Part shown: positions 1-64,000 of the stretch, piece by piece
Layout of the letters: each line of letters begins with the position of its first letter
How positions within the stretch are numbered: position 1 is the first letter of the stretch
NCBI GenBank assembly: GCA_001724275.1
Contig: MEDZ01000002.1
Location: 248,001 to 312,000 of the forward strand
Direction: 5' to 3'
Length of the DNA: 64,000 nucleotides
DNA from: Gemmatimonadetes bacterium SCN 70-22
GTDB taxonomy: Bacteria; Gemmatimonadota; Gemmatimonadetes; Gemmatimonadales; Gemmatimonadaceae
The notes under the pieces: model-generated
The model's input: the letters and a program-made list of their open reading frames with translations, nothing else
Told to the model about the DNA's origin: nothing
Database searches by the model: none
Position numbers and translations under genes: made by a program

Positions 1-165
1 GGACATGTCTCGAAACGGGAGGCGGAGAACGGGAGGCGGATACACGCTGGGGTGCGGCCGCGGCGCGTGTCAAACCTACCGGGGCGCGGCGGTCGCATCC
101 ACACGCACAATCTGCCGGGCGCCCCGGGCTCGCGCGGCGGCGGCGAGCGCTCCCGCCCCCGGGCC
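1..165. other. left-edge non-coding stretch
   Basis: This stretch lies downstream of the glycosylase stop codon. Near the left end it holds two imperfect copies of an AACGGGAGGCGGA unit. I see no convincing gene or terminator. Whether a neighbouring gene ends here cannot be decided from the window. Confidence 0.4.
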
Positions 166-1050
166 TCACTCCTCGTCCGGGAGGGTCCGGGGAAAGTCCT
201 CCTTGAGGAGGCGCGAGAGGGCGCGGTCGGCGAGGATGCGCCCGTCGTTCTGGCAGCGTGCGCAGTAGTTGGTCTCGTTGTCGGCGTAGCGAATGCGCTG
301 GACGGGAGCCCCGCACGTGGGGCACGGCTGGCCGAAGCGCCCGTGCACCGCCATCCCCTCGCGGAAGGCGGTCACCTTCTCCGGAAAGCCATCGCCCACC
401 TCGCGCCGAGTGCGCTCGGTCCACTCCGACAGGACCGCCATCGTGGCCAGGTGCAACCGGCTCACCTCGGCCTCGTCCAGGCGCGACGTGAGCTGCATGG
501 GTGACAGTCGCGCGCGGTGAAGGATCTCATCGGAAAAGGCGTTGCCGATCCCGCTGAAGAGACGCGGGTCGGTGAGTGCGCGCTTGAGGGTGTGATTCTC
601 GCGCTGCAGGCGCTCGGCGAACGCCTCGCGCGAGCAGCCGATCACCTCCATGCCCCCGCGATCGAGCGCCGCCAGGGCGGCCTCGCCTTGCACCAGGGTG
701 ATCGACGCGCGTCGCTTGGTCCCCGCCTCGGTCAGGATCAGGCTGCCGTCGGGGAAGTCGAGGAACGCCATGCCCATCCTGGCCGGTACCTTTCCGCCGA
801 CCGGGCGCCATCGAAGGCGCCCGGCGATCATCAGGTGAAAGACGAGAAAGCGCTCGTCGCCGAAGTCGAGGACGATCCGCTTTCCGAGCCGCCGCACCGC
901 GATCACCGTCCGACCGGCGATCGACTCCAGTGGCGGAGTCACCGATCGCAGGACGAACGGACTCCCCAATCGCACGCGCGTGAGCGGGCGGCCGACCACG
1001 TGGCGGTCGAGCGCTTCGCAATAGACGACGACATCGGGGAGTTCGGGCAC
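166..1050 (-). CDS. Fpg/Nei-family DNA glycosylase
   Basis: A base-excision-repair enzyme of the MutM/Nei fold, expected to remove oxidised bases and nick the strand by beta-elimination in the cytoplasm. The GTG at 1050 is chosen because it gives the obligatory MPELP N terminus (Pro2 nucleophile, Glu3). The frame stays open further upstream, but only through a GGGAGAC repeat. In the 294 residues I see the catalytic-type Lys in RLGKRIVLDF (about residue 57), a helix-two-turn-helix with GIGNAFSDEILH, and the C-terminal zinc finger CPTC...CARCQN. A tail of about 20 residues follows the finger, longer than in standard MutM. Family membership is secure; whether it prefers Fpg-type (8-oxoguanine) or Nei-type substrates cannot be read from the sequence. 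It diverges from hrpB across about 150 bp. Confidence 0.88.
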   Translation of the reverse strand: MPELPDVVVYCEALDRHVVGRPLTRVRLGSPFVLRSVTPPLESIAGRTVIAVRRLGKRIVLDFGDERFLVFHLMIAGRLRWRPVGGKVPARMGMAFLDFPDGSLILTEAGTKRRASITLVQGEAALAALDRGGMEVIGCSREAFAERLQRENHTLKRALTDPRLFSGIGNAFSDEILHRARLSPMQLTSRLDEAEVSRLHLATMAVLSEWTERTRREVGDGFPEKVTAFREGMAVHGRFGQPCPTCGAPVQRIRYADNETNYCARCQNDGRILADRALSRLLKEDFPRTLPDEE

Positions 1051-1091
1051 TCTGGAGACGGGAGACGGGAGTAGGGAGACGGGAGTCGGGG
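1051..1091 (-). repeat. GTCTCCC-type tandem repeat abutting the glycosylase start
   Basis: Imperfect 7-bp units (GGAGACG, with GGAGTAG and GGAGTCG variants on the plus strand) run directly up to the GTG start at 1050. Read on the coding strand of the downstream gene they are pyrimidine-rich (CTCCCGT). The same unit recurs upstream of other genes in this window. Confidence 0.85.
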
Positions 1092-1199
1092 ATCGAGCAA
1101 CTGGCTGGGGCGGTCGCACGACGTGCGCGCGACGACCGCGCTCGCGCAGCACGACCGATGCTCCGCTCGTAGCTTTCCCCGCGTGAACTTGTACCCCGC

Positions 1200-3806
1200 A
1201 TGACGCTCCCACCACTCCCCATCCTCGAGGCGCTCCCGGCGCTGCAGCACGCGCTGGAGACGAATGCGTGCGCGGTGCTCCAGGCGCCGCCCGGGGCGGG
1301 GAAGACGACGATCGTCCCGCTCGCGCTCCGCGATGCCGCGTGGCTGGGTGGGGCGAAGGTCATCATGCTGGAGCCGCGGCGGCTGGCGGCCCGCGCGGCG
1401 GCGCATCGCATGGCGCAGCTGCTGGGCGAACGGCTCCCCCAGACCGTCGGCTACCGCGTCCGGCGCGAGACGAAGGTCGCCTCCTCGACCCGGATCGAGG
1501 TCGTCACCGAGGGCGTGCTGGCGCGGATGATCAACTCCGACCCGACGCTCGAGGGCGTGGGGCTGGTGATCTTCGACGAGTTCCACGAGCGATCGTTGCA
1601 GGCCGACCTCGGTCTCGCCCTCACGCGGCACACGCAACGCCTCGTCCGCCCCGACCTGCGCATCCTCGTCATGTCGGCCACGCTGGACGGCGATCCGGTG
1701 TCGCGCCTGTTAGGCGGCGCGCCGATCGTCACCAGCGCAGGGCGCATGTTCCCGGTCGAGGCTCGCTGGCTCCCGCGTCGCACCGGCCAGCGCCTGGAGG
1801 CGGCCATGGCCTCGGCCGTCCGTCAGGCGCTGCGCGACGCCGAGGGCGACATCCTCGCCTTCCTCCCCGGCCAGGGAGAGATCCACCGCGTGGCCGACCT
1901 CCTCGACGCCGAGCCCGTGGGCGCGGGCGTGGACGTTTTGCCGCTGTACGGCAACCTCCCGTTCGACGAGCAGGACCGGGCCATCGCCCCATCCACGCCG
2001 GGGCGGCGGAAGGTGGTGCTCGCGACCTCCATCGCCGAAACGTCGCTCACCATCGAGGGGGTGCGATGCGTGGTCGACAGCGGACTGACACGCGTCGCGC
2101 GCTTCGCCCCTGCGGTCGGGATGACGCGGCTCGAGACGGTCCGCGTCTCGCGCGCCTCGGCCGAGCAGCGGGCGGGACGCGCCGGTCGGCTGGCCCCGGG
2201 GGTGGTGTACCGCCTGTGGGCCATGGAAGAGCACTCGGGGCTCGTCCCCTTCTCACCTCCCGAGATCGCCGAAGCCGACCTGGCCCCCCTCGCCCTCGAG
2301 CTTGCAGCTGCCGGCATTGCTGCGGTCGAGGAGCTCGAATGGCTCGACCCACCCCCGGCCGCATCGCTCGCCCGCGCGCGAAGTCTCCTCGCCTGGCTCG
2401 GCGCCGTCGATGCCGACGGGCGGATCACCGCGCACGGCACGCGCATGGTGCGGATGGCGGCCCATCCGCGCATCGCCCACATGCTGCTGCGCGCCCGCGA
2501 GGAAGGTGGAGCGGCGCTCGCCGCCGACCTCGCTGCGCTGGTCGGCGAGCGCGACATCCTGCGGTCCGAAGGCTCCATGCACGACGCCGACCTGCGCGTG
2601 CGCGTCGACCTGCTGCAGGCGCTCCGTCGGCGCCAACACCTTCCGGCAGACGTGCAGGGGATGCGCGTGCTCCGCGATGCGGTCAAGCGCGCGCTGGACG
2701 AGTCCAACGCCTGGCGGCGCGAGCTCGGGATTCCCCCCCATCCCAACTCCGAGTCGCGCCATGAGAGCGGACGGAGCAATGAGCGCGCCCTCCCCCGCGA
2801 GCGTCCGGCCGGCGTCCCGTGCAACGACGAGCCGGTGGACGACACGGGGCGCCTCCTCGCCCTCGCCTTTCCCGATCGCGTAGGCCAACGGCGCCCGGGG
2901 GCCGGGGCGCGTTACCTCCTGCGCAACGGGACCGGCGCCGTGCTGCGCGACTCCCCCACGCTCGCGCAATCGGAGTACATCGTCGTCGCCGAGTCCGACG
3001 GCAAGCGCCCGGAGAGCGCGATCTACCTGGCCGCCCCGATCACGCTCGACGAGGTCCGCCGGGACTTCGCCGACGATATCGAATCCGAGGACCTCGTCTC
3101 GTGGGACGATGCCCTCGACAGCGTGCGGGCCGTGCGCGTGGAGCGCCTCGGGGCGATCACGCTGCGCGAGAGCCCCTTGCGAGACCCGTCACCCGAACTC
3201 GTCACGAGGGCATTGCGCGACGCCGTGCTGCACTCGGCGTTGCAGTTGTTGCCGTGGCGCGAAGGGGCACGGCGGCTCCGCGAGCGGTTGTCCTTCCTCC
3301 ACGCGCACGACGCCAGCTGGCCCGACGTGGGCGACGACGCGCTGGTGGCGACCCTGGACGAATGGCTCACCCCGCACCTCCATGGCATGCGCCGCGCCAG
3401 CGACCTCGAGTCGCTCGACCTCGCCGCGCTCCTCCTCGGGCGCCTCTCCTGGCAGCAGCGCTCGGCCCTCGACTCGCTTGCCCCCAGTCATGTCGAGGTC
3501 CCCACCGGGAGCCGGCTCCCAATCGACTATGGCGATCCCGCGTCGCCGGTCCTCGCCGTCCGCCTGCAGGAGATGTTTGGATGCCGGGACACTCCGCGCA
3601 TCCTCGCCGGGCGCATCCCCGTCACGCTCCACCTCCTCTCGCCCGCCCATCGCCCCCTGCAGGTCACGCGTGACCTGGCCGGCTTCTGGCAGGGGTCGTA
3701 CCGCGACGTCCAGAAGGAGATGAAGGGTCGCTATCCCCGGCACCCATGGCCCGATGACCCGGCCAACGCCGAGCCCACCCGCCGCGCCAAGCCGCGCGGG
3801 AGCTGA
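1200..3806 (+). CDS. hrpB: ATP-dependent RNA helicase HrpB
   Basis: A DEAH-box helicase of the HrpB family, 868 residues, close to the family's usual 800-850. Visible motifs are Walker A APPGAGKTT (residues 29-37), DEFH (126-129, the HrpB form of DEAH) followed by ERSL, SAT in LVMSATLDG, and motif VI QRAGRAGR. The C-terminal half carries the HrpB-specific region, ending in a basic tail. The ATG at 1200 leaves only a short leader before the helicase core. In this family the cellular role is poorly defined and probably concerns RNA processing. A linker near residues 515-545 (rich in Glu, Arg and Ser) is less conserved-looking than the rest. It stands alone, divergent from the glycosylase. Confidence 0.93.
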   Translation: MTLPPLPILEALPALQHALETNACAVLQAPPGAGKTTIVPLALRDAAWLGGAKVIMLEPRRLAARAAAHRMAQLLGERLPQTVGYRVRRETKVASSTRIEVVTEGVLARMINSDPTLEGVGLVIFDEFHERSLQADLGLALTRHTQRLVRPDLRILVMSATLDGDPVSRLLGGAPIVTSAGRMFPVEARWLPRRTGQRLEAAMASAVRQALRDAEGDILAFLPGQGEIHRVADLLDAEPVGAGVDVLPLYGNLPFDEQDRAIAPSTPGRRKVVLATSIAETSLTIEGVRCVVDSGLTRVARFAPAVGMTRLETVRVSRASAEQRAGRAGRLAPGVVYRLWAMEEHSGLVPFSPPEIAEADLAPLALELAAAGIAAVEELEWLDPPPAASLARARSLLAWLGAVDADGRITAHGTRMVRMAAHPRIAHMLLRAREEGGAALAADLAALVGERDILRSEGSMHDADLRVRVDLLQALRRRQHLPADVQGMRVLRDAVKRALDESNAWRRELGIPPHPNSESRHESGRSNERALPRERPAGVPCNDEPVDDTGRLLALAFPDRVGQRRPGAGARYLLRNGTGAVLRDSPTLAQSEYIVVAESDGKRPESAIYLAAPITLDEVRRDFADDIESEDLVSWDDALDSVRAVRVERLGAITLRESPLRDPSPELVTRALRDAVLHSALQLLPWREGARRLRERLSFLHAHDASWPDVGDDALVATLDEWLTPHLHGMRRASDLESLDLAALLLGRLSWQQRSALDSLAPSHVEVPTGSRLPIDYGDPASPVLAVRLQEMFGCRDTPRILAGRIPVTLHLLSPAHRPLQVTRDLAGFWQGSYRDVQKEMKGRYPRHPWPDDPANAEPTRRAKPRGS

Positions 3807-4072
3807 GGGGACCGGTATTCCCCTACGTCCCGCATCGAACAGCTAGGGCATTCTCCCACACGGCCCGGCGACGGCGCCAAAGTCGTGCGGGAATACGGGG
3901 ATTGCCCCCATGACACGCCGCCGGGTGTCCGGCATGGTCATGAACATCGCCCTCCCTGTGACGTCCAATCATGTACGGGGCGACATGTCCGGGGCGAACC
4001 GAACCTCCCTGCCCCGTGCGCACGTCCGCGTGGGCAGCGCTGGAGCACCCGGCGGTTACGAGGCATGACATC
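3807..4072. other. intergenic leader of the exporter operon
   Basis: A 266-bp gap between hrpB and the MacA-like gene. It contains scattered short inverted segments built on CCCGCA/TGCGGG, but no hairpin with a T-run and no clear promoter. It must contain the promoter of the four-gene exporter operon. Confidence 0.4.
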
Positions 4073-5383
4073 ATGACCAGGAAGTCTCTCACGATCGTAG
4101 TCGGACTTGCCGTGGCTGCCGCCGCAGCCATCTGGTGGTATCGCCGCGAGAGCGCCGCGGGCGCCGTGACGTACCGCTTTGCGTCCGTGGAGCGCGGCCC
4201 GCTCCAGTCCACCGTCTCCGCCACCGGGTCGCTCGACGCCGTCACCACCGTCCAGGTCGGCACGCAGGTCTCCGGTCAGGTCTCGGAGATCTACGTCGAC
4301 TTCAACGACCGCGTGAAGAAGGGACAGCTCCTCGCCCGCATCGACCCGACGCTGCTGCAGCAGTCGGTGCTCGATGCGCAGGCCGTCCTCGAGCGCAACG
4401 TTGCCGAGCGCGACCAGGCGCAGCGCGAGAATGACCGCAACAAGTCGCTGTACGAGCGCAAGGTGCTGACCGAGGTCGAGTACCAGACCTCGCAGTACAA
4501 GCTGGCGGTGGCGGAGGCGTCGGTGAAGTCGGCTCGCGTGAGCCTCGAGCGCGCACGCCGCAACCTCGCCTATACGGAGATCTACGCCCCCATCGACGGC
4601 GTGGTCGTCGAGCGCAACGTCGACGTGGGACAGACCGTCGCCGCCTCGTTGCAGGCCCCCCAGCTCTTCCTCATCGCCAACGACCTGTCGCAGATGGAGA
4701 TCCTGGCGCGCGTCGACGAGAGCGACATCGGCGCCATCCACGAGGGGCAGGCGGCGCGCTTCACCGTGCAGCCGTACCCCAACGAGACTTTCCCGGGGAC
4801 CGTGCGGCAGGTGCGCCTCCAGAGCACCACACAGGAGAACGTCGTCAACTACACGGTCGTCGTCTCGGTGCGGAACGAGAGCGGCAAGCTCCTTCCGGGG
4901 ATGACGGCCACGGTGTCGTTCATCACCGGTTCGGTCGACGACGCCCTCATCGTCCCCAATGCCGCGCTGCGCTTCCGCCCCACCAACGCGATGCTGGCGG
5001 CCTCGGGCGTCGACACCACGGTCGCACCACGCGCCAGCGGCGGCGGAAAGGCGGCCACGCCGGCAGCTGCAACCCCGGCGGCGCGCGGCGCATCCCGAAG
5101 CGGCGAGGCCGGCGCAGCGGCGGGCGGCGCTCCAGCGTCACGCGCGACGACCCGGCTCTGGGTCCTCGACGCCGACAAGCGCCTGCACCCCCTTCCCGTC
5201 CAGCCTGGACTCACCGACGGCCAGAAGACGGTCGTCTCGGGGACGGGGTTGGAGGCCGGCATGCAGGTCGTCATCGGCGCCGCGAGCGGCGACGCGGCTC
5301 CTCCCGCTGCCTCCGGGACTAGCCCCTTCCAGTCCACGCAACAGCGCGGGCCGACTGGTGGCCCGCGCCCTCCGGGGTTCTGA
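4073..5383 (+). CDS. MacA-like periplasmic adaptor (membrane fusion protein)
   Basis: Periplasmic adaptor that would link an inner-membrane MacB-type ABC transporter to a TolC-type channel. Starting at the ATG at 4073 (MTRKSL), it has a single N-terminal membrane anchor (about residues 5-22), a lipoyl/barrel-sandwich half near residue 60, a coiled-coil hairpin, then beta-barrel and membrane-proximal domains. It is 436 residues long, against about 370 for E. coli MacA. The excess is mainly an Ala/Gly/Pro-rich low-complexity insert around residues 315-360, just before the last domain. It is the first gene of a four-gene run (adaptor, ATPase, permease, outer-membrane channel) with a 16-bp gap to the ATPase. 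The substrate is unknown: macrolide, peptide, siderophore or lipoprotein-like cargo are all possible. Confidence 0.88.
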   Translation: MTRKSLTIVVGLAVAAAAAIWWYRRESAAGAVTYRFASVERGPLQSTVSATGSLDAVTTVQVGTQVSGQVSEIYVDFNDRVKKGQLLARIDPTLLQQSVLDAQAVLERNVAERDQAQRENDRNKSLYERKVLTEVEYQTSQYKLAVAEASVKSARVSLERARRNLAYTEIYAPIDGVVVERNVDVGQTVAASLQAPQLFLIANDLSQMEILARVDESDIGAIHEGQAARFTVQPYPNETFPGTVRQVRLQSTTQENVVNYTVVVSVRNESGKLLPGMTATVSFITGSVDDALIVPNAALRFRPTNAMLAASGVDTTVAPRASGGGKAATPAAATPAARGASRSGEAGAAAGGAPASRATTRLWVLDADKRLHPLPVQPGLTDGQKTVVSGTGLEAGMQVVIGAASGDAAPPAASGTSPFQSTQQRGPTGGPRPPGF

Positions 5384-5399
5384 CCGGGGAGATGCGCGC

Positions 5400-6208
5400 A
5401 TGACGCCACTCAAGCTCATCGAGGTGCAACAGCTCTCGAAGGTTTACGAGAGCGGTGCCAACCGCGTGCTCGCCCTGCGCAACGTCGACCTCACGGTCGA
5501 GGCGGGGGAGATGATCGCCGTGATGGGCGCCTCGGGATCGGGGAAGTCCACCTTCATGAACATTCTCGGCTGCCTCGACACGCCCACCAGCGGGAGTTAC
5601 CTCCTGGATGGCGTCCGCGTGGACGGCCTCAGCGCGAACGAACTCGCCGACCTGCGCAACGAGAAGCTCGGCTTCGTCTTCCAGGGATTCAACCTTCTCG
5701 CCCGCACGACGGCGCTCGACAACGTCGAGCTCCCGCTCCTGTATGACCGCAAGGGACGCTGGCCAGACCCGCGTGCGCTCGCCCTCGCCGCCCTCAGGCA
5801 GGTCGGGCTCGAGGACCGTGCCGAGCACCACCCGAGCGAGCTCTCCGGCGGGCAGCAGCAACGGGTGGCCATCGCGCGCGCCCTGGTCACCAGGCCGCGC
5901 CTCCTCCTCGCCGACGAGCCGACGGGGAACCTCGACAGCCGCACCTCGGTCGAGATCATGGCGATCTTCCAGGCGCTCAACGACGCGGGCATCACCATCC
6001 TCCTCGTGACGCACGAGCACGACATCGCCGACTACGCCAAGCGGGTGATCGAGATGCGCGATGGGCGGATCATCCGCGACGAACCGGTGGTGTCGCGCCG
6101 CATCGCATCGGTCGACCTGCGCGCCCTCGCGACGGAGTTCGACGAGGGCCGCGACGAGAGCCCCGCCCCGGCGCCCGCGCCCGCCCACTCTTCACCACGG
6201 GTGACGCC

Positions 6209-6212
<4 letters not shown>
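5400..6212 (+). CDS. MacB-type ABC transporter ATPase
   Basis: Nucleotide-binding subunit that powers the tripartite exporter. It is 270 residues with Walker [10 protein letters not shown] (residues 43-51), Q-loop VFQGFNLL, signature [15 protein letters not shown], Walker [14 protein letters not shown] and H-loop LVTHEHD. These are the hallmarks of the LolD/MacB/FtsE group. E. coli MacB fuses this domain to its permease; here the two are separate polypeptides. A Pro/Ala-rich tail follows the domain. The stop codon overlaps the permease start by ATGA (6209-6212), implying coupled translation and fixed stoichiometry. Confidence 0.93.
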
Positions 6213-7415
<1,203 letters not shown>

Positions 7416-7423
<8 letters not shown>

Positions 7424-8837
7424 CCCACGCGTGATCCGCGCTGCCCATGCCACCATGGTCCTGTCCCTCGTGCTCGCGACCGTGCTGCCCGTGACCCTGC
7501 CGGTCGCGGCGCAGCAAGCGGCGCAGCAGGCACCGCAGCGGCTTGCGCCGCCACCGGCGCAACCTCCGGCGCAACCACCGCAGGTCATCTCCTACGCCGA
7601 AGCACTCCGGCTCGCCCTGCAGCGCAACGTGACCGTCCGCCAGGCACAGGCCACCGTCGAGAGCAATGCCATCGCCGCGTCGCAGGCACGTCGCAACCTC
7701 CTCCCCGACTTCCGCTTCAACACGTCGGGGGCCGAGAGCTACGGCCGGAACTTCAACCAGTCCGACGGGCAGATCGTCAACCGGACGATCCAGACGCTGA
7801 ATGCCGGCGTCTCGTCTGGTGTCACCCTCTTCGACGGGAAGCGGAGCCTCGCGTCCATTCGCCAGGCCGAGTCCAACGCCACCGCCAGCGAGCAGGACGC
7901 GGCCCGCACGCGGCAGACGGCGCTGTACACCGTCGCCGCGAATTACGTGGCGATGGTTGCCCAGCGCGAGCAGCTGACGGTTCGCGAGCAGGCGCTGGCG
8001 GCCCAGCGCGGGCTCGAGGCCCAGGTGCAGGCCTTCGTCGACGCCGGGACCCGCTCCATCGCCGACCTGTATGCGCAGCAGGCTGCCGTTGCCTCCGCCA
8101 ACCTCGATGTCGTCCAGGCCAGGCGCGCCCTCGAACTCGCGCGCCTCGAGATCATCCGCACCCTGCAGCTCGACCCGGCCGGGAACTACGACTTCACCGC
8201 CCCGCCACTCACCGACACCGCCACCACACCGCCCCTCGACTCGCTCATCGCCCGTGCCCTGGCGCACCGCGCCGACCTCACGGCACAGGTATCTCGCCTC
8301 CAGGCAGCCAACGCCGCCGTCAACGCCGCTTCCGCCACCCGCTGGCCCACCCTCTCCCTTTCGTTGGGCTACAACACCTCGTACTCCAGCGTCTCCGACT
8401 TCGGGTTCGTCGACCAGCTCGACCAGCGTCGTGGCGGTTCGGTCTCCCTCGGCTTCTCCCTCCCCATCTTCGACAAGTTCAGCACCCGCAGCGCCACGCA
8501 GCAGGCCACCATCCAGCTCGAGAATGCGCGCCTGGCCCTCGAGAAGCAGCGCCTGGAGGTCGGGCTCGAAGTACGACAGGCCTGGCTCGACCTCACCTCG
8601 GCCCGCGAGCAGCTGGTAGCCGCCGAGGCGCAGCAGCGCTCGGCCGAGATGGCGCTCACCGCTTCGCGCGAACGCTACCAGGCCGGCGCCGCCACCCTCG
8701 TGGAGCTGGCGCAGGCCCGTGCGACACAAGTCCAGGCCGCGACCGCACTCGTCAACGCGCGCTACAACCTCATCCTGCAGCAGACGGTCGTGGCCTACGC
8801 CACGGGGGCGCTGGACGCATCCACCATGATGCCGTAG
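7416..8837 (+). CDS. TolC-family outer membrane efflux protein
   Basis: Outer-membrane channel of the exporter, 473 residues. The signal peptide (residues 1-34) ends in VAA|QQ, followed by a short Gln/Pro/Ala-rich linker. Two OEP repeats of long alpha-helices follow, with typical patterns such as YAEALRLALQRN, SQARRNLLP and ERYQAGAATLVELAQA. The start ATG at 7416 lies within the permease stop region (ATGAATAG), an 8-base overlap, so the whole system is translated as a coupled set. No second exporter in the window needs this channel, so it is inferred to be dedicated to the MacAB-type pump. Confidence 0.92.
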
Positions 8838-8924
8838 GGAACTCGTCCGCCGTTGGCGCTGGCAGGTTGTCGTCGTCGCACGCTAGGTTGCCGACATCCC
8901 AGCTCCCCTCCGCGAGGTCCCACG

Positions 8925-9383
8925 ATGGCGCTCGTCCAGCGTGACCACATCCTGCGCCTCATCGAGCGCATCGCCGCCGCCATCGCGCGCGCCATGAAGC
9001 GCAAGAGCGATGGCGACCTGGTCGGCGCGCGCCAGGAGGTGCAGCAGGCCACCATGGAGCTGCTCGGGCCGGCGGCGGCGATGGCGCTGCTGGTCGATTC
9101 GCGCACCGCCGCCAACCTCGTTGGCGACGCCCATCGCATCCGGCTCTGGGCCGGACTGCTGTCCACGGATCGCGACCTGCTGCAAGCGATGGGGCGCGAT
9201 GCGGAGGCCGTCAACACCGATCGCCGCATCGTCGAGCTGCTCCTGGAGGGGTGGAAGCGCGAGCCGGAGTGGGACGACGCCACGCACGCCATCTTTGCCG
9301 CGGCGCGAGCGCGTGGCGCCGGCGCGGCCCTCGACCCGGGGTTCACGGCGGCACTGCGGGCATGGGACGACGCCCGGCGATGA
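8925..9383 (+). CDS. small all-helical protein, possibly DUF6483-like
   Basis: A soluble protein of 152 residues, predicted almost entirely helical, with no signal peptide or membrane segment. ATG 8925 is preferred over upstream in-frame codons because a GCGAGG ribosome-binding-like sequence lies about 9 bases before it. The N terminus (RDHILRLIERIAAAIARAM) resembles the opening of DUF6483 proteins as I remember them; this is a weak family guess. It follows the exporter operon by 87 bp and runs convergently into the antiporter gene with a 21-bp gap. Function unknown. Confidence 0.7.
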   Translation: MALVQRDHILRLIERIAAAIARAMKRKSDGDLVGARQEVQQATMELLGPAAAMALLVDSRTAANLVGDAHRIRLWAGLLSTDRDLLQAMGRDAEAVNTDRRIVELLLEGWKREPEWDDATHAIFAAARARGAGAALDPGFTAALRAWDDARR

Positions 9384-9404
9384 CCACCCGATGCGCGTAG
9401 GGCG

Positions 9405-10904
9405 TTAGGCGTCCGGCCCCAGGCGTTCGGCGCGCGCTGGCGGGGCCTCGGGCGGCACGTGCGAGGCAGCACCGTCGCCCGCATCTCGATGCGACTCCTC
9501 GCCAGCTGTCCCCTCGCCGCGCCCGTACCCGGTGGCGATGGCGATGACGATCGCCAGCACCAGCGCCCACGCATACGTGTTCATCACCCCGGCCGACAGC
9601 GGCGCCACGCGCGGCATCCCGAACGCCTCGCCCGAGGCGCTCGCGCTCGACGCCAATATCGTCGGCAGGAAGTAGGGGAGGATGAACGGATAGGTACAGA
9701 CCGTCATGTCGAGCAGGTTGGCGCGCCGGTAGGCGCTCAGCCCTGCTCCCCCTCCCAGCTCGCGAGCGAAGGGGGCGACCGTGAGGAGCGCGACGACCGA
9801 GTGCGTGGTCAACAGCACGGCGACCGAGGCGGCAGCCACGATCCAGACCTCGGCGCGGCGCGGCGAGGCCGTGGTCCCGCGCGCCCACGCCAACGCTCCC
9901 TCCACCGCGCTCGACGCCTGCAGCGCCCCCACCAGCCCCACCAGGAGGATCGTGAAGATCGACACGCCGACGCCCCGTGAGATTCCATCGATGATGAGCC
10001 CCTTCGCGCCGAAGGCGGCCTTGTCGATGTAGAGCAACTTGGCGGGGGCGATGAGCCCCAGGGCGACGCCCAGGACAAGGGCAAGGGCGATCCCCGAGAG
10101 GAGCCCCTCGAAGAGGTGGCGCCCCCGCGCGAGGAGCACGATCACCACCACGGGAACGAGGAGCATGGGGAGGGCGGCCGGCGATCCCGCCGGCGAGGCG
10201 CCGCCAATTCCTAACGACTCGCCACCAGCCGGGATGCCCGCGCCGAGGACCGCCAGCGTCATGCTCGCCACCAGGGCGAGCGCGCCGGCCGGGACGACGT
10301 ACTTGAGCCTGGCCCGCACCGTCCCGGGAATGTCGGTGCGCTGCGACCCGGCGCTGGCGATGGTGGTGTCGGAGACCGGGGAGATGGAATCGCCGAACGT
10401 CGCCCCCGCCAGGATGGCCCCCATCAGGACGGCAGGCGGCGCCCCCAGTTCGCCCCCCGCCGGATAGAGGAGCGGCCCGGCGAGCATGATCGTGCCGAAG
10501 CTCGTCCCCGTCGACGTGGAGATGATGGCGCACGTGAGGAAGGCGGAGGCGACGAAGAGCGCTCCGGTGAGGTGAAGCGCGCGCGCCCCCCATACCAAGG
10601 TCTGCACAAACCCCGACTCGTTGAGCACCACGCCCAACACCCCCGCCAGGAGCCAGGCCATGATCATCAGCATGACCACCGGCTCCCCCATCGCCGCGAT
10701 GACCGCCTCGCTGTATCGCGTGCGGTCGCGGGCGAGGGCGAGTCCGAGCGCGAGCGCCGCGAGCAGCACCGGCCAGAACCCCTTCTCGTCGGGGGCGCCA
10801 GCGAGCGAGAGCCACCCCACGCCGGCAAGGAAGAGGACGAAGGGCGCGAGGGCGCCCAGGAGCTTGCCGTGGAATTCGAGGGGAGCGCGCACGGCGGTTA
10901 TCAT
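9405..10904 (-). CDS. NhaC-family Na+/H+ antiporter-like membrane protein
   Basis: A polytopic inner-membrane transporter of 499 residues with roughly a dozen hydrophobic helices. The segment GATFGDSISPVSDTTIAS matches the conserved core of the NhaC superfamily, which exchanges Na+ and protons or carries small organic acids. ATG 10904 (MITAVRAPL) is chosen because the open frame upstream codes for a polar, non-conserved leader overlapping the divergent promoter region. The stop TAA lies in a CCTAACG heptamer. The substrate, Na+ or a malate/lactate-type exchange, is not decidable here. Confidence 0.85.
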   Translation of the reverse strand: MITAVRAPLEFHGKLLGALAPFVLFLAGVGWLSLAGAPDEKGFWPVLLAALALGLALARDRTRYSEAVIAAMGEPVVMLMIMAWLLAGVLGVVLNESGFVQTLVWGARALHLTGALFVASAFLTCAIISTSTGTSFGTIMLAGPLLYPAGGELGAPPAVLMGAILAGATFGDSISPVSDTTIASAGSQRTDIPGTVRARLKYVVPAGALALVASMTLAVLGAGIPAGGESLGIGGASPAGSPAALPMLLVPVVVIVLLARGRHLFEGLLSGIALALVLGVALGLIAPAKLLYIDKAAFGAKGLIIDGISRGVGVSIFTILLVGLVGALQASSAVEGALAWARGTTASPRRAEVWIVAAASVAVLLTTHSVVALLTVAPFARELGGGAGLSAYRRANLLDMTVCTYPFILPYFLPTILASSASASGEAFGMPRVAPLSAGVMNTYAWALVLAIVIAIATGYGRGEGTAGEESHRDAGDGAASHVPPEAPPARAERLGPDA

Positions 10905-10968
10905 ACAACGCGCCCCCGTCGCGGGAAGGCATCCGCGGACGACTCTCGGAGCACGCACGGAGCCATCG

Positions 10969-11325
10969 ATGTCCACGCCCAGCGACTCGTTCACGCTCTA
11001 CGACCTGCGCATCGAGGTCATCGCCACCGATCGCCCCATGGTCTGCAACCACAAGGCCGGCGACTGGTTCGAGCTCTCGGGCGAGAACCTGCGCTTCCCT
11101 GATGGACAGACATTTCCGCTCTATTCGCTGGCGGGGATCCTCCCCCTCCTCCCCGCCAAGCAGCGCGAGACGCATCCGGCGGACTGGATGACAACCGACA
11201 CCGACGTCGCCTGCGTCGACCCCAACTGCGGCGCACGTTTCCGCATCACGCGCACCGGCCGCCGCACCTTCCGCCACGGCGACGTCACCGTCGTCCCGAT
11301 GCCGATCGGGGAGGGCCAGCCGTGA
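10969..11325 (+). CDS. TIGR04076-like small protein
   Basis: A soluble protein of 118 residues. The opening LYDLRIEVIATDRPMVCNHKAGDWF and the FPDGQTFPLYSLAGILPLLPAKQRE centre match my memory of the TIGR04076 family, whose function is unknown. Two cysteines in CVDPNCGARF might bind metal. It starts at ATG 10969, 64 bp from the divergent antiporter start. Its stop overlaps the next gene's GTG start by GTGA (11322-11325), so it is coupled to the aldo/keto reductase; that coupling is the best hint to a shared pathway. Confidence 0.78.
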   Translation: MSTPSDSFTLYDLRIEVIATDRPMVCNHKAGDWFELSGENLRFPDGQTFPLYSLAGILPLLPAKQRETHPADWMTTDTDVACVDPNCGARFRITRTGRRTFRHGDVTVVPMPIGEGQP

Positions 11326-12383
11326 GCGACCAGCCATCCGCCACCCACGTCGACCTGGCGCCCGGCTACCGCATCTCGCGCCTCATCAAGGGAGGTTGGC
11401 AGCTGGCGGGGGGACACGGGCGCGTCGAGCACGAGCGCGCCATCGCCGACATGACCGCCTTTGCCGAGGCGGGGATCACGACCTTCGACTGCGCCGACAT
11501 CTACAGCGGCGTGGAGGAGCTCATCGGCGAGTTCCTGCGCCGCTGGCGCCCCGCGCACGCGCACCCCGCCGGGCACGTGCGCGTGCACACCAAGTTCGTC
11601 CCCGACCTGGACGCCCTCGGATCGCTCACCGCGCACGACATCCGGCGCATCATCGACCGTTCGCGCGAGCGCCTGGGACTCCGCGCCCTCGACCTGGTGC
11701 AGTTCCACTGGTGGGACTACGACATCCACGGCCTCAAGGACACGGCACACTACCTCGACGCACTGCGGCAGGAGGGACGCATCCGCCAGCTCGGGGTCAC
11801 CAACTTCGACACGGCGCGCCTCGCCACCCTCCTCGACGCCGGGATCCCGATCATCGCGCACCAACTGCAGTACTCGCTCCTCGACCGCCGGGCCGCCGGG
11901 ACGATGGCGTCGCTGTGCATGGATCGGGGAGTCGGGATCCTGGCCTACGGATCGCTGGCCGGCGGCTTCTTCTCCGAGCGCTGGCTCGGCGTCCCCGAAC
12001 CGACGACGCCGCTGGAGAATCGCTCCCTCGTGAAGTACAAGCCCATCATCGACGAATTCGGCGGATGGGCGCTCTTCCAGGAGCTGCTCCGCGTGCTGCA
12101 GCGCATCGCGGGGCGGCACGACGTGCGCATCGGGACCGTGGCCATCCGGTGGGTCCTCGACCAGCCGGGGGTGGCGGCCGCCATCGTCGGCGCGCGCGAT
12201 GCCGGACACCTCCCGCACACCCTCGCGGCGCTCCACTTGCACCTCACGGAGGAAGACCACGCCGAGCTCGCCGCGGTCGTGGCCCGTGCCACGGGCCCCT
12301 CGGGCGAGGTCTACGCGCTGGAGCGGGACCGTCACGGAACCCATGGTCGCATCATGCGCTACAACCTCAACGCGATGCGCTGA
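11322..12383 (+). CDS. aldo/keto reductase
   Basis: NADPH-dependent oxidoreductase of the AKR TIM-barrel fold, 353 residues. The catalytic tetrad is visible: Asp and Tyr in TFDCADIY, Lys in VHTKFV, and His in QFHWWDYD. The cofactor-binding C-terminal part includes the IVGARDAGHL segment. It starts at GTG 11322 inside the previous gene's stop (GTGA). The long C-terminal segment (TGPSGEVYALERDRHG) and the two-gene pairing may help place it in a subfamily; the substrate is unknown. Confidence 0.9.
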   Translation: MSDQPSATHVDLAPGYRISRLIKGGWQLAGGHGRVEHERAIADMTAFAEAGITTFDCADIYSGVEELIGEFLRRWRPAHAHPAGHVRVHTKFVPDLDALGSLTAHDIRRIIDRSRERLGLRALDLVQFHWWDYDIHGLKDTAHYLDALRQEGRIRQLGVTNFDTARLATLLDAGIPIIAHQLQYSLLDRRAAGTMASLCMDRGVGILAYGSLAGGFFSERWLGVPEPTTPLENRSLVKYKPIIDEFGGWALFQELLRVLQRIAGRHDVRIGTVAIRWVLDQPGVAAAIVGARDAGHLPHTLAALHLHLTEEDHAELAAVVARATGPSGEVYALERDRHGTHGRIMRYNLNAMR

Positions 12384-12465
12384 CCCCGGTGCCCCCAGGC
12401 GTCGCGCCGACCAGGGCCACGGCGCGCTGGTGTCGCATCTCCCCTTTCCTCCCTAGTTTGGTGAC

Positions 12466-12945
12466 ATGACCCGGCGCTGGTTCCGCTTCGCCCTTGCCCC
12501 CCTGCTGTGGGGGTGCTCGCAGGACCCGACGATTCCCAAGGTGGAGGAGGAACCGATCACCCTCTCGCTGGCCTTCAGCTCCGCCACCTTCCGCCAAGGC
12601 AAGGCCGACACCATCGGCGTCACGGCGCAGAGCGTCCTCGACTACGACGCCACGCTCCAGTTCGCGACCGACTGCCAGATCCTCGTCACCATCCGCAGCG
12701 CCAGCGGGAGCGCCGTCGTCCCGCCTAACGGGCAGGCCAGTTGCCTTCCCATCACCTCGAAGCTCGTGATCCCTGCCGGCGGGAGCGTGACGCAGCGGTT
12801 CGTCTGGACCGGCACCGACAACTTCACTCCACCCGGCTCCAGCGCCGTGCTCCCCCCGGGGACCTACTACGTCTCCGCCGCCATCAAGGCCCTCAACTAC
12901 TCCACCGTCGCCCCGGCGGTGAAAGTCGAACTCGTCGCCCCATGA
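12466..12945 (+). CDS. lipoprotein with a BsuPI-like beta domain
   Basis: A secreted lipoprotein of 159 residues. The signal peptide ends in a lipobox, LLWGCS, so Cys16 would be lipidated. The mature part is predicted to be all-beta. The pattern LQFATDCQILVTI ... LVIPAGGSVTQRFVWTG ... LPPGTYYVSAAI resembles the BsuPI (intracellular proteinase inhibitor) sandwich common in envelope lipoproteins; that is a pattern-level inference. The stop overlaps the dipeptidase start by ATGA (12942-12945), suggesting the two act together at the envelope. Confidence 0.8.
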   Translation: MTRRWFRFALAPLLWGCSQDPTIPKVEEEPITLSLAFSSATFRQGKADTIGVTAQSVLDYDATLQFATDCQILVTIRSASGSAVVPPNGQASCLPITSKLVIPAGGSVTQRFVWTGTDNFTPPGSSAVLPPGTYYVSAAIKALNYSTVAPAVKVELVAP

Positions 12946-14240
12946 CCCAGGCCATGATCCGTCGCACCGTCCTCCTCGCCGCGGCCGCCGCGGTCGGCAC
13001 CTTGTCCTCGAGCGCCGCTGCGCAGCAGGGCGACGCGGCCCACCTCGCCAAGGTTCGGCGGGTCCTGCGCACCACCCCGCTCGTCGACGGGCACAACGAC
13101 CTCCCGTGGTACGTGCGCGAGGAGGTCCCCCAGGCCCCCCGGGACGTCGACGCCTACGACCTTCGGAAGCCGACCTCGGGGAACACCGACATCGCCCGCC
13201 TCCGGAAGGGGATGGTCGGCGGGCAGTTCTGGTCGGTGTACATCCCGGGTGAGGCGAAGGACTCCGGCTACGCGCGGCTGCAGCTGGAGCAGATCGACAT
13301 CGCCCGACGCATCATCGCGAAGTACCCCGAGGCCTTTGCCCCCGCCTACACCGCCGCCGACGTGCGCCGGGCCAAGGCCGCCGGGAAGGTCGGGTCGCTC
13401 CTGGGGATGGAAGGGGGGCATGCGATCGAGAACTCGTTAGGTGCCCTGCGCGCCTATTACGACCTCGGGGCGCGCTACATGACCCTCACCCACAACGTCA
13501 CCCTCGACTGGGCCGACGCCGCCATGGACAGCGCCCGGCACGGCGGACTCACCCGGTTCGGCGAGGAGGTCGTGCGCGAGATGAACCGCCTCGGGATGCT
13601 CGTCGACCTCTCCCACGTCTCGCCGGCCACGATGAGCGATGCCCTCAACGTCTCCGAGGCGCCGGTCATCTTCTCGCACTCGAGCGCCCGCGCCCTCACC
13701 GACGTCCCGCGCAACGTCCCCGACTCCATCCTCCGCCGCCTCCCGAAGAACGGCGGCGTGGTGATGGTCACCTTCGTCCCGGGCTTCATCTCGAACAAGG
13801 TCGTCGCCCACGCGGCCGCGCGCGACGCCGAGCTTGGCCGCCTGCGCTCGCGGTTCGGGAGCGACACCGCCGCCGCACGGAGCGAGCTCGCCAAGTGGGA
13901 CGCCGCCAACCCCGCCCCGCACGCCACCATCGCCGACGTCGCCGACCACATCGAACACGTACGCAAGGTGGCCGGCGTCGACCACGTCGGCCTCGGGAGC
14001 GACTTCGACGGCACCGGCAACAATCTCCCGGACGGGTTGCAGGACGTCTCCACCTATCCCGCCCTCCTCGTCGAGCTTTCCAAGCGCGGCTGGACCGAGG
14101 GCGACCTGCGGAAGGTGGCCGGGGAGAACATCCTCCGCGCCATGTCGACCGCCGAGCAGGTGTCGGCGCGCCTCCGCCGCGAGCGCCCGGCGTCGAACAA
14201 GACCATCGAGGAGCTCGACGGCGTGCGTCCGAAGATGTAG
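12942..14240 (+). CDS. secreted membrane-dipeptidase family (M19) metallopeptidase
   Basis: Zinc dipeptidase of the renal dipeptidase (peptidase M19) family, 432 residues. The ATG at 12942 gives a signal peptide ending in AAA|QQ. Metal-binding motifs are visible: VDGHNDLPW (His and Asp), the bridging Glu in GMEGGHAIE, His in DLSHVS and FSHSSARAL, and the GLGSDFDG motif. It probably cleaves dipeptides, including D-residue products, in the periplasm. It is translationally coupled to the preceding lipoprotein and lies 49 bp before a serine beta-lactamase-like gene, which suggests a cell-wall or peptide-scavenging theme. Confidence 0.92.
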   Translation: MTQAMIRRTVLLAAAAAVGTLSSSAAAQQGDAAHLAKVRRVLRTTPLVDGHNDLPWYVREEVPQAPRDVDAYDLRKPTSGNTDIARLRKGMVGGQFWSVYIPGEAKDSGYARLQLEQIDIARRIIAKYPEAFAPAYTAADVRRAKAAGKVGSLLGMEGGHAIENSLGALRAYYDLGARYMTLTHNVTLDWADAAMDSARHGGLTRFGEEVVREMNRLGMLVDLSHVSPATMSDALNVSEAPVIFSHSSARALTDVPRNVPDSILRRLPKNGGVVMVTFVPGFISNKVVAHAAARDAELGRLRSRFGSDTAAARSELAKWDAANPAPHATIADVADHIEHVRKVAGVDHVGLGSDFDGTGNNLPDGLQDVSTYPALLVELSKRGWTEGDLRKVAGENILRAMSTAEQVSARLRRERPASNKTIEELDGVRPKM

Positions 14241-14289
14241 TCGGCGCCGTTCGTCACGCGCCCTCACGCGCCCTCACGCATCCGCCGTG

Positions 14290-15375
14290 ATGCGTCGCCG
14301 GGTCCACCGCGCCGCGCTCGTCGCCGCCGCTTTCGCGTGCGTCGCGTGCGACCGCCCCGCCTCCACCCACGTCCCGTCACGAGCCGTGATTGCTCCGCTC
14401 TTTGCCCGGTTCGCCCAACCCGGACGTCCGGGGGCCAGCGTCCTCGTGATGCGTCACGACTCGGTGGTGGTGCGGGAGTCCTTCGGATTGGCCGATGTGG
14501 AGGGCGGCGTGGCGGCGACGCCCGCCACCAACTACCGCCTCGCCTCGCTCAGCAAGCAGTTCACCGCCACCGCCATCGCCCTGCTGGTGCGCGACGGCAA
14601 GCTCGCCTTCGACACGCCGGCGCGGGCGTTCCTCCCGGAGCTCCCCGCCTACACCTCGCAGGTCACCATCCGCCACCTCCTCACGCACACCTCGGGGCTG
14701 TGGGACTACGAGGACTTCGTCCCCGATTCGCAGGTGCGGCAGGTGCGCGATGCCGATGCGCTGACGCTGGTGAGCACGCGCGCGGAGCGCCTCTACTTCG
14801 CCCCGGGAAGTGCCTGGCGCTATTCCAACACCGGCTATGCGCTCCTGGCCCTCGTGGTGGAGCGCATCACCGGCCGGCCGTTCGCCGACGTCCTGCGCGA
14901 GCGCATCTTCGTCCCGCTGGAGATGCGCGACACCTACGCGCACGAGGAGGGACGCACCGTCGTGCCCCGGCGCGCGTGGGGATATACGGTGGGGGGCGAC
15001 ACCGTCACCCGGACCGACCAGAGCAACACCTCGGCGGTGCTGGGCGACGGCGGGATCTATTCGTCCATCGACGACCTGGCGCGATGGTACGCGTCGCTCG
15101 ACCGCGCGCCATTGGTGGGTGAGGCGCTGTGGCGCGAGACGACGGCGCCGTTCGTCCTCACCGGCGGTGCGCCCACGGAGTATGGTTTCGGCTGGTTCGT
15201 CGAGCGGTACAAGGGACACCTCCGCCTCCGCCACCACGGCGAGACGCGCGGCTTCACCAACGCCGTCTCGCGCTTCCCCGACAGCGGGCTGACCATCGTC
15301 GTCCTCACCAACCGCACCGGCTCCGAGCCCTGGGCGATCGCCGACACCCTGTCCGATCGCTATCTCCCCCGGTAA
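14290..15375 (+). CDS. class C beta-lactamase-like serine hydrolase (lipoprotein)
   Basis: Penicillin-binding-protein/AmpC-like fold, 361 residues. The N terminus has a lipobox-like FACVACDR, so it is likely a lipoprotein. The active-site motifs are in order: SLSK (Ser-x-x-Lys), YSN in WRYSNTGYAL, and HHGETRG in place of the KTG box. Proteins of this kind include D-aminopeptidases, esterases and peptidases as well as beta-lactamases, so resistance should not be assumed. It follows the M19 peptidase by 49 bp; with the preceding lipoprotein this looks like an envelope peptide-processing group. Confidence 0.88.
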   Translation: MRRRVHRAALVAAAFACVACDRPASTHVPSRAVIAPLFARFAQPGRPGASVLVMRHDSVVVRESFGLADVEGGVAATPATNYRLASLSKQFTATAIALLVRDGKLAFDTPARAFLPELPAYTSQVTIRHLLTHTSGLWDYEDFVPDSQVRQVRDADALTLVSTRAERLYFAPGSAWRYSNTGYALLALVVERITGRPFADVLRERIFVPLEMRDTYAHEEGRTVVPRRAWGYTVGGDTVTRTDQSNTSAVLGDGGIYSSIDDLARWYASLDRAPLVGEALWRETTAPFVLTGGAPTEYGFGWFVERYKGHLRLRHHGETRGFTNAVSRFPDSGLTIVVLTNRTGSEPWAIADTLSDRYLPR

Positions 15376-15534
15376 AAACCGTCACCTGCAACGCGCGGCG
15401 GGTGGCCGGCGGGTGCGCCATGCGGGGCGGCGGGATGGAGACGGGATGGCGGCGGGGATCCGGCGGTCGCGTCGCCGTTTCCTGCCGGGGATGCTCGTCG
15501 TCCAATGAACGTTCGACGCCGCGCGTGTCGGTGC

Positions 15535-15563
15535 TTGACGGCGGCCGTCCAATGTCGCAGGAT
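15535..15563 (+). promoter_or_regulatory. sigma-70-like promoter of candidate sRNA
   Basis: TTGACG (15535-15540) and CAGGAT (15558-15563) are separated by 17 bases. Both match the primary-sigma consensus moderately. They point rightward into a gene-free region that ends in a hairpin with TTTT. Confidence 0.4.
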
Positions 15564-15569
15564 GGACTC

Positions 15570-15676
15570 GCGCAAACGCGACGACTGTCTTACGTTTACG
15601 CAGGCGGAGCAACCGGCCGCCCGATGGGACGCATGCGGCACCAGGATCTCCGGGGATCCTGGTGCCGCGTCGCTTT
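15570..15676 (+). ncRNA. candidate orphan structured RNA
   Basis: A transcript starting about 7 bases after the CAGGAT box would be roughly 105 nt long. It would end in a perfect 14-bp stem (GCGGCACCAGGATC, 15635-15648, paired with 15655-15668, loop TCCGGG) followed by GTCGCTTTT, an intrinsic terminator. The body contains GCAACC and GGGACGCA, which faintly recall the core of c-di-GMP-I (GEMM) riboswitches, but the GAAA tetraloop stem is not clear. No gene follows on this strand, so it would be a free-standing RNA. It could alternatively be a long-range terminator for the beta-lactamase-like gene. Confidence 0.3.
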
Positions 15677-15731
15677 TGGGCATGCCGTCGGCTGCAATCC
15701 GCGCGCGCGGCATCCACCACCCGCGCCAACG

Positions 15732-15768
15732 CACGACGGGGCCCGGGCAGCGCCCGGACCCCGTCGTG
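15732..15768 (-). terminator. hairpin downstream of the PEP-CTERM gene
   Basis: A 17-bp stem (CACGACGGGGCCCGGGC with its complement, one mismatch) has a 3-base loop and starts 24 bp after the PEP-CTERM stop. There is no strong T-run, but it is the most stable hairpin nearby and probably serves as a transcript end for both converging directions. Confidence 0.6.
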
Positions 15769-15791
15769 TCATCAGCCACTCCCCAGTGGCG

Positions 15792-16682
15792 TTAGGCAGC
15801 GTGCTCGTCGCGCGGCACCCGGCGGCGGCGGCGCGCCAGCGCCCCCCCCACCCCCGCCAGCCCGCTCCCCAGCAGGACCAGCGTCGCCGGCTCCGGCGTC
15901 ACCGTCGCCCCGAGCTCGAAGTTGTCGTAGACCGTCAACGCCGGGTCGTGGTCGAAGCCCAGCTTCACGTTGTCGGCAAAGGCCTGGTACGCGTGCGGCC
16001 AGTTGCTCCCCACCCCGACCCCGATCCCGTACACCACCGCGTCGCCTAACGCGTAGCAGTTGGTGCCGTTGGCCCACGTCGCCGGCGCGGCCGTCTTGAG
16101 CGGGATCCCCGGGGTGATGGCCGGCGGGCTGCTGCAGTCATCGATGGTGTAGCCGGCCCCCGACACGTACCGCCAGAACATCTGGTCGGTCGCGTTCTCG
16201 GTGATCCACTGGTTGGTCGGCGCCGGGCTCGCCAGCGTGTACCAGCGCTCCCATACCAGCTCGCTGTACACCGGCGCGCCGATCGTCCCGCTGCGCACGT
16301 ACAGCCGCAGCGCCGGCGACTGCGCCTCCCACGGCGCGTCGCCGGTGGGCGCCATCGCCGTGCGGTACCAGTCGAAACCGACCATCGTGAGCGCCGACAG
16401 CTGTCCCCACCCCTGCGTCGTCGCCGGGTCGCCCGAGAACAGGTTGAACCACCCCCAGTCGGCCAGGTCGCCGCTCACCGACAGTTCGAGCGATCCGTTC
16501 CCGCTCCGCGGGTTCGTCCCGGTGATCTGCGCCGTCCCCGCCGAGCCGCGAACGTCGCTCACCCACGGCCCGTCCGGATACACGATGCGCTGCGCGTTGC
16601 CGGCGCTCGGAAGCGTCAGCAGCATCGCCAGCGTCGCCAGCGTTGCCAGTGCACCTCGGCGGGTGCGTGTCGTCGTCGTCAT
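15792..16682 (-). CDS. PEP-CTERM sorting domain protein
   Basis: An exported protein of 296 residues. ATG 16682 follows a GGGAG ribosome-binding site. The signal peptide ends in GNA|QR. The mature region is beta-rich and unlike any enzyme I recognise. The C terminus is a canonical PEP-CTERM signal: VTPEPATLVLLGSG, a short hydrophobic helix, then an Arg cluster (ARRRRR) with 8 extra residues. Such proteins are cut and anchored by exosortase (EpsH-like) and usually co-occur with exopolysaccharide genes, as they do here. No exosortase gene is in the window. A sigma-54-like promoter lies about 120 bp upstream. Confidence 0.92.
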   Translation of the reverse strand: MTTTTRTRRGALATLATLAMLLTLPSAGNAQRIVYPDGPWVSDVRGSAGTAQITGTNPRSGNGSLELSVSGDLADWGWFNLFSGDPATTQGWGQLSALTMVGFDWYRTAMAPTGDAPWEAQSPALRLYVRSGTIGAPVYSELVWERWYTLASPAPTNQWITENATDQMFWRYVSGAGYTIDDCSSPPAITPGIPLKTAAPATWANGTNCYALGDAVVYGIGVGVGSNWPHAYQAFADNVKLGFDHDPALTVYDNFELGATVTPEPATLVLLGSGLAGVGGALARRRRRVPRDEHAA

Positions 16683-16799
16683 GAGAACTCCCTCTCGCTC
16701 GACGCCCCGCCACGTCGGGCGAGCCACCTCGCCCCAGTCGCGCGTCCGCCACATCGGCGATCACGTGACCATCGTGCGTTGCGTCACATTTGGGCATAC

Positions 16800-16814
16800 G
16801 CAAGCCGTGTGCCT
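16800..16814 (-). promoter_or_regulatory. sigma-54 (-24/-12) promoter-like site of PEP-CTERM gene
   Basis: On the minus strand AGGCAC-N5-TTGC matches the sigma-54 consensus TGGCAC-N5-TTGC with the invariant GG and GC correctly spaced. Transcription would begin near 16788 and leave a leader of about 105 nt before the ATG at 16682. Sigma-54 with PrsK/PrsR control is a known theme of PEP-CTERM systems, which makes this placement more believable than chance. Confidence 0.5.
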
Positions 16815-17075
16815 TGCAGCCGTCCGCTCGGGGCAGCTCCCCCCACGGACGCCGGCACGCCGCGCCCCACGGCGGACACCAGGGCGTCGACAGGCAAGCG
16901 CTTGAACGACTGGAACTTAGCGAGTGGGCGTCATCAGGGCGTCTCGCGCCGCCGGATCGCCTGCGCGTCGCCCGGCATCGCGCGCACTCGGGCGAGGCGA
17001 TGCCCGCCTCCTACAGGGTGGCGGCTTAGAGAATTGAAATGCGACGGCAAGAAATGCCGCGTACGAGCGGACGCG
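16815..17075. other. intergenic: upstream region of PEP-CTERM gene and operon end
   Basis: About 260 bp upstream of the sigma-54-like site. On the minus strand it holds a GTCCG-GGGG...CCCC-CGGAC hairpin next to the promoter and, near the bactofilin stop, an 8-bp stem GGCATCGC/GCGATGCC. If the promoter is sigma-54 dependent, an enhancer-binding site should be in this interval; I cannot identify it. Confidence 0.4.
16974..17004 (-). terminator. possible terminator of the polysaccharide operon
   Basis: GGCATCGC pairs with GCGATGCC around a 15-base loop, about 72 bp beyond the bactofilin-like stop at 17076. There is no T-run. It is the only clear stem before the next promoter. Confidence 0.35.
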
Positions 17076-18245
17076 TCACGCCACCCCCCCTCCGCTACGC
17101 GCGGTCACCGCGCCGAACACCTGCGCGAGCGCCATCAGCACGACGTTCTCCGCCGACACGGACGCCGGCGTCCTCGGTCCGCCGATCCAGCTTCCCCCCC
17201 CGACCGTCACCTCCCGCTCGGCCACCAGCGACCCGCGCACGTGGCACTGCGCCCCCACGACGATGCTGCCGCGCGACACGATCGCGCCGTCCACCAGCAC
17301 GTCGTCCCCCAGCGTGCAGTCGCCGTGCACCTTCACGCTCCCGCCGATGCGCCCCCCGTCGCCCACCGTCAGGTCTCCCATCACCACCAGCGAACCGACC
17401 AGCGCCCCGCCCGGGGGGATGGCGAGATCGCCGGCAATCCGCGTGTAGCCGCGTTCGCGCCTGGCTCCTGGCGGGAGCTTCACCGTCCCCGTCACGATCG
17501 CGGGAATCGTGGGCGGGTCGGAGAGGACATCATCGCCCCCCCCGTCCCACGCCACCACGCGCGACGCGCGCACGCGGCGGAAGGTGACACCGGGCCCCAT
17601 CAACAGCCGCCCCACCGCCGACGCCCGCCCATGGAGTGCGCTCCCACGCCCCACGCGCAGGTCGCCCGCGGCGTGCGCCCAGCGCAGCACCTCCGACCGG
17701 TCGCCTAACGATACATCGCGCTCGCCCAGCACGGCGCGGTACACCGCCCCCGCCCCGCCACGGAACGTGTCGCGCGCCAGGAGCTCGAGGAGGAACGTCT
17801 CCCCCCCGGGCGTCGCCAGCGCCCCGCTGGCAATCACCACCCGCGGAATCGTCCCATCCGCCGCCTCGACGTCGCGCAGCGCCGTCGCATCGCCCGTCAG
17901 CTGCACGAATGGCGTGCCGTCCCCCAGGCTCCCGACCAGCGCCCCCGCCCCGCCCGGCACGCCCCCGGCGCCTGCGGCGCCCACCCCCTCGGGCGCCCGT
18001 CCCTCCTCGCCCTCGCCCGGCGGACGCAGCACCGACGGGGGAAGCCATGCCGACGGGGGCAACTGTCGCGCGAGATAGTCCCGGAACCCGTCCGCGAAGA
18101 TCGTGAGATCCCCGGCGTCGTGCCCGACCGCATCGAGCGGCTCGGCGTCGGTCGGGCGCACCAGCTCGCGGATCGCCGGAACGAGCGGGAGGAGGACCCA
18201 CCCCGCCGTCGCGGCCACCAGGAGCAGGAACGGAAGCACGTTCAT
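17076..18245 (-). CDS. membrane-anchored bactofilin-like (polymer-forming) protein
   Basis: A 389-residue protein. One hydrophobic helix lies near the N terminus (VLPFLLLVAATAGWVLLPLV), followed by a long Pro/Gly/Ala-rich linker. Residues from about 140 onward show repeating short beta-turn units; the last ~110 (GSLVVMGDLTVGDGGRIGGS and following) look like the right-handed beta-helix of bactofilins (DUF583). Bactofilins polymerise without nucleotide and scaffold envelope machinery. This one is the last gene of the wecB-YaiO-GT2 operon, and its start overlaps the glycosyltransferase stop by ATGA. It is inferred to scaffold or localise the polysaccharide synthase. The N-terminal anchor and long linker are unusual for a bactofilin. 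Confidence 0.78.
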   Translation of the reverse strand: MNVLPFLLLVAATAGWVLLPLVPAIRELVRPTDAEPLDAVGHDAGDLTIFADGFRDYLARQLPPSAWLPPSVLRPPGEGEEGRAPEGVGAAGAGGVPGGAGALVGSLGDGTPFVQLTGDATALRDVEAADGTIPRVVIASGALATPGGETFLLELLARDTFRGGAGAVYRAVLGERDVSLGDRSEVLRWAHAAGDLRVGRGSALHGRASAVGRLLMGPGVTFRRVRASRVVAWDGGGDDVLSDPPTIPAIVTGTVKLPPGARRERGYTRIAGDLAIPPGGALVGSLVVMGDLTVGDGGRIGGSVKVHGDCTLGDDVLVDGAIVSRGSIVVGAQCHVRGSLVAEREVTVGGGSWIGGPRTPASVSAENVVLMALAQVFGAVTARSGGGVA

Positions 18246-19651
18246 CCCCTCCCTCCCTCGATCGATCCGTCACCGGCGCGGCCACCTCCGTGGCCGTTCC
18301 CGCCGTTCCCGCCGTTCCCGCCGTTCCCGCCGTTCCCGCCATTCCCGCCATTCCCGCCACCAGCCTTCCCCGCGTCGACACTCCCGTTCCCGGGTTGCAC
18401 CTGGCGGTACCGCTCGGTCTTGTCCCACCGCTTCGCCCGCCGCCCCAGCCCGCGTCCCACGAACTGCAGGATCGTCTCCTGCGACACCGCGAGCAGCGAG
18501 ACCAGGAAGCCGAAGAAGAGGAACGGGAGGAGCCGCACCCGATGGCGCGATCCGTCCAGCCGCGTCGCCGCCGCCACCTCGAAGAACGCGGCGAAGTTCC
18601 CCAGCGTGCTGAACGCCGAGACGATCAGCAGCATCAGGATCCCGGACGACGGCTGGTAGCCCAGGTAGTAGAGCGTGAACGCCAGCACCCAGCCCAGCAG
18701 GAGGATCGGCCCCACCGCGAACACCCCCAGCAGGAGCGTCCCGTCCAGCGCCTGCGTCCACGTCACGTTCCCCTTTCGGGCCAGCACGCGCGCCACGTAA
18801 CGCTTCAGCGCCTGGTTGTGCCCATGCGTCCAGCGGCGAATCTGCCGGATGCGCGTCGGCCAGTTCTCGGGGACCTCCTCATAACACTCCGACCGGTTCT
18901 GGTACACCACCTCCCACCCGGCCAACAGCAGGCGGAAGGTCATGTCGGTGTCCTCGGCGAGCGTATCGGTGCGCCACCCGCCGACGCTCGACAACGCCTC
19001 GCGCCTCACCCCGCCCACGGTCCCGCCGTACTGCGGCACCAGCCCCATGTTCATCCGCGCCTGCTGGTCCACCTGATAGCCCCCCGCGCGCTCCAGGTCG
19101 AGCAGGCGCGTGAGGAGCGAGCTCGAGACGTTCTGCGGCACCACCCGCCCCATCACCGCCCCCACTTCGGGGTCGAAGAACGGTGCCACCAGCTGCTTGA
19201 GCAGCTTCGGTCCGGGGATGTAGTCCGCGTCGAAGACGAGGTGCACCTCGCTCCCCACTCGTGCGCTCGCCTCGGCGAGCGCCGCCGCCTTCCCCGGCAT
19301 GCCGCCGGTGCGCCACACCGGGCGCACCAGGTCGGGGTGGCGCTCCGCGTACTCGCGAAGGATCTGCCCCGTCGAGTCGGTCGAGCGGTCGTCGATCGGG
19401 ATGATCGTCAGGCGGTCGTGCGGATAGTCGGCGGCGAGGAGCGCATCCAGCGATCCACGGATCACCTGCTCCTCGTTGTGGCACGGGATGAAGACCGTCA
19501 CCGCCGGCCAATCCGCCACCGTGATGTCCACGTACGGCTGCCGCTGCCGTCCGAACAGGCGGTTGAACGTGAAGGTGTAGTGCCGCGCCGTGTACACCGC
19601 GAGCACCGCCACCACGCCCCACAGCAGGACGGCGAGTACCTGGATGATCAT
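18242..19651 (-). CDS. membrane GT2 glycosyltransferase (processive synthase type)
   Basis: A 469-residue inner-membrane family-2 glycosyltransferase. One N-terminal helix is followed by the GT-A domain: FIPCHNEEQ, IDDRSTDST, FDADY (DxD), TLAEDTDMTF and QIRRW, the D,D,D,QxxRW signature of processive beta-synthases such as BcsA, PgaC and NfrB. At least two to three C-terminal helices follow, with a cytoplasmic tail containing seven GGN repeats. No PilZ or other c-di-GMP-binding domain is visible. With wecB in the same operon, the likely donor is UDP-ManNAc (or UDP-GlcNAc). The start overlaps the membrane-protein stop by ATGA. Confidence 0.9.
   Translation of the reverse strand: MIIQVLAVLLWGVVAVLAVYTARHYTFTFNRLFGRQRQPYVDITVADWPAVTVFIPCHNEEQVIRGSLDALLAADYPHDRLTIIPIDDRSTDSTGQILREYAERHPDLVRPVWRTGGMPGKAAALAEASARVGSEVHLVFDADYIPGPKLLKQLVAPFFDPEVGAVMGRVVPQNVSSSLLTRLLDLERAGGYQVDQQARMNMGLVPQYGGTVGGVRREALSSVGGWRTDTLAEDTDMTFRLLLAGWEVVYQNRSECYEEVPENWPTRIRQIRRWTHGHNQALKRYVARVLARKGNVTWTQALDGTLLLGVFAVGPILLLGWVLAFTLYYLGYQPSSGILMLLIVSAFSTLGNFAAFFEVAAATRLDGSRHRVRLLPFLFFGFLVSLLAVSQETILQFVGRGLGRRAKRWDKTERYRQVQPGNGSVDAGKAGGGNGGNGGNGGNGGNGGNGGNGHGGGRAGDGSIEGGRG
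18294..18356. repeat. 9-bp coding minisatellite, seven copies
   Basis: Seven head-to-tail units of CCGTTCCCG (the last two CCATTCCCG) on the plus strand encode Gly-Gly-Asn repeats at the C terminus of the glycosyltransferase. The unit length is a multiple of three, so copy-number slippage would change tail length without frameshift. Confidence 0.9.
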
Positions 19652-20550
19652 CGCGCCGTCGCCCCCCGCGCGCGCCCGCGCTCACCCCGCAGCGCCGGCG
19701 GGTGGCGCATGATGTCGGGCCAGCTCATCCCCCACCCGTAGAACGCGACGAAGACGAAGACCTCGACGAACATCCCCCACAGGAAGAACATCGCCGGGAG
19801 GACGAGCAGCGACAGGTGGTGCACCAGGTATGCGTGCACCGCCACTTGCAGCGGGAGGAGGACCGCGATGTGCCCCACCGTCATCGTCACCAGGAGCACC
19901 TTGCGCCAGAGTGCGATGTCGAACGGGAAGTAGGTGAGGCCGAGGACGAGCGGGATGAGGAAGAGGATCGCGCACCCCGCCTGCAGGAATCCCAGCGTGT
20001 ACCCCGGGAGGGCGTACGGAAACGCGTCGGGGCGCCACGCGAATGCCACGATGCTGCTCAGCTGCACCAACAGCGAGAAGCGCAGGTAGTAGCGAAGCGG
20101 CGTGAAACGCTGCGGCAGCACCAGCGTCACCGCCAGGACCAGGGCACAGAGCCCGCCCACCACCCAGTAGTGCCAGCTCGCCGGGTGCGGCGCCGTCGTG
20201 GTGAGATGCGGAAGCGCGAACGAGAACACCTCACCCAGCGACACGGTCGCCATCGCCACCTCGCCGGGGAGTCCCGTCCAGGCCACGATGCGCTCCAGCA
20301 GCCAGCGCCACCCCTCGCCCAGCGGGCGGAGCGCCAGCAGCACCAGCGCCGACAGGAGGAGCGGGACCACCACCATGCTGAGGATGCGCGACGGCGTCAG
20401 CCGCCCGCTCACCATGGCCCGGTGCTGGCCGATCACCCCCCCTCGCGAGCCGCGCACGCGCAGCTCGCCCAACAGGCGCGCCCTCCGCTCGGAGGCGGGG
20501 AGCGCCGCGAGGGCCCGTGGCGTCAGGCTACCAGTGCGCGAAGACGCCAA
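19648..20550 (-). CDS. multi-pass membrane protein of the polysaccharide operon
   Basis: A 300-residue, strongly hydrophobic protein with about seven predicted transmembrane helices. Examples are SRILSMVVVPLLLSALVLLA, YALPGYTLGFLQAGCAILFL and LPAMFFLWGMFVEVFVFVAF. I do not recognise the family. The first 45 residues are polar and overlap the upstream gene's end (20528-20550), so the true start could be the in-frame ATG at 20415. The stop overlaps the glycosyltransferase start by ATGA. Position between an outer-membrane barrel and a synthase suggests a role in modification, export or assembly of the glycan; this is inference from context only. Confidence 0.8.
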   Translation of the reverse strand: MASSRTGSLTPRALAALPASERRARLLGELRVRGSRGGVIGQHRAMVSGRLTPSRILSMVVVPLLLSALVLLALRPLGEGWRWLLERIVAWTGLPGEVAMATVSLGEVFSFALPHLTTTAPHPASWHYWVVGGLCALVLAVTLVLPQRFTPLRYYLRFSLLVQLSSIVAFAWRPDAFPYALPGYTLGFLQAGCAILFLIPLVLGLTYFPFDIALWRKVLLVTMTVGHIAVLLPLQVAVHAYLVHHLSLLVLPAMFFLWGMFVEVFVFVAFYGWGMSWPDIMRHPPALRGERGRARGATAR

Positions 20551-21379
20551 TGGTCACCCCCGTGCGCCGGTAGTACGGATTGCGATAGTGCTCCCCCTGC
20601 AGGAAGGCGCCGCCGAATGGCCCGAGCCACTGGCGCCACGAGACCGCGCCTTCGTGGCTGGTGAATCGCCGCACCGCCGCGCCGGGGCCGAGGAGCTGGT
20701 ACCCCTCCCGCCCCGACGAGCCGCGCAGTACCACGACCGACGTCCCCTGCCTGCCTAACGTCAACGCCCCGTTGCCGCGCGCCGCGTCCACGTCGCCCGG
20801 GGTGCTGCGCGTCAGGCGCACCCCGGCCTCGGCCACCGCCACGGGCGAGAGGTAGGCGGTGAGCGCCGCGAACCCTCCCGCATCGCGATAGCCCAGCTTG
20901 CCGTCGACGAGCGTCGCCCCGACGGTCGAGACCAGCGCCTGCCGCGCCCCCCACTTGTACGAGAGCGACGCGTCCGCGCGCAGGTCCGGAAGGACGTAGC
21001 CGCCCGAGCCACCCGCAATCGCGATGTAGGTATACCAGCGATCCGTCCAGACGTGCTGGTTGGCGAGGCTGAGGTACGTCCCGGCGTCGCCGAAGGCGCG
21101 GCGGTGCAGTGCCTCGGCGAGCCAGGTGTCGCGCGCACCCACGGGGAGGGAGAGGCGTGTCCCCACCCCCTCCCAGTCGCCGAACCCGCCCGACACCTGG
21201 TGCCGATCGGCGAACAGCTCCACCCGGCGGTTGAGGTCCGGGGCGGGCGCTCCCTGCGCGCGCCCCACACTCGGCGCCACCACGAGCAACGCTGCCGCCA
21301 GCCGGGCCACCCCAGCCAGCAGGGGCGCGAGGGCAAGTGAGCGCAGCCGCCCGCGATCGCGGCCGCGTCCCGGGGTCAT
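20528..21379 (-). CDS. YaiO-family outer membrane beta-barrel protein
   Basis: A 283-residue exported protein. The signal peptide ends in GRA|QG. The body is an alternating beta-strand pattern typical of a small outer-membrane barrel, ending in an aromatic residue (GVFAHW), as OMP C termini do. The pattern fits the YaiO family. In E. coli yaiO neighbours yaiP, a GT2 glycosyltransferase, and a YaiO-GT2 pairing is seen again here. The ATG at 21379 overlaps the wecB stop (ATGA). The inferred role is the outer-membrane exit pore or anchor for the polysaccharide made by the GT2 enzyme. Confidence 0.82.
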   Translation of the reverse strand: MTPGRGRDRGRLRSLALAPLLAGVARLAAALLVVAPSVGRAQGAPAPDLNRRVELFADRHQVSGGFGDWEGVGTRLSLPVGARDTWLAEALHRRAFGDAGTYLSLANQHVWTDRWYTYIAIAGGSGGYVLPDLRADASLSYKWGARQALVSTVGATLVDGKLGYRDAGGFAALTAYLSPVAVAEAGVRLTRSTPGDVDAARGNGALTLGRQGTSVVVLRGSSGREGYQLLGPGAAVRRFTSHEGAVSWRQWLGPFGGAFLQGEHYRNPYYRRTGVTIGVFAHW

Positions 21380-22668
21380 GGCTCGACGGCCCGCCGCGTC
21401 GGGAGGAGCGCAGGCCCCTCCGGCACCGGGAGTCCTCCCGCGTGCCGGGGCGCCCGCCGCATCAGCGTCTGCACGATGCGCTGCGCCGCCATCCCGTCGC
21501 CGAACGGGTTCTCGCCCGCCGTCATCTTCTCGATCTCGCGCACGTCGTCCAGGAGGAGCGTCGCCGCGTCGACGATGGCGAGCGTCTCCGTCCCCACCAC
21601 GCGCCCGAACCCCGCCGCCACCACTTCCGGGCGCTCGGTGTTCTTGCGCAGGATCAGGACCGGCTTCCCCAGCGACGGACATTCCTCCTGGATCCCCCCG
21701 GAATCGGTCATCGCGAACTCGGAGCGACGCAGCAGCTCGAGCAGGTCCGCATAGCCTAACGGGTCCAGCAGCTCCACGCGAGGCATCCCCCCAAGTTCGT
21801 CGAACACCACGTCGCGCACGTGCGGGTTGAGGTGCACCGGGAAGACGAAGTGCGTATCCGTGTGCATCGACGCCAGCTCACCCACCGCCCGGCAGATGTT
21901 CGCCAGCGGCTCGCCCAGGTTCTCGCGGCGGTGCACCGTGCACAGGACGAAGCGCCGCTTCCCCCACGGGAGGGCGTTCAGGCGCGGCTCGTCGAACAGC
22001 GCCTTGCGCGGCATCCGCCGCAGCGCGTCGACGATCGTGTTCCCGGTGACCACGATCCGCTCGTCGGGGACGCCCTCGCGGAGCAGGTTCTGCCGCGCCG
22101 TCTCGGTGGGGGCGAAGTGCAGGTCGGCCACCACCGACGCCAGGCGCCGGTTGAGCTCCTCGGGGAACGGATTGCGCAGGTTCCCCGAGCGCAGCCCCGC
22201 CTCGATGTGCCCCACGGGGATCCCCAGGTAGTGCGCAGCCAGCGCGGCGCACAACACTGTCGTCGTGTCTCCCTGCACCAGGACCAGGTCCGGGCGCGTC
22301 TCGGCGAAGCACGACGACAGCGCCAGCATGGCCCGCGCCGTGAAGTCGGCCAGCGCCTGCTTGGTCGACATCAGCCCCAGGTCCACGTGCGGCTTGATCC
22401 CGAAGGCGTCCAGCGCCTGCGACAGCATCTCGCGGTGCTGCGCCGTCGTCACCACCATGGTGTCGATCACGTGGCGATGCTGCGCCAGCTCGAGAATCAC
22501 CGGCGCCATCTTGATCGCCTCCGGACGCGTCCCGACGATCACGCAGACACGGTACTTCCCTCCATGCCCGATCGCGGACAGGTCACGCGGAGTCTGTCGA
22601 TCTGCCACCCGCCGGTTCATCGGCGGGGTGCGGCGGTGCGTTTCGCCCGCCGCCTTGTAGTCGGTCAT
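21376..22668 (-). CDS. wecB: UDP-N-acetylglucosamine 2-epimerase (non-hydrolysing)
   Basis: Interconverts UDP-GlcNAc and UDP-ManNAc. The core starts at RVCVIVGTRPEAIKMAPV. It continues with TAQHREML, VQGDTTT, GHIEAGLRSG, NPFPEELNR, TVHRREN and TDSGGIQEE, all diagnostic of WecB/MnaA. The start is uncertain: ATG 22668 is used, 22620 and 22716 are also in frame, and none has a strong ribosome-binding site. It is the first gene of a five-gene operon (wecB, YaiO barrel, membrane protein, GT2, bactofilin). Dedicated co-transcription suggests that ManNAc is the building block of the polysaccharide. Confidence 0.93.
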   Translation of the reverse strand: MTDYKAAGETHRRTPPMNRRVADRQTPRDLSAIGHGGKYRVCVIVGTRPEAIKMAPVILELAQHRHVIDTMVVTTAQHREMLSQALDAFGIKPHVDLGLMSTKQALADFTARAMLALSSCFAETRPDLVLVQGDTTTVLCAALAAHYLGIPVGHIEAGLRSGNLRNPFPEELNRRLASVVADLHFAPTETARQNLLREGVPDERIVVTGNTIVDALRRMPRKALFDEPRLNALPWGKRRFVLCTVHRRENLGEPLANICRAVGELASMHTDTHFVFPVHLNPHVRDVVFDELGGMPRVELLDPLGYADLLELLRRSEFAMTDSGGIQEECPSLGKPVLILRKNTERPEVVAAGFGRVVGTETLAIVDAATLLLDDVREIEKMTAGENPFGDGMAAQRIVQTLMRRAPRHAGGLPVPEGPALLPTRRAVEP

Positions 22669-22860
22669 GCGTGGAGTGCTGGTGTCCGTCGCGCGTGAGT
22701 CGGCGCCCCATCCCATCGCTCACCCCGCCCGCCGCCGGTGGTCTCCTTACCCATTGCCGCGCAGGAAGTTGCGGCGCGGGCAAGCTCTGCCATTCAACAG
22801 ACCGCTGGACAGGGGCCGACGCAACATCCCGCCGAGGCACGCCGCAAGGACGACCGGACC

Positions 22861-23640
22861 CTACATGCCGACCGCATGCGCCGCGAAGAATCCCCCCTGC
22901 GGATCCTTCGCCATGAAGATCTTCCCACCCGGAATGTCCATCACCGGCTGCACGATCGTCCCCCCCGCCGCCTCCGTCCGCGCCGCCGCCGCGTCGATGT
23001 CGGAAACGAGAATGTAGTACGCCCACGACGGCGGCATCGGCATCGCCTCCTGGATCGTGTACATCCCGCCCATCATCTCGCCATTCCGGGCAAAGATGCG
23101 ATACGTCCCCATCTCACCCATGTCCATGTCGCTGTGCAGCGTCCAGCCGAAGAGCGCGCCGTAGAAGTCGAGCGCCCCGTTCAAGTCGCGCGTCGCCAGC
23201 TCGCGCCATGAGAACTCGCCCACCTCGGTCATCCCCTCGTGCCCCGGAGCGTCCTGCTCCGGCGTGAAGAGCGCGAAGACCGCACCATACGGATCGCGCA
23301 CGACGGCGAACCGGCCGACGGTGGGGATCGGTGTCGGCGGCACTCGTACCGTCCCGCCGAGTGCCTTCACCTGAGCCGCCGTCGCGTCGATGTCGGGGGT
23401 GCCGACGTAGCCCAGCCAGTGCGGCGGCGTTCCGGCCGCCGCGGCCTCGGCGGGAAGCTGCATCACCCCCCCGATCGCCGTCCCCTTCACCGTCCACATG
23501 GTGTAGGGCATCCCTCCCCCTTCCCACACCTCGGTCCCCCATTCGGCGACCGATGTATAGAAGTCCCTGGCCGCCGCGACGTCGGTGGTCATGAGGTCGT
23601 GCCAGACAAAGCGACCGAGGTAGGAGGGGATCGGAGACAT
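22861..23640 (-). CDS. two-domain VOC (glyoxalase-fold) protein
   Basis: A 259-residue soluble protein made of two tandem vicinal-oxygen-chelate domains. The first begins at GRFVWHDLMTTDVAAARDFYTSV and the second at GEFSWRELATRDLNGALDFYGALFGW. Each ends with a FVVRDPYG- or MAKDPQGG-like strand. The ATG at 23640 (MSPIPSYLG) is chosen because residues upstream in frame are encoded by a GGGAGAC repeat. This type is widespread and mostly uncharacterised; lyase, dioxygenase and antibiotic-binding members exist. The gene stands alone, divergent from the cyanophycin genes. Confidence 0.88.
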   Translation of the reverse strand: MSPIPSYLGRFVWHDLMTTDVAAARDFYTSVAEWGTEVWEGGGMPYTMWTVKGTAIGGVMQLPAEAAAAGTPPHWLGYVGTPDIDATAAQVKALGGTVRVPPTPIPTVGRFAVVRDPYGAVFALFTPEQDAPGHEGMTEVGEFSWRELATRDLNGALDFYGALFGWTLHSDMDMGEMGTYRIFARNGEMMGGMYTIQEAMPMPPSWAYYILVSDIDAAAARTEAAGGTIVQPVMDIPGGKIFMAKDPQGGFFAAHAVGM

Positions 23641-23672
23641 TTTCAGGTGGGGTGGGAGGGCAGACGGGGGAC

Positions 23673-23693
23673 GGGAGACGGGAGACGGGAGAC
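23673..23693 (-). repeat. GTCTCCC tandem repeat upstream of VOC gene
   Basis: Three perfect 7-bp units (GGGAGAC on the plus strand), flanked by imperfect ones, lie 33 bp before the VOC start. On the coding strand of the gene they read GTCTCCC. Confidence 0.9.
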
Positions 23694-23945
23694 GGGAGTT
23701 CGGTGGCGCGAGGGGCATGGGGGGGGTGTGCGCCGCGTGCGACTACCCGTCGCAAGCAGATTCTCGCTCGCGAGTTCGGTTGACGCAGGGCAACGAAGCT
23801 GCACCCGTCCCGTTCTCCTGTCGATGCCCGAGTGACGAACCGTTCATCCCGGTGCACCGTCCTCGCCAAGCCGAACCACCCCCCGTAGCTTGCCTACACG
23901 CCGGACTCTCCCCGCCGTCGACGCCACCCCCGTCTCCCAACTCCC

Positions 23946-23994
23946 GTCTCCCGTCTCCCGTCTCCCGTCTCCCGTCTCCCGTCTCCCGTCTCCC
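23946..23994 (+). repeat. GTCTCCC tandem repeat upstream of cyanophycinase gene
   Basis: Seven perfect consecutive GTCTCCC units plus flanking partial units end 11 bp before the TTG start of the cyanophycinase gene. This is the longest copy of this repeat in the window and occupies the place where a ribosome-binding site would be expected. Confidence 0.95.
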
Positions 23995-24005
23995 GTCTCA
24001 AGACC

Positions 24006-24836
24006 TTGTCCCCTTCCCGCGTCCCCGACCACGCCACCCGCGGCTACATCATCCCCATCGGGGGCCGTATCGGCGATTCCGATATCCTCACCCACTTCGT
24101 CTCGCTCTGCGGCGGGCGGGAGGGTCGCATCGCGATCCTCCCCACCGCCTCGTCCGACCCCGACACCGGACGCGAGTACGAGAAGCTCTTCCTCAAGATG
24201 GGGGTGCGCGACGCCAAGGCGGTCGCCGTCGAGCGTCGGAGCGACGCCGACGACCAGGACTACCTCGAGGTCCTCGAGCGCGCCGACGGCGTCTTCCTCA
24301 CCGGCGGCAACCAGCTCAAGCTCTCCACCACGTTAGGCGGGACCCCCGTCGCCAAGCTCCTGCGGATCCGCAACGCGCACGGCCAGCACGTCGCCGGCAC
24401 CTCGGCCGGGGCCGCGTTCCTGTCGGAGCACATGATCGCCTTCGGCGAGGAAGGCCCCACACCCAAGGTCGGGATGGCCACGCTCGCCCCGGGGCTCGGC
24501 CTCACCAACCGTGTCGTCGTCGACCAGCACTTCCGCCAGCGCGACCGCCTCGGCCGCCTGCTCATGGCCCTCTCCCTCAACCCCTTCGCCGTGGGACTCG
24601 GCCTCGACGAGGACACCGCCGCCTTCATCGGCCCGGATGACGTCATGGAGATCCGCGGCTCCGGTGGGATCACCGTCATCGATCCCTCGCGCGTGGAGTA
24701 CTCCAGCGCCGATCACACCGATCGTGGCCAGCCCATCTCGCTCGTCGGCGTCAAGCTCCACATCCTCACCCACGGCGCCTCGTACGACCTGCACACGCGG
24801 CTCGCGGACACCAGCGCCATGCAGCCCTCGGGATAG
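24006..24836 (+). CDS. cphB: cyanophycinase
   Basis: A serine peptidase (family S51) that degrades cyanophycin, multi-L-arginyl-poly-L-aspartate, to beta-Asp-Arg dipeptides. It is 276 residues with IIPIGG near the N terminus, TGGNQ (residues 99-103), and the nucleophile elbow GTSAGAAF with Ser133. The best start is TTG 24006: no in-frame ATG or GTG precedes the conserved N terminus, and the upstream sequence is a pure GTCTCCC repeat. There is no signal peptide, so it is cytoplasmic. It lies 90 bp upstream of cphA, the usual cphB-cphA pairing. A TTG start without an evident ribosome-binding site suggests low expression, which fits an enzyme acting on a stored polymer. Confidence 0.92.
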   Translation: MSPSRVPDHATRGYIIPIGGRIGDSDILTHFVSLCGGREGRIAILPTASSDPDTGREYEKLFLKMGVRDAKAVAVERRSDADDQDYLEVLERADGVFLTGGNQLKLSTTLGGTPVAKLLRIRNAHGQHVAGTSAGAAFLSEHMIAFGEEGPTPKVGMATLAPGLGLTNRVVVDQHFRQRDRLGRLLMALSLNPFAVGLGLDEDTAAFIGPDDVMEIRGSGGITVIDPSRVEYSSADHTDRGQPISLVGVKLHILTHGASYDLHTRLADTSAMQPSG

Positions 24837-24892
24837 GCCGCGCGCCGCGTTCGTGCCGATCACGGGCGAGGCGCAGTTGCGCACGCCGACTC

Positions 24893-24924
24893 TCGTCTTC
24901 TCGTCTTCTCGTCTTCTCATTCTC
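24893..24924 (+). repeat. TCGTCTTC tandem repeat upstream of cphA
   Basis: Three perfect 8-bp units (24893-24916) and one degenerate unit end 2 bp before the cphA ATG. The same 8-mer occurs upstream of the S-adenosylhomocysteinase gene. Confidence 0.92.
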
Positions 24925-24926
24925 TG

Positions 24927-27749
24927 ATGCAGATTCTCGATCGCCGCACCTTCGTCGGCCCCTCCATCTACGCCCACTTCGCGGTCATCCGCCTCGAAGT
25001 CGACCTGGGCGAGCTGGAAGCGTGGCCCACCATGCGGCTCGGGCACGCCTTCGTGGATGCCCTCGTCGAGCGCCTGCCGGGGCTGGGAGAGCACGGGTGC
25101 TCGTACGGCGAGTCCGGCGGCTTCATCCGCCGCATGACGGAAGACGAAGGGACCTGGCTCGGCCACGTCCTCGAGCACGTCGCCATCGAGCTGCAGAACA
25201 TCGCCGGCGAGGACGTCACCTTTGGGAAGACGCGCTCCATCGACGGACGCCCCGGTGTCTACGACGTCGTCTTCGAGTACGAGCAGGCGGAGGTGGGGAA
25301 CGAGGGCGCCGACCTCGCGCTGGCGCTCCTGCACTCGCTCCTCCCGCCCGCCCTTCGCCCCGAGGGATTCGAGGCCGATTGGAACTGGGAGACGGCGCGC
25401 GACGAGTACATCCGCTACGCGCAGCGCCGCGCGCTCGGCCCTTCCACGGCGTCGATCGTGCACGAGGCGGCGCGCCGCGGGATCCCGTGGATCCGCCTCA
25501 ACCAGTTCTCCCTTATCCAGCTGGGCCACGGGAAGTACCAGAAGCGCATCCAGGCCACCGTCACCTCGCAGACCTCGCACATCGCCGTCGAGCTGGCGTC
25601 GGACAAGGAGGAGACCAACCGGATCCTCTCCTCGTTAGGCCTCCCCGTCCCGCTGCAGCGCCTCGTGCAGACCGAGGATGGCTGCGTGCAGGCGGCCCGC
25701 CGCATCGGCTATCCCGTCGTGGTCAAGCCGTACAACGCCAACCACGGGCGCGGCGTCTCCATCCACCTGATGGACGAGGCGGCCGTGCGCATCGCCTTCC
25801 AGAAGGCCAGGGAGCACTCGAAGTCGGTCATCGTGGAAAGCTTCATCACCGGAGCCGACCATCGCATGCTCGTCATCAACGGCGAGCTCGTCGCCGCGTC
25901 CAAGCGCCTCCCGGGGCGCGTGGTCGGCGATGGCGTCCGCACCATCGAGGCCCTGGTCGCCGAGGTCAACGCCGACCCCCGTCGCGGGATCGGGCACGAG
26001 AAGGTCCTCACCCGCATCGAGCTCGACCACGAGGCGCAGCGGCTGATGGAGGCGAAAGGGTACACGAAGGACTCCATTCCCCCGGCTGGCGCGTCGGTCA
26101 TGCTGCGCCTGACGGCCAATCTCTCCACCGGCGGGACCGCCACCGACGTCACCGACATCGTCCACCCCGACAACGTCGAGATGGCGGTGCGTGCCATCAA
26201 GGCGATCGGGCTCGACGTGGGCGGCGTCGACTTCCTCACCCCCGACATCTCCCAGTCCTACAAGGACAGCGGCGGCGCCATCTGCGAGGTCAATGCCGCG
26301 CCGGGCTACCGCATGCACATGGCTCCCAGCGAGGGGAAGCCGCGCGACGTGGCCGGCAAGACGGTCGACATGCTCTTCCCCCCGGGAAGCCCGAGCTGGA
26401 TTCCCATCGCCGCCGTCACCGGTACCAACGGGAAGACGACGACGGCCCGCATGCTGGCCCATATCCACAAGCTCGCCGGCCGGCACGTCGGACTCACCAG
26501 CACCGATGGCGTCTACGTGGACGGGCAGCGCACCGTCCCCGGCGACATGACCGGCCCGGTGGCGACCCGCATGGTGCTCAGCGACCCGTCGGTCGACGTC
26601 GCGGTGCTCGAGGTTGCACGTGGCGGTCTCCTGCGCGCCGGCATGGGGGTGCGCCACGTCGACGTGGGCGCGGTGCTCAACGTCCAGAGCGACCACCTGG
26701 GAATGCGCGGCGTCGACACGCTCGACGAGTTGGCCGAGGTCAAGCGCATCATTGCCGAGGTGGCGCGCGACACCGCCGTCCTCAACGCCGACGACCCGCG
26801 CGTCTTGCGCATGGCGGGGTACACCGAGGCCAGGCACGTCTGCTACGTGACGATGAACCCGCAGCACGAGCTGGTGCGCGAGCACATCCGCGCCGGCGGA
26901 CGCGCCATTGCGCTCGAAGCCGGGATCAACGGGCAGATGATCACCATCTACGATCGCGGCGCCCACATCCCGCTCCTCTGGACACATCTCGTCCCCGCCA
27001 CCATGGAGGGGAAGGCCACCTTCAACGTGCAGAACGCGATGTTCGCCGCGGCGATGGCCTTCTCCATGGGCGTGCGCCTCGAGGACATTCGCAACGGGCT
27101 GCGCACCTTCCACACGACCTTCTACCAGGCCCCCGGGCGGATGAACGTCTTCGACGAGCATCCGTTCAAGGTCATCATGGATTACGGCCACAACGCCGCC
27201 GCCGTCGACTCCGTCTGCCAGCTCGTCACCCGCCTCGACGTGAAGGGACGCCGCATCTGCGTCGTCGCCGGCCCCGGCGACCGGCGCGACGAGGACATCG
27301 TGGAGATCGGCCAGGCGGCGGCCCGTGGCGACTTCGATCACTACATCGTCCGACGCGACGACGACCTGCGCGGGCGCGGCGGCGACGAGGTACCGCGCCT
27401 CATCCGTGACGCACTACTTGCCGCCGGCATCACCGAGTCGCGCATCACGCTCATCCCCGACGAGCAGGAGGCCATGGACGCCGCCCTCCGCATGGCGCGC
27501 CCAGGCGACCTCGTCCTGCTCTTTGCCGATGCCCTCGCCCGCAGCTGGAAGCAGGTGGTACACTTCCGTCCCACGCTCGAGGACGGGACCCTGGCCCCGC
27601 CGCGGCGCACGGGCGAGTGGGCCGTCGCCGACTTCGCGGCCACGACGCCCGGCGATGGCGCCGCCGGAGACGTCCCCGCCTTCACCGACGACGTGGTCAT
27701 CGTCCGAGACGAGCGCGGCGTCCACATCGCCCGCGAGAGTGACGACTAG
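24927..27749 (+). CDS. cphA: cyanophycin synthetase
   Basis: Makes cyanophycin by adding Asp to the backbone and Arg to its side chains, two ATP-dependent steps. It is 940 residues with the full three-domain architecture. The N domain contains HVLEH (His80, Glu83, His84), the region reported to form a primer-generating hydrolase site. The ATP-grasp G domain spans about residues 215-475 (VVVKPYNANHGRGVSI, ICEVNAAPGYRMH). The Mur-ligase-like M domain has its P-loop GTNGKTTT at residues 499-506 and MDYGHN. A tail of about 50 residues beyond the usual end is rich in Asp and Gly. The length is slightly above the typical 870-900. The stop overlaps the next gene's GTG start by 11 bases. Confidence 0.95.
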   Translation: MQILDRRTFVGPSIYAHFAVIRLEVDLGELEAWPTMRLGHAFVDALVERLPGLGEHGCSYGESGGFIRRMTEDEGTWLGHVLEHVAIELQNIAGEDVTFGKTRSIDGRPGVYDVVFEYEQAEVGNEGADLALALLHSLLPPALRPEGFEADWNWETARDEYIRYAQRRALGPSTASIVHEAARRGIPWIRLNQFSLIQLGHGKYQKRIQATVTSQTSHIAVELASDKEETNRILSSLGLPVPLQRLVQTEDGCVQAARRIGYPVVVKPYNANHGRGVSIHLMDEAAVRIAFQKAREHSKSVIVESFITGADHRMLVINGELVAASKRLPGRVVGDGVRTIEALVAEVNADPRRGIGHEKVLTRIELDHEAQRLMEAKGYTKDSIPPAGASVMLRLTANLSTGGTATDVTDIVHPDNVEMAVRAIKAIGLDVGGVDFLTPDISQSYKDSGGAICEVNAAPGYRMHMAPSEGKPRDVAGKTVDMLFPPGSPSWIPIAAVTGTNGKTTTARMLAHIHKLAGRHVGLTSTDGVYVDGQRTVPGDMTGPVATRMVLSDPSVDVAVLEVARGGLLRAGMGVRHVDVGAVLNVQSDHLGMRGVDTLDELAEVKRIIAEVARDTAVLNADDPRVLRMAGYTEARHVCYVTMNPQHELVREHIRAGGRAIALEAGINGQMITIYDRGAHIPLLWTHLVPATMEGKATFNVQNAMFAAAMAFSMGVRLEDIRNGLRTFHTTFYQAPGRMNVFDEHPFKVIMDYGHNAAAVDSVCQLVTRLDVKGRRICVVAGPGDRRDEDIVEIGQAAARGDFDHYIVRRDDDLRGRGGDEVPRLIRDALLAAGITESRITLIPDEQEAMDAALRMARPGDLVLLFADALARSWKQVVHFRPTLEDGTLAPPRRTGEWAVADFAATTPGDGAAGDVPAFTDDVVIVRDERGVHIARESDD

Positions 27750-29511
27750 GGGCCCGATCGGCGATATTGAGCCTCCAGCACCAACCCCGGATACGTCCCT
27801 GCCCAACTGCATCGTCGATTCGCGGCGCCTCCTTGGCGCCAACCTGTTCTCCCTGCGCCCGGGCGCAGTGCTCGAGCTCCTCGCAAGCGACGACGAACGC
27901 CCCGCGCTCCTCCTCGCCTGGCGCACCACGGCCCGGCACTTCGCCGCCCGCCTCGGGTGGACCGGCGTCGAGACGATCGTGCGCACGCACCCGGGGGGCG
28001 CCCAGTGTTTCATCTCCGCCCCCATCGACGCCCTCCTCACCGCCACCGAGGTCAACGAACAGGCCTGGCTCGCCGCCGAGCGGCTGGTGGAGGGGCGTTG
28101 CGTCACCGACGAGCGCGACGTCATCGACCGGTTGCGGGTGCATGCGCACCACGAGTCGCGTCCCCGCCTCGTGGCGCTCGAGCGCGAGGCCGCGCGCCGG
28201 GGGGTCAACTTCACGGTCGACGACGACTCGATATCGTTAGGCGCCGGCACCGGGAGCGTGACCGTCCCCCTCGGCGCCCTCCCCATTCCCGGGATGGTGC
28301 AGTGGGAGGGGGTGCACGACATCCCCATCGCCCTCGTCACCGGCTCCAACGGCAAGACGACCACCACGCGCCTGCTCGCCGCCATGCTCTCCGAGGGCGG
28401 GCACGTCGCCGCCCTCACGTCGACCGACGGCGTCTGGTGCGCCGGCCAGCTCATCGACGAGGGCGATTACTCCGGTCCCGCCGGCGCACGCCTCGCGTTG
28501 CGCGACCAGCGCGCCACCGCCGCCGTGCTCGAGACCGCCCGCGGCGGGATCCTGCGCCGGGGCCTCGCCGTGACCCACGCCGCCGCCGCCGTCGTCACCC
28601 GTGTCACCGCCGACCACCTGGGTGAGTACGGCATCCACGACCTCCGCGCGCTCGGCGAGGTCAAGCTGGTCGTCGCCCGCGTCGTCACCTCCGGCGGGCG
28701 GGTCGTCCTCAATGCCGACGACCGTACCCTGGTGGCCCTCGCCGCGACGGTGGGCGCCCCCATCACCTGGTTCTCGCTCGACGCCGGGAATCCCACCGTC
28801 GCCGCCTACGTTGCAGCTGGCGGTGAGGCCTGCGTGCTGCGTGACGACACCCTCACCTACGTGTCACCGGCAGGCGAGACCGCGCTCGGCGAGGCCACCA
28901 CCATGCCCCTCACCCTCGGCGGTGCCGCCCGCTACAACGTCGCCAACGCCCTCGCCGCCTCCGCCACGGCGATCGCGATGGGCGTCGCCCCCGACGCCGT
29001 CCGCGCCACCCTCGCGCGCTTCGGGCGCCTCCCCACCGACAACCCCGGCCGCCTCTCCCTCCTCGAGTACAACGGCGCCCGCATCGTCGTCGATTTCGTT
29101 CACAACCCCGACGGGTGGCTCGCCCTGTCGGACGCGCTGCACGACATTCCCGCCCGGCGGCGCCTCGTGGTCATCGGACAGGCCGGCGACCGGGACGACG
29201 AGGCGCTCGAGGAGCTGGCCGCCGCCGTCTGGAACGAGGAGCCGGACGTCGTGATCCTGAAGGAGATGCCGCGCTTCCTGCGAGGCCGCGAATCGGGAGA
29301 CGTCACCGGGCGGCTCGCCGAGGCGCTCCTCTCGCTCGACTGCCCGCGCGAGGCGCTGCGCTTCGCCGACGGCGAGCTGGCCGCCGTGCAGCTGGCGATG
29401 GCCGAGTCACGCCCCGGCGACCTCCTCATCCTCAGCGTACACGCCGACTACCACGCGGCCATGCACGCGCTTCAGGAGGCGGGCGCCCGCGTGGTGTCGT
29501 CCTTCACCTGA
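27739..29511 (+). CDS. stand-alone Mur-ligase paralogue of cyanophycin synthetase
   Basis: A 590-residue protein starting at GTG 27739 inside the cphA end. Residues from about 195 match the M domain of CphA closely: P-loop GSNGKTTTT (202-210), TSTDGVWCAGQLIDEGDYSGP, ETARGGILRRG, NADDRT, RYNVANALAA and DFVHNPDGW. The ~190 residues before it resemble a degenerate CphA N domain, lacking the HxxEH motif. The whole ATP-grasp domain is absent. It therefore keeps only the ligase type that in CphA adds Arg to the Asp side chain. It may be a second Arg/Lys-adding ligase, a regulator or a partner subunit of CphA, or may act on another amide polymer. Overlap with cphA implies co-translation. Confidence 0.85.
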   Translation: MTTRGPIGDIEPPAPTPDTSLPNCIVDSRRLLGANLFSLRPGAVLELLASDDERPALLLAWRTTARHFAARLGWTGVETIVRTHPGGAQCFISAPIDALLTATEVNEQAWLAAERLVEGRCVTDERDVIDRLRVHAHHESRPRLVALEREAARRGVNFTVDDDSISLGAGTGSVTVPLGALPIPGMVQWEGVHDIPIALVTGSNGKTTTTRLLAAMLSEGGHVAALTSTDGVWCAGQLIDEGDYSGPAGARLALRDQRATAAVLETARGGILRRGLAVTHAAAAVVTRVTADHLGEYGIHDLRALGEVKLVVARVVTSGGRVVLNADDRTLVALAATVGAPITWFSLDAGNPTVAAYVAAGGEACVLRDDTLTYVSPAGETALGEATTMPLTLGGAARYNVANALAASATAIAMGVAPDAVRATLARFGRLPTDNPGRLSLLEYNGARIVVDFVHNPDGWLALSDALHDIPARRRLVVIGQAGDRDDEALEELAAAVWNEEPDVVILKEMPRFLRGRESGDVTGRLAEALLSLDCPREALRFADGELAAVQLAMAESRPGDLLILSVHADYHAAMHALQEAGARVVSSFT

Positions 29512-31430
29512 TCGCGCTTCTCGCGCGCCGCCTGCTCCCTCGCCGCCTGCTCCGCCGCGGCGCGCGCCTCCGCCTTCCGCCGGGCCGTGTCGTACAGCCA
29601 CCACTCCAGGTGGCTCCCCACGATCGGGAGCGGCAGGGCACCTAACGACAGCATCTCCGCGTGCCAGGCGCTGAGCGAGAAGTCGCGCCCCTGCTCGCGC
29701 TGCATCCACGCCCGCATCGCCGCCACCTCGCGCGCGCCCAGCGCCCCGGCCCCGGCGAGCCCCGGGCGATTCACCACCCGCTCCACCAGCATCGTGTCCA
29801 CCTCCGCCGCAGTGGCGAGTACGTAGCGCCCCAGCACCGCCCGCGCCTGCGGAATCGACCACCCCAGATAGTGGATCCCCGTGTCCACCACCAGCAGCGC
29901 CACCGACGCCCCCTCGTCCAGCAGCCGCCCATACGCGTCCAGGGGGGCGGCGTACATCCCCAGCTCCCCCGCCAGCGACGCCGCGTACTGCGCCCAGCCG
30001 TCGCTGAATCCGGGCGTCCGCATGAAGCGCCGCAACGGCGGGATCGCCGCATTCCCGCCCACCAGCGCCGCTGCGAAATGTTGCCCCGGCGCCAGCTGGC
30101 GATAGCTCGTCGACGCCACCACCCCCGCGACCGCCGGGCGCCGCCATCGCTCCGTCAGCAGCAACGTCCCGATCGTGTCCTCCACGTTGGCCGGGAGGTA
30201 CACCCCGTCGGGCCACAGCAAGGCCTCGGCGGCGGTGGCCCGACGGACGATGGCGTCGTGCGCCGGGCGGCAAGCGAACGGCGCGGCCAGCGCCGGCGCC
30301 AGCTGCGCCTGACGGGCGGCCAGCGCGGCCGCCACCACCTCGACGGAGCGGGCGTCCCCCATCGCCAGCCGCAACGAGTCGTGGAAGGCGCGCGCGTCCG
30401 GGTTCCATCGATGCTCCCGGCGCAGCGCCGTCATCGTCGCGTCGATGCGCCTGAGCTCGGCCAGCCCGACCCGATGCGCCTCTTCCGGCGGAACGTCGAG
30501 CGACGACGCACGCCGCAGCAGGTGGCGGTACAGCTCCTTCCCCCCCGCATACTGCCAGAGCCCGGGACGGTCCGATGCCGCCGGGAGATACGACGCGCCC
30601 AGATAGGTCACCAGCGAATCGAGCGCCGGGACGATCCGCAGCGATGCCAGCGACTCGACCTCCGCCAGGAAGGCCGCACGTCCCGCGGAATCGAGTGCCG
30701 CCAGCCGCTCCGGCGGCGGACGCCATGGCCCATCGCGCCCGAGCAACATCACTCCGCGATAGAACGAGATGGCCGACTCCACCAGCTCGCGTGGCGCCAC
30801 GTACCCGCGCTTCCTCCGTTCCTCCAACCCCGCCTGGATCCGCTCGGCGAGGAACGGTAACGCCTCCACGAAGAAGAGGTATCGTTCGACATCCGACGTC
30901 GTCGCCAGGGGATGCAGGCGATACACCTCCACCAGGTCGCGGATCGGCGTCGTGGCCGGCGAGAGGAACGAGAAGTCGGGCCAGTAGAAGGCCGACGCCT
31001 CGGCGCGCGCCTCCGTCTCCCATCGGAGCGCCAGGGTCGTGAGGTAGTCACCCTGTGACAGCGCACCGACGTTCAACCGATCCAGCCCGCGCGCCACACG
31101 TTGCGCCAGGCGCAGGTCGCCCTTGCGCCCCTCCGCCGAGAGATCCGGCAGCATCGTCACCGGGAGTCCGTTGGCGAGCGCCACGTCGTAGCGACGCCCC
31201 AGGGCGTCGCGCCAGTACTCGGTCAGCACCTCCTGCAGCACCTGGCGCGCCACCGCCGAGTCGGCCGGTGTGGGCACGAGCGGGGGCGGGTTGAGGATCG
31301 CGCACGCCGACTGGAACGCTCCCGCCATCGCCACGAGCAAGGCGCGCAGCACGTGAGTTCGGCGACGTCGGGGCAGCGGCAAGGCTTGCGGGGGTTGCAC
31401 CAGTGGAGTGATCGTGACGATGCCTACCAT
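29472..31430 (-). CDS. DUF885 family lipoprotein
   Basis: An exported protein of up to 652 residues. ATG 31430 is used, with GTG 31352 as an alternative giving a shorter leader. A hydrophobic segment ends in QSACAIL, a lipobox-like Cys. Characteristic DUF885 segments are present: SSLDVPPEEAHRVGLAELRRI, GFSDGWAQYAASLAGELGMY and ALLVVDTGIHYLGWSIPQAR. The family is predicted to be metallopeptidase-like and is common in bacteria with many exported peptidases. The usual HxxxE-type metal motif is not obvious here, with GWAQYAASL in place of the usual GWALYAE, so activity is uncertain. The tail is a charged Ala/Glu/Arg coil. Its 3' end overlaps the convergent Mur-ligase paralogue by 40 bp. Confidence 0.82.
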   Translation of the reverse strand: MVGIVTITPLVQPPQALPLPRRRRTHVLRALLVAMAGAFQSACAILNPPPLVPTPADSAVARQVLQEVLTEYWRDALGRRYDVALANGLPVTMLPDLSAEGRKGDLRLAQRVARGLDRLNVGALSQGDYLTTLALRWETEARAEASAFYWPDFSFLSPATTPIRDLVEVYRLHPLATTSDVERYLFFVEALPFLAERIQAGLEERRKRGYVAPRELVESAISFYRGVMLLGRDGPWRPPPERLAALDSAGRAAFLAEVESLASLRIVPALDSLVTYLGASYLPAASDRPGLWQYAGGKELYRHLLRRASSLDVPPEEAHRVGLAELRRIDATMTALRREHRWNPDARAFHDSLRLAMGDARSVEVVAAALAARQAQLAPALAAPFACRPAHDAIVRRATAAEALLWPDGVYLPANVEDTIGTLLLTERWRRPAVAGVVASTSYRQLAPGQHFAAALVGGNAAIPPLRRFMRTPGFSDGWAQYAASLAGELGMYAAPLDAYGRLLDEGASVALLVVDTGIHYLGWSIPQARAVLGRYVLATAAEVDTMLVERVVNRPGLAGAGALGAREVAAMRAWMQREQGRDFSLSAWHAEMLSLGALPLPIVGSHLEWWLYDTARRKAEARAAAEQAAREQAAREKRDQVKDDTTRAPAS

Positions 31431-31538
31431 GCGGCGTGGCACCGCCCCCGGAAAGGGACGACGGAGCCTCGACGCAACGTAGTACCCCGCCTGCGCCGCA
31501 GTAGCCCCACCGCCGCGCGGTGCCGTAGCTTTCGCCCG

Positions 31539-32156
31539 ATGATCGGCGACCTGTGGCGCTCCCTCGCAGCCTCGCTCACCCCCCTCGAGGGGACCGCGGT
31601 GGCGTTCGGGCTGGTGAGCGTCTGGCTCAGCACCCGCGAGAACATCTGGAGCTGGCCCACCGCCATCGTCAACGTGGGGCTCTACTCCGTCCTCTTCCTG
31701 CGCGAGAAGCTCTACGCCGACGCGGGGTTGCAGCTCATCTACCTCGTCCTGTCCATCTATGGGTGGTACGAGTGGAAGTTCGGCGGCGAGAACCGCAGCG
31801 AGTTGCACGTGTCGCGCCTCACTCCGCGCCTGGCCGTCACGTTGGGTGCCATCGGCCTCGCCGGCTCCGCCGCCCTCGGGTGGTTGCTGCACCGGCACAC
31901 CGATGCCTCGCTCCCCTACCTCGACGCCACGCTGTCCGTGTTCTCGCTCATCGCCCAATGGATGATGACGCGCAAGATCCTGGAGAATTGGGCGCTCTGG
32001 ATCGTGCTGGACGTGGTGTACGTCTGGATGTTCGTCTTCCTCAAGCACCTGAACTTCACCGCCTTCCAGTACGGCGTCTTTCTCGCCCTGGCGGTGCTGG
32101 GGCTGCGCGACTGGAAGCGGTCGTACGAGGCCCGTCGTGCCATCGCCGTCGCCTGA
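31539..32156 (+). CDS. pnuC: PnuC-type nicotinamide riboside transporter
   Basis: An inner-membrane facilitator of 205 residues with about seven helices. The conserved WSWPTAIVNVGLYSVLFLRE and YLVLSIYGWYEWKFG blocks and the later WMMTRKILENWALWIVLDV block are diagnostic of PnuC, which takes up nicotinamide riboside (or related B-vitamin nucleosides in subfamilies). ATG 31539 is the first credible start. The ribosylnicotinamide kinase gene follows 32 bp downstream, which traps the substrate by phosphorylation and supports nicotinamide riboside over thiamin as cargo. I see no riboswitch in the 108-bp leader. Confidence 0.93.
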   Translation: MIGDLWRSLAASLTPLEGTAVAFGLVSVWLSTRENIWSWPTAIVNVGLYSVLFLREKLYADAGLQLIYLVLSIYGWYEWKFGGENRSELHVSRLTPRLAVTLGAIGLAGSAALGWLLHRHTDASLPYLDATLSVFSLIAQWMMTRKILENWALWIVLDVVYVWMFVFLKHLNFTAFQYGVFLALAVLGLRDWKRSYEARRAIAVA

Positions 32157-32188
32157 GCGTGAAATGCACCTGACGGTCGCGCTCCGCC

Positions 32189-32797
32189 ATGTCGCCTGAG
32201 CCCGAGTCGCCGGCGGTTGGGACTCGCGCTCGCGTCCCACGCATCGTGGTCACCGGCGGTGAGAGCACCGGGAAGACCACCCTGGCCGCGGCGCTCGCCA
32301 AGGCGTTGGGATCGCTGTGGGTCCCCGAGTACTCGCGCAGCTATGCCGAGCAGGTGGGGCGGGCGCTGACGTGGGCCGACGTTGAGCCCATTGCGCGGGG
32401 GCAGGCGGCCGTCGAGGACGCGGCGATCGAGCGCTGGCGCGCCCAGTTCGGGCGCAGCCGCGACGCCCCCCCGCTGGTGCTCGACACCGACCTCGTGAGC
32501 ACCACGGTGTACGCCGAGCATTACTACGGGGCATGCCCCGAGTGGATCATGGCCGCGGCGCGGGAGCGGCTGGGCGACCTGTACCTGCTGTGCGAGCCCG
32601 ACCTGCCGTGGGAGGCCGATGGCGTGCGCGATCAGCCTGCCGCTGGAACCAGGCTGCATTCGGCGTTTGGGGAGCGCCTGCGCACGCTCGGAGCTCGCGT
32701 TGCGCCAGTGCGAGGAATCGGACACACAAGGCTCGAGGCCGCACTTGCCGCGGTGAGAACCGCCCTCGTCTCTCCCGCCGTCGACAGCGGGCGCTAG
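32189..32797 (+). CDS. NadR-like ribosylnicotinamide kinase
   Basis: A P-loop kinase of 202 residues that would convert nicotinamide riboside to NMN. It has Walker A TGGESTGKTTL near residue 22, VPEYSRSYAEQVG, and VLDTDLVSTTVYAE, features of the C-terminal kinase domain of NadR. The NadR DNA-binding and adenylyltransferase domains are absent, so this is a kinase-only form. It sits directly after pnuC and completes a two-gene uptake-and-trap module. The last ~30 residues are variable. ATG 32189 is preferred because it gives the usual short lead into the P-loop. Confidence 0.9.
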   Translation: MSPEPESPAVGTRARVPRIVVTGGESTGKTTLAAALAKALGSLWVPEYSRSYAEQVGRALTWADVEPIARGQAAVEDAAIERWRAQFGRSRDAPPLVLDTDLVSTTVYAEHYYGACPEWIMAAARERLGDLYLLCEPDLPWEADGVRDQPAAGTRLHSAFGERLRTLGARVAPVRGIGHTRLEAALAAVRTALVSPAVDSGR

Positions 32798-32877
32798 CCG
32801 CCCGGCAGCCCGACTCCCCCTCGCCACGCATCGATTGCACACCCGCTGCTAACCGCAAGACCTCGACGACGACCCCG

Positions 32878-33717
32878 TCACGCCGAGTGATACCTCGACT
32901 GCAGCCAGTTCATCGCCGCATCGGATATCGCCTGGGGCACTTCGTGCCCGCCGGTGAATTCCTGGTACTCCACCGAGTAGCCCTGCGAACGGAACTTCGG
33001 TACCAGAAGCCGACTGCTCTGGTTGATCGGCAACACGGTGTCCTGGATGCCGTGCGAGATGAAGATCTCCGGCTTGCCGCGCGCCGTGGACGACGCGAAG
33101 AAGCCCGGCGAGTAGCCGATCACCTGGCTGAACAGGTCGCCGTTGGCCAGTCCGAGCGAGAGGGCGTACGAAGCGCCGTCGGAGAAACCCGCGACGGCAA
33201 TGTGGCGCGCGTCGAACGCGCATACCGAGAAGGTGTACGCCAGCGCCCGGTCGATGAACTCGACGTCGGGACCGAAGCCGCCGAACCGAATGTCCCATGA
33301 CGAGGCACGCGACTCCGGCGCCAGCATGACGAACCTGTTCGCGTCGGCGCGGTTGCCGTACGACCCGAACCACATCGACGCCGCCCCGCTCGCCCCGTGC
33401 AGCAGGACGACCAACGGCAACGGTACCGTCGGGGCGTAGCCGGTGGGGACGTAGAGCAGTCCATCGCGCGAACTACCGAGACCCAACTGGTGGAGCCCCG
33501 GAGCGAGCGCCGACGTTGGCGAGCCGACGCGCGACTGCAGGTGTTCGGCGCCGTCGCCGGACGGACCAGCCGAATCGCCCTTGCAGCCGGCGAGCATGCC
33601 GATCGACGCCGCGGCTTGGGCAAGGAAGAGGCGTCGGTCGATTCCCGCCTCGCGCGGGCTTGGTGCTGGTGAGTGCGTCGTCACAGAGGCCTGCAGGGTG
33701 AATGTCTCCAGGAGCAA
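32878..33717 (-). CDS. exported alpha/beta-hydrolase esterase (PHB depolymerase-like)
   Basis: A 279-residue serine hydrolase. The N terminus has a twin-arginine-like DRRLFLAQ, a hydrophobic stretch and a lipobox LAGCKG, so it is probably a Tat-exported lipoprotein. The hydrolase core shows the oxyanion block VVLLHGASG, the nucleophile elbow AGFSDGAS, the acid in GIQDTVLP and the catalytic His in TGGHEVP. It resembles the LpqC/phospholipase-carboxylesterase group of short-chain ester or feruloyl esterases; the substrate is unknown. It is convergent with the NadR-like gene. Confidence 0.86.
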   Translation of the reverse strand: MLLETFTLQASVTTHSPAPSPREAGIDRRLFLAQAAASIGMLAGCKGDSAGPSGDGAEHLQSRVGSPTSALAPGLHQLGLGSSRDGLLYVPTGYAPTVPLPLVVLLHGASGAASMWFGSYGNRADANRFVMLAPESRASSWDIRFGGFGPDVEFIDRALAYTFSVCAFDARHIAVAGFSDGASYALSLGLANGDLFSQVIGYSPGFFASSTARGKPEIFISHGIQDTVLPINQSSRLLVPKFRSQGYSVEYQEFTGGHEVPQAISDAAMNWLQSRYHSA

Positions 33718-33828
33718 CTTCCTCCCAGCCTAGGTGCCCGGCCAGTCAATGGTGACGAGGCAGGATTTCCTGTGACGACGCGTACCCGGAATGGTGTCAG
33801 GCCTGGCCCAGGCGGCGCCGAGACGCCG

Positions 33829-35817
33829 TCAGGTCGGAGAGGCAGCATTCTCGGCGCCTTCCCGTTCGCCCCCTTTCCCCCGATACCAGTACGCCACCCC
33901 CAGCAGAAACACCCCCGCCAGCAGGTATCCCCCCACCCGCCACCCGATCGACAGCGACGACGTCTCGGCCATCGCCTTGACCGCCGCGAAGACCGCCAGC
34001 GCCAACCCCAGCTGCCGCAACATCGGAATCCCTCGCCACCGCCCGAGCCCGATCGCCACCACGCCGCTCATCGCGTAGTACGCCACCAACAGGAACGTCG
34101 ACACGTCGAGTGACACGGTGCGCGACAGCTCGGCGTGGATCCACAAAAAGGTCAGCACCCCGCCCAGGATGCGAACGACCGTCCGCGGCATCGTCGTCAC
34201 GACGCCACCGTCAGCTGCATCAGTGCGCGCCGCGTGCCACGAGAACACAACCCACGCCGAGCAAATGGCGAGCGCCGCCCCCGACGCCGGCGTCAGGAAG
34301 GGATTGGTGATCCAGCGCCCGCGGTCGCCCAGCGCGTCGAACGCCACCGCCGCGCCGATCGCCAGCCAGCCGAGCGCCGCCACGCCGACGCCGCGCAGCA
34401 CCAGGCGCCGCATCACGATCGCCATCGCCGCACCATACACCGCGATCGCCACGGCGAAGGCCACCTCCCGGTTGTCGAACTGAAGGGCGATCGCCACCCC
34501 GCCCATCGCCGCTGCCATGAAGGCGTGCCACTCCCGCGCCCCGTCGCGATTGGCCGCGGCGGCTCCGGCGCTCCCCGCCGCCCACAGCACCGCCAGCGCC
34601 ACGTCCGCGTATGCGGCGCCACGCCCCGCCGTCGCCAGCGCCGCCACCAGAGTCGCCGCCGGCAGCAGCAACGCCGCCACGAGCTGTACCACCCGCTCGG
34701 CGCCCCCGCCGCGCGCCATGAGGAAACCGCTCACGACGATCGTCGCCGCCAGCATGTAGCGCATCGTGCTCACGCTCGGACGCTCGTGGATCGCCAGCAG
34801 GGCAAGCGTCGCCGTGATGAGCGCCACCGTCGCCAATCGCTCTCGCGACGCGCCCCGCACGAAGAGCAGCGCCAGCCACCCCACGGCGATGGCGAACACG
34901 CTCGGCGCCCCAGCGCGCACCCACACCTCCGACTGCGACAGCTTTCCGCTCGCCGCCGCCGCGTAGGCCATCACGCCAAGCCCCAGGACGAACGGCGTCT
35001 TGCTCCACACTCGCGCGCGCATCGCCCGCATCCCCGCTCCCAGCACGATCGCCCCATACAAGAGCAGGAGCACGGGATCGCCGGTCTCCGCCGACGTGAC
35101 GAACGGCGCCAGGAGCGCGCCGCCGAAGCCGACATTGAACAGCGACTGGTCCTCCTCGCGCAGTGCCAGCAGTGCCAACCCAGCCGACGCCGCCGAGGCC
35201 ACGCCTAACGCCGCTGCGTCGGGGACCAGGTGCAAGAGCGGCCCTGCCCCCCAACACACCACATGCATGATGGCCAGCGACAGCGCGAGGAGCACGCTCC
35301 CGAACCGCGGCGAGTCCCCGCGGCGCAGCCGCCACCCCACCGCCGCCACGACCCCGGCCAGAAGGGCGCCGAGGATCACCCGCATCGCCGGCCCGATGAT
35401 TCCGTTCCTGACTGCCCAGCCGATGAAGGCGCCGACCCCCATGAGGATGGTGAACGCAGCCAGAGCGAGCGTCCCGTAGCGGCCGATGAAGGCCTCCATG
35501 TTCGGGCGATCCCAGTGCCGCGACGGGCGCCCACGCGCTGCGCGCGACTCGGCGCTGTCGCTGGCGAAGCCCGACGCCATGCGGCGCAGCTCGTCGCTGA
35601 CGAAGGGCGCCGAGGTACTGGCGACTTGTGCCGAAGTCGCGTCGATTGACGCTGTGGCCAGGGGTGTCGGGGGCTCCGGAGCTCGATGCGCCGTGCCCCC
35701 TGGCTCCACGGCCGATCCTTCCGAGAGCGACCCGACCTCTCGCTTGAGCGACACCAACTCGCGGGTCAGGCGGGCTACCGCTAGCTCCAGGGCATCGAGG
35801 CGCGATGAGTCGGACAT
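33829..35817 (-). CDS. DUF2339 polytopic membrane protein
   Basis: A 662-residue protein. The N-terminal ~35 residues form a short heptad coiled coil (LDALELAVARLTRELVSLKREV), followed by a low-complexity linker. From about residue 105 the RPNMEAFIGRYGTLALAAFTILMGVGAFIGWAV entry leads into about 18-20 tightly spaced transmembrane helices. This matches DUF2339, a family of unknown function in many Gram-negative bacteria. No catalytic motif stands out. It is monocistronic, with 22 bp to the divergent plug-domain gene upstream. Confidence 0.88.
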   Translation of the reverse strand: MSDSSRLDALELAVARLTRELVSLKREVGSLSEGSAVEPGGTAHRAPEPPTPLATASIDATSAQVASTSAPFVSDELRRMASGFASDSAESRAARGRPSRHWDRPNMEAFIGRYGTLALAAFTILMGVGAFIGWAVRNGIIGPAMRVILGALLAGVVAAVGWRLRRGDSPRFGSVLLALSLAIMHVVCWGAGPLLHLVPDAAALGVASAASAGLALLALREEDQSLFNVGFGGALLAPFVTSAETGDPVLLLLYGAIVLGAGMRAMRARVWSKTPFVLGLGVMAYAAAASGKLSQSEVWVRAGAPSVFAIAVGWLALLFVRGASRERLATVALITATLALLAIHERPSVSTMRYMLAATIVVSGFLMARGGGAERVVQLVAALLLPAATLVAALATAGRGAAYADVALAVLWAAGSAGAAAANRDGAREWHAFMAAAMGGVAIALQFDNREVAFAVAIAVYGAAMAIVMRRLVLRGVGVAALGWLAIGAAVAFDALGDRGRWITNPFLTPASGAALAICSAWVVFSWHAARTDAADGGVVTTMPRTVVRILGGVLTFLWIHAELSRTVSLDVSTFLLVAYYAMSGVVAIGLGRWRGIPMLRQLGLALAVFAAVKAMAETSSLSIGWRVGGYLLAGVFLLGVAYWYRGKGGEREGAENAASPT

Positions 35818-35839
35818 GTTGGCGGGAGGAGGGTTGCCG

Positions 35840-36688
35840 ATGATCTACACTCGACGGGCGCAATTGCCAGTTCCCCGCATCCGGGCGGGCGTGCGACGGC
35901 GGCTGTTCGCGGCGATGCGAGGGGCGATCAGGCTGGTAGTCGCTGGCGCCTGTTTCGTGCCGAGCGCCGCCGCACAGCAGTCACCATCACGCACCATCGA
36001 GGTCTTCGTGCGTGACAGCGCCACGCGACTCGCCATCGCCGGGGCGCGCGTTCGTGCCACGCGCGACACGTCGCGATCGACCGTGTCCGACAGCACCGGC
36101 CGTGCGCGCCTCACGATCCCCATGCGCCTCGCCGACACCGTCATCGTCACTCGGCGCGGCTATCGGCGCTACGATCGCCCGCTCGCCAACGATGGCGAAG
36201 AGTTCCTCTCCTTCGACGTGAGTCTCGCCCGCACACCACAGGAACTCGCCGAGCTGCGTGTCGAGGAACGGAACAGTGCCGGCGCTCCAGAAGGGCGCCT
36301 CGCCGACTTCGAACGACGTCGCACCGCCGGAACGTTCGGGAAGTTCCTCACTGAAGCCGACATCGACCGGCGCCGCCCCGTCCGCGTGACCGACCTCTTT
36401 CGTGGCCTGGCCGGCGTGCGCGTCATCGACAGCGGCTACGTGCGCCTCGTCGTCTCCAACCGCGGCCCCAACCCATCGCTCGTCTCCAAGTCGGCCGCCG
36501 GCAGCGCCTGCGTCCTCCGCATCATGGTCGATGGCGTGCTGCGAGGCGGCGGCTTCTCCCTCGACGAACTCGACCCCAAGGAGCTCCACGGCATCGAGAT
36601 CTACGTCGGCCCCGGCTCCATCCCCCCGTCGTTCACCAGCATGCAGCGAGACGCCTGGTGCGGCCTGATCGCCGTGTGGAGTGGGTAG
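35840..36688 (+). CDS. secreted carboxypeptidase-regulatory plus TonB-plug protein lacking a barrel
   Basis: A 282-residue exported protein. The start ATG 35840 follows a strong GGAGGAGGG. The signal peptide ends in AAA|QQ. Residues about 45-120 form a carboxypeptidase-regulatory-like beta domain (IEVFVRDSATRLAIAGARV). About 150-280 form a TonB-receptor plug domain (VTDLFRGLAGVRVIDSGYVRL, LRIMVDGVLRGGGFSLDEL). It then stops; the ~600-residue beta barrel of a receptor is absent. There is no sign of frameshift: the next gene lies on the opposite strand after a terminator. Such barrel-less plugs recur in some phyla and may act as adaptors, but the function is unknown. Confidence 0.85.
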   Translation: MIYTRRAQLPVPRIRAGVRRRLFAAMRGAIRLVVAGACFVPSAAAQQSPSRTIEVFVRDSATRLAIAGARVRATRDTSRSTVSDSTGRARLTIPMRLADTVIVTRRGYRRYDRPLANDGEEFLSFDVSLARTPQELAELRVEERNSAGAPEGRLADFERRRTAGTFGKFLTEADIDRRRPVRVTDLFRGLAGVRVIDSGYVRLVVSNRGPNPSLVSKSAAGSACVLRIMVDGVLRGGGFSLDELDPKELHGIEIYVGPGSIPPSFTSMQRDAWCGLIAVWSG

Positions 36689-36743
36689 AGCCCGGACAGA
36701 CGCGCAGCAGGAGGAGATGTGAAAGCTCGCCATGCGCGCAAAC

Positions 36744-36778
36744 GACGACGCCGAGCGGCCTAGCCGCTCGGCGTCGTC
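36744..36778. terminator. bidirectional terminator between plug protein and ahcY
   Basis: A perfect 16-bp stem (GACGACGCCGAGCGGC and complement) with a 3-base loop lies between two converging stop codons (36688 and 36816). There is no long T-run on either side. Confidence 0.75.
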
Positions 36779-36807
36779 ACCCCCGTCTCCCGTCCCCCGT
36801 CTCCCGT
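36779..36807. repeat. GTCTCCC-type repeat downstream of ahcY
   Basis: Imperfect GTCTCCC units (with one GTCCCCC) lie between the terminator and the ahcY stop. This is the only copy of the repeat in the window that is not immediately upstream of a start codon. Confidence 0.8.
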
Positions 36808-36815
36808 CAGCGCTT

Positions 36816-38297
<1,482 letters not shown>

Positions 38298-38325
38298 GGG
38301 ATCTCCAGATAGGGGCAGAGGACGA

Positions 38326-38349
38326 GAAGACGAGAAGACGAGAAGACGA
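38326..38349 (-). repeat. TCGTCTTC tandem repeat upstream of ahcY
   Basis: Three perfect units (GAAGACGA on the plus strand) lie 29 bp before the ahcY start. On the coding strand they read TCGTCTTC, the same unit and orientation as upstream of cphA. Confidence 0.92.
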
Positions 38350-38353
38350 GTGC

Positions 38354-39301
38354 CTATGCGACGGGCTTGCGGGCGGTTGCGGCGAAGAGCGCGGGGCCGC
38401 GGGCCGATTCATCCGGCGGGAGCGGGGTGATGCGGATAGCAGTGAAGCCGGCGGCAGCGAGCCACTGTGTCAGCTGCGACTCGGGAAAGCCGCGCCAGGC
38501 ATGCCCCATGCGCTGCTGCAGGTCGTCGCGGTCGTGCGGCATCATGTCGATCACCGCCAGCCGCCCCCCGTCGCGCAGCGCGCGATGCGACTCGGCGATC
38601 GCCCGCGCCGGGTTGGCCACGTAGTGCAGCGCCAGCGAGAAGGTCGCCAGGTCGAGCGACGCCGTGGCGACCGGGAGCTGCTCCAGCTCGCCCAGGCGCA
38701 GGTCGACGTTAGGCATCGTCCGCGTCCGCTCCCGCGCCGCCGCCAGCATCTCCTCCGATGCGTCCACCGCCACCACCCGCGCCACGTGCGGGGCCAGGAG
38801 TGCCGCCAGGTGCCCGGTCCCGCACCCCAGGTCCCCCACCACCGCCGCCGGGTCGAGGAGCGCGAGCGCCAGGTGCAAGTCGAGCCTGGACCCGAACAGC
38901 TCCGCCCGCACCGACTCCCACTCCCCCGCCACCGAGGCGAAGAACTCCCGGGACCGCGACCGCCGCGCCACCAGCACCGCCTCCTCGCGCAGCCGGTCCT
39001 GCTCCGCCATCGGGGTCTCCAGCACACTCTCCCGCACCACCGCCCACAACCGCTCCCCCCACTCGTCCAGCGTCGGCGACATCCTATAGAAGCGGCTCGT
39101 CCCCTCCGACCGGCTCTCCACCCACCGCTCGTCCCCCAGCACCTTGAGGTGACGCGACACGGTGGACTGCGGAAGTTGAAGCACCGCACAGAGTTCCCCG
39201 ACCGTTATCTCGTGGCGCTCCAGCACGAGCAAGAGCCGGCTCCGGGTGGAGTCGGCCAGCGTGCTGAGATGGTCGAGCGTGACGGGGGACGCCATATTCA
39301 T
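38354..39301 (-). CDS. ArsR-family regulator fused to a SAM methyltransferase domain
   Basis: A 315-residue two-domain protein. The N-terminal winged helix (about residues 8-80) has [14 protein letters not shown] and the recognition helix [14 protein letters not shown]. The C-terminal class-I methyltransferase has [18 protein letters not shown] followed by [15 protein letters not shown] and an acidic motif II. This architecture, next to ahcY, recalls SahR, the S-adenosylhomocysteine-responsive ArsR regulator of methionine-cycle genes; SAH/SAM sensing by the C-terminal domain is inferred. ATG 39301 is used (39295 is also possible) because a perfect inverted repeat covers this point, as expected for autorepression. 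Confidence 0.87.
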
Positions 39302-39318
39302 CCGTAGAACCGGATGAA
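39297..39318. promoter_or_regulatory. inverted repeat, candidate ArsR-type operator
   Basis: TTCATCCG, a 6-base spacer, and CGGATGAA form a perfect 8-bp inverted repeat over the start codon of the ArsR/methyltransferase gene. ArsR-family regulators commonly bind such sites near their own promoters. No second copy was found before ahcY. Confidence 0.55.
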
Positions 39319-39509
39319 AGGTTGTTGCATCTCCCCCCTCCGTCAACCCCCTCCGTCAACCCCTCCGCCGCCCCACCAGGCTCGTTTCACGCCCCCATTT
39401 CAGGAGAATGCCCTCTTTCTGCATCCCGCGTCACCGAGGAGACTGGATGCGGTCGCGATTCTCCGGCACTCTTGCCTCCCATCGATCCACCCGATCCCAA
39501 GAGCACATC

Positions 39510-39839
39510 ATGACGGGAACCTTTGAGCTCAAGCAGGCCGGCGACGGCCGCTATCTCTTCAACCTCAAGGCCGGCAACGGTCAGGTCATCCTCACCAGCC
39601 AGATGTACGCCTCGCGGCAGGGAGCGGTCGAGGGGGTGGATTCGGTGCGACGCCATGCCGCCAATGACGCCAGCTACGAACGCCGGACTGCCAAGGATGG
39701 CGCACCGTACTTCGTCCTCGTCGCCTCCAACAAGCAGGAGATCGGCCGCAGCGAGATGTATTCGGGAACGGCCGCAATGGAGAACGGAATCGCGTCGGTG
39801 AAGAAAAACGCCCCGGACGCGACCATCTCCGACGCCTGA
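39510..39839 (+). CDS. YegP-family protein (two DUF1508 repeats)
   Basis: A 109-residue soluble protein with two copies of the DUF1508 fold: TGTFELKQAGDGRYLFNLKA with GQVILTSQMYASRQGAVEGV, then GAPYFVLVASNKQEIGRSEMY with MENGIASVKKNAP. The family (E. coli YegP) has no firm function and is often induced by stress. The start ATG 39510 gives the standard N terminus. About 190 bp of mostly featureless C-rich sequence separates it from the divergent regulator. Confidence 0.92.
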   Translation: MTGTFELKQAGDGRYLFNLKAGNGQVILTSQMYASRQGAVEGVDSVRRHAANDASYERRTAKDGAPYFVLVASNKQEIGRSEMYSGTAAMENGIASVKKNAPDATISDA

Positions 39840-39906
39840 CCCCTGGCGGGGCGAGACGTTCCTCACCACCCCGGCGTGCGTAGCCATGAGGGCCGCGAAG
39901 CGGCCC

Positions 39907-40182
39907 TCATGCGCCTTGGCCGGGATCGCCCTCGTCCGTTTCCGTTTCCGCGACCGACTGGCTCAGCACGTACCGCGCCCGCTCCACGTACGGCAGCGGC
40001 ACCTCCACGAAGAACCCGCGCGCCGTCGCCCCCTGGAAACCGGGGCCGAAGATCCCGGTCAGGTCGTTTCCGCTCACCCGTACCGGGATCCCCTCGGCGT
40101 CGAGCCGGGCCGCCGCGAGGTCGGCCTCCCACCCTGCCCCGTAGTTCGCGACGCGAACCCAGGCATGCCGCTCGACCCTCAC
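39907..40182 (-). CDS. DUF2007-like small protein
   Basis: A 91-residue cytoplasmic protein. The opening WVRVANYGAGWEADLAAARLDAEGIPVRV and the closing FFVEVPLPYVERARYVLSQ fit DUF2007, often labelled putative signal-transducing protein, in which a short alpha/beta fold compares with PII-like proteins. GTG 40182 is chosen because it forms a 4-base GTGA overlap with the upstream gene's stop. Coupling to a secreted protein of unknown function is unexpected for a cytoplasmic protein. Confidence 0.75.
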   Translation of the reverse strand: MRVERHAWVRVANYGAGWEADLAAARLDAEGIPVRVSGNDLTGIFGPGFQGATARGFFVEVPLPYVERARYVLSQSVAETETDEGDPGQGA

Positions 40183-40781
40183 ATCGACGGGGTGAACATG
40201 ATGTGCGCCTTGGGCGTCCCCGGGAACATGATCCACGGCTGGTTCCCGTTCGGCTTCGTCGACAGCCCGGTGTTCTCGGCCGTGGCGTAGGGGATGTACA
40301 CCACGTACAGGTGCCGGGCGCCGGGTGCCGTCCCCGTCTTCGGGTCGAAGTCGCCGTCGGTCAGCGAGTACAGCGCGGCGGGAAACGTCGGTACCGCGAG
40401 CTTCCCCGCCCGCACATCGCGAAAGCGGATCGTGTCGACTTCGGCGGCACTCGTGATCCCCTGCGCGCGGAGCTCGCGCCCGCGTGCCATGAACGGCTCC
40501 ATCGACTCGTGGTAGCACGCCACGTGGAAGCGCGGCGCCTTGGGGTCGCGGGCCAGGCACACCATCCCCTTCCCCTCGCGCAGCGTGGTGAGCTTGCCAT
40601 CGGTGCCGTAGCCCAGCACGCGTGCCGAGGCGCGGTACTCCGGCGGGAGGGGGAGGACGGCGGCGGCGATCTGTTGATCCCTCGGGGCGATCTTCCCCTG
40701 GGCGTGGGCCGCCTGCGGGACGGACAGGGCGGCGCCGACGGCGACCACGGCCGTCAGCAGGTGCAATGCGCGAACGTGCAT
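40179..40781 (-). CDS. secreted protein of unknown function
   Basis: A 200-residue exported protein. The signal peptide ends in AHA|QG. ATG 40781 is preferred over 40790 because GGAG lies about 9 bases before it. The mature part has mixed alpha/beta character, one Cys in KGMVCLARDP and another in FHVACYHES. Conserved-looking segments include RDQQIAAAVLPLPPEYRASARVLGY and QPWIMFPGTPKAHIMF. I do not recognise the family. The segments suggest a ligand-binding or lipase-like surface, but this is not assignable. Confidence 0.8.
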   Translation of the reverse strand: MHVRALHLLTAVVAVGAALSVPQAAHAQGKIAPRDQQIAAAVLPLPPEYRASARVLGYGTDGKLTTLREGKGMVCLARDPKAPRFHVACYHESMEPFMARGRELRAQGITSAAEVDTIRFRDVRAGKLAVPTFPAALYSLTDGDFDPKTGTAPGARHLYVVYIPYATAENTGLSTKPNGNQPWIMFPGTPKAHIMFTPSM

Positions 40782-40822
40782 CTGGAGCATCTCCGGGGTG
40801 GTGGAAGGACCCGATCGAGCGC

Positions 40823-42175
40823 CTAACGTAAAGCCGCCAACCCCGCCCCCAGCCGCGGGAGCGCCCCGGCGATGTCCTCCAGGCTCACCGCCCCCACCGA
40901 GAGGCGGCACCACCCGGTTTCCCCCTCGGCGCCGAAGGCGTGGAAGGGGACCACCGCCAGCCCCGACTCGCGCAACAGCCAGGCGCGGATGTCCTCGCTG
41001 GTGCGCAGCACCTCGCCCTGTGGCGTCCGCTTGCCGTAGAGGTCGAAGCGCGCGCTCAGGTAGATCGCCCCCTGCGGGGCGATCGCGTCCACGGGATGCC
41101 CCGCCCCCTTGAAGGCGGCGATCCCGTCGTACAGCGCATCGAGCCGCGCGCGCACGCCGGCCAGGAGCTGCGACCGGTAGTCGGCAATGGCATCCTCGTT
41201 GAGCAGGAGGGCGGCGGTCGCCACCTGCTCGGCGCGCGGCGCCCACGTCCCCACGTGGCTGAGGAAGTTGTTCATCCCCTCGACCACGTCGGTCGGCCCC
41301 AGCACCCACCCCACCCGTACCCCGGTGGCGGCGAACGCCTTGGAGATCCCGTCCACCAGCACCGTGTAGCGCGCCATCTCGGGACGCAGCGACACCGGGT
41401 CCACGTGCTGCACGTCGCCGAACGTCAGCTGCCAGTACACCTGGTCGTACATGACGTACAGCGGACGCTCCGCCCTGCCGCGGCGCGCGTTCTCCTCCAG
41501 CACGAGGTCGCAGATGGCGCCTAACGACTCGGCGGTGAAGGCCGTCCCGCACGGGTTGAGCGGCGAGTTGAGCGCCAGCATCCGCGCCCCGCGCAGGTGC
41601 GGCGCCAGCGTCTCCGCCGACGGCATGAACGACTCGTCGGGCGTCGTCATCACCGGGTCGGCCACCGCCCCCACCATGTGGCAGTAGTAGTTGTTGTTCC
41701 AGCTCGGCGCCGGGTAGACCACCCGGTCCCCCGGGTCGACCAGCGTGCAGTAGGTCCCGTACACCCCGGGGCGCGACCCCGACGTCACCAGGACCGACTC
41801 CACCGGGTACCGCAGCCCTAACGAGCGCTCGTAGTAGGCCAGGATCGCGTCGCGAAGCGCGGGAATCCCCGTCCCGGGGGGATAGTTGGTCTCGCCACGC
41901 GCCAGCGCCTGCGCAATCCCCTGCTCCAGCGCCGCCGGGATCCGGAACTGCCGCGGGTCGAAATCGCCCACGGTGAGGTTGCAGACCTTCTCGCCCGCTG
42001 CCACGCGCTGGCGGATCTCGCCGGCGATCTTCAGGATCGCCGACCCCTCGAGCGTCCCGACGGGGGTGGAAATGCGACCCGGTGTCTGGGGACCGCGGAC
42101 CAGCGCGGTCACGTCGTTCACATCGGCAGCGTGCGTCATGGTGCCCTCGGCAATTACGGTCAGCGTGGCGTTCAT
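40823..42175 (-). CDS. PLP-dependent aminotransferase class I/II
   Basis: A fold-type I aminotransferase of 450 residues. NLTVGDFDPRQFRIP, ETNYPPGTGIPALRDA, the Asn in LNSPLNPCGTAF, MYDQVYW and the PLP lysine in VDGISKAFAATGVRVGW place it with aspartate/alanine-type enzymes. Substrate specificity cannot be assigned from motifs alone. There is a 20-residue N-terminal extension; ATG 42175 is used, but the in-frame ATG at 42139 (MTHAAD) is an alternative. TTA CGT TAG at its end carries one CGTTAGG heptamer. It is divergent from a small secreted protein. Confidence 0.9.
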   Translation of the reverse strand: MNATLTVIAEGTMTHAADVNDVTALVRGPQTPGRISTPVGTLEGSAILKIAGEIRQRVAAGEKVCNLTVGDFDPRQFRIPAALEQGIAQALARGETNYPPGTGIPALRDAILAYYERSLGLRYPVESVLVTSGSRPGVYGTYCTLVDPGDRVVYPAPSWNNNYYCHMVGAVADPVMTTPDESFMPSAETLAPHLRGARMLALNSPLNPCGTAFTAESLGAICDLVLEENARRGRAERPLYVMYDQVYWQLTFGDVQHVDPVSLRPEMARYTVLVDGISKAFAATGVRVGWVLGPTDVVEGMNNFLSHVGTWAPRAEQVATAALLLNEDAIADYRSQLLAGVRARLDALYDGIAAFKGAGHPVDAIAPQGAIYLSARFDLYGKRTPQGEVLRTSEDIRAWLLRESGLAVVPFHAFGAEGETGWCRLSVGAVSLEDIAGALPRLGAGLAALR

Positions 42176-42332
42176 CCCAACTTACCCCGGGGAGGGGGGG
42201 CCCTCCAACCGCTCCCGGCGGAACCGTGGCATTGGGCGTGCAACGGTCGTCATACCCTCGCCATCCCCGCTGGGCGCCGTTCTCGACAGGGGCCCGTCCG
42301 CAGTCCGGAGGGGCACGGGGGCGCGTCCTGGG

Positions 42333-42338
42333 TATACT
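42333..42338 (+). promoter_or_regulatory. possible -10 box of the secreted glycine-zipper protein gene
   Basis: TATACT stands out in a GC-rich 214-bp divergent gap. The corresponding -35 position is weak (GGGGCA). It would give a leader of about 45 nt. Confidence 0.3.
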
Positions 42339-42389
42339 TAGTCCCGCAACACCCTTCCGCTCTTCACCTTGCGCTCCGACGGAGCACCC

Positions 42390-42962
42390 GTGCGCCCTCT
42401 CGCCCTCGTCTCGGTCACCTCGCTGCTGGCGCTGCTGGCCCTCCCTTCCCAGGCGCAGCAGCCCCGTCCCTCCACCTCCCGTCCGTCGACCGGGCTCCCG
42501 ATCGTCCCTGGGGCGCGGGTGCGGATCTCGGCCTCCACCCTCGTCTCCCCCCTCCTGGCCAACTACCTGGAGATGAAGGGAGACACCGCCGTCTTCATCG
42601 AGGCCGCCGCCGGGCGCGGGATCTGGACCTTCACCCTCGACCAGATCACCAGGATCGAGCAGAGCCAGGGCGAAAAGCGCTTCAACAAGGCGCCCATGCT
42701 GAAGGGGGGACTCATCGGCATCCCGGCTGGCGCCCTGCTCTTCTGGGGCGCGACGGGGATCTTCAACCCCTCGGACTCCACCAGGCAATACAACCGCGGC
42801 GGCACCGCCGCCGCCGGCGCCCTCGTGGGCGGGGTGGTGGGGGTCCTCGTGGGCTCGCGCTTCAAGGCCGAGCACTGGATGCCGCTCCCACTCCCCAACC
42901 GGATCTCGTTCCTCCCCTCCCGGCGCGGAGGGATGGATATCGGCCTCGGCTTCACCTTCTAG
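42390..42962 (+). CDS. secreted protein with a glycine-zipper segment
   Basis: A 190-residue exported protein. GTG 42390 is preferred to an earlier TTG because GGAG lies 5 bases before it and it starts a clean signal peptide ending in SQA|QQ. The body has a short beta region (ARVRISAST, AVFIEAAAGRGIWTFTLDQITRIE), then two hydrophobic stretches. The second, GAAAGALVGGVVGVLVGS-like, is a glycine zipper that could insert into or oligomerise at a membrane. The family is unknown; it may be a general envelope protein. Confidence 0.78.
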   Translation: MRPLALVSVTSLLALLALPSQAQQPRPSTSRPSTGLPIVPGARVRISASTLVSPLLANYLEMKGDTAVFIEAAAGRGIWTFTLDQITRIEQSQGEKRFNKAPMLKGGLIGIPAGALLFWGATGIFNPSDSTRQYNRGGTAAAGALVGGVVGVLVGSRFKAEHWMPLPLPNRISFLPSRRGGMDIGLGFTF

Positions 42963-42985
42963 GCAGCCGCCCGCCCCCGCCGCGC

Positions 42986-43711
42986 CTAACGATCGGCCGG
43001 GGCCAGGTCCGCGGATCGGGTGAGCGTGGCCCCCCGGCTCGCCCAGAGGTCGAAGGTGTCGGCGGGGCCGAGGAGGCCGAGCGACCACGTGGCGTCCTGC
43101 ACCACCGCCACCACCGCCTCGCGGTCCAGCAGGCCGTCCACCGCCATCTTGACGCAGACGTCGGTGGCCACGCCGCAGACGAAGAATTCGGGCGCGCCAC
43201 CTAACGCGTCACGCAGCGCGGCGACGAACGCATCGGCCCCGGCGTTCCCCTCGAACACCGAGAACTCGTGCTTCTGCACGAAGACGGCGCGCCGCTCGGC
43301 GAGGGCGCGCCGCGCCACCTCGCGCGCGTGCGCCTCGCTGGCATCCCGCGGAAGGACGTGCACGTCCCGGCCCGGGTCGACCTCGGCAATCAGGCTGGCG
43401 CCGCGCGCCTCCTCGGGGTCCTCCGACATCCCCATGCAGTGCGGGTGATACGTCCCCTTCGTCGGGTCGGGGGCAACGGTGTCGATCTCGCGGTCGCCAT
43501 AGGCGTGCCAGTCGCCCGTGTACACGACCACGTCGCACGCCGCGCGCATCCACTCCACCGTGCGCACGATCGCGGGGGTCGCCTGCACGGCCCCGGCATC
43601 GCTCGCGTCGAAGAGGTTGCGCACGTACAACCGCCCCTCGGGGCGCATGAAATCGTGCTGGACATCCACCACCCACCCGATGCGGGGGCGGCGCAAGGAA
43701 GGCGTCGTCAT
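42986..43711 (-). CDS. nicotinamidase-like cysteine hydrolase (isochorismatase fold)
   Basis: A 241-residue hydrolase. The catalytic triad of the family is visible: Asp in VVDVQHDF, Lys in VQKHEFSVF and Cys in GVATDVCVK, with metal ligands near DWHAYGDREI. It would convert nicotinamide to nicotinate plus ammonia. Its start overlaps the stop of the nicotinate phosphoribosyltransferase gene upstream by ATGA (43708-43711), and that neighbour turns the product into nicotinate mononucleotide, which supports the nicotinamidase assignment over other isochorismatase-fold hydrolases. Confidence 0.88.
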   Translation of the reverse strand: MTTPSLRRPRIGWVVDVQHDFMRPEGRLYVRNLFDASDAGAVQATPAIVRTVEWMRAACDVVVYTGDWHAYGDREIDTVAPDPTKGTYHPHCMGMSEDPEEARGASLIAEVDPGRDVHVLPRDASEAHAREVARRALAERRAVFVQKHEFSVFEGNAGADAFVAALRDALGGAPEFFVCGVATDVCVKMAVDGLLDREAVVAVVQDATWSLGLLGPADTFDLWASRGATLTRSADLAPADR

Positions 43712-44952
43712 GCGCGTGCGTCCGGATTGCCGAGCGCGCCGATGTCGACGGGAACCAACCGGGCGTTGGGGACGAAACCGCGCCCCACCTTGCTCTCCAG
43801 TCGCCCGTCCACCATCACCACGTCGGCCGTGAAGTCGAAGTCGTTGAGCAGGCCATCCTGCTCGCCATCATTGTGCCCCAATAGGGAGGAGCCGATGCCG
43901 TAGCCCGTCACCGGGACCCCCTCCCGCTCGAAGCGGCGGATCTTGGCCGGCGTGAAGCCGCCGGAGACGATGATCCCTACATCGGGAAAGCCTCCCTGGT
44001 CGAGCGCACTGCGCAGTCGCCGCACCAGCTCGGGGTTCACTCCGGTGAGCCCCTCGCGCCCGCGCGCCGCCGCATCCGCGGCGAGCGCGACATCGACCAG
44101 CCGCTCGCTCGTATCCACGCGCACCGCCACCAACGATCCGGCGCCAAAGGCATCGTGCATCGCGCGGGCCACCGCCAGCGCATCGCGCACCACGTCGTTG
44201 TGATAGTCCACCAGCGACACCACCTTCACGTCGGGCTCGTGCGCCAGGCAGCAACGGGCAAAGGCGAGCGTGGCCCCGACGACGTCTCCCCCGAAGGCCG
44301 CGATCATGGCGTGCGGCATCGTCCCCCCCCCCGACGCCCCCCACCACGCCCCGCCCGCGTCGCTCGACACGCTCCCCGCCCCCCCGACGCGCGCGGCGTA
44401 CCCGTCCGGCGTCTGGACCCGCCAGTCGTCATGCCGCGCCCCCATGAAGATCACCGGCTTGCCGTGGGCCGCGTCCATGACCCGGCGCACGTTCGTGGCC
44501 ACCAGCGACCGCCGCGCCAGCACGCCGAGAAAATCGGTCTCCAGGTGCGCGAAGGCGATGTACGGACCGGTGATCAGGAGCGCCGACTCGTGCGGCGAGA
44601 GCGGGTCGCCGTCGATCAGCGTCTCGATGCTGAAGTCGCGGATGGAGTACGCCCGCCCCGTGTACGGATGCCGAGCCAGCTGGGTCTGGAGCATGCGGAT
44701 CACCTCGTACACCCCGGCGATGATCCCGTGCTGCTTGGCGAAGACCTGGACCTGCACCACCGGGTCGCGATCGTCGAACGCGAGGGTGTTGGCGGTCCGC
44801 ACGAAGTACCGGTCCGAGTACCACCCCTCGGACATGCGCGGGTCGAACTGGAAGAGCGACGCGGGATAGGCGCGCAACCCCTCGTGCAACGCGCGATGCC
44901 GCGCCTCGGCCGAGTCGGAAGGCGGGGCGGCGAAGGGAACCGTCGAGGTCAT
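43708..44952 (-). CDS. pncB: nicotinate phosphoribosyltransferase
   Basis: A 414-residue enzyme of the Preiss-Handler salvage route, joining nicotinate to PRPP. Segments SEGWYSDRYFVRTANTL, FSIETLIDGDPL, MGARHDD, GSLVAVRVDT and IIVSGGFTPAKIRRFE follow the family's core, with the phosphate-binding GGF-type turn near the C terminus. An insertion with GGAGSVSSDAGGAWWGASGGGTMPHA resembles the Ser/Gly loop of archaeal-type enzymes. The first gene of a two-gene operon with nicotinamidase. ATG 44952 gives the standard start. A MocR regulator gene ends 80 bp away on the same strand upstream. Confidence 0.87.
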   Translation of the reverse strand: MTSTVPFAAPPSDSAEARHRALHEGLRAYPASLFQFDPRMSEGWYSDRYFVRTANTLAFDDRDPVVQVQVFAKQHGIIAGVYEVIRMLQTQLARHPYTGRAYSIRDFSIETLIDGDPLSPHESALLITGPYIAFAHLETDFLGVLARRSLVATNVRRVMDAAHGKPVIFMGARHDDWRVQTPDGYAARVGGAGSVSSDAGGAWWGASGGGTMPHAMIAAFGGDVVGATLAFARCCLAHEPDVKVVSLVDYHNDVVRDALAVARAMHDAFGAGSLVAVRVDTSERLVDVALAADAAARGREGLTGVNPELVRRLRSALDQGGFPDVGIIVSGGFTPAKIRRFEREGVPVTGYGIGSSLLGHNDGEQDGLLNDFDFTADVVMVDGRLESKVGRGFVPNARLVPVDIGALGNPDARA

Positions 44953-45031
44953 GCGCGACGCGGGAACGGCCGGTACACACCCTGAACCTGACGGAGGGCC
45001 ACGTCGTTGTCTATGGGCGCACCCCCCACGG

Positions 45032-46636
45032 CTATCGCGCCGCGCGCCACGGCTCGCGGCCCAGCACCGTGCACATCGTCGCCAGGGCGCGCTCCATCGT
45101 GGCGCGGTCGAAGGCGGCGAAGCCCAGTAGCAATGCGCCCCGGGGCCCCGGCACGAGCGACAGGGCGCGCAGCGGCGACGCCACCACGCCGGCCTCCAGC
45201 AGGCGCTGCGCCACGCCGGCGTCGTCCATCCCCCGGCGCAGCCACCCCACCAGGTGCATCCCCGCATCCACCGACTCCGCCTCGAGCCACGCCGAGGCCG
45301 CGCCGCCCAGCAGCTGCAACAAGGTCGCCTGCCGCTCCGCGTACAGCGCGCGCATCCGTCGTACGTGGCGCGCGAAGTGCCCCTCGGCGATGAACTCGGC
45401 GAGCACCACCTGCTCCAGCGCCGCCGGCTGGCGATCGACCGTGGCGCGCGCGCGCGCGAACGGTTCCACCAGCGCCTCCGGGACGATGAGGTAGCCCAGG
45501 CGCAACGCCGGGAAGAGCGTCTTGCTGAAGGTCCCGACGTAGATCACGCGCGACGCCGGAGCCATCCCCTGCAGCGACGGGAGCGGGCGCCCGCGAAAGC
45601 GGTACTCGCTGTCGAAGTCGTCCTCCACGATCCACCCCCCGCCGGCGCGCGCCCAGTCCAGCAGCGCCAGCCGCCGCGCCGCCGAGAGCGTGACGCCTAA
45701 CGGGAACTGGTGCGACGGCGTCACGCACACCAGGCGGGGCGCCCGCACCAGCCCCCGCAGCGCGCCCACGTCCATCCCCTCGCGATCCACCGGGATCGGG
45801 ACCAGCGTGGCCCCCGCCGCTTCCAGGGCGGCGCGCGTCCCCCGGTAGCCGGGATCCTCCACCGCCGCGGCGTCACCGGGGTCGAGGAGGACGCGCGCCA
45901 CCAGGTCGAACGCCTGCTGCGCCCCGCTCACCACGATCACCTGCCCCGCCTCGCACCGCACCGCGCGCGCCTGCCCGACGTAGGCCGCGATCGCTTCACG
46001 CAGTTGGGGTTCGCCATGCGGCTCGGCGTAGGAAAGGCGGGCCGCCGACATGCCGCGCCAGCGCCGCGCCAGCAGCCGCCCCCACAGCTGCAACGGAAAG
46101 TGGTCCAGCGCCGGCGTCCCCAGCCGGAACGCGCGCGCCCCCGACTGCCGCCCCAACGGCGTCGACGTCACCACGAGCGACGAGAGCAGCGCCCCCCGTC
46201 GCGAGAGGTCGGCACCCGGCTCATCGCGAACGCGCGGAGCGCGCACGCGGCGCACCTCGCCCCCCTGCACCCCCACATGCGCGTCGGGAAGGACGTCGGC
46301 AACGAACGTCCCGGACCGCTCGCGCCCCTGCACGTACCCCTCCGCTCGCAGCTGATCGAAGACCAGCGCCACCGTCGTCCGCGACACCTCCAGCGACTCG
46401 GCCAGCGAGCGGGTCCCCGGCAGCCGCACGCGCGGTGCCAGGCGCCCCTCCAGGATGGCGGAGCGCAGCGCGACATACAGCTGCCGCTGCAGGCTCTCGC
46501 TCGCCGAGGGATCGAGGGCGAGCGTCAACGGCGTCACCCCGCCGCGGGGCGCGGAACGCCCCCCGCCCGCTGCATCGCGACGCCCTCCGCGCCTACTTCT
46601 GGCCGTATCAAGTGGTGTGACTCTGGCCATTTGCAT
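45032..46636 (-). CDS. MocR/PdxR-family regulator (GntR HTH plus aminotransferase domain)
   Basis: A 534-residue chimeric regulator. A GntR winged helix (about residues 40-110: LYVALRSAILEGRLAPRVRLPGTRSLAESLEVSRTTV) is linked to a fold-I aminotransferase-like domain with PLP lysine in VGTFSKTLFPALRLGY. In the family the second domain binds PLP and usually does not catalyse. The first ~30 residues are Arg/Gly-rich and non-conserved. GTG 46537 could be the real start, placing the TCTGGCC repeats in the promoter. It is divergent from a PNPOx-like gene, the classic arrangement for vitamin-B6 responsive control. Confidence 0.88.
   Translation of the reverse strand: MQMARVTPLDTARSRRGGRRDAAGGGRSAPRGGVTPLTLALDPSASESLQRQLYVALRSAILEGRLAPRVRLPGTRSLAESLEVSRTTVALVFDQLRAEGYVQGRERSGTFVADVLPDAHVGVQGGEVRRVRAPRVRDEPGADLSRRGALLSSLVVTSTPLGRQSGARAFRLGTPALDHFPLQLWGRLLARRWRGMSAARLSYAEPHGEPQLREAIAAYVGQARAVRCEAGQVIVVSGAQQAFDLVARVLLDPGDAAAVEDPGYRGTRAALEAAGATLVPIPVDREGMDVGALRGLVRAPRLVCVTPSHQFPLGVTLSAARRLALLDWARAGGGWIVEDDFDSEYRFRGRPLPSLQGMAPASRVIYVGTFSKTLFPALRLGYLIVPEALVEPFARARATVDRQPAALEQVVLAEFIAEGHFARHVRRMRALYAERQATLLQLLGGAASAWLEAESVDAGMHLVGWLRRGMDDAGVAQRLLEAGVVASPLRALSLVPGPRGALLLGFAAFDRATMERALATMCTVLGREPWRAAR
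46598..46630. promoter_or_regulatory. direct repeats TCTGGCC(G/A)T, candidate MocR site
   Basis: Two 9-mers, TCTGGCCGT (46598-46606) and TCTGGCCAT (46622-46630), are 24 bp apart (two helical turns plus) between the divergent MocR and PNPOx-like genes. They overlap the 5' end of the annotated MocR frame. MocR proteins bind direct repeats at such divergent promoters. Confidence 0.35.
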
Positions 46637-46759
46637 GACTCCAGATTTCCCGTAAGCTCATGCACGCCGGGGGCCACCGCCACCCCCTGCGAAGACTCAC
46701 GCACCCCCGCGCACGTTCCCAGGCGCACTCCCACGCCCCCTCAGCGTCTCCCCCGCGAC

Positions 46760-47377
46760 ATGAACACCGCCATCCCTGCACCCGGCCCGCGCCCGGTCTT
46801 CGACACCGAGCGCACCCGGCTCCGGGTCCATCCCGAGCGCTCGTCGCCTGACGAAGTCGCGAACATCCTGCGCGACGGACTCGTCGCACACGTCGCCATC
46901 GCCGACGACGCCGGACCGGTCGTGATCCCGATGACGTACTACGTAGCCCCCGAGCGTCCGTACACCATCTACCTCCACGGTGGGCATCACTCACGCCTGA
47001 TGGCACACGTCGCCGGCGGCCGGCCGTGCTGCGTGACGGTGACGATGGTGGACGGGCTCGTGTACTCGCGCACCGCGCTGTACCACTCGATGAACTACCG
47101 CAGCGCGGTCTGTTTCGGCACCGCCCGCATCCTCGAGGACCCGGCCGAGCAGTTGCAGGTGGCGGAAGGACTCGTGACGCGCTACTTCCCCGGACGCACC
47201 GTCGGCGTCGATTGCGAACCGGCCGCCGCCGCCCACGTGCAGGCCACCGCCTGGCTGGCCATCGAGCTCACCGACGCGAGCGCGAAGGTCCGACGCGGCC
47301 CGCCCAAGGGCCCCCGCGACAACGACCCCACCGCCCCGGGCAGCGCCGGCGTGATCGACTTCATCCCCCCACGCTGA
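46760..47377 (+). CDS. pyridoxamine-5'-phosphate-oxidase-like flavin protein
   Basis: A 205-residue split-barrel protein of the PNPOx-like superfamily. Residues RDGLVAHVAIADDAGPVVIPMTYYV, the flavin-binding IYLHGGHHSRLMAHV and VCFGTARILEDP resemble the FMN-binding pattern of NimA/DUF-type members rather than true PdxH, so function may be in flavin- or heme-linked reduction. ATG 46760 begins the conserved part. It is divergent from the MocR regulator and 30 bp from the OsmC gene. Confidence 0.83.
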   Translation: MNTAIPAPGPRPVFDTERTRLRVHPERSSPDEVANILRDGLVAHVAIADDAGPVVIPMTYYVAPERPYTIYLHGGHHSRLMAHVAGGRPCCVTVTMVDGLVYSRTALYHSMNYRSAVCFGTARILEDPAEQLQVAEGLVTRYFPGRTVGVDCEPAAAAHVQATAWLAIELTDASAKVRRGPPKGPRDNDPTAPGSAGVIDFIPPR

Positions 47378-47402
47378 CTCCCGTCTCCCGTCTCCCGTCT
47401 CC
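47378..47402 (+). repeat. GTCTCCC tandem repeat upstream of OsmC gene
   Basis: Two full units and partials between the stop of the PNPOx-like gene and the OsmC start at 47408, in coding-strand orientation. Confidence 0.88.
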
Positions 47403-47407
47403 GAAGC

Positions 47408-47869
47408 ATGCCTGCTCATCGCTACACCGTTGACGTGGCCTGGACCGGCAATCTCGGCACCGGCACCGCCACCTATCGCGGATACTCCCGCGCGCACCAG
47501 CTCTCGGCGCCGGGCAAGGCCCCCATCGCCGGTTCCTCCGACCCGATGTTCAGGGGAGACGCGGCCCGCTACAGCCCAGAGGAACTCCTCGTCGGGGCGC
47601 TCTCGGCGTGCCACATGCTCTGGTTCCTGCACCTCTGCGCCGACTCCGGCGTGGTGCTCGAGAGCTATCGCGATGCCGCCGAGGGGACGATGGTCCTCGC
47701 GGCCGACGGTGGCGGGCACTTCACCGAGGTGACGCTGCACCCCGATTGCACCTACCGCGATCCCGTGGACCCCGAGCTCATCCGTCGGCTGCACGACCGG
47801 GCACACGCCCTCTGCTTCATCGCCAGCTCGATGAACTTTCCCGTGCGCGTGGAGCCGGTCGGGGCGTGA
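47408..47869 (+). CDS. OsmC-family peroxiredoxin-like protein
   Basis: A 153-residue OsmC/Ohr-fold protein. The two redox cysteines are visible: Cys in LVGALSACHMLWF and Cys in HALCFIASSMNFPV. Such enzymes reduce organic hydroperoxides. The start ATG 47408 is preceded by a GTCTCCC repeat instead of a recognisable ribosome-binding site. It is convergent with the phosphodiester glycosidase gene with a 16-bp gap. OsmC proteins often respond to osmotic or oxidative stress. Confidence 0.9.
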   Translation: MPAHRYTVDVAWTGNLGTGTATYRGYSRAHQLSAPGKAPIAGSSDPMFRGDAARYSPEELLVGALSACHMLWFLHLCADSGVVLESYRDAAEGTMVLAADGGGHFTEVTLHPDCTYRDPVDPELIRRLHDRAHALCFIASSMNFPVRVEPVGA

Positions 47870-47885
47870 GGCGTCATGGCGGCGG

Positions 47886-49283
47886 TCACCGTCGCCGCCG
47901 CTCCACGACCAGGGCGTTCCCGACCGCGCGTTCCCCGGTCGGGTCCGACGGGTAGTTCACGACCTCGCCATCGACCCACAGCGCGCTCGACCCGCCGCCG
48001 TCGAGGTTCATCGCCTGCCAGGCGCCTAACGCGATCAGGGCATCTCCGAGTTCGGCGAGCGACATCCCCACGCTCCACGGGCGACGCCCGTCCACGACCA
48101 CCAGCATGAGCTGCGTGGAGTCCCGGGAGAGCGCGATCGCGCTACGCGGGTGACGCGCCGCGGAGAATCGGGGGAAGGTCCCCTCGAGCGAGTCGGCGCG
48201 TGTACCGACATTCGCCCCATCCTGCACCACCCGTGGCCACCCCCCGATCGACATGCGCGGGGTGAACGGCGGATCGCCGAGCGTCGCCACCACCCGTACG
48301 ACACCGCCACGGCGTGCCATGCGGCGCACGAAGGCGATGGCCGAGTCTCCCGTCGCGCTGAGGACCACACCCCGCGGCGGGATCGCCGTCCCGCCCCCTC
48401 GCCGCTCGGAGCCGGCGCGCACCCGGTACAGCAATGTATCGCCCCGCCGTCCCTCCTCGGCGAGCACCACCTCCACCGCCTCGCGCGTGGCCGCCAGTGT
48501 CGCCGCCCGGGCGCTGTCCGCGCGAAGCTGCGACACCGATGGCGCCGGACGCGCTTGAGCCGGCAAACCGGTCGGCGATGCGTCGGGGTCGCGAGGGCGC
48601 TGCGTCGTGATGCGCGCCAGCGTGTCGCGCAACGTCCTCGTCCCGTACCACGGCGTGTACAGTACCAGCCCCGTCGTTCGCGGGGGGCGGTAGTTGATCC
48701 CCGTCAGCGCCTGGCGCTCCCCCCCTGCCTGCACTGCGCCGTGCAGCTCGAAGCGCCCCATGTGCACCCCGCCCCGCCGGTCGATGGCGAACTGCGTATG
48801 CGCGTTGTCGAACTCGTCGTGCGGCGAGTCGGTGATCACCGCCCCCTTCACCCATCTCCCGTTCACCACCTGGTTGTTCTCCACCTCCCCCGTCCCCAGG
48901 TCGAAGAAGTCGGCGTTGATCATCACCACCGGACGCTCCCCGCGGCTGGCAAGGCGTGCCGCCATCGCGCTCACCCGCTCGCGCCCCACCATCCGGTCGT
49001 GCGCCCGCACACCGCCAATGGTGTACTCGCGATTCCGCAAATCGACCGTCGCCACGTGCAACAGCCAGGGACCTCCGGGATTCATGAGGCACGTGTACGT
49101 CACCCCGGGTGCGATGGTGTCGACTGTTTGCACCCTCAGCTGTGCCGGGAGGACACGTGTCGTGTCGCTGAGGCAGCGTCTCGCCCCACCGCCCTGAGCC
49201 GTTCCATCGGCCGGGACGAAGATTAGAACGCCGAGCAGCGCCACCAAGTTGCGTATTGACGTCCTCCGCGAGACTACTGACAC
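47886..49283 (-). CDS. exported phosphodiester glycosidase (NAGPA-like)
   Basis: A secreted protein of 465 residues from GTG 49283 (a longer GTG start at 49334 is possible). The signal peptide ends in GTA|QG. The core matches the phosphodiester glycosidase family (PF09992): VVMINADFFDLGTGEVENNQVV, the HVGRFEL-like strand and the terminal MNLDGGGSSALWVDGEVVNYPSDPTGERAVGNALVV signature. The family includes the uncovering enzyme and exopolysaccharide-processing members. A low-complexity Ala/Arg/Thr-rich insertion occurs mid-protein. It is divergent from the TonB receptor, with which it may share an extracellular glycan substrate. Confidence 0.88.
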   Translation of the reverse strand: MSVVSRRTSIRNLVALLGVLIFVPADGTAQGGGARRCLSDTTRVLPAQLRVQTVDTIAPGVTYTCLMNPGGPWLLHVATVDLRNREYTIGGVRAHDRMVGRERVSAMAARLASRGERPVVMINADFFDLGTGEVENNQVVNGRWVKGAVITDSPHDEFDNAHTQFAIDRRGGVHMGRFELHGAVQAGGERQALTGINYRPPRTTGLVLYTPWYGTRTLRDTLARITTQRPRDPDASPTGLPAQARPAPSVSQLRADSARAATLAATREAVEVVLAEEGRRGDTLLYRVRAGSERRGGGTAIPPRGVVLSATGDSAIAFVRRMARRGGVVRVVATLGDPPFTPRMSIGGWPRVVQDGANVGTRADSLEGTFPRFSAARHPRSAIALSRDSTQLMLVVVDGRRPWSVGMSLAELGDALIALGAWQAMNLDGGGSSALWVDGEVVNYPSDPTGERAVGNALVVERRRR

Positions 49284-49355
49284 TTCGCCCCACGGAATTC
49301 GTTGCACGATTCGTGTTCCGTTCACGTTTTTCACCCCCTTGGGAGATCAGACCAG

Positions 49356-52145
49356 ATGCGAACCTGGGTTGTTCGTGCCCTAGTCCTGGCGACACTCGGT
49401 TGGGTCGTCGCATCGGCGCCGGCTCACGCGCAGACGACGATCACGCTCGAAGGCGTCGTGACGAGCACCGATGGGCAACCGATCGTCGGTGCGCAGGTGT
49501 CCGTCACCAACACCGCCACAAGTGAACGCCGCAACATCACGACGCGCCAGACCGGCGAGTTCGTCGTCCTCGGCCTCTTCTCGGGCAAGTACGTGATCGA
49601 CGTGCGCGCCCTCGGCTTCAAGCCGGTGCAGGACTCGGTCCAGCTCGTCATCGGCCAGCGCGCCCGCCTCACCATCACCATGGAACGCGGCGCCACCGAG
49701 CTGCAGGCGGTCGCCGTCACCGCCGAACGGGTGAAGCAGGTCGAGGTGCAACGCCTCTCGATCTCCGCCCCCGTCCTCAAGGAGGAGATCGAGAACCTCC
49801 CCATGAACGCACGCGGCGTCATGAACCTCGCCGCCATCGCCCCGGGGGTGAAGAGCTACGCGCCGCAGCAGGGGCGCGCGCTCCCGTCGGCCGGCGGTGC
49901 GCCGGACCTGCGCTTCATCAACCTCTACATGGACGGGGTCGAGATGAAGTCGCTGTACAACGGCAACCTCGTCGGCATTCCGCAGACCGGGTCGCCGTTG
50001 CCGCAGGAGGCGCTCGAGGAGTTCCGCGTCTACCTCAACCCGTACGACGCCGAGTACTCGCGGGCCGGATCCTACGTCATCTCGGCGGTCAGCCGCCGCG
50101 GCACCGACAAGTGGGAAGGCTCGGCGTTCGGCTTCTACCAGGGGAAGGATTACATCGCGCGGACCTTCATCCAGCAGCGCTCCAACGCCAAGCTCCCCGA
50201 CTACAGCCGCAACCAGTTCGGCTTCAACCTCCGCGGCCCCATCGCCAAGGGGAAGCTCTACTTCGCCGGGAGCTACGAGGGGACGCTGACCGACAACTAC
50301 ATCGACGTCGTCCCCACCACGTCGGCCTGGAACCAGTATCGCGGCTCGTTCCTCGCCCCGCAGAAGAACCACACCTTCTTCACCCGCCTCACCGCGACGC
50401 CCACGGAGAAGAGTACCTACGACTTCATGTGGTCGACGCGTATCCTCGATGGCGAGGGGAACTTCGGCGGGCGCTCGTCGCGCGACGCGGGGATCTCGCA
50501 GGAATACCTCATCAATACCGCGCAGCTGCGCCATCGCTGGCTCCCGACCACGAACCTCGTGAACGAGTTCTCGCTCCAGTACGTGCAGTGGGACCACACC
50601 GAGGCGCCACTCCTCCCCGGGCCCACGCGTACCTACCCGGGGATCATCACCGGCACCGCCGGCTTCCCGCTCGAGCTGCGGGAGAAGCACTTCCGCCTGG
50701 TGAACCGCTCCACCTACAACGTGGCCGACTGGGGCGGGAGCCATCTCGTCAAGTTCGGCCTCGAGTTGGCAAGGATCGACGGGAGCCAGTACCTCCCGTC
50801 CAACCAGTTCGGCTCGTTCAACTTCCTCACCGACACGTCGAGCCTCCCCAACTCCGCCTCCATCTCGGTCGGCTTCAACGACCCCAGCGGCACCGACGAC
50901 GCGCGCGCCGAGGCCACCGGCTACTCCACGGGCTTCTACATCAACGATGAGTGGCGCCCGCAGGACAACCTCTCGATCAACCTCGGCCTTCGGTACGACG
51001 CCGAGATCAACACGCTCAACAACGACTACACCGTCCCCTGGGCCAGCGACTCGCGCCTGACCTCGCGGGCCGAGTTGAATGACTACATCAACCGCGGCAA
51101 CCGCAAGAACGACCTCAACAACTTCTCGCCGCGCATCTCGTTCTCCTGGGATCCCAACCGCCGGAACCAGACCTTCGTGCGCGGTGGCTTCGCGATCCTC
51201 TTCGACCGCGTGACGTCGTTCATCGGCTTCCAGGAGCGGCTCAACTCCACCTGGCGTTCGTACACCTTCGCCAATCCGGGGACGACCGATCCGGCGGTCC
51301 TGCGCCAGCGCGTGGCAGCTGGCGGCGCCACCGCCCCCCTCTCGCCGGTCCTCGTCAAGAACCTCATGCGCACGCCCGAGAACCGGCAGTTCTCGCTCGG
51401 CATCGGGCACCAGTTCACCGACGCCTTCGGCGTCAACATGGACTACGTGCACCAGGACATCCGCAACCTGTACGTCCGCCTCAACGCCAACTGGTTCAAC
51501 CGCACCACCAACCAGCGCGTCCTGAGCTCGGCGTACGGCGACATCGTGTTGTGGGACGACTTCGGCCGCGCCAAGTTCGACGGCCTCGTGACCCAGGCCA
51601 CCTACAGCAAGAACGGCCAGCGCTTCAACCTGGCCTACACGCTGGGCTTCTATAAGTCCGACTTCGACGGCAACCTGGCCAGCATCTTCCCCAACCGCTC
51701 GTCGTACCAGATGCAGTACACGTCGGGCGACGAGCGCCATCGCTTCGTCCTGTCGGCCATCAACAAGCTCCCGCTCGGGATCCAGGCCTCGACCATCACG
51801 ACCGTCGCCTCGCCGCGCCCGTTCGTGGCCATCGACGGCAAGGACCTGAACAACAACAACGTCACCTTCGACGACTTCGCCGGCCCGGATCGCGTACAGC
51901 GTCCGGACAACTCGTGGGAGAACTGGTACAAGACCGTCGACCTTCGCCTGCAGCGCCCGCTCATCCAGCGCGGGTCGCAGAAGATCACCGTGATGGCCGA
52001 GGTCTTCAACCTGTTCAACAGCGAGAACATCTCGGCCTACGGCGGCCAGAAGTTCCAGGGGACCACGCCCATCGCGACCTTCGGCAAGTCCACCGGCGCC
52101 TTCGCCGCCCGCCAGGCGCAACTAGGGCTGAAGGTCGAGTTCTAG
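49356..52145 (+). CDS. TonB-dependent receptor with carboxypeptidase-regulatory domain
   Basis: An outer-membrane receptor of 929 residues. The signal peptide ends in AHA|QT. A carboxypeptidase-regulatory-like domain (about 27-110, ITLEGVVTSTDGQPIVGAQV) is followed by a plug (about 125-245, NARGVMNLAAIAPGVKSYAP, VEMKSLYNGNLVG). The rest is a long barrel with GNFGGRSSRDAG-type turns, ending in LGLKVEF (aromatic C terminus). It lacks a SusC-type N-terminal STN and has no SusD partner nearby, so it is probably an Oar-like receptor. The GGGAG at 49341-49345 supports the start ATG 49356. The substrate is unknown. Confidence 0.93.
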   Translation: MRTWVVRALVLATLGWVVASAPAHAQTTITLEGVVTSTDGQPIVGAQVSVTNTATSERRNITTRQTGEFVVLGLFSGKYVIDVRALGFKPVQDSVQLVIGQRARLTITMERGATELQAVAVTAERVKQVEVQRLSISAPVLKEEIENLPMNARGVMNLAAIAPGVKSYAPQQGRALPSAGGAPDLRFINLYMDGVEMKSLYNGNLVGIPQTGSPLPQEALEEFRVYLNPYDAEYSRAGSYVISAVSRRGTDKWEGSAFGFYQGKDYIARTFIQQRSNAKLPDYSRNQFGFNLRGPIAKGKLYFAGSYEGTLTDNYIDVVPTTSAWNQYRGSFLAPQKNHTFFTRLTATPTEKSTYDFMWSTRILDGEGNFGGRSSRDAGISQEYLINTAQLRHRWLPTTNLVNEFSLQYVQWDHTEAPLLPGPTRTYPGIITGTAGFPLELREKHFRLVNRSTYNVADWGGSHLVKFGLELARIDGSQYLPSNQFGSFNFLTDTSSLPNSASISVGFNDPSGTDDARAEATGYSTGFYINDEWRPQDNLSINLGLRYDAEINTLNNDYTVPWASDSRLTSRAELNDYINRGNRKNDLNNFSPRISFSWDPNRRNQTFVRGGFAILFDRVTSFIGFQERLNSTWRSYTFANPGTTDPAVLRQRVAAGGATAPLSPVLVKNLMRTPENRQFSLGIGHQFTDAFGVNMDYVHQDIRNLYVRLNANWFNRTTNQRVLSSAYGDIVLWDDFGRAKFDGLVTQATYSKNGQRFNLAYTLGFYKSDFDGNLASIFPNRSSYQMQYTSGDERHRFVLSAINKLPLGIQASTITTVASPRPFVAIDGKDLNNNNVTFDDFAGPDRVQRPDNSWENWYKTVDLRLQRPLIQRGSQKITVMAEVFNLFNSENISAYGGQKFQGTTPIATFGKSTGAFAARQAQLGLKVEF

Positions 52146-52171
52146 GACCGCCGCGGCACGGGTGTCACGCC

Positions 52172-52205
52172 GAAGCGGGGGTGTCCTCACGGACGCCCCC
52201 GCTTC
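52172..52205. terminator. bidirectional terminator between TonB receptor and MarR gene
   Basis: GAAGCGGGGGTGTCC pairs with GGACGCCCCCGCTTC (one G-T wobble) with a 4-base loop. It lies between converging genes, 26 bp after the receptor stop. No T-run follows. Confidence 0.75.
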
Positions 52206-52209
52206 GTGC

Positions 52210-52734
52210 TCAGGGTGGCGCGTCCTCGGCCGGGACCGCCGATTCCGATCCCGGCGTGGCGGCGGTGCGAGTCCCCTCCAGCTCCGTCGTCAGGCGCCCC
52301 AGCAGCTGCAACGCATGCGCCCTCACTTCGTCGGTCGCTGCCTCGAGGGCCGCCGTCGCCGCACGCTCGACCGTCCCCTCGCTGTGTGACAACAGCGTCG
52401 CCCCCGCCTCGGTCAACGACACCACGACACGTCGCGCATCGGTGGCGCCTCGCGTCCGCTGCACCAGCCCGCGCCGCTCGAGTCGCGCCAGCGTGGCCGA
52501 CAGCGTCCCGGGGTGCACGTGAAGGACGCGGCTCAGGCGTCCCGCGGGCGATGGCCCCAGCACGCCGACGATCCGCAGGACCATGCGCTGCTGCGCCGTG
52601 ACACCGAACCGCCGCTGCATGTCGCTCGAGGTCGTCTCGAGCGCGTGGTTCAGGCTCCAGAGCACGCGAAGGAACTCCAGTACCGGCGGGAGCGCCGGTA
52701 CGTCGGGACGGGAAGGGGCGGCGGGGGCTGGCAT
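52210..52734 (-). CDS. MarR-family transcriptional regulator
   Basis: A 174-residue winged-helix regulator. Helices from VLEFLRVLWSLNHALETTSS lead into the DNA-binding part: GVTAQQRMVLRIVGVL, PAGRLSRVLHVHPGTLSATLARLERRGLV (recognition helix and wing) and TDARRVVVSLTEAG. It is the third gene of the otsA-otsB-marR run, 28 bp after otsB, which makes it a candidate controller of that trehalose locus. ATG 52734 is chosen because it begins the family-like N terminus. Confidence 0.9.
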   Translation of the reverse strand: MPAPAAPSRPDVPALPPVLEFLRVLWSLNHALETTSSDMQRRFGVTAQQRMVLRIVGVLGPSPAGRLSRVLHVHPGTLSATLARLERRGLVQRTRGATDARRVVVSLTEAGATLLSHSEGTVERAATAALEAATDEVRAHALQLLGRLTTELEGTRTAATPGSESAVPAEDAPP

Positions 52735-52762
52735 GTCCGGATGCGGCGCGCGAGGGAGATCC

Positions 52763-53581
52763 TTATTCTCGCGCCTGTGCGGATACGGACGCCAGTGGCG
52801 CGCGGGATGGCCGGCCCGGCGACCGGCGAGCCGCTCCCCGCTGGACGACCGAGAGGACGTGCTGGAGCATGCTGTCCACCGCTTCCTGCCCCGGCAGGTA
52901 GAAGCGCGCGCTCGAGCGTTTCGACTTCCCGATGCGTACTCCCACGCTCCGCGTCTGGTCGAGGACCGCGAACGCGTCTTCGTCGGTCTCCTCGTCGCCC
53001 GCGTACAGGACCACGCGTGCTGAGAGTCTCGCCTCCACCCACCGAACCGCATCCCCCTTGGTGGGCGCACCGGCCGGGACCAGGTTCACGAGGGCATGGC
53101 CTTCGGTGACGCGCACCGCGTCACCCAATTGCCGACGGACTTCCGCGAGGACCTCGCGCACCATGCGTGGCGACGAGGCGTGACGGTAGTGCACGGCGAT
53201 GGAATACACCTTGTCCTCGACATGGACGCCGGCGAGTCTCCCGACCGTCGCGTCGAGTAGGGGCCGCCACCCCGCCACCGTCCGCTTCGCACCCGCCATG
53301 GCTGCCGACGGCTCCACTCCGTGGTTCCCCACGATCGCCGCGGTCCGCACGCCGTGCAGCCGAGGCGTCACGTCGGCCACCGAGCGCCCGGAGACGATCA
53401 CCACCGGGCGTAGCTCGCTGATCGCGACGAGGAGGTGACGGGTCTCGTCACGCATGCCGGCGGCGCCCGGCACCGCCACGATCGGCGCCAGCGTCCCGTC
53501 GAAGTCGAAGGCCAGCACGCCATCGGGCCCCACGGTGCGTGCCAGGTGCAACAGGTTGCGGCGCGAGAGCAGGTTGCGCAT
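52763..53581 (-). CDS. otsB: trehalose-6-phosphate phosphatase
   Basis: A HAD-superfamily phosphatase of 272 residues that dephosphorylates trehalose 6-phosphate. Motif I is AFDFDGTLAPI (nucleophile Asp), motif II VIVSGRSV, the cap region includes GNHGVE, the Lys-containing motif III APTKGDAVRW, and motif IV YAGDEETDEDAF. The C terminus has an Arg/Ser-rich extension after the family end. The start ATG 53581 follows otsA by 2 bp, so the two enzymes are made together. No secondary hydrolase domain is present. Confidence 0.93.
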   Translation of the reverse strand: MRNLLSRRNLLHLARTVGPDGVLAFDFDGTLAPIVAVPGAAGMRDETRHLLVAISELRPVVIVSGRSVADVTPRLHGVRTAAIVGNHGVEPSAAMAGAKRTVAGWRPLLDATVGRLAGVHVEDKVYSIAVHYRHASSPRMVREVLAEVRRQLGDAVRVTEGHALVNLVPAGAPTKGDAVRWVEARLSARVVLYAGDEETDEDAFAVLDQTRSVGVRIGKSKRSSARFYLPGQEAVDSMLQHVLSVVQRGAARRSPGRPSRAPLASVSAQARE

Positions 53582-53583
53582 GG

Positions 53584-55842
53584 TCAGGCCATCCCCGCCA
53601 GCGGCTCTCCCGCCATCTGCAACGACCGGCGCGCGCGCTGGCGCAGCTGCGCAGCGTCCAGCAGCATCCGCCCCGCCCAGCGATACACGTTGCGTTCCTC
53701 CACCGTCGCGCGCAGCGCCCGCATCCGCTCCCCCTGCTCGGCCGACGACATCTCGATGGCGCGTTCCAGGGCCTCGCTCGCCGCCTCGAGGTCGTAGGGA
53801 TTCACGATGAGCGCCTCGGTCAGCTCGTGCGCGGCCCCCGCAAACTGGCTCAGCACCAGGACGCCCTGCTCGTCGTCGCGCGCCGAGACGAACTCCTTGC
53901 TCACCAGGTTCATCCCGTCGTGCAGGCTGCTCACGTAGCACAGTTGCGCGGCGCGGTAGAACCGGAAGACCCGGTCGGGCTCATGGTGCTCCCGCAGGAG
54001 GATCACCGGTTGGTAGCGCGCGTCGCCGAAGCGGGCGTTGATCCGGCGCACGCCCTCCTGCACCACGTCGGTGATCTGCTGGTAGCCCGGAATGCGCGTC
54101 CGGCTCGGTGCCGCCAGCTGCACGAAGGTGAAGCGTCCCACCAGGTCGGGGCGCCGCTCCAGGAGCCGCTCCACCGCCTCGATGCGCTCCTCGAGTCCCT
54201 TCGTGTAGTCCAGGCGGTCCACTCCGACCCCAAGGATCGCGACGGGCGCCAGCCCCAGCTCGGCGAACACCTCGCGCCGGCACGCACCCGCGGCGGGGAG
54301 TGACCGTGCCGCACGCGCGGGCCACTCCACGGAGATGGGATACGCACGCACCAGCGTGCGCGAGCCGCCGAGGATCACCGCCTGGTCCACGCGGTCGATG
54401 CGCGACTCCACGAACGTGTCCACCGCATCCAGGAACTGGTTGCAGTGCGCCTGCGTGTGAAAGCCGACGATGCTCGAGCCAAGGAGCCCGTCGATGATCT
54501 CCTCGCGCCACGGACAGATCCCGAATCGCTCGGCGTTGGGGAAGGGAATGTGCCAGAAAGTGATGACCGTCGCGCGCGGCAGGCGCTCGCGGATGAGGCG
54601 CGGCGCCAGGGCGAAGTGATAGTCCTGCACCAGCACGATCGGGTCGTCCACCGCCGCTTCCTCCACCACGGCGTCGGCGAAGCGCTCGTTGATGCGCCGG
54701 TACGCCGCCCAGTCACTCGCGCGAAACACCGGTCGCGCATACGCCACGTGACACAGCGGCCACAGCCCCTCGTTCGAGAGACCGTAGTAGTAGCCCTCCT
54801 CCTCGTCCTCGCTGAGCCATACGCGCCGCAGCGTGTACGAGTCCTCGCCAGGCGGGACGCGGAGACGCCCCTCCTGGTCCGACACGGCGCGATCGGCGTT
54901 CCCGCTGCCGTGTGCGATCCAGGTCCCCGAGCACGCCCGCATCACCGGTTCCAGGGCGCTCACCAGCCCGCTCGCCGGATGCTTCACGACGATCGCCCCG
55001 TCAGCCGCACGTTCGTGTATGTAGGGCTCGCGGTTGGCCACGATGATCAGCCCCCCGTCGTCCAGGTGCTCCACCATCGCCGAGCGGAGGCGCTCCTGCG
55101 TCCATCGCCCCGTCGCCACCGACTCCGCGGCAGCAATGGCGGCGCGCCGCTTCGCCAGGGCACGCACGTCCTCGAGCAGCGGCGACGGTGTCCTGCCGCG
55201 CTCCGCCTCACCGCGCAACGCGCGCCCGAGCTGCCGGACCCACTCGCGCGACGCCACCCGGGCCGCCAGGGCGGTCAGGAGCGATGCCACCCCCGCGGCG
55301 AGGACGAGAATCCCCAGCCCCCATGTCCGGGCGAGCCGCTCCCGCTCCATCACCTGTGAGAAATCCTGCACCACGACCAGCGACAGCCCAGCGGGAACGT
55401 CCACCCCACCTCGCACCGGGACCCACGCGACGTGCAACGCCGGGGTCGCTCCCTCCGGCGAGATGACCTTCGTCAGCGCCCCCTGGAGACGGACATCGTC
55501 GTCGAACGCTTCGCGCCTCGGACACGCCGTCGCCTCCGCCGGAAAGGCCGCGCTGCGGGCAATCGCCTCTCCCTCTCCGCCGCACAGCGCCGCTCCAATC
55601 ACCCGATCGTCACGCACGATGTCGCGCAGCAGTCGGTCGAATTGCCCCCGATCGCCCCGCGCCTCCGCCTCCACAATGGATAGACGCGCGCTCGACGCGG
55701 CCAATCGCGCCCGCTGCGTCAGCTCCGACGTGTACCAGGCGCGAGCCGCTCGCGTCACCGCCACCCCACCCACGACCGCGATCAGCGCGATCAGCAGGAG
55801 CGGTGGAATCGTCAACCGGAGCGCATTGCGGACAGGACCCAT
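53584..55842 (-). CDS. otsA: membrane-anchored trehalose-6-phosphate synthase with sensor-like N-terminus
   Basis: A 752-residue protein with an unusual layout. ATG 55842 is used (TTG 55869 is also in frame). TM1 is about residues 12-31 and a ~140-residue extracytoplasmic segment (33-172) follows. TM2 is about 174-195, then a HAMP-like cytoplasmic helix (about 196-250), and a complete GT20 domain from about 264. The GT20 part has [55 protein letters not shown] and [10 protein letters not shown], so it looks catalytically intact. Ordinary OtsA (about 470 residues) is cytosolic. The front half resembles a receptor's sensor module, so synthesis might be tied to an external signal; a glucosylglycerol-phosphate synthase is an alternative. 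otsB follows by 2 bp. Confidence 0.9.
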
Positions 55843-55886
55843 GCCTTTGAGATTAACTTGGATATCCAATTAAACCAAGCTGAGCC
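55843..55886. promoter_or_regulatory. 44-bp AT-rich divergent promoter with 12-bp palindrome
   Basis: The gap between the otsA and GH15 starts is unusually AT-rich for this DNA. TTGGATATCCAA (55858-55869) is a perfect palindrome; the 22-bp window around it (55853-55874) matches its own complement at about 9 of 11 positions. One repressor or activator bound here would control both directions. The co-transcribed MarR is the obvious candidate. Confidence 0.6.
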
Positions 55887-57653
55887 ATGCACCTCGAGCA
55901 CATCGGACTGATTGGAAATTGCCAATGCTCGGCGCTCGTCGCCGCAAATGGCGATGTCACATGGTGTTGCCTGCCACGATTCGACTCGCCACCTGCCTTC
56001 GGCGCCCTCCTGGATCCCGATGCAGGACACTTCCAGATCGCCCCGGCCAACGGAGGCACGGGACAACAGCGCTATCTCGAGAACACCAACGTCCTCGAAA
56101 CCACTTTCTCCACCCCAGATGGCCGCTTCCGCGTCCTCGACTTCGCCCCGCGCTTCTCCATCCACGAACGCTCCTTCCGCCCAACCAAGCTCGTCCGTAT
56201 CGTCGAGCCGCTGGAGGGGACGCCGCGCCTGCGCGTCGTCTGCGACCCGATCCTGGGATGGGACAAGCGCCGCCCCGCCGTGGAGCTCGGATCCAACCAC
56301 ATCGACTTCCTCGGCTTCCCCGCGACCGTCCGCCTCACCACCGATATCCCCCTCTCCTACGTCGGCGGGCCAGCATTTGCCCTGAGCGAACGACGCCATC
56401 TCGTGCTCGCCTTCGGAGCCCCGGTCGAGGAACCCCTCAAGCCCCTCTGCGACCGTCTCCTGCGCGAAACCGTCGACTACTGGGTCCGCTGGGTCAAGCA
56501 GTGCAACATCCCGCCGCTCTTCCAGAAAGAGGTCATTCGCTCCGCCCTCGCCCTCAAGCTCCACTGCTTCGAGGACACCGGCGCCATCGTGGCTTCCATG
56601 ACGACCTCCATCCCGGAGTCGCCGGGAAGCGGACGCACATGGGACTATCGCTACTGCTGGCTCCGCGATGCGTACTACGTGCTCGGCGCCTTCGAACTCC
56701 TCGGCCACTTCGAGGAGCGCGAGCAGTTCCTGCACTATCTCCTGACCGTCGCCTCCGCGGTCGCCGATCTCGACCTGGCCCCGCTCTACCGGGTCGATGC
56801 CAGCAGCGACGTCCCCGAGATCATCTGCCCCTCGTGGGCCGGGTACGAGGGGTACGGTCCTGTTCGCATCGGTAACGCCGCCGCCCAGCAGGTGCAAAAC
56901 GACATCTTCGGCGAGCTCGTCCTCTCGCTCGCCCCGCTTTTCATGGACGAGCGCTTCCGCCCCGACCAGACGCCGACCACGCTCGCCCTCATGACGCGGC
57001 TCGCGCGCAAGGCGATCGCCGTCGCCGACCGGCCCGATGCGGGAATCTGGGAGTATCGCGCCCCCACCACGGGACCGCAGACTTTCTCAGTGCTCATGTC
57101 CTGGGCGGCTGCGGATCGCATGCGCGCCGTGGCCGAGCGTCACGCTCCCCACCTCGTCGCCGAGTTTGCCGAGGCCGCCGACCGCCTCCGTCGGGAGATC
57201 ATGGACCGGGCCTGGAACCCGGCGCTCGGCACCTTTGCCTCCACGTACGATGGCGACGCGCTCGACGCCTCGGTGCTGCAGGCGGTGACCCTCCGCCTCG
57301 TTGCACCTGACGATTGGCGTGCGGGGGCCACCATCGACGTCCTGCGGGGCGTCCTCGAGGATGACGGCTGGATGTACCGCTACAAGCGCGACGACGACTT
57401 CGGTGCCCCCGCCATCCCGTTCGTCATCTGCACGTTCTGGCTCATCGAGGCACTCGCCCGCACCGGGCGAGGCGATGAGGCCCGCGCGCTCCTGCAACGC
57501 GTCGCCGCCCAGCTCCCCCCACTGGGTTTGATGTCCGAGGACTTCGACCCGCACGAACGCCGCTTCTGGGGCAACTTCCCCCAGGCGTATTCGCACGTGG
57601 GGCTCATCCGTGCTGCCTTCGCCGCCTCCCCGGGCTGGCACGAAGTCGTCTGA
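55887..57653 (+). CDS. glycoside hydrolase family 15 protein (trehalase/glucoamylase-like)
   Basis: A 588-residue cytoplasmic enzyme without a signal peptide. The N-terminal beta-sandwich (HIGLIGNCQCSALVAANGDVTWCCLP, FDSPPAFG) is the trehalase-like TREH_N domain. An (alpha/alpha)6 barrel follows with SGRTWDYRYCWLRD, an acid-bearing GIWEYRAP, and the late FPQAYSHVGLI catalytic base region. Actinobacterial GH15 trehalases have this layout, and divergent placement from the trehalose biosynthesis genes argues for trehalose as substrate. Glucoamylase or isomaltose activity is possible. Start ATG 55887 lies 44 bp from the otsA start. Confidence 0.9.
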   Translation: MHLEHIGLIGNCQCSALVAANGDVTWCCLPRFDSPPAFGALLDPDAGHFQIAPANGGTGQQRYLENTNVLETTFSTPDGRFRVLDFAPRFSIHERSFRPTKLVRIVEPLEGTPRLRVVCDPILGWDKRRPAVELGSNHIDFLGFPATVRLTTDIPLSYVGGPAFALSERRHLVLAFGAPVEEPLKPLCDRLLRETVDYWVRWVKQCNIPPLFQKEVIRSALALKLHCFEDTGAIVASMTTSIPESPGSGRTWDYRYCWLRDAYYVLGAFELLGHFEEREQFLHYLLTVASAVADLDLAPLYRVDASSDVPEIICPSWAGYEGYGPVRIGNAAAQQVQNDIFGELVLSLAPLFMDERFRPDQTPTTLALMTRLARKAIAVADRPDAGIWEYRAPTTGPQTFSVLMSWAAADRMRAVAERHAPHLVAEFAEAADRLRREIMDRAWNPALGTFASTYDGDALDASVLQAVTLRLVAPDDWRAGATIDVLRGVLEDDGWMYRYKRDDDFGAPAIPFVICTFWLIEALARTGRGDEARALLQRVAAQLPPLGLMSEDFDPHERRFWGNFPQAYSHVGLIRAAFAASPGWHEVV

Positions 57654-57705
57654 CCGGCGCGCCTCCTCGGCCGGGACGAGCTCGGCAGGTGGGCGACGCG
57701 ACGCG

Positions 57706-57990
57706 TCAGTCGCGCTCGTACCCCTGACGCGCCTGCGCGTAGCCGCCGGCGTCCACCACCCGGCGATACCCCATGCGCCGCAGCGTCTCGGCCGCCGATG
57801 CGGAGCGGGCTCCGCTGGCGCAGTAGACCATGATCGAGGAGTCGCGCGTGATGTCGTCACGCTCGAGGATGGCGTGATCGATCCCGTTGACCGGCATGCA
57901 GATGGCGCCCGGGAGGTGACCGAAGAAGAACTCCAGGTGCGAGCGCACGTCGATGACCGCATCGACCTTCTTGTTGTTGAACTTCGCCAT
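57706..57990 (-). CDS. single-domain rhodanese-like protein
   Basis: A 94-residue protein consisting of one rhodanese domain. The N terminus (VDAVIDVRSHLEFFFGHLPGAICMPV) and the active-site loop VYCASGARSASA with the catalytic Cys are present. ATG 57990 follows GGAGA by 5 bases, and residues upstream are non-conserved. It would accept or transfer sulfane sulfur. It diverges from an SQR-like flavoprotein across an AT-rich region, so the pair plausibly handles sulfide-derived persulfide. Confidence 0.92.
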   Translation of the reverse strand: MAKFNNKKVDAVIDVRSHLEFFFGHLPGAICMPVNGIDHAILERDDITRDSSIMVYCASGARSASAAETLRRMGYRRVVDAGGYAQARQGYERD

Positions 57991-58104
57991 GCCGTTCTCC
58001 GGGTTCTCCTGACGTACACGTGGTGAGGGGATGCTACCTTCGTGCGGCAGCAGGCGTCGATCCGGGGAAATCTGCACGCCGACCGACCATTAATCAACCA
58101 TATA

Positions 58105-58120
58105 GTGATATAGTTATCAC
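58105..58120. promoter_or_regulatory. inverted repeat in rhodanese/SQR divergent promoter
   Basis: GTGATA-TAGT-TATCAC is a perfect 6-bp inverted repeat in the AT-rich centre of the 180-bp gap. TATAGT (58101-58106) next to it could be a -10 box toward the SQR-like gene. A repressor bound here would block it. SqrR/BigR-type ArsR regulators control such genes elsewhere, but none is in this window. Confidence 0.45.
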
Positions 58121-58170
58121 ATATCGCTCGTCGCCGTCGCTGCCCCGGCAGCCCCACATGGAGACCAGGC

Positions 58171-59628
58171 ATGAGCCGCACCGTCATCCTCGGCGCCGGG
58201 ATTTCCGGCCACACCGCCGCCACCCGGCTGCGCCAGCGCCTCGGGCGCAACCACGACGTCATCGTCGTCACGCCCAACGCCAGGTGGAACTGGATCCCCT
58301 CCAATATCTGGGTCGGCGTGGGGCGCATGACGTCGGACGACGTCACCTTCCCCCTCGCGCCCGTCTACGCGAAGCTCGGCATCACCTACGTCCAGGCACG
58401 GGCCACCGAGCTCCATCCCGAGGGCGACGCCGCGAGCCCGGCCGCGTACGTCACCGTCGAGCACACCAGCCCCGAACGGCGTGGCGAGGTCGAGCGCATT
58501 CCCTACGACTTCCTGGTGAACGCCACCGGCCCGAAGCTCAACTTCGGCGCCGTGCAGGGACTCGGCCCGGACGGGCACTCCCTCTCCGTCTGCACCGCAT
58601 CCCACGCCACCGAGGCCGCCAAGGCGCTGGCGCTCGCCATCGAGCGGATGCGGCGCGGTGAACGCCAGACGCTCGTCGTCGGCACCAGCCACGGCACCTG
58701 CACCTGCGAAGGCGCCGCCTTCGAGTACGTCTTCAATGTCGAGCACGAGATCCGCACGCGCGGGCTCCGCCACCTGGCGGACATCGTCTACCTGTCCAAC
58801 GAGCACGAACTCGGCGACTTCGGCGTGGCGGGGCTGCACGTCGAGGTCGGCGGCTTCATCACGCACAGCAAGACGTGGGCGGAGTCGCTGTACGCGGAGC
58901 GCGGCATCCGCTGGATCCTGCAGGCGCACGTCGAGCGCGTCGAGCCCGGCGAGGTCTTCTACGAGACGCTCGACGGCGCGCACCACTCGCTGAAGTTCGA
59001 CTTCGCCATGCTCCTCCCCCCCTTCGGCGGGGTGGGGCTCAGGTCGTTCGACCAGGCCGGACACGACACGACCGCCGAGCTCTTCGCCCCGAACGGCTTC
59101 ATGCGCGTCGATGCCGACTACACGCAGAAAACCTTCGACCAGTGGGACGCCGGCGACTGGCCCTCCACCTACCAGACGCCCCGCTACGACAACGTCTTCG
59201 CGGTCGGGATCGCCTTCGCCCCGCCGCACCAGATCTCGAAGCCCTTCAAGAGCCCCAACGGGACGGTCATCACCCCCTCGCCCCCGCGCACCGGAATGCC
59301 GAGCGGCATCATGGGACGCGTGGTCGCGAACACCATCGCCGATCGCATCCTGCGCGGACGCGACTCCAAGGCGCACACGGCGTCGATGGCGCGCATGGGA
59401 GCGGCCTGCATTGCCTCGGCGGGCGCCTCGTTGCTGAAGGGGACGGCGGCCGCCATGACCATGTACCCCATCGTCCCCGACTACAAGCGCTTCCCGGTGT
59501 TCGGTCGCGACCTCCGGTACACCTTCGGCGAGATCGGGCTCGGGGCCCACTGGATCAAGCGCATCCTGCATCACGCCTTCATCTGGAAGGCCAAGGCAAG
59601 GCCCGGATGGCAGTTCATCCCGGAATAG
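58171..59628 (+). CDS. sulfide:quinone oxidoreductase-like flavoprotein
   Basis: A 485-residue FAD-dependent pyridine-nucleotide-disulfide-family oxidoreductase. The FAD fold is at the N terminus (TVILGAGISGHTAATRLR), a second Rossmann-like turn is TLVVGTSHGTCTCEGAAFEY, and the FAD-site segment VFAVGIAFAPP lies in the C-terminal half. Two cysteines in GTCTCEG stand where the redox cysteine of SQR enzymes lies. The extended C terminus with hydrophobic segments would bind the membrane. Sulfide oxidation to persulfide with quinone reduction is the family inference; the divergent rhodanese supports it. The first gene of a two-gene run with a 56-residue protein. Confidence 0.88.
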   Translation: MSRTVILGAGISGHTAATRLRQRLGRNHDVIVVTPNARWNWIPSNIWVGVGRMTSDDVTFPLAPVYAKLGITYVQARATELHPEGDAASPAAYVTVEHTSPERRGEVERIPYDFLVNATGPKLNFGAVQGLGPDGHSLSVCTASHATEAAKALALAIERMRRGERQTLVVGTSHGTCTCEGAAFEYVFNVEHEIRTRGLRHLADIVYLSNEHELGDFGVAGLHVEVGGFITHSKTWAESLYAERGIRWILQAHVERVEPGEVFYETLDGAHHSLKFDFAMLLPPFGGVGLRSFDQAGHDTTAELFAPNGFMRVDADYTQKTFDQWDAGDWPSTYQTPRYDNVFAVGIAFAPPHQISKPFKSPNGTVITPSPPRTGMPSGIMGRVVANTIADRILRGRDSKAHTASMARMGAACIASAGASLLKGTAAAMTMYPIVPDYKRFPVFGRDLRYTFGEIGLGAHWIKRILHHAFIWKAKARPGWQFIPE

Positions 59629-59667
59629 GTGCCCGACAGCCTCTCGTCACCCCTCCCTTCTCACGCC

Positions 59668-59838
59668 ATGCCTGACGACACGCCGACCTCACGCCCTGCG
59701 CCCTACACCGAGGGCTACTTCGCGCCCACGCCCACGCGCCTCACGCAGGCGCTTCGCACGTTCCTTCCGTGGCAGCTCTGGCGCTTTGCGGTCATCAACA
59801 TCCGCATGCTCCGCATGATCGCGAAGTCACACGACTGA
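59668..59838 (+). CDS. 56-residue protein following the SQR-like gene
   Basis: A small protein from ATG 59668, 39 bp after the SQR-like stop. The first half is polar and Pro/Thr-rich (PYTEGYFAPTPTRLTQAL); the second half is an amphipathic or membrane-associating helix rich in Trp, Phe and Arg (FLPWQLWRFAVINIRMLRMI). It is too short for a catalytic domain. The position suggests an accessory or membrane-docking subunit of the flavoprotein. I do not recognise a named family. Confidence 0.72.
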   Translation: MPDDTPTSRPAPYTEGYFAPTPTRLTQALRTFLPWQLWRFAVINIRMLRMIAKSHD

Positions 59839-59846
59839 CGCGGGGG

Positions 59847-60611
59847 TCAGAACCCCGTCTTCACCCCGAACAGCACCTGGGCGTCGTTGTTGCTCTGCGC
59901 CCCGCGGCCGCGGGCGGCGCTGTCGTACAGCGACTGGTACGAGATGGTGAAGCTCGTCGACTGGCGCACCGCGAAGCTCAGCTCCGAGGTCGAGTTGACG
60001 GTGAAGCTCTCCAGGTCGCTCACCCGGGGCTGCCAGAAGGTGGTGTGCGAGAGCTTGAGGCGCGGATCGAACTGGTGCTTGAATCGCGCGCGCCCCGACC
60101 AACGCGCCGCCGACACGGTCTCGGTGTCGGGCGACAGGCGGCTCGGGCGCAGTCGCTCGGCCAGCATCGCCAGCGAGACGTTGGCCTCGGTCGACCCCGA
60201 CTGCATCAGCACCGCCTTCCCCCCCACACCGACCCCCACCCGGTCGAGGACGCGCTTCTCGTAGCTCGACTCGTAGTTCACGAACAGGAACGGCGAGAGG
60301 TGGTCGAACGGCCGGTAGTCCAGCGCCACGTTCCCGAGCCAGGTGCGCTTGGTGACGTTGCGCGGCAGCGTGTCGCGTGCGGCATCGGCGTAGCCGAACG
60401 TCACCCCGCCGCGCAGCTGCCAGGTGCTGTCGGCGTGCCCCAGCTCGCCCTTGGTCAGGATCGCCCTCTGGTCGGTGTTTCCCTGGAACAGCGACGCCGA
60501 CGCCTCGACCACCCCCGACCAGCGTTTCTTCCCCTGCCCCTGCATCGTGGCCGGCGTCGCGATGAGGATGGCGGCCACGGCCAGTCTGGGGAGGTAGGGA
60601 AGGAGCTGCAT
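59847..60611 (-). CDS. DUF481 outer-membrane barrel protein
   Basis: A 254-residue exported protein. The signal peptide runs to about ATMQGQGKK. The remainder has alternating beta strands with the DUF481 pattern: WSGVVEASASLFQGNTDQRAILTKGELGHAD, FLFVNYESSYEKR, SYQSLYDSAARGRGAQSNNDAQVLFGVKTGF. It ends in Phe, as outer-membrane barrels do. The family (E. coli YdiY) has unknown function, with likely acid or osmotic induction. It is convergent with the 56-residue protein across 8 bp. Confidence 0.9.
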   Translation of the reverse strand: MQLLPYLPRLAVAAILIATPATMQGQGKKRWSGVVEASASLFQGNTDQRAILTKGELGHADSTWQLRGGVTFGYADAARDTLPRNVTKRTWLGNVALDYRPFDHLSPFLFVNYESSYEKRVLDRVGVGVGGKAVLMQSGSTEANVSLAMLAERLRPSRLSPDTETVSAARWSGRARFKHQFDPRLKLSHTTFWQPRVSDLESFTVNSTSELSFAVRQSTSFTISYQSLYDSAARGRGAQSNNDAQVLFGVKTGF

Positions 60612-60770
60612 GTCGTGGGGGAGCGGGGATGGACATGATGAGACGCCGGCGACGCGTGAAAACGCGCGCCGCCGGCGTCCGAAGCGTGCCTGCGCCGGTG
60701 GGGCCCTGAAAGATACTTACCCCGGGCGGCAATGTGTCCCCTCTCATCGTGCCAATTCGGGAGAGGAGGA

Positions 60771-60800
60771 GGGGGCCGACCGCCGCCGGCGGTCGCCCCC
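60771..60800 (-). terminator. terminator of BNR-repeat protein
   Basis: A GC-rich stem (GGGGGC...GACCGCC with its complement) lies 9 bp after the stop of the BNR protein gene, followed in the minus direction by a C/T-rich stretch. It separates that gene from the DUF481 gene on the same strand. Confidence 0.65.
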
Positions 60801-60808
60801 TCCACCCG

Positions 60809-63800
60809 TCAGGCGATCGGCTTGAGGAGGGCGCTCATCTTCGCGTTGAAGGCCGGGAGCTCCTTCTCCATCAAGACCTTGAAGGCAGCCTTGGCCCGCT
60901 CCAGGTCGCCCTCGAGCTCCTTCAGCGTCTGCATCGACGCGTCGGTCGGGCGCCAGTCGGCGCCGCCGGCCACGTCACCCGCGCCACTCCCGATCTCGCC
61001 CGCCAGCCACAACAGCGAGAGGTACGTGCGGTAGGTCTCGACGAACCACTTGTCGTCGGAATGCAGGTCGTGGCGCGACAGGAGGATCAGCTCGATGTCG
61101 AGCATCTTCTGGTCCATCTCCTTGAGCGCCTTGACCGCCGCCGCATTGCCGGCGTTGGCCTTGAGCTGGTCCTCGATGTTCTTGCGCAGGACCTCGATCT
61201 GGTTGACGATGGTGGCCGTCTCCGTGAGGCGGTCGCGCACGCGCACCTGCGCCTCGGTCGAGGCGATCAGGTCGTCGACCGACGCGGGGACGTCGGTCGC
61301 CTTGAGGATCGTGAGCGGCTGCCGGAACGTCTGCCCGCCCGCGGTGAGCGTCACCGTGTATGCTCCCGGCGCCCCCAGCGGTCCCTGCGACTGGGGCTGC
61401 TGGATCCCCCAGTGGGCGATGGGGCGGGTGTCCATCCCCTTGAAGCGGGGCTCGTCCCAGATGTACGGATTGTCGGGCGGCAGGGCGCGCAGCGCCACCG
61501 GGACCGACAGGTCGTAGCGAAGGTTCCACACCACGCGGTTGAGCCCCACCTGCGGCCGCACCTTGAGCGTGCGGGCCACGCGCCCGGCGGCGTCGCGGAT
61601 CTCGAGCGTCACCAACGACGTGTCGGTCGCCCGGAAGGTCAGGTCGGCCCGCCCCTCGCGCGCGCGCCGGACCCCGGGGTGCGGCGCGAAGAGCGTGGCA
61701 CCGCCAGCCGCAACTCCCCCGTCCTGCAGCGCCGCGAGGTCGCGCAGCACCCACAGCCCGCGCCCGTACGTCGACACCACGGCGTCATTCCACCCCTTGG
61801 GAATCTCGATCCACGTCACCGGCGCCGCGGGGAGCCCGGTCTGGTACTGGGTCCAGCGCGCGCCGTCGTCCAGCGAGTAGTAGAACGCGTGCCCCGTCCC
61901 CGCCAGGAGCATCCCCTTCCGCTCCGGATGCTCGGCGATGCTCAGCACATAGTCGAGCGGGTGCGCGCTCGGGAGGTTGCTGACGATGCTCTTCCAGGTC
62001 TTGCCGTAATCGCTCGTCTTGTAGAGGTACGGGCGCCGATCGTCATTCGTGTGCAGGTCCACGACGACGTACGCCGTCGCGGCATCGTGCAGCGACGGCT
62101 CGATCTCGCGGATCGTCCCCCACGCCGGCATCCCGGTGATGTTCTTCGTGAGGTCGGTCCACTCGCCGCCGCCATTGCGCGTGACCCATACCTTTCCGTC
62201 GTTCGTCCCGGCCCAGATGAGCCCGCGCTCCACCTTCGACGGGGCGATGGCGAAGACCACCGACCCGTAGAACTGCCCCAGGTTGTCACCGATCACCCCA
62301 CCCGATGGCTTGACCTTCGACGGGTCCTTCATCGACAGGTCGGGAGAGATGATGTCCCAGCTCTGCCCCTTGTCGTTGCTGCGGAAGATCACCTGGCAGC
62401 CGTAGTACAGCGTCTCCGTCTCGAACGGATCGGCGGCCAGCGGCGCCGTCCAGTGACAGCGGTACTTGATGTCGTCGGGCGGCGAGTCCAGGGTGATGCG
62501 GTACGGCTGCACCGAACGCGCCGTCTGCATCCGGTGATCGTAGCGCGTGACCTTGTTGCCGTAGCAGCTCGCCCAGATCACGTCCGGGTTGTTGGGGAGG
62601 GGGAAGGTGAAGCCCGACTCGCAGCCGCCGATCCCGTGGTCCCATTCCCGCACGCCGTCCTGCGAGGCGCCGTAGAACTGCGGGCCGCCGCCCCCCATTC
62701 CCGGAGTCCCGCGCTCATAGCCGTCCGAGGGGCCGCGCATGGTCCCGTTGTCCTGGCGGTTGGAGTACACCCAGTACGGGATGCGGTTGTCGACCGCCAC
62801 GTGGTACATCTGCCCGTTGTTCAAGACCACGTTCTTGCGCTGCCGCATGTGCGTCGTCGTGATCTTGAAGCCCACATCGTCGGTGAGGCCGAAGTGGTCG
62901 GGGTCCGTGGGCGAGATCCAGATGTCGTGCGTGTCGCCTCCCCAACGCGTGTCCTCGAACGTCTTCCCGCCATCCATCGAGCGCCAGAACGACGAGTTCG
63001 CGACATAGACCTCGTCCTGGTTCCCGCTGTTCACCGCCAGGTGCATGTAGTAGCCGGCGCGCCCGATCAGCGAGCGCTGCCAGCTCACCGCCTGCCACGT
63101 CGCCCCACCGTCATCGCTTCGCCACAGCGACCCCTGATTGAGCGTCTGGATGAGGGCGAAGATGCGGTTGGGGTTCGAGGGGGCGATCGCCACGCCGACC
63201 TTCCCGATCGGCGGCTTCGGGAGCCCCGCGTGCTCGACCTTCTTCCACGCGGCGCCACCGTTGCGCGTCATCCAGATCCCGCTCCCCGGTCCCCCGCTCG
63301 TCATCCCCCACGACTTCATGTCCACCTGCCACATCCCCGCCACCAGGACATCGGGATTCTTGGCGTCCATGGCCAGGTCGGAGCACCCGGTGTTGACGTC
63401 GACGAACGCCGAGCGCGTCCACGTCTTCCCCCCGTCGGTCGTCTTGTAGACGCCGCGCTCCTGCTGGGGGCCGGTGGTCCGGCCTAACGCACAGACATAG
63501 ACGACGTTGGCGTCGGTCGGGTGCACCAGGATCCGCGCGATGCGCCCCGTCTCGCGCAGTCCCATGTGCTGCCACGTCGCCCCCGCATCGGTCGACTTGT
63601 AGATCCCGTCCCCCATCACGTCGGACTCGCGGATTGCCCACGCCTCGCCCGTCCCCGCCCAGACGGTGTTCCGGTCGCTGGGCGCCACGGCGAGGGCGCC
63701 GATGGCCTGCACCGGCTGCCCGTCGAAGATGGGGCGCCAGTTGGCGCCGCCGTCGGTCGTCTTCCAGATCCCCCCGGAGGCCGATCCAGCGTACCAGGTC

Positions 63801-64000
63801 GCGGTGTCACCCTCCACCCCGGCCAGCGAGGCAAAGCGCCCCCCGGTGGCGGGGCCGAGGAACTCGAAGCGGTACGGCTGCGCGTTCACGGGGGCGTTGG
63901 GATCGGGCGCGCCGCGGCGTTGCGCGGTCGCGGGGGAAGCGAGCGTGCTCACGAGGAGCACCGCCGTCAGCAGCGACGCAGCCGACGGCGCAGTGCGGGA
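60809..64000 (-). CDS. secreted BNR/sortilin-type beta-propeller protein (5' end outside window)
   Basis: At least 1063 residues. The first visible in-frame start codon (GTG 63961) lies inside a signal peptide ending in ATA|QR, and the frame is open to the right edge, so the true start is probably outside. The body contains many BNR/Asp-box-type units such as WKTTDGGANW, YKSTDAGATW, YKTTDGGKTW and YKTSDYGKTW, forming one or two beta-propellers as in sortilin/VPS10 domains. A C-terminal part (about 900-1050) is helical. It is labelled glycosyl-hydrolase BNR protein by habit, but no catalytic residues are evident. It is presumably a surface or exported binding protein. Confidence 0.88.
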   Translation of the reverse strand, partial: SRTAPSAASLLTAVLLVSTLASPATAQRRGAPDPNAPVNAQPYRFEFLGPATGGRFASLAGVEGDTATWYAGSASGGIWKTTDGGANWRPIFDGQPVQAIGALAVAPSDRNTVWAGTGEAWAIRESDVMGDGIYKSTDAGATWQHMGLRETGRIARILVHPTDANVVYVCALGRTTGPQQERGVYKTTDGGKTWTRSAFVDVNTGCSDLAMDAKNPDVLVAGMWQVDMKSWGMTSGGPGSGIWMTRNGGAAWKKVEHAGLPKPPIGKVGVAIAPSNPNRIFALIQTLNQGSLWRSDDGGATWQAVSWQRSLIGRAGYYMHLAVNSGNQDEVYVANSSFWRSMDGGKTFEDTRWGGDTHDIWISPTDPDHFGLTDDVGFKITTTHMRQRKNVVLNNGQMYHVAVDNRIPYWVYSNRQDNGTMRGPSDGYERGTPGMGGGGPQFYGASQDGVREWDHGIGGCESGFTFPLPNNPDVIWASCYGNKVTRYDHRMQTARSVQPYRITLDSPPDDIKYRCHWTAPLAADPFETETLYYGCQVIFRSNDKGQSWDIISPDLSMKDPSKVKPSGGVIGDNLGQFYGSVVFAIAPSKVERGLIWAGTNDGKVWVTRNGGGEWTDLTKNITGMPAWGTIREIEPSLHDAATAYVVVDLHTNDDRRPYLYKTSDYGKTWKSIVSNLPSAHPLDYVLSIAEHPERKGMLLAGTGHAFYYSLDDGARWTQYQTGLPAAPVTWIEIPKGWNDAVVSTYGRGLWVLRDLAALQDGGVAAGGATLFAPHPGVRRAREGRADLTFRATDTSLVTLEIRDAAGRVARTLKVRPQVGLNRVVWNLRYDLSVPVALRALPPDNPYIWDEPRFKGMDTRPIAHWGIQQPQSQGPLGAPGAYTVTLTAGGQTFRQPLTILKATDVPASVDDLIASTEAQVRVRDRLTETATIVNQIEVLRKNIEDQLKANAGNAAAVKALKEMDQKMLDIELILLSRHDLHSDDKWFVETYRTYLSLLWLAGEIGSGAGDVAGGADWRPTDASMQTLKELEGDLERAKAAFKVLMEKELPAFNAKMSALLKPIA

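Follow-up and report, generated by a model that had tools for sequence, protein, structure and literature searches.

Known transmembrane receptor enzymes that combine Cache and HAMP domains have signaling outputs, namely kinases, chemoreceptor domains, cyclases and phosphatases. Apart from the SMP_2 family, known signaling outputs were the only ones that a survey of Cache proteins reported, and its models were derived from proteins picked for such outputs (PMC4822843). In Ramlibacter tataouinensis, a gene cluster of trehalose-6-phosphate phosphatase (TPP), GH15 trehalase and trehalose-6-phosphate synthase (TPS) is called operon-like (PMC3164672). Our search of the literature, with most subscription journals outside its reach, found no description of a membrane- or sensor-linked TPS.

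Here we report on a TPS whose catalytic domain follows a predicted membrane module of the sensor type. It is encoded in the window, by which we mean the whole 64,000-nucleotide stretch of DNA analyzed, and has the following parts.

53584..55842, minus strand: membrane-linked TPS, 752 amino acids (ORF translation; full-length homologues with identical layout)
55744..55821, minus strand: TM1, residues 8-33 (hydrophobic helix; AlphaFold2 helix 3-62)
55357..55743, minus strand: predicted extracytoplasmic PDC/Cache-like domain, residues 34-162 (AlphaFold2 model; structure matches to WalK/CitA; invariant columns)
55258..55341, minus strand: TM2, residues 168-195 (AlphaFold2 helix 162-209; conservation)
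55102..55257, minus strand: HAMP-like two-helix linker, residues 196-247 (AlphaFold2 helices to 209 and 221-244; weak in-register HAMP profile match)
53638..55056, minus strand: GT20 catalytic domain, residues 263-735 (Pfam; NCBIfam; alignment to solved TPS; invariant columns)

The ORF begins with an ATG; an alternative TTG 27 bases upstream is possible and not required. The ORF and the AlphaFold2 model agree with the coordinates and the order of TM1, extracytoplasmic part, TM2, HAMP-like helix and GT20 domain that an earlier note had given for this DNA. The extracytoplasmic segment is present as proposed there, but it comprises approximately 130 residues (~34-162) rather than about 140. The likeness to sensor kinases and chemoreceptors in layout is supported, dozens of homologues have the same layout, and the predicted fold is Cache/PDC-like. 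An annotation artefact, a frameshift or chance was considered as the origin of the fusion and ruled out, because the reading frame is single and open and the layout is kept in dozens of orthologues.

GT20 is the sole Pfam match of the protein and spans residues 265-729 (E 2e-113; 380 bits against a cut-off of 32.5), and with positions 3-470 of the 473 in the profile covered, the domain is complete, as the earlier note had held. There is no GT20 protein besides this TPS in its own genome. The best PDB sequence matches are bacterial and fungal TPS, and these span only residues ~262-745. R271, W308, Y352, W361, D407, H431, R543, K548, R581, D642 and E650 are invariant in 46 members, among which the positions aligned to the OtsA donor and acceptor sites are also conserved (alignment with 5jij); we take these positions to have the corresponding active-site roles. 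The GT20 domain might yield another product instead of trehalose-6-phosphate, for example, glucosylglycerol phosphate, given that the protein misses the NCBIfam equivalog cut-off for OtsA (408.5 vs 564.85 bits) and that the subfamily signature, SNREPYIH, departs from the classical SNRLP forms. However, the OtsA model outscores the GGPS model (408 vs 299 bits), the top PDB matches are TPS, the positions that align with the OtsA active site do not vary, and the gene has conserved neighbors in TPP and a trehalase-like gene, so that we regard a different product as quite improbable. The window protein thus presumably has TPS chemistry, and homology together with the TPP and trehalase-like neighbors suggests that it can be called an osmoprotectant synthase. 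Searches of its own genome for TreS and TreY gave just weak matches below the cut-offs, all in one 798-amino acid ORF, and therefore no second trehalose route by these two models.

An AlphaFold2 model of residues 1-271, built from 93 sequences, has a mean pLDDT of 84. It predicts a helix at residues 3-62 that comprises TM1 and its extension, a helix at 65-78, strands at 81-87, 93-96, 122-127, 136-142 and 154-160, a helix at 162-209 that includes TM2, and a last helix at 221-244. The model thus has, as predicted, the long N-terminal helix and the antiparallel sheet between two TM helices by which a Cache/PDC fold is recognized. Foldseek ranked WalK first (E 2.5e-7), followed by extracellular domains of WalK. 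With a second structure aligner (VIA), WalK TM1-sensor-TM2 aligned to residues 1-198 of the model over 188 residues at 3.9 A (Z 12.1), the WalK sensor domain scored Z 11.4 and CitA Z 9.0-10.9. Almost all matches listed by this aligner are extracytoplasmic domains of sensors or chemoreceptors, that of LuxQ among them. The WalK and CitA domains are crystal structures and carry more weight, since the WalK structure that includes the TM helices comes from integrative modeling. The earlier note had allowed for the N-terminal half showing no conserved sensor fold; the structure prediction found one of sensor type.

Sequence families gave a different picture of the same region. No Pfam Cache, CHASE or PAS model scored above its cut-off, and the N-terminal half of the window TPS has no Pfam match. 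The best match to a sensor family was a weak one to CHASE4 (E 0.007) in 4 of the 46 members, and the divergent locus L174 matched sCache_3_2 below the cut-off (E 0.03). An N-terminal profile found nothing among PDB sequences (best E 2.3, citrate synthase), and elsewhere in the own genome it gave a chance-level match only (E 0.10). We read the extracytoplasmic part as a single Cache/PDC-type domain by its predicted fold, outside every defined Pfam Cache family.

The HAMP-like helix named in the earlier note is upheld in part. The topology after TM2 fits a HAMP domain, but identification by sequence fails: Pfam HAMP had no match in the 46 members, nor in 10 divergent ones. A profile made from HAMP domains of the own and related genomes aligned in register after TM2, yet weakly, with a probability of 9.6% when the TM was included and 0.9% when it was not, against 0.2% for reversed controls.

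The N terminus was surveyed in other GT20 proteins. Among 395 Gemmatimonadota genomes, 149 had a match to the window TPS, and in 29 it extended over nearly the full length. Relatives with the fusion come from six further phyla, namely Pseudomonadota, Acidobacteriota, Thermodesulfobacteriota, Myxococcota, Bdellovibrionota and Nitrospirota. When genome contigs were scanned with the N-terminal alignment, 77 of the best 80 of 544 relatives matched from residue 1, and the matches of the remaining three began at residues 4, 27 and 47. Sampled surveys with the N-terminal profile gave matches, including partial ones, in 22 of 247 genomes from the phylum of Geothrix and in 23 of 247 from that of Geobacter. 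In Pseudomonadota, 13 of 398 genomes matched, 4 of them including the extracytoplasmic part and the other 9 only in the segment before GT20. Almost all N-terminal profile matches reach the GT20 border in ORFs long enough for the fusion. Named carriers include Geothrix fuzhouensis, Sulfurisoma sediminicola and Methylotetracoccus oryzae. No N-terminal module was found on plasmids. Occurrence is patchy, and a genome of the same genus (G089, listed as 100% complete) is without a match. Judging from these sequences, the membrane-sensor-type TPS is a widespread architecture and is not restricted to the source genome. The earlier note had also allowed for orthologues without the N-terminal half; the survey did not overturn its reading.

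In a tree of GT20 domains, from which eleven rows including L172 and L173 were left out, the membrane forms constitute one clade (support 100/99), apart from soluble relatives that carry the signature SNREPYEH. The lone row inside this clade that appeared soluble, L030, is incomplete, its match starting 68 bases after the end of a contig. The sensor-like module was probably fused to TPS once, and the history of membrane TPS is best read as a single gain of the two-TM module and a single reduction to the one-TM form. The window TPS groups with L003 and L210, with L168-L170 from the Acidobacteriota survey as sister. Between this group and the main clade, GT20 domains are 58-60% identical and N-terminal regions just 20-37%; for the window copy itself, the N-terminal half is ~25% identical to the main clade. 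By these comparisons, divergence seems to have been faster on the input side than on the output side. One genome (G134) has two membrane TPS copies, a main-clade one (L208) with TPP and GH15, and the window-type L210, where TPP is present and no GH15 match occurs in 14 kb.

Departures from the two-TM layout were also observed. In L152-L160, a single TM and a short linker replace the sensor module; a named example of the single-TM form is on the Aminobacter plasmid NZ_AP017988. The TPS at L173:82-1998 has two close hydrophobic segments and no extracytoplasmic domain, and the similar L172 keeps the domain, which L173 seems to have lost too.

The single-TM lineage and L173 indicate that the enzyme may not need a sensor. 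It is thus conceivable that the N-terminal half is an anchor or scaffold only, which puts TPS at the inner membrane, perhaps for assembly with TPP or for dimerization, and that the PDC-like domain survives as a structural remnant. An entire lineage with one TM and a short linker, the Aminobacter plasmid copy included, is in line with this, as is the retention of two hydrophobic segments in L173. By contrast, the predicted sensor-type fold is intact, and two cysteines of the extracytoplasmic domain, C87 and C107, are invariant in 93 sequences along with W36, R44, P101 and D160; more divergent lineages (for example, L166 and L171-L175) are without one or both cysteines. Between groups of the main clade, TM1 is 56-70% identical, and the extracytoplasmic domain is more variable (37-51%). 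At an equal enzyme divergence of 70-85% GT20 identity, pairwise identity averages 60-76% for the TM1 and TM2 helices of the sensor form, compared with 24-35% for the anchor helix of the single-TM form, and the HAMP-like linker is 57-73% identical, compared with 27-45% in the single-TM clade; the single-TM control consists of nine sequences, and the pairs are non-independent. Sensor-form helices about twice as conserved as a true anchor argue against a plain anchor, which we consider rather unlikely. The conservation argues for a specific function of these helices, either in signaling or in oligomer contacts.

The genes around the TPS are arranged as follows.

52210..52734, minus strand: MarR-family regulator, 174 amino acids, directly downstream of TPP (Pfam MarR 7.9e-12)
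52763..53581, minus strand: TPP (Pfam Trehalose_PPase 1.2e-30)
55843..55886, no strand: divergent promoter region of TPS and GH15, 44 bp between the start codons
55858..55869, no strand: perfect 12-bp palindrome TTGGATATCCAA in the 44-bp region, candidate MarR operator
55887..57653, plus strand: GH15 trehalase-like protein with TREH_N, divergent from TPS (Pfam GH15 6e-44 and TREH_N)

The ATG of TPP lies 2 nt beyond the TPS stop codon. The best NCBIfam match of the GH15 protein is the archaeal TreH1 model, below its cut-off. Of 80 related loci, 72 have TPP near TPS and 55 have a GH15 trehalase-like gene there, and six loci (L091, L096, L105, L107, L108 and L111) have a divergent GH15 followed by TPS-TPP-MarR in the same order as the window. 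The palindrome TTGGATATCCAA occurs once in the 64-kb window, against an expectation of 0.02 when one mismatch is tolerated. Other loci of the GH15/TPS-TPP-MarR type have a similar motif, AT-rich and palindromic in part, at the equivalent position. MarR would bind at this candidate operator and is likely to control both the TPS-side transcript and that of GH15. The earlier note had envisaged a coupling "without a regulator"; for expression this is doubtful, because a MarR gene adjoins TPP and the promoter region carries an operator-like motif. Farther out in the window, a carboxypeptidase-regulatory-like and TonB-dependent-receptor-like outer membrane barrel protein (49302-52145, plus strand) is convergent with the MarR gene, and a rhodanese-domain protein (minus strand) lies beside an FAD/NAD(P) oxidoreductase of the Pyr_redox_2 type (plus strand) at 57706-59628.

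The conserved pairing with a trehalase-like gene also bears on what the extracytoplasmic domain may bind. Cache-fold domains are usually small-molecule binders, and the extracytoplasmic domains of WalK and LuxQ, both among the structure matches, work with partner proteins. The domain could thus bind a carbohydrate, such as periplasmic trehalose or glucose, or a partner protein as feedback, and not respond to osmotic or membrane stress. We consider this version unlikely as stated; it is a special case of the explanation that we prefer and is compatible with it.

The explanation to which we lean, with confidence only a little better than even, is an inner-membrane receptor-enzyme in which a Cache/PDC-type domain exerts allosteric control over TPS. 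In the topology that we infer, two TM helices would hold a single such domain outside the cytoplasm, and its state would be passed through TM2 and the HAMP-like helical linker to the cytoplasmic GT20 domain, whose output, the rate of trehalose-6-phosphate synthesis, would be set accordingly by the state of the domain. TPP would take off the phosphate, the divergent GH15 enzyme would probably degrade trehalose, and the MarR repressor, probably autoregulated, would set expression on both sides. We favor this sensor function because of the predicted fold, the invariant residues, the conservation of TM helices and linker, the single clade, the linkage by fusion and the gene neighborhood. It is weakened by the failure of Pfam to detect HAMP, by the single-TM sister lineage and L173 without the domain, and by the ~25% identity of the window N terminus; conservation of the TM helices could instead reflect packing or oligomer contacts. 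More tentatively, and with confidence short of even, we propose an undescribed and widespread class of receptor-enzymes whose extracytoplasmic Cache domain gates a metabolic sugar synthase directly, where trehalose-6-phosphate or trehalose is the direct response to an external signal, and where the input has diversified from lineage to lineage while the output stayed fixed. A sensor wired directly to osmoprotectant synthesis, if true, would be a stress response in one protein.

In conclusion, the architecture is real and conserved, and it apparently has a single origin. Compared with known systems, the gene set of TPS, TPP and GH15 is identical to that of the Ramlibacter tataouinensis cluster, and the passages on that cluster say nothing of a membrane-bound or sensory portion (PMC3164672). 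The single-TM TPS lineage has the GT20 clade and a conserved segment before GT20 in common with the window TPS but, unlike it, has one TM and no extracytoplasmic domain. OtsA-type TPS likewise have a complete GT20 domain with the active-site residues retained, whereas nothing in the matched structures corresponds to the 262-residue N-terminal module. With the sensor histidine kinases WalK/YycG and CitA, at ~10-16% sequence identity and with HAMP unconfirmed by sequence, the window TPS shares by predicted fold TM1, a single PDC/Cache-like domain, TM2 and a helical linker; the output is a kinase in these proteins and a sugar synthase in the window TPS.
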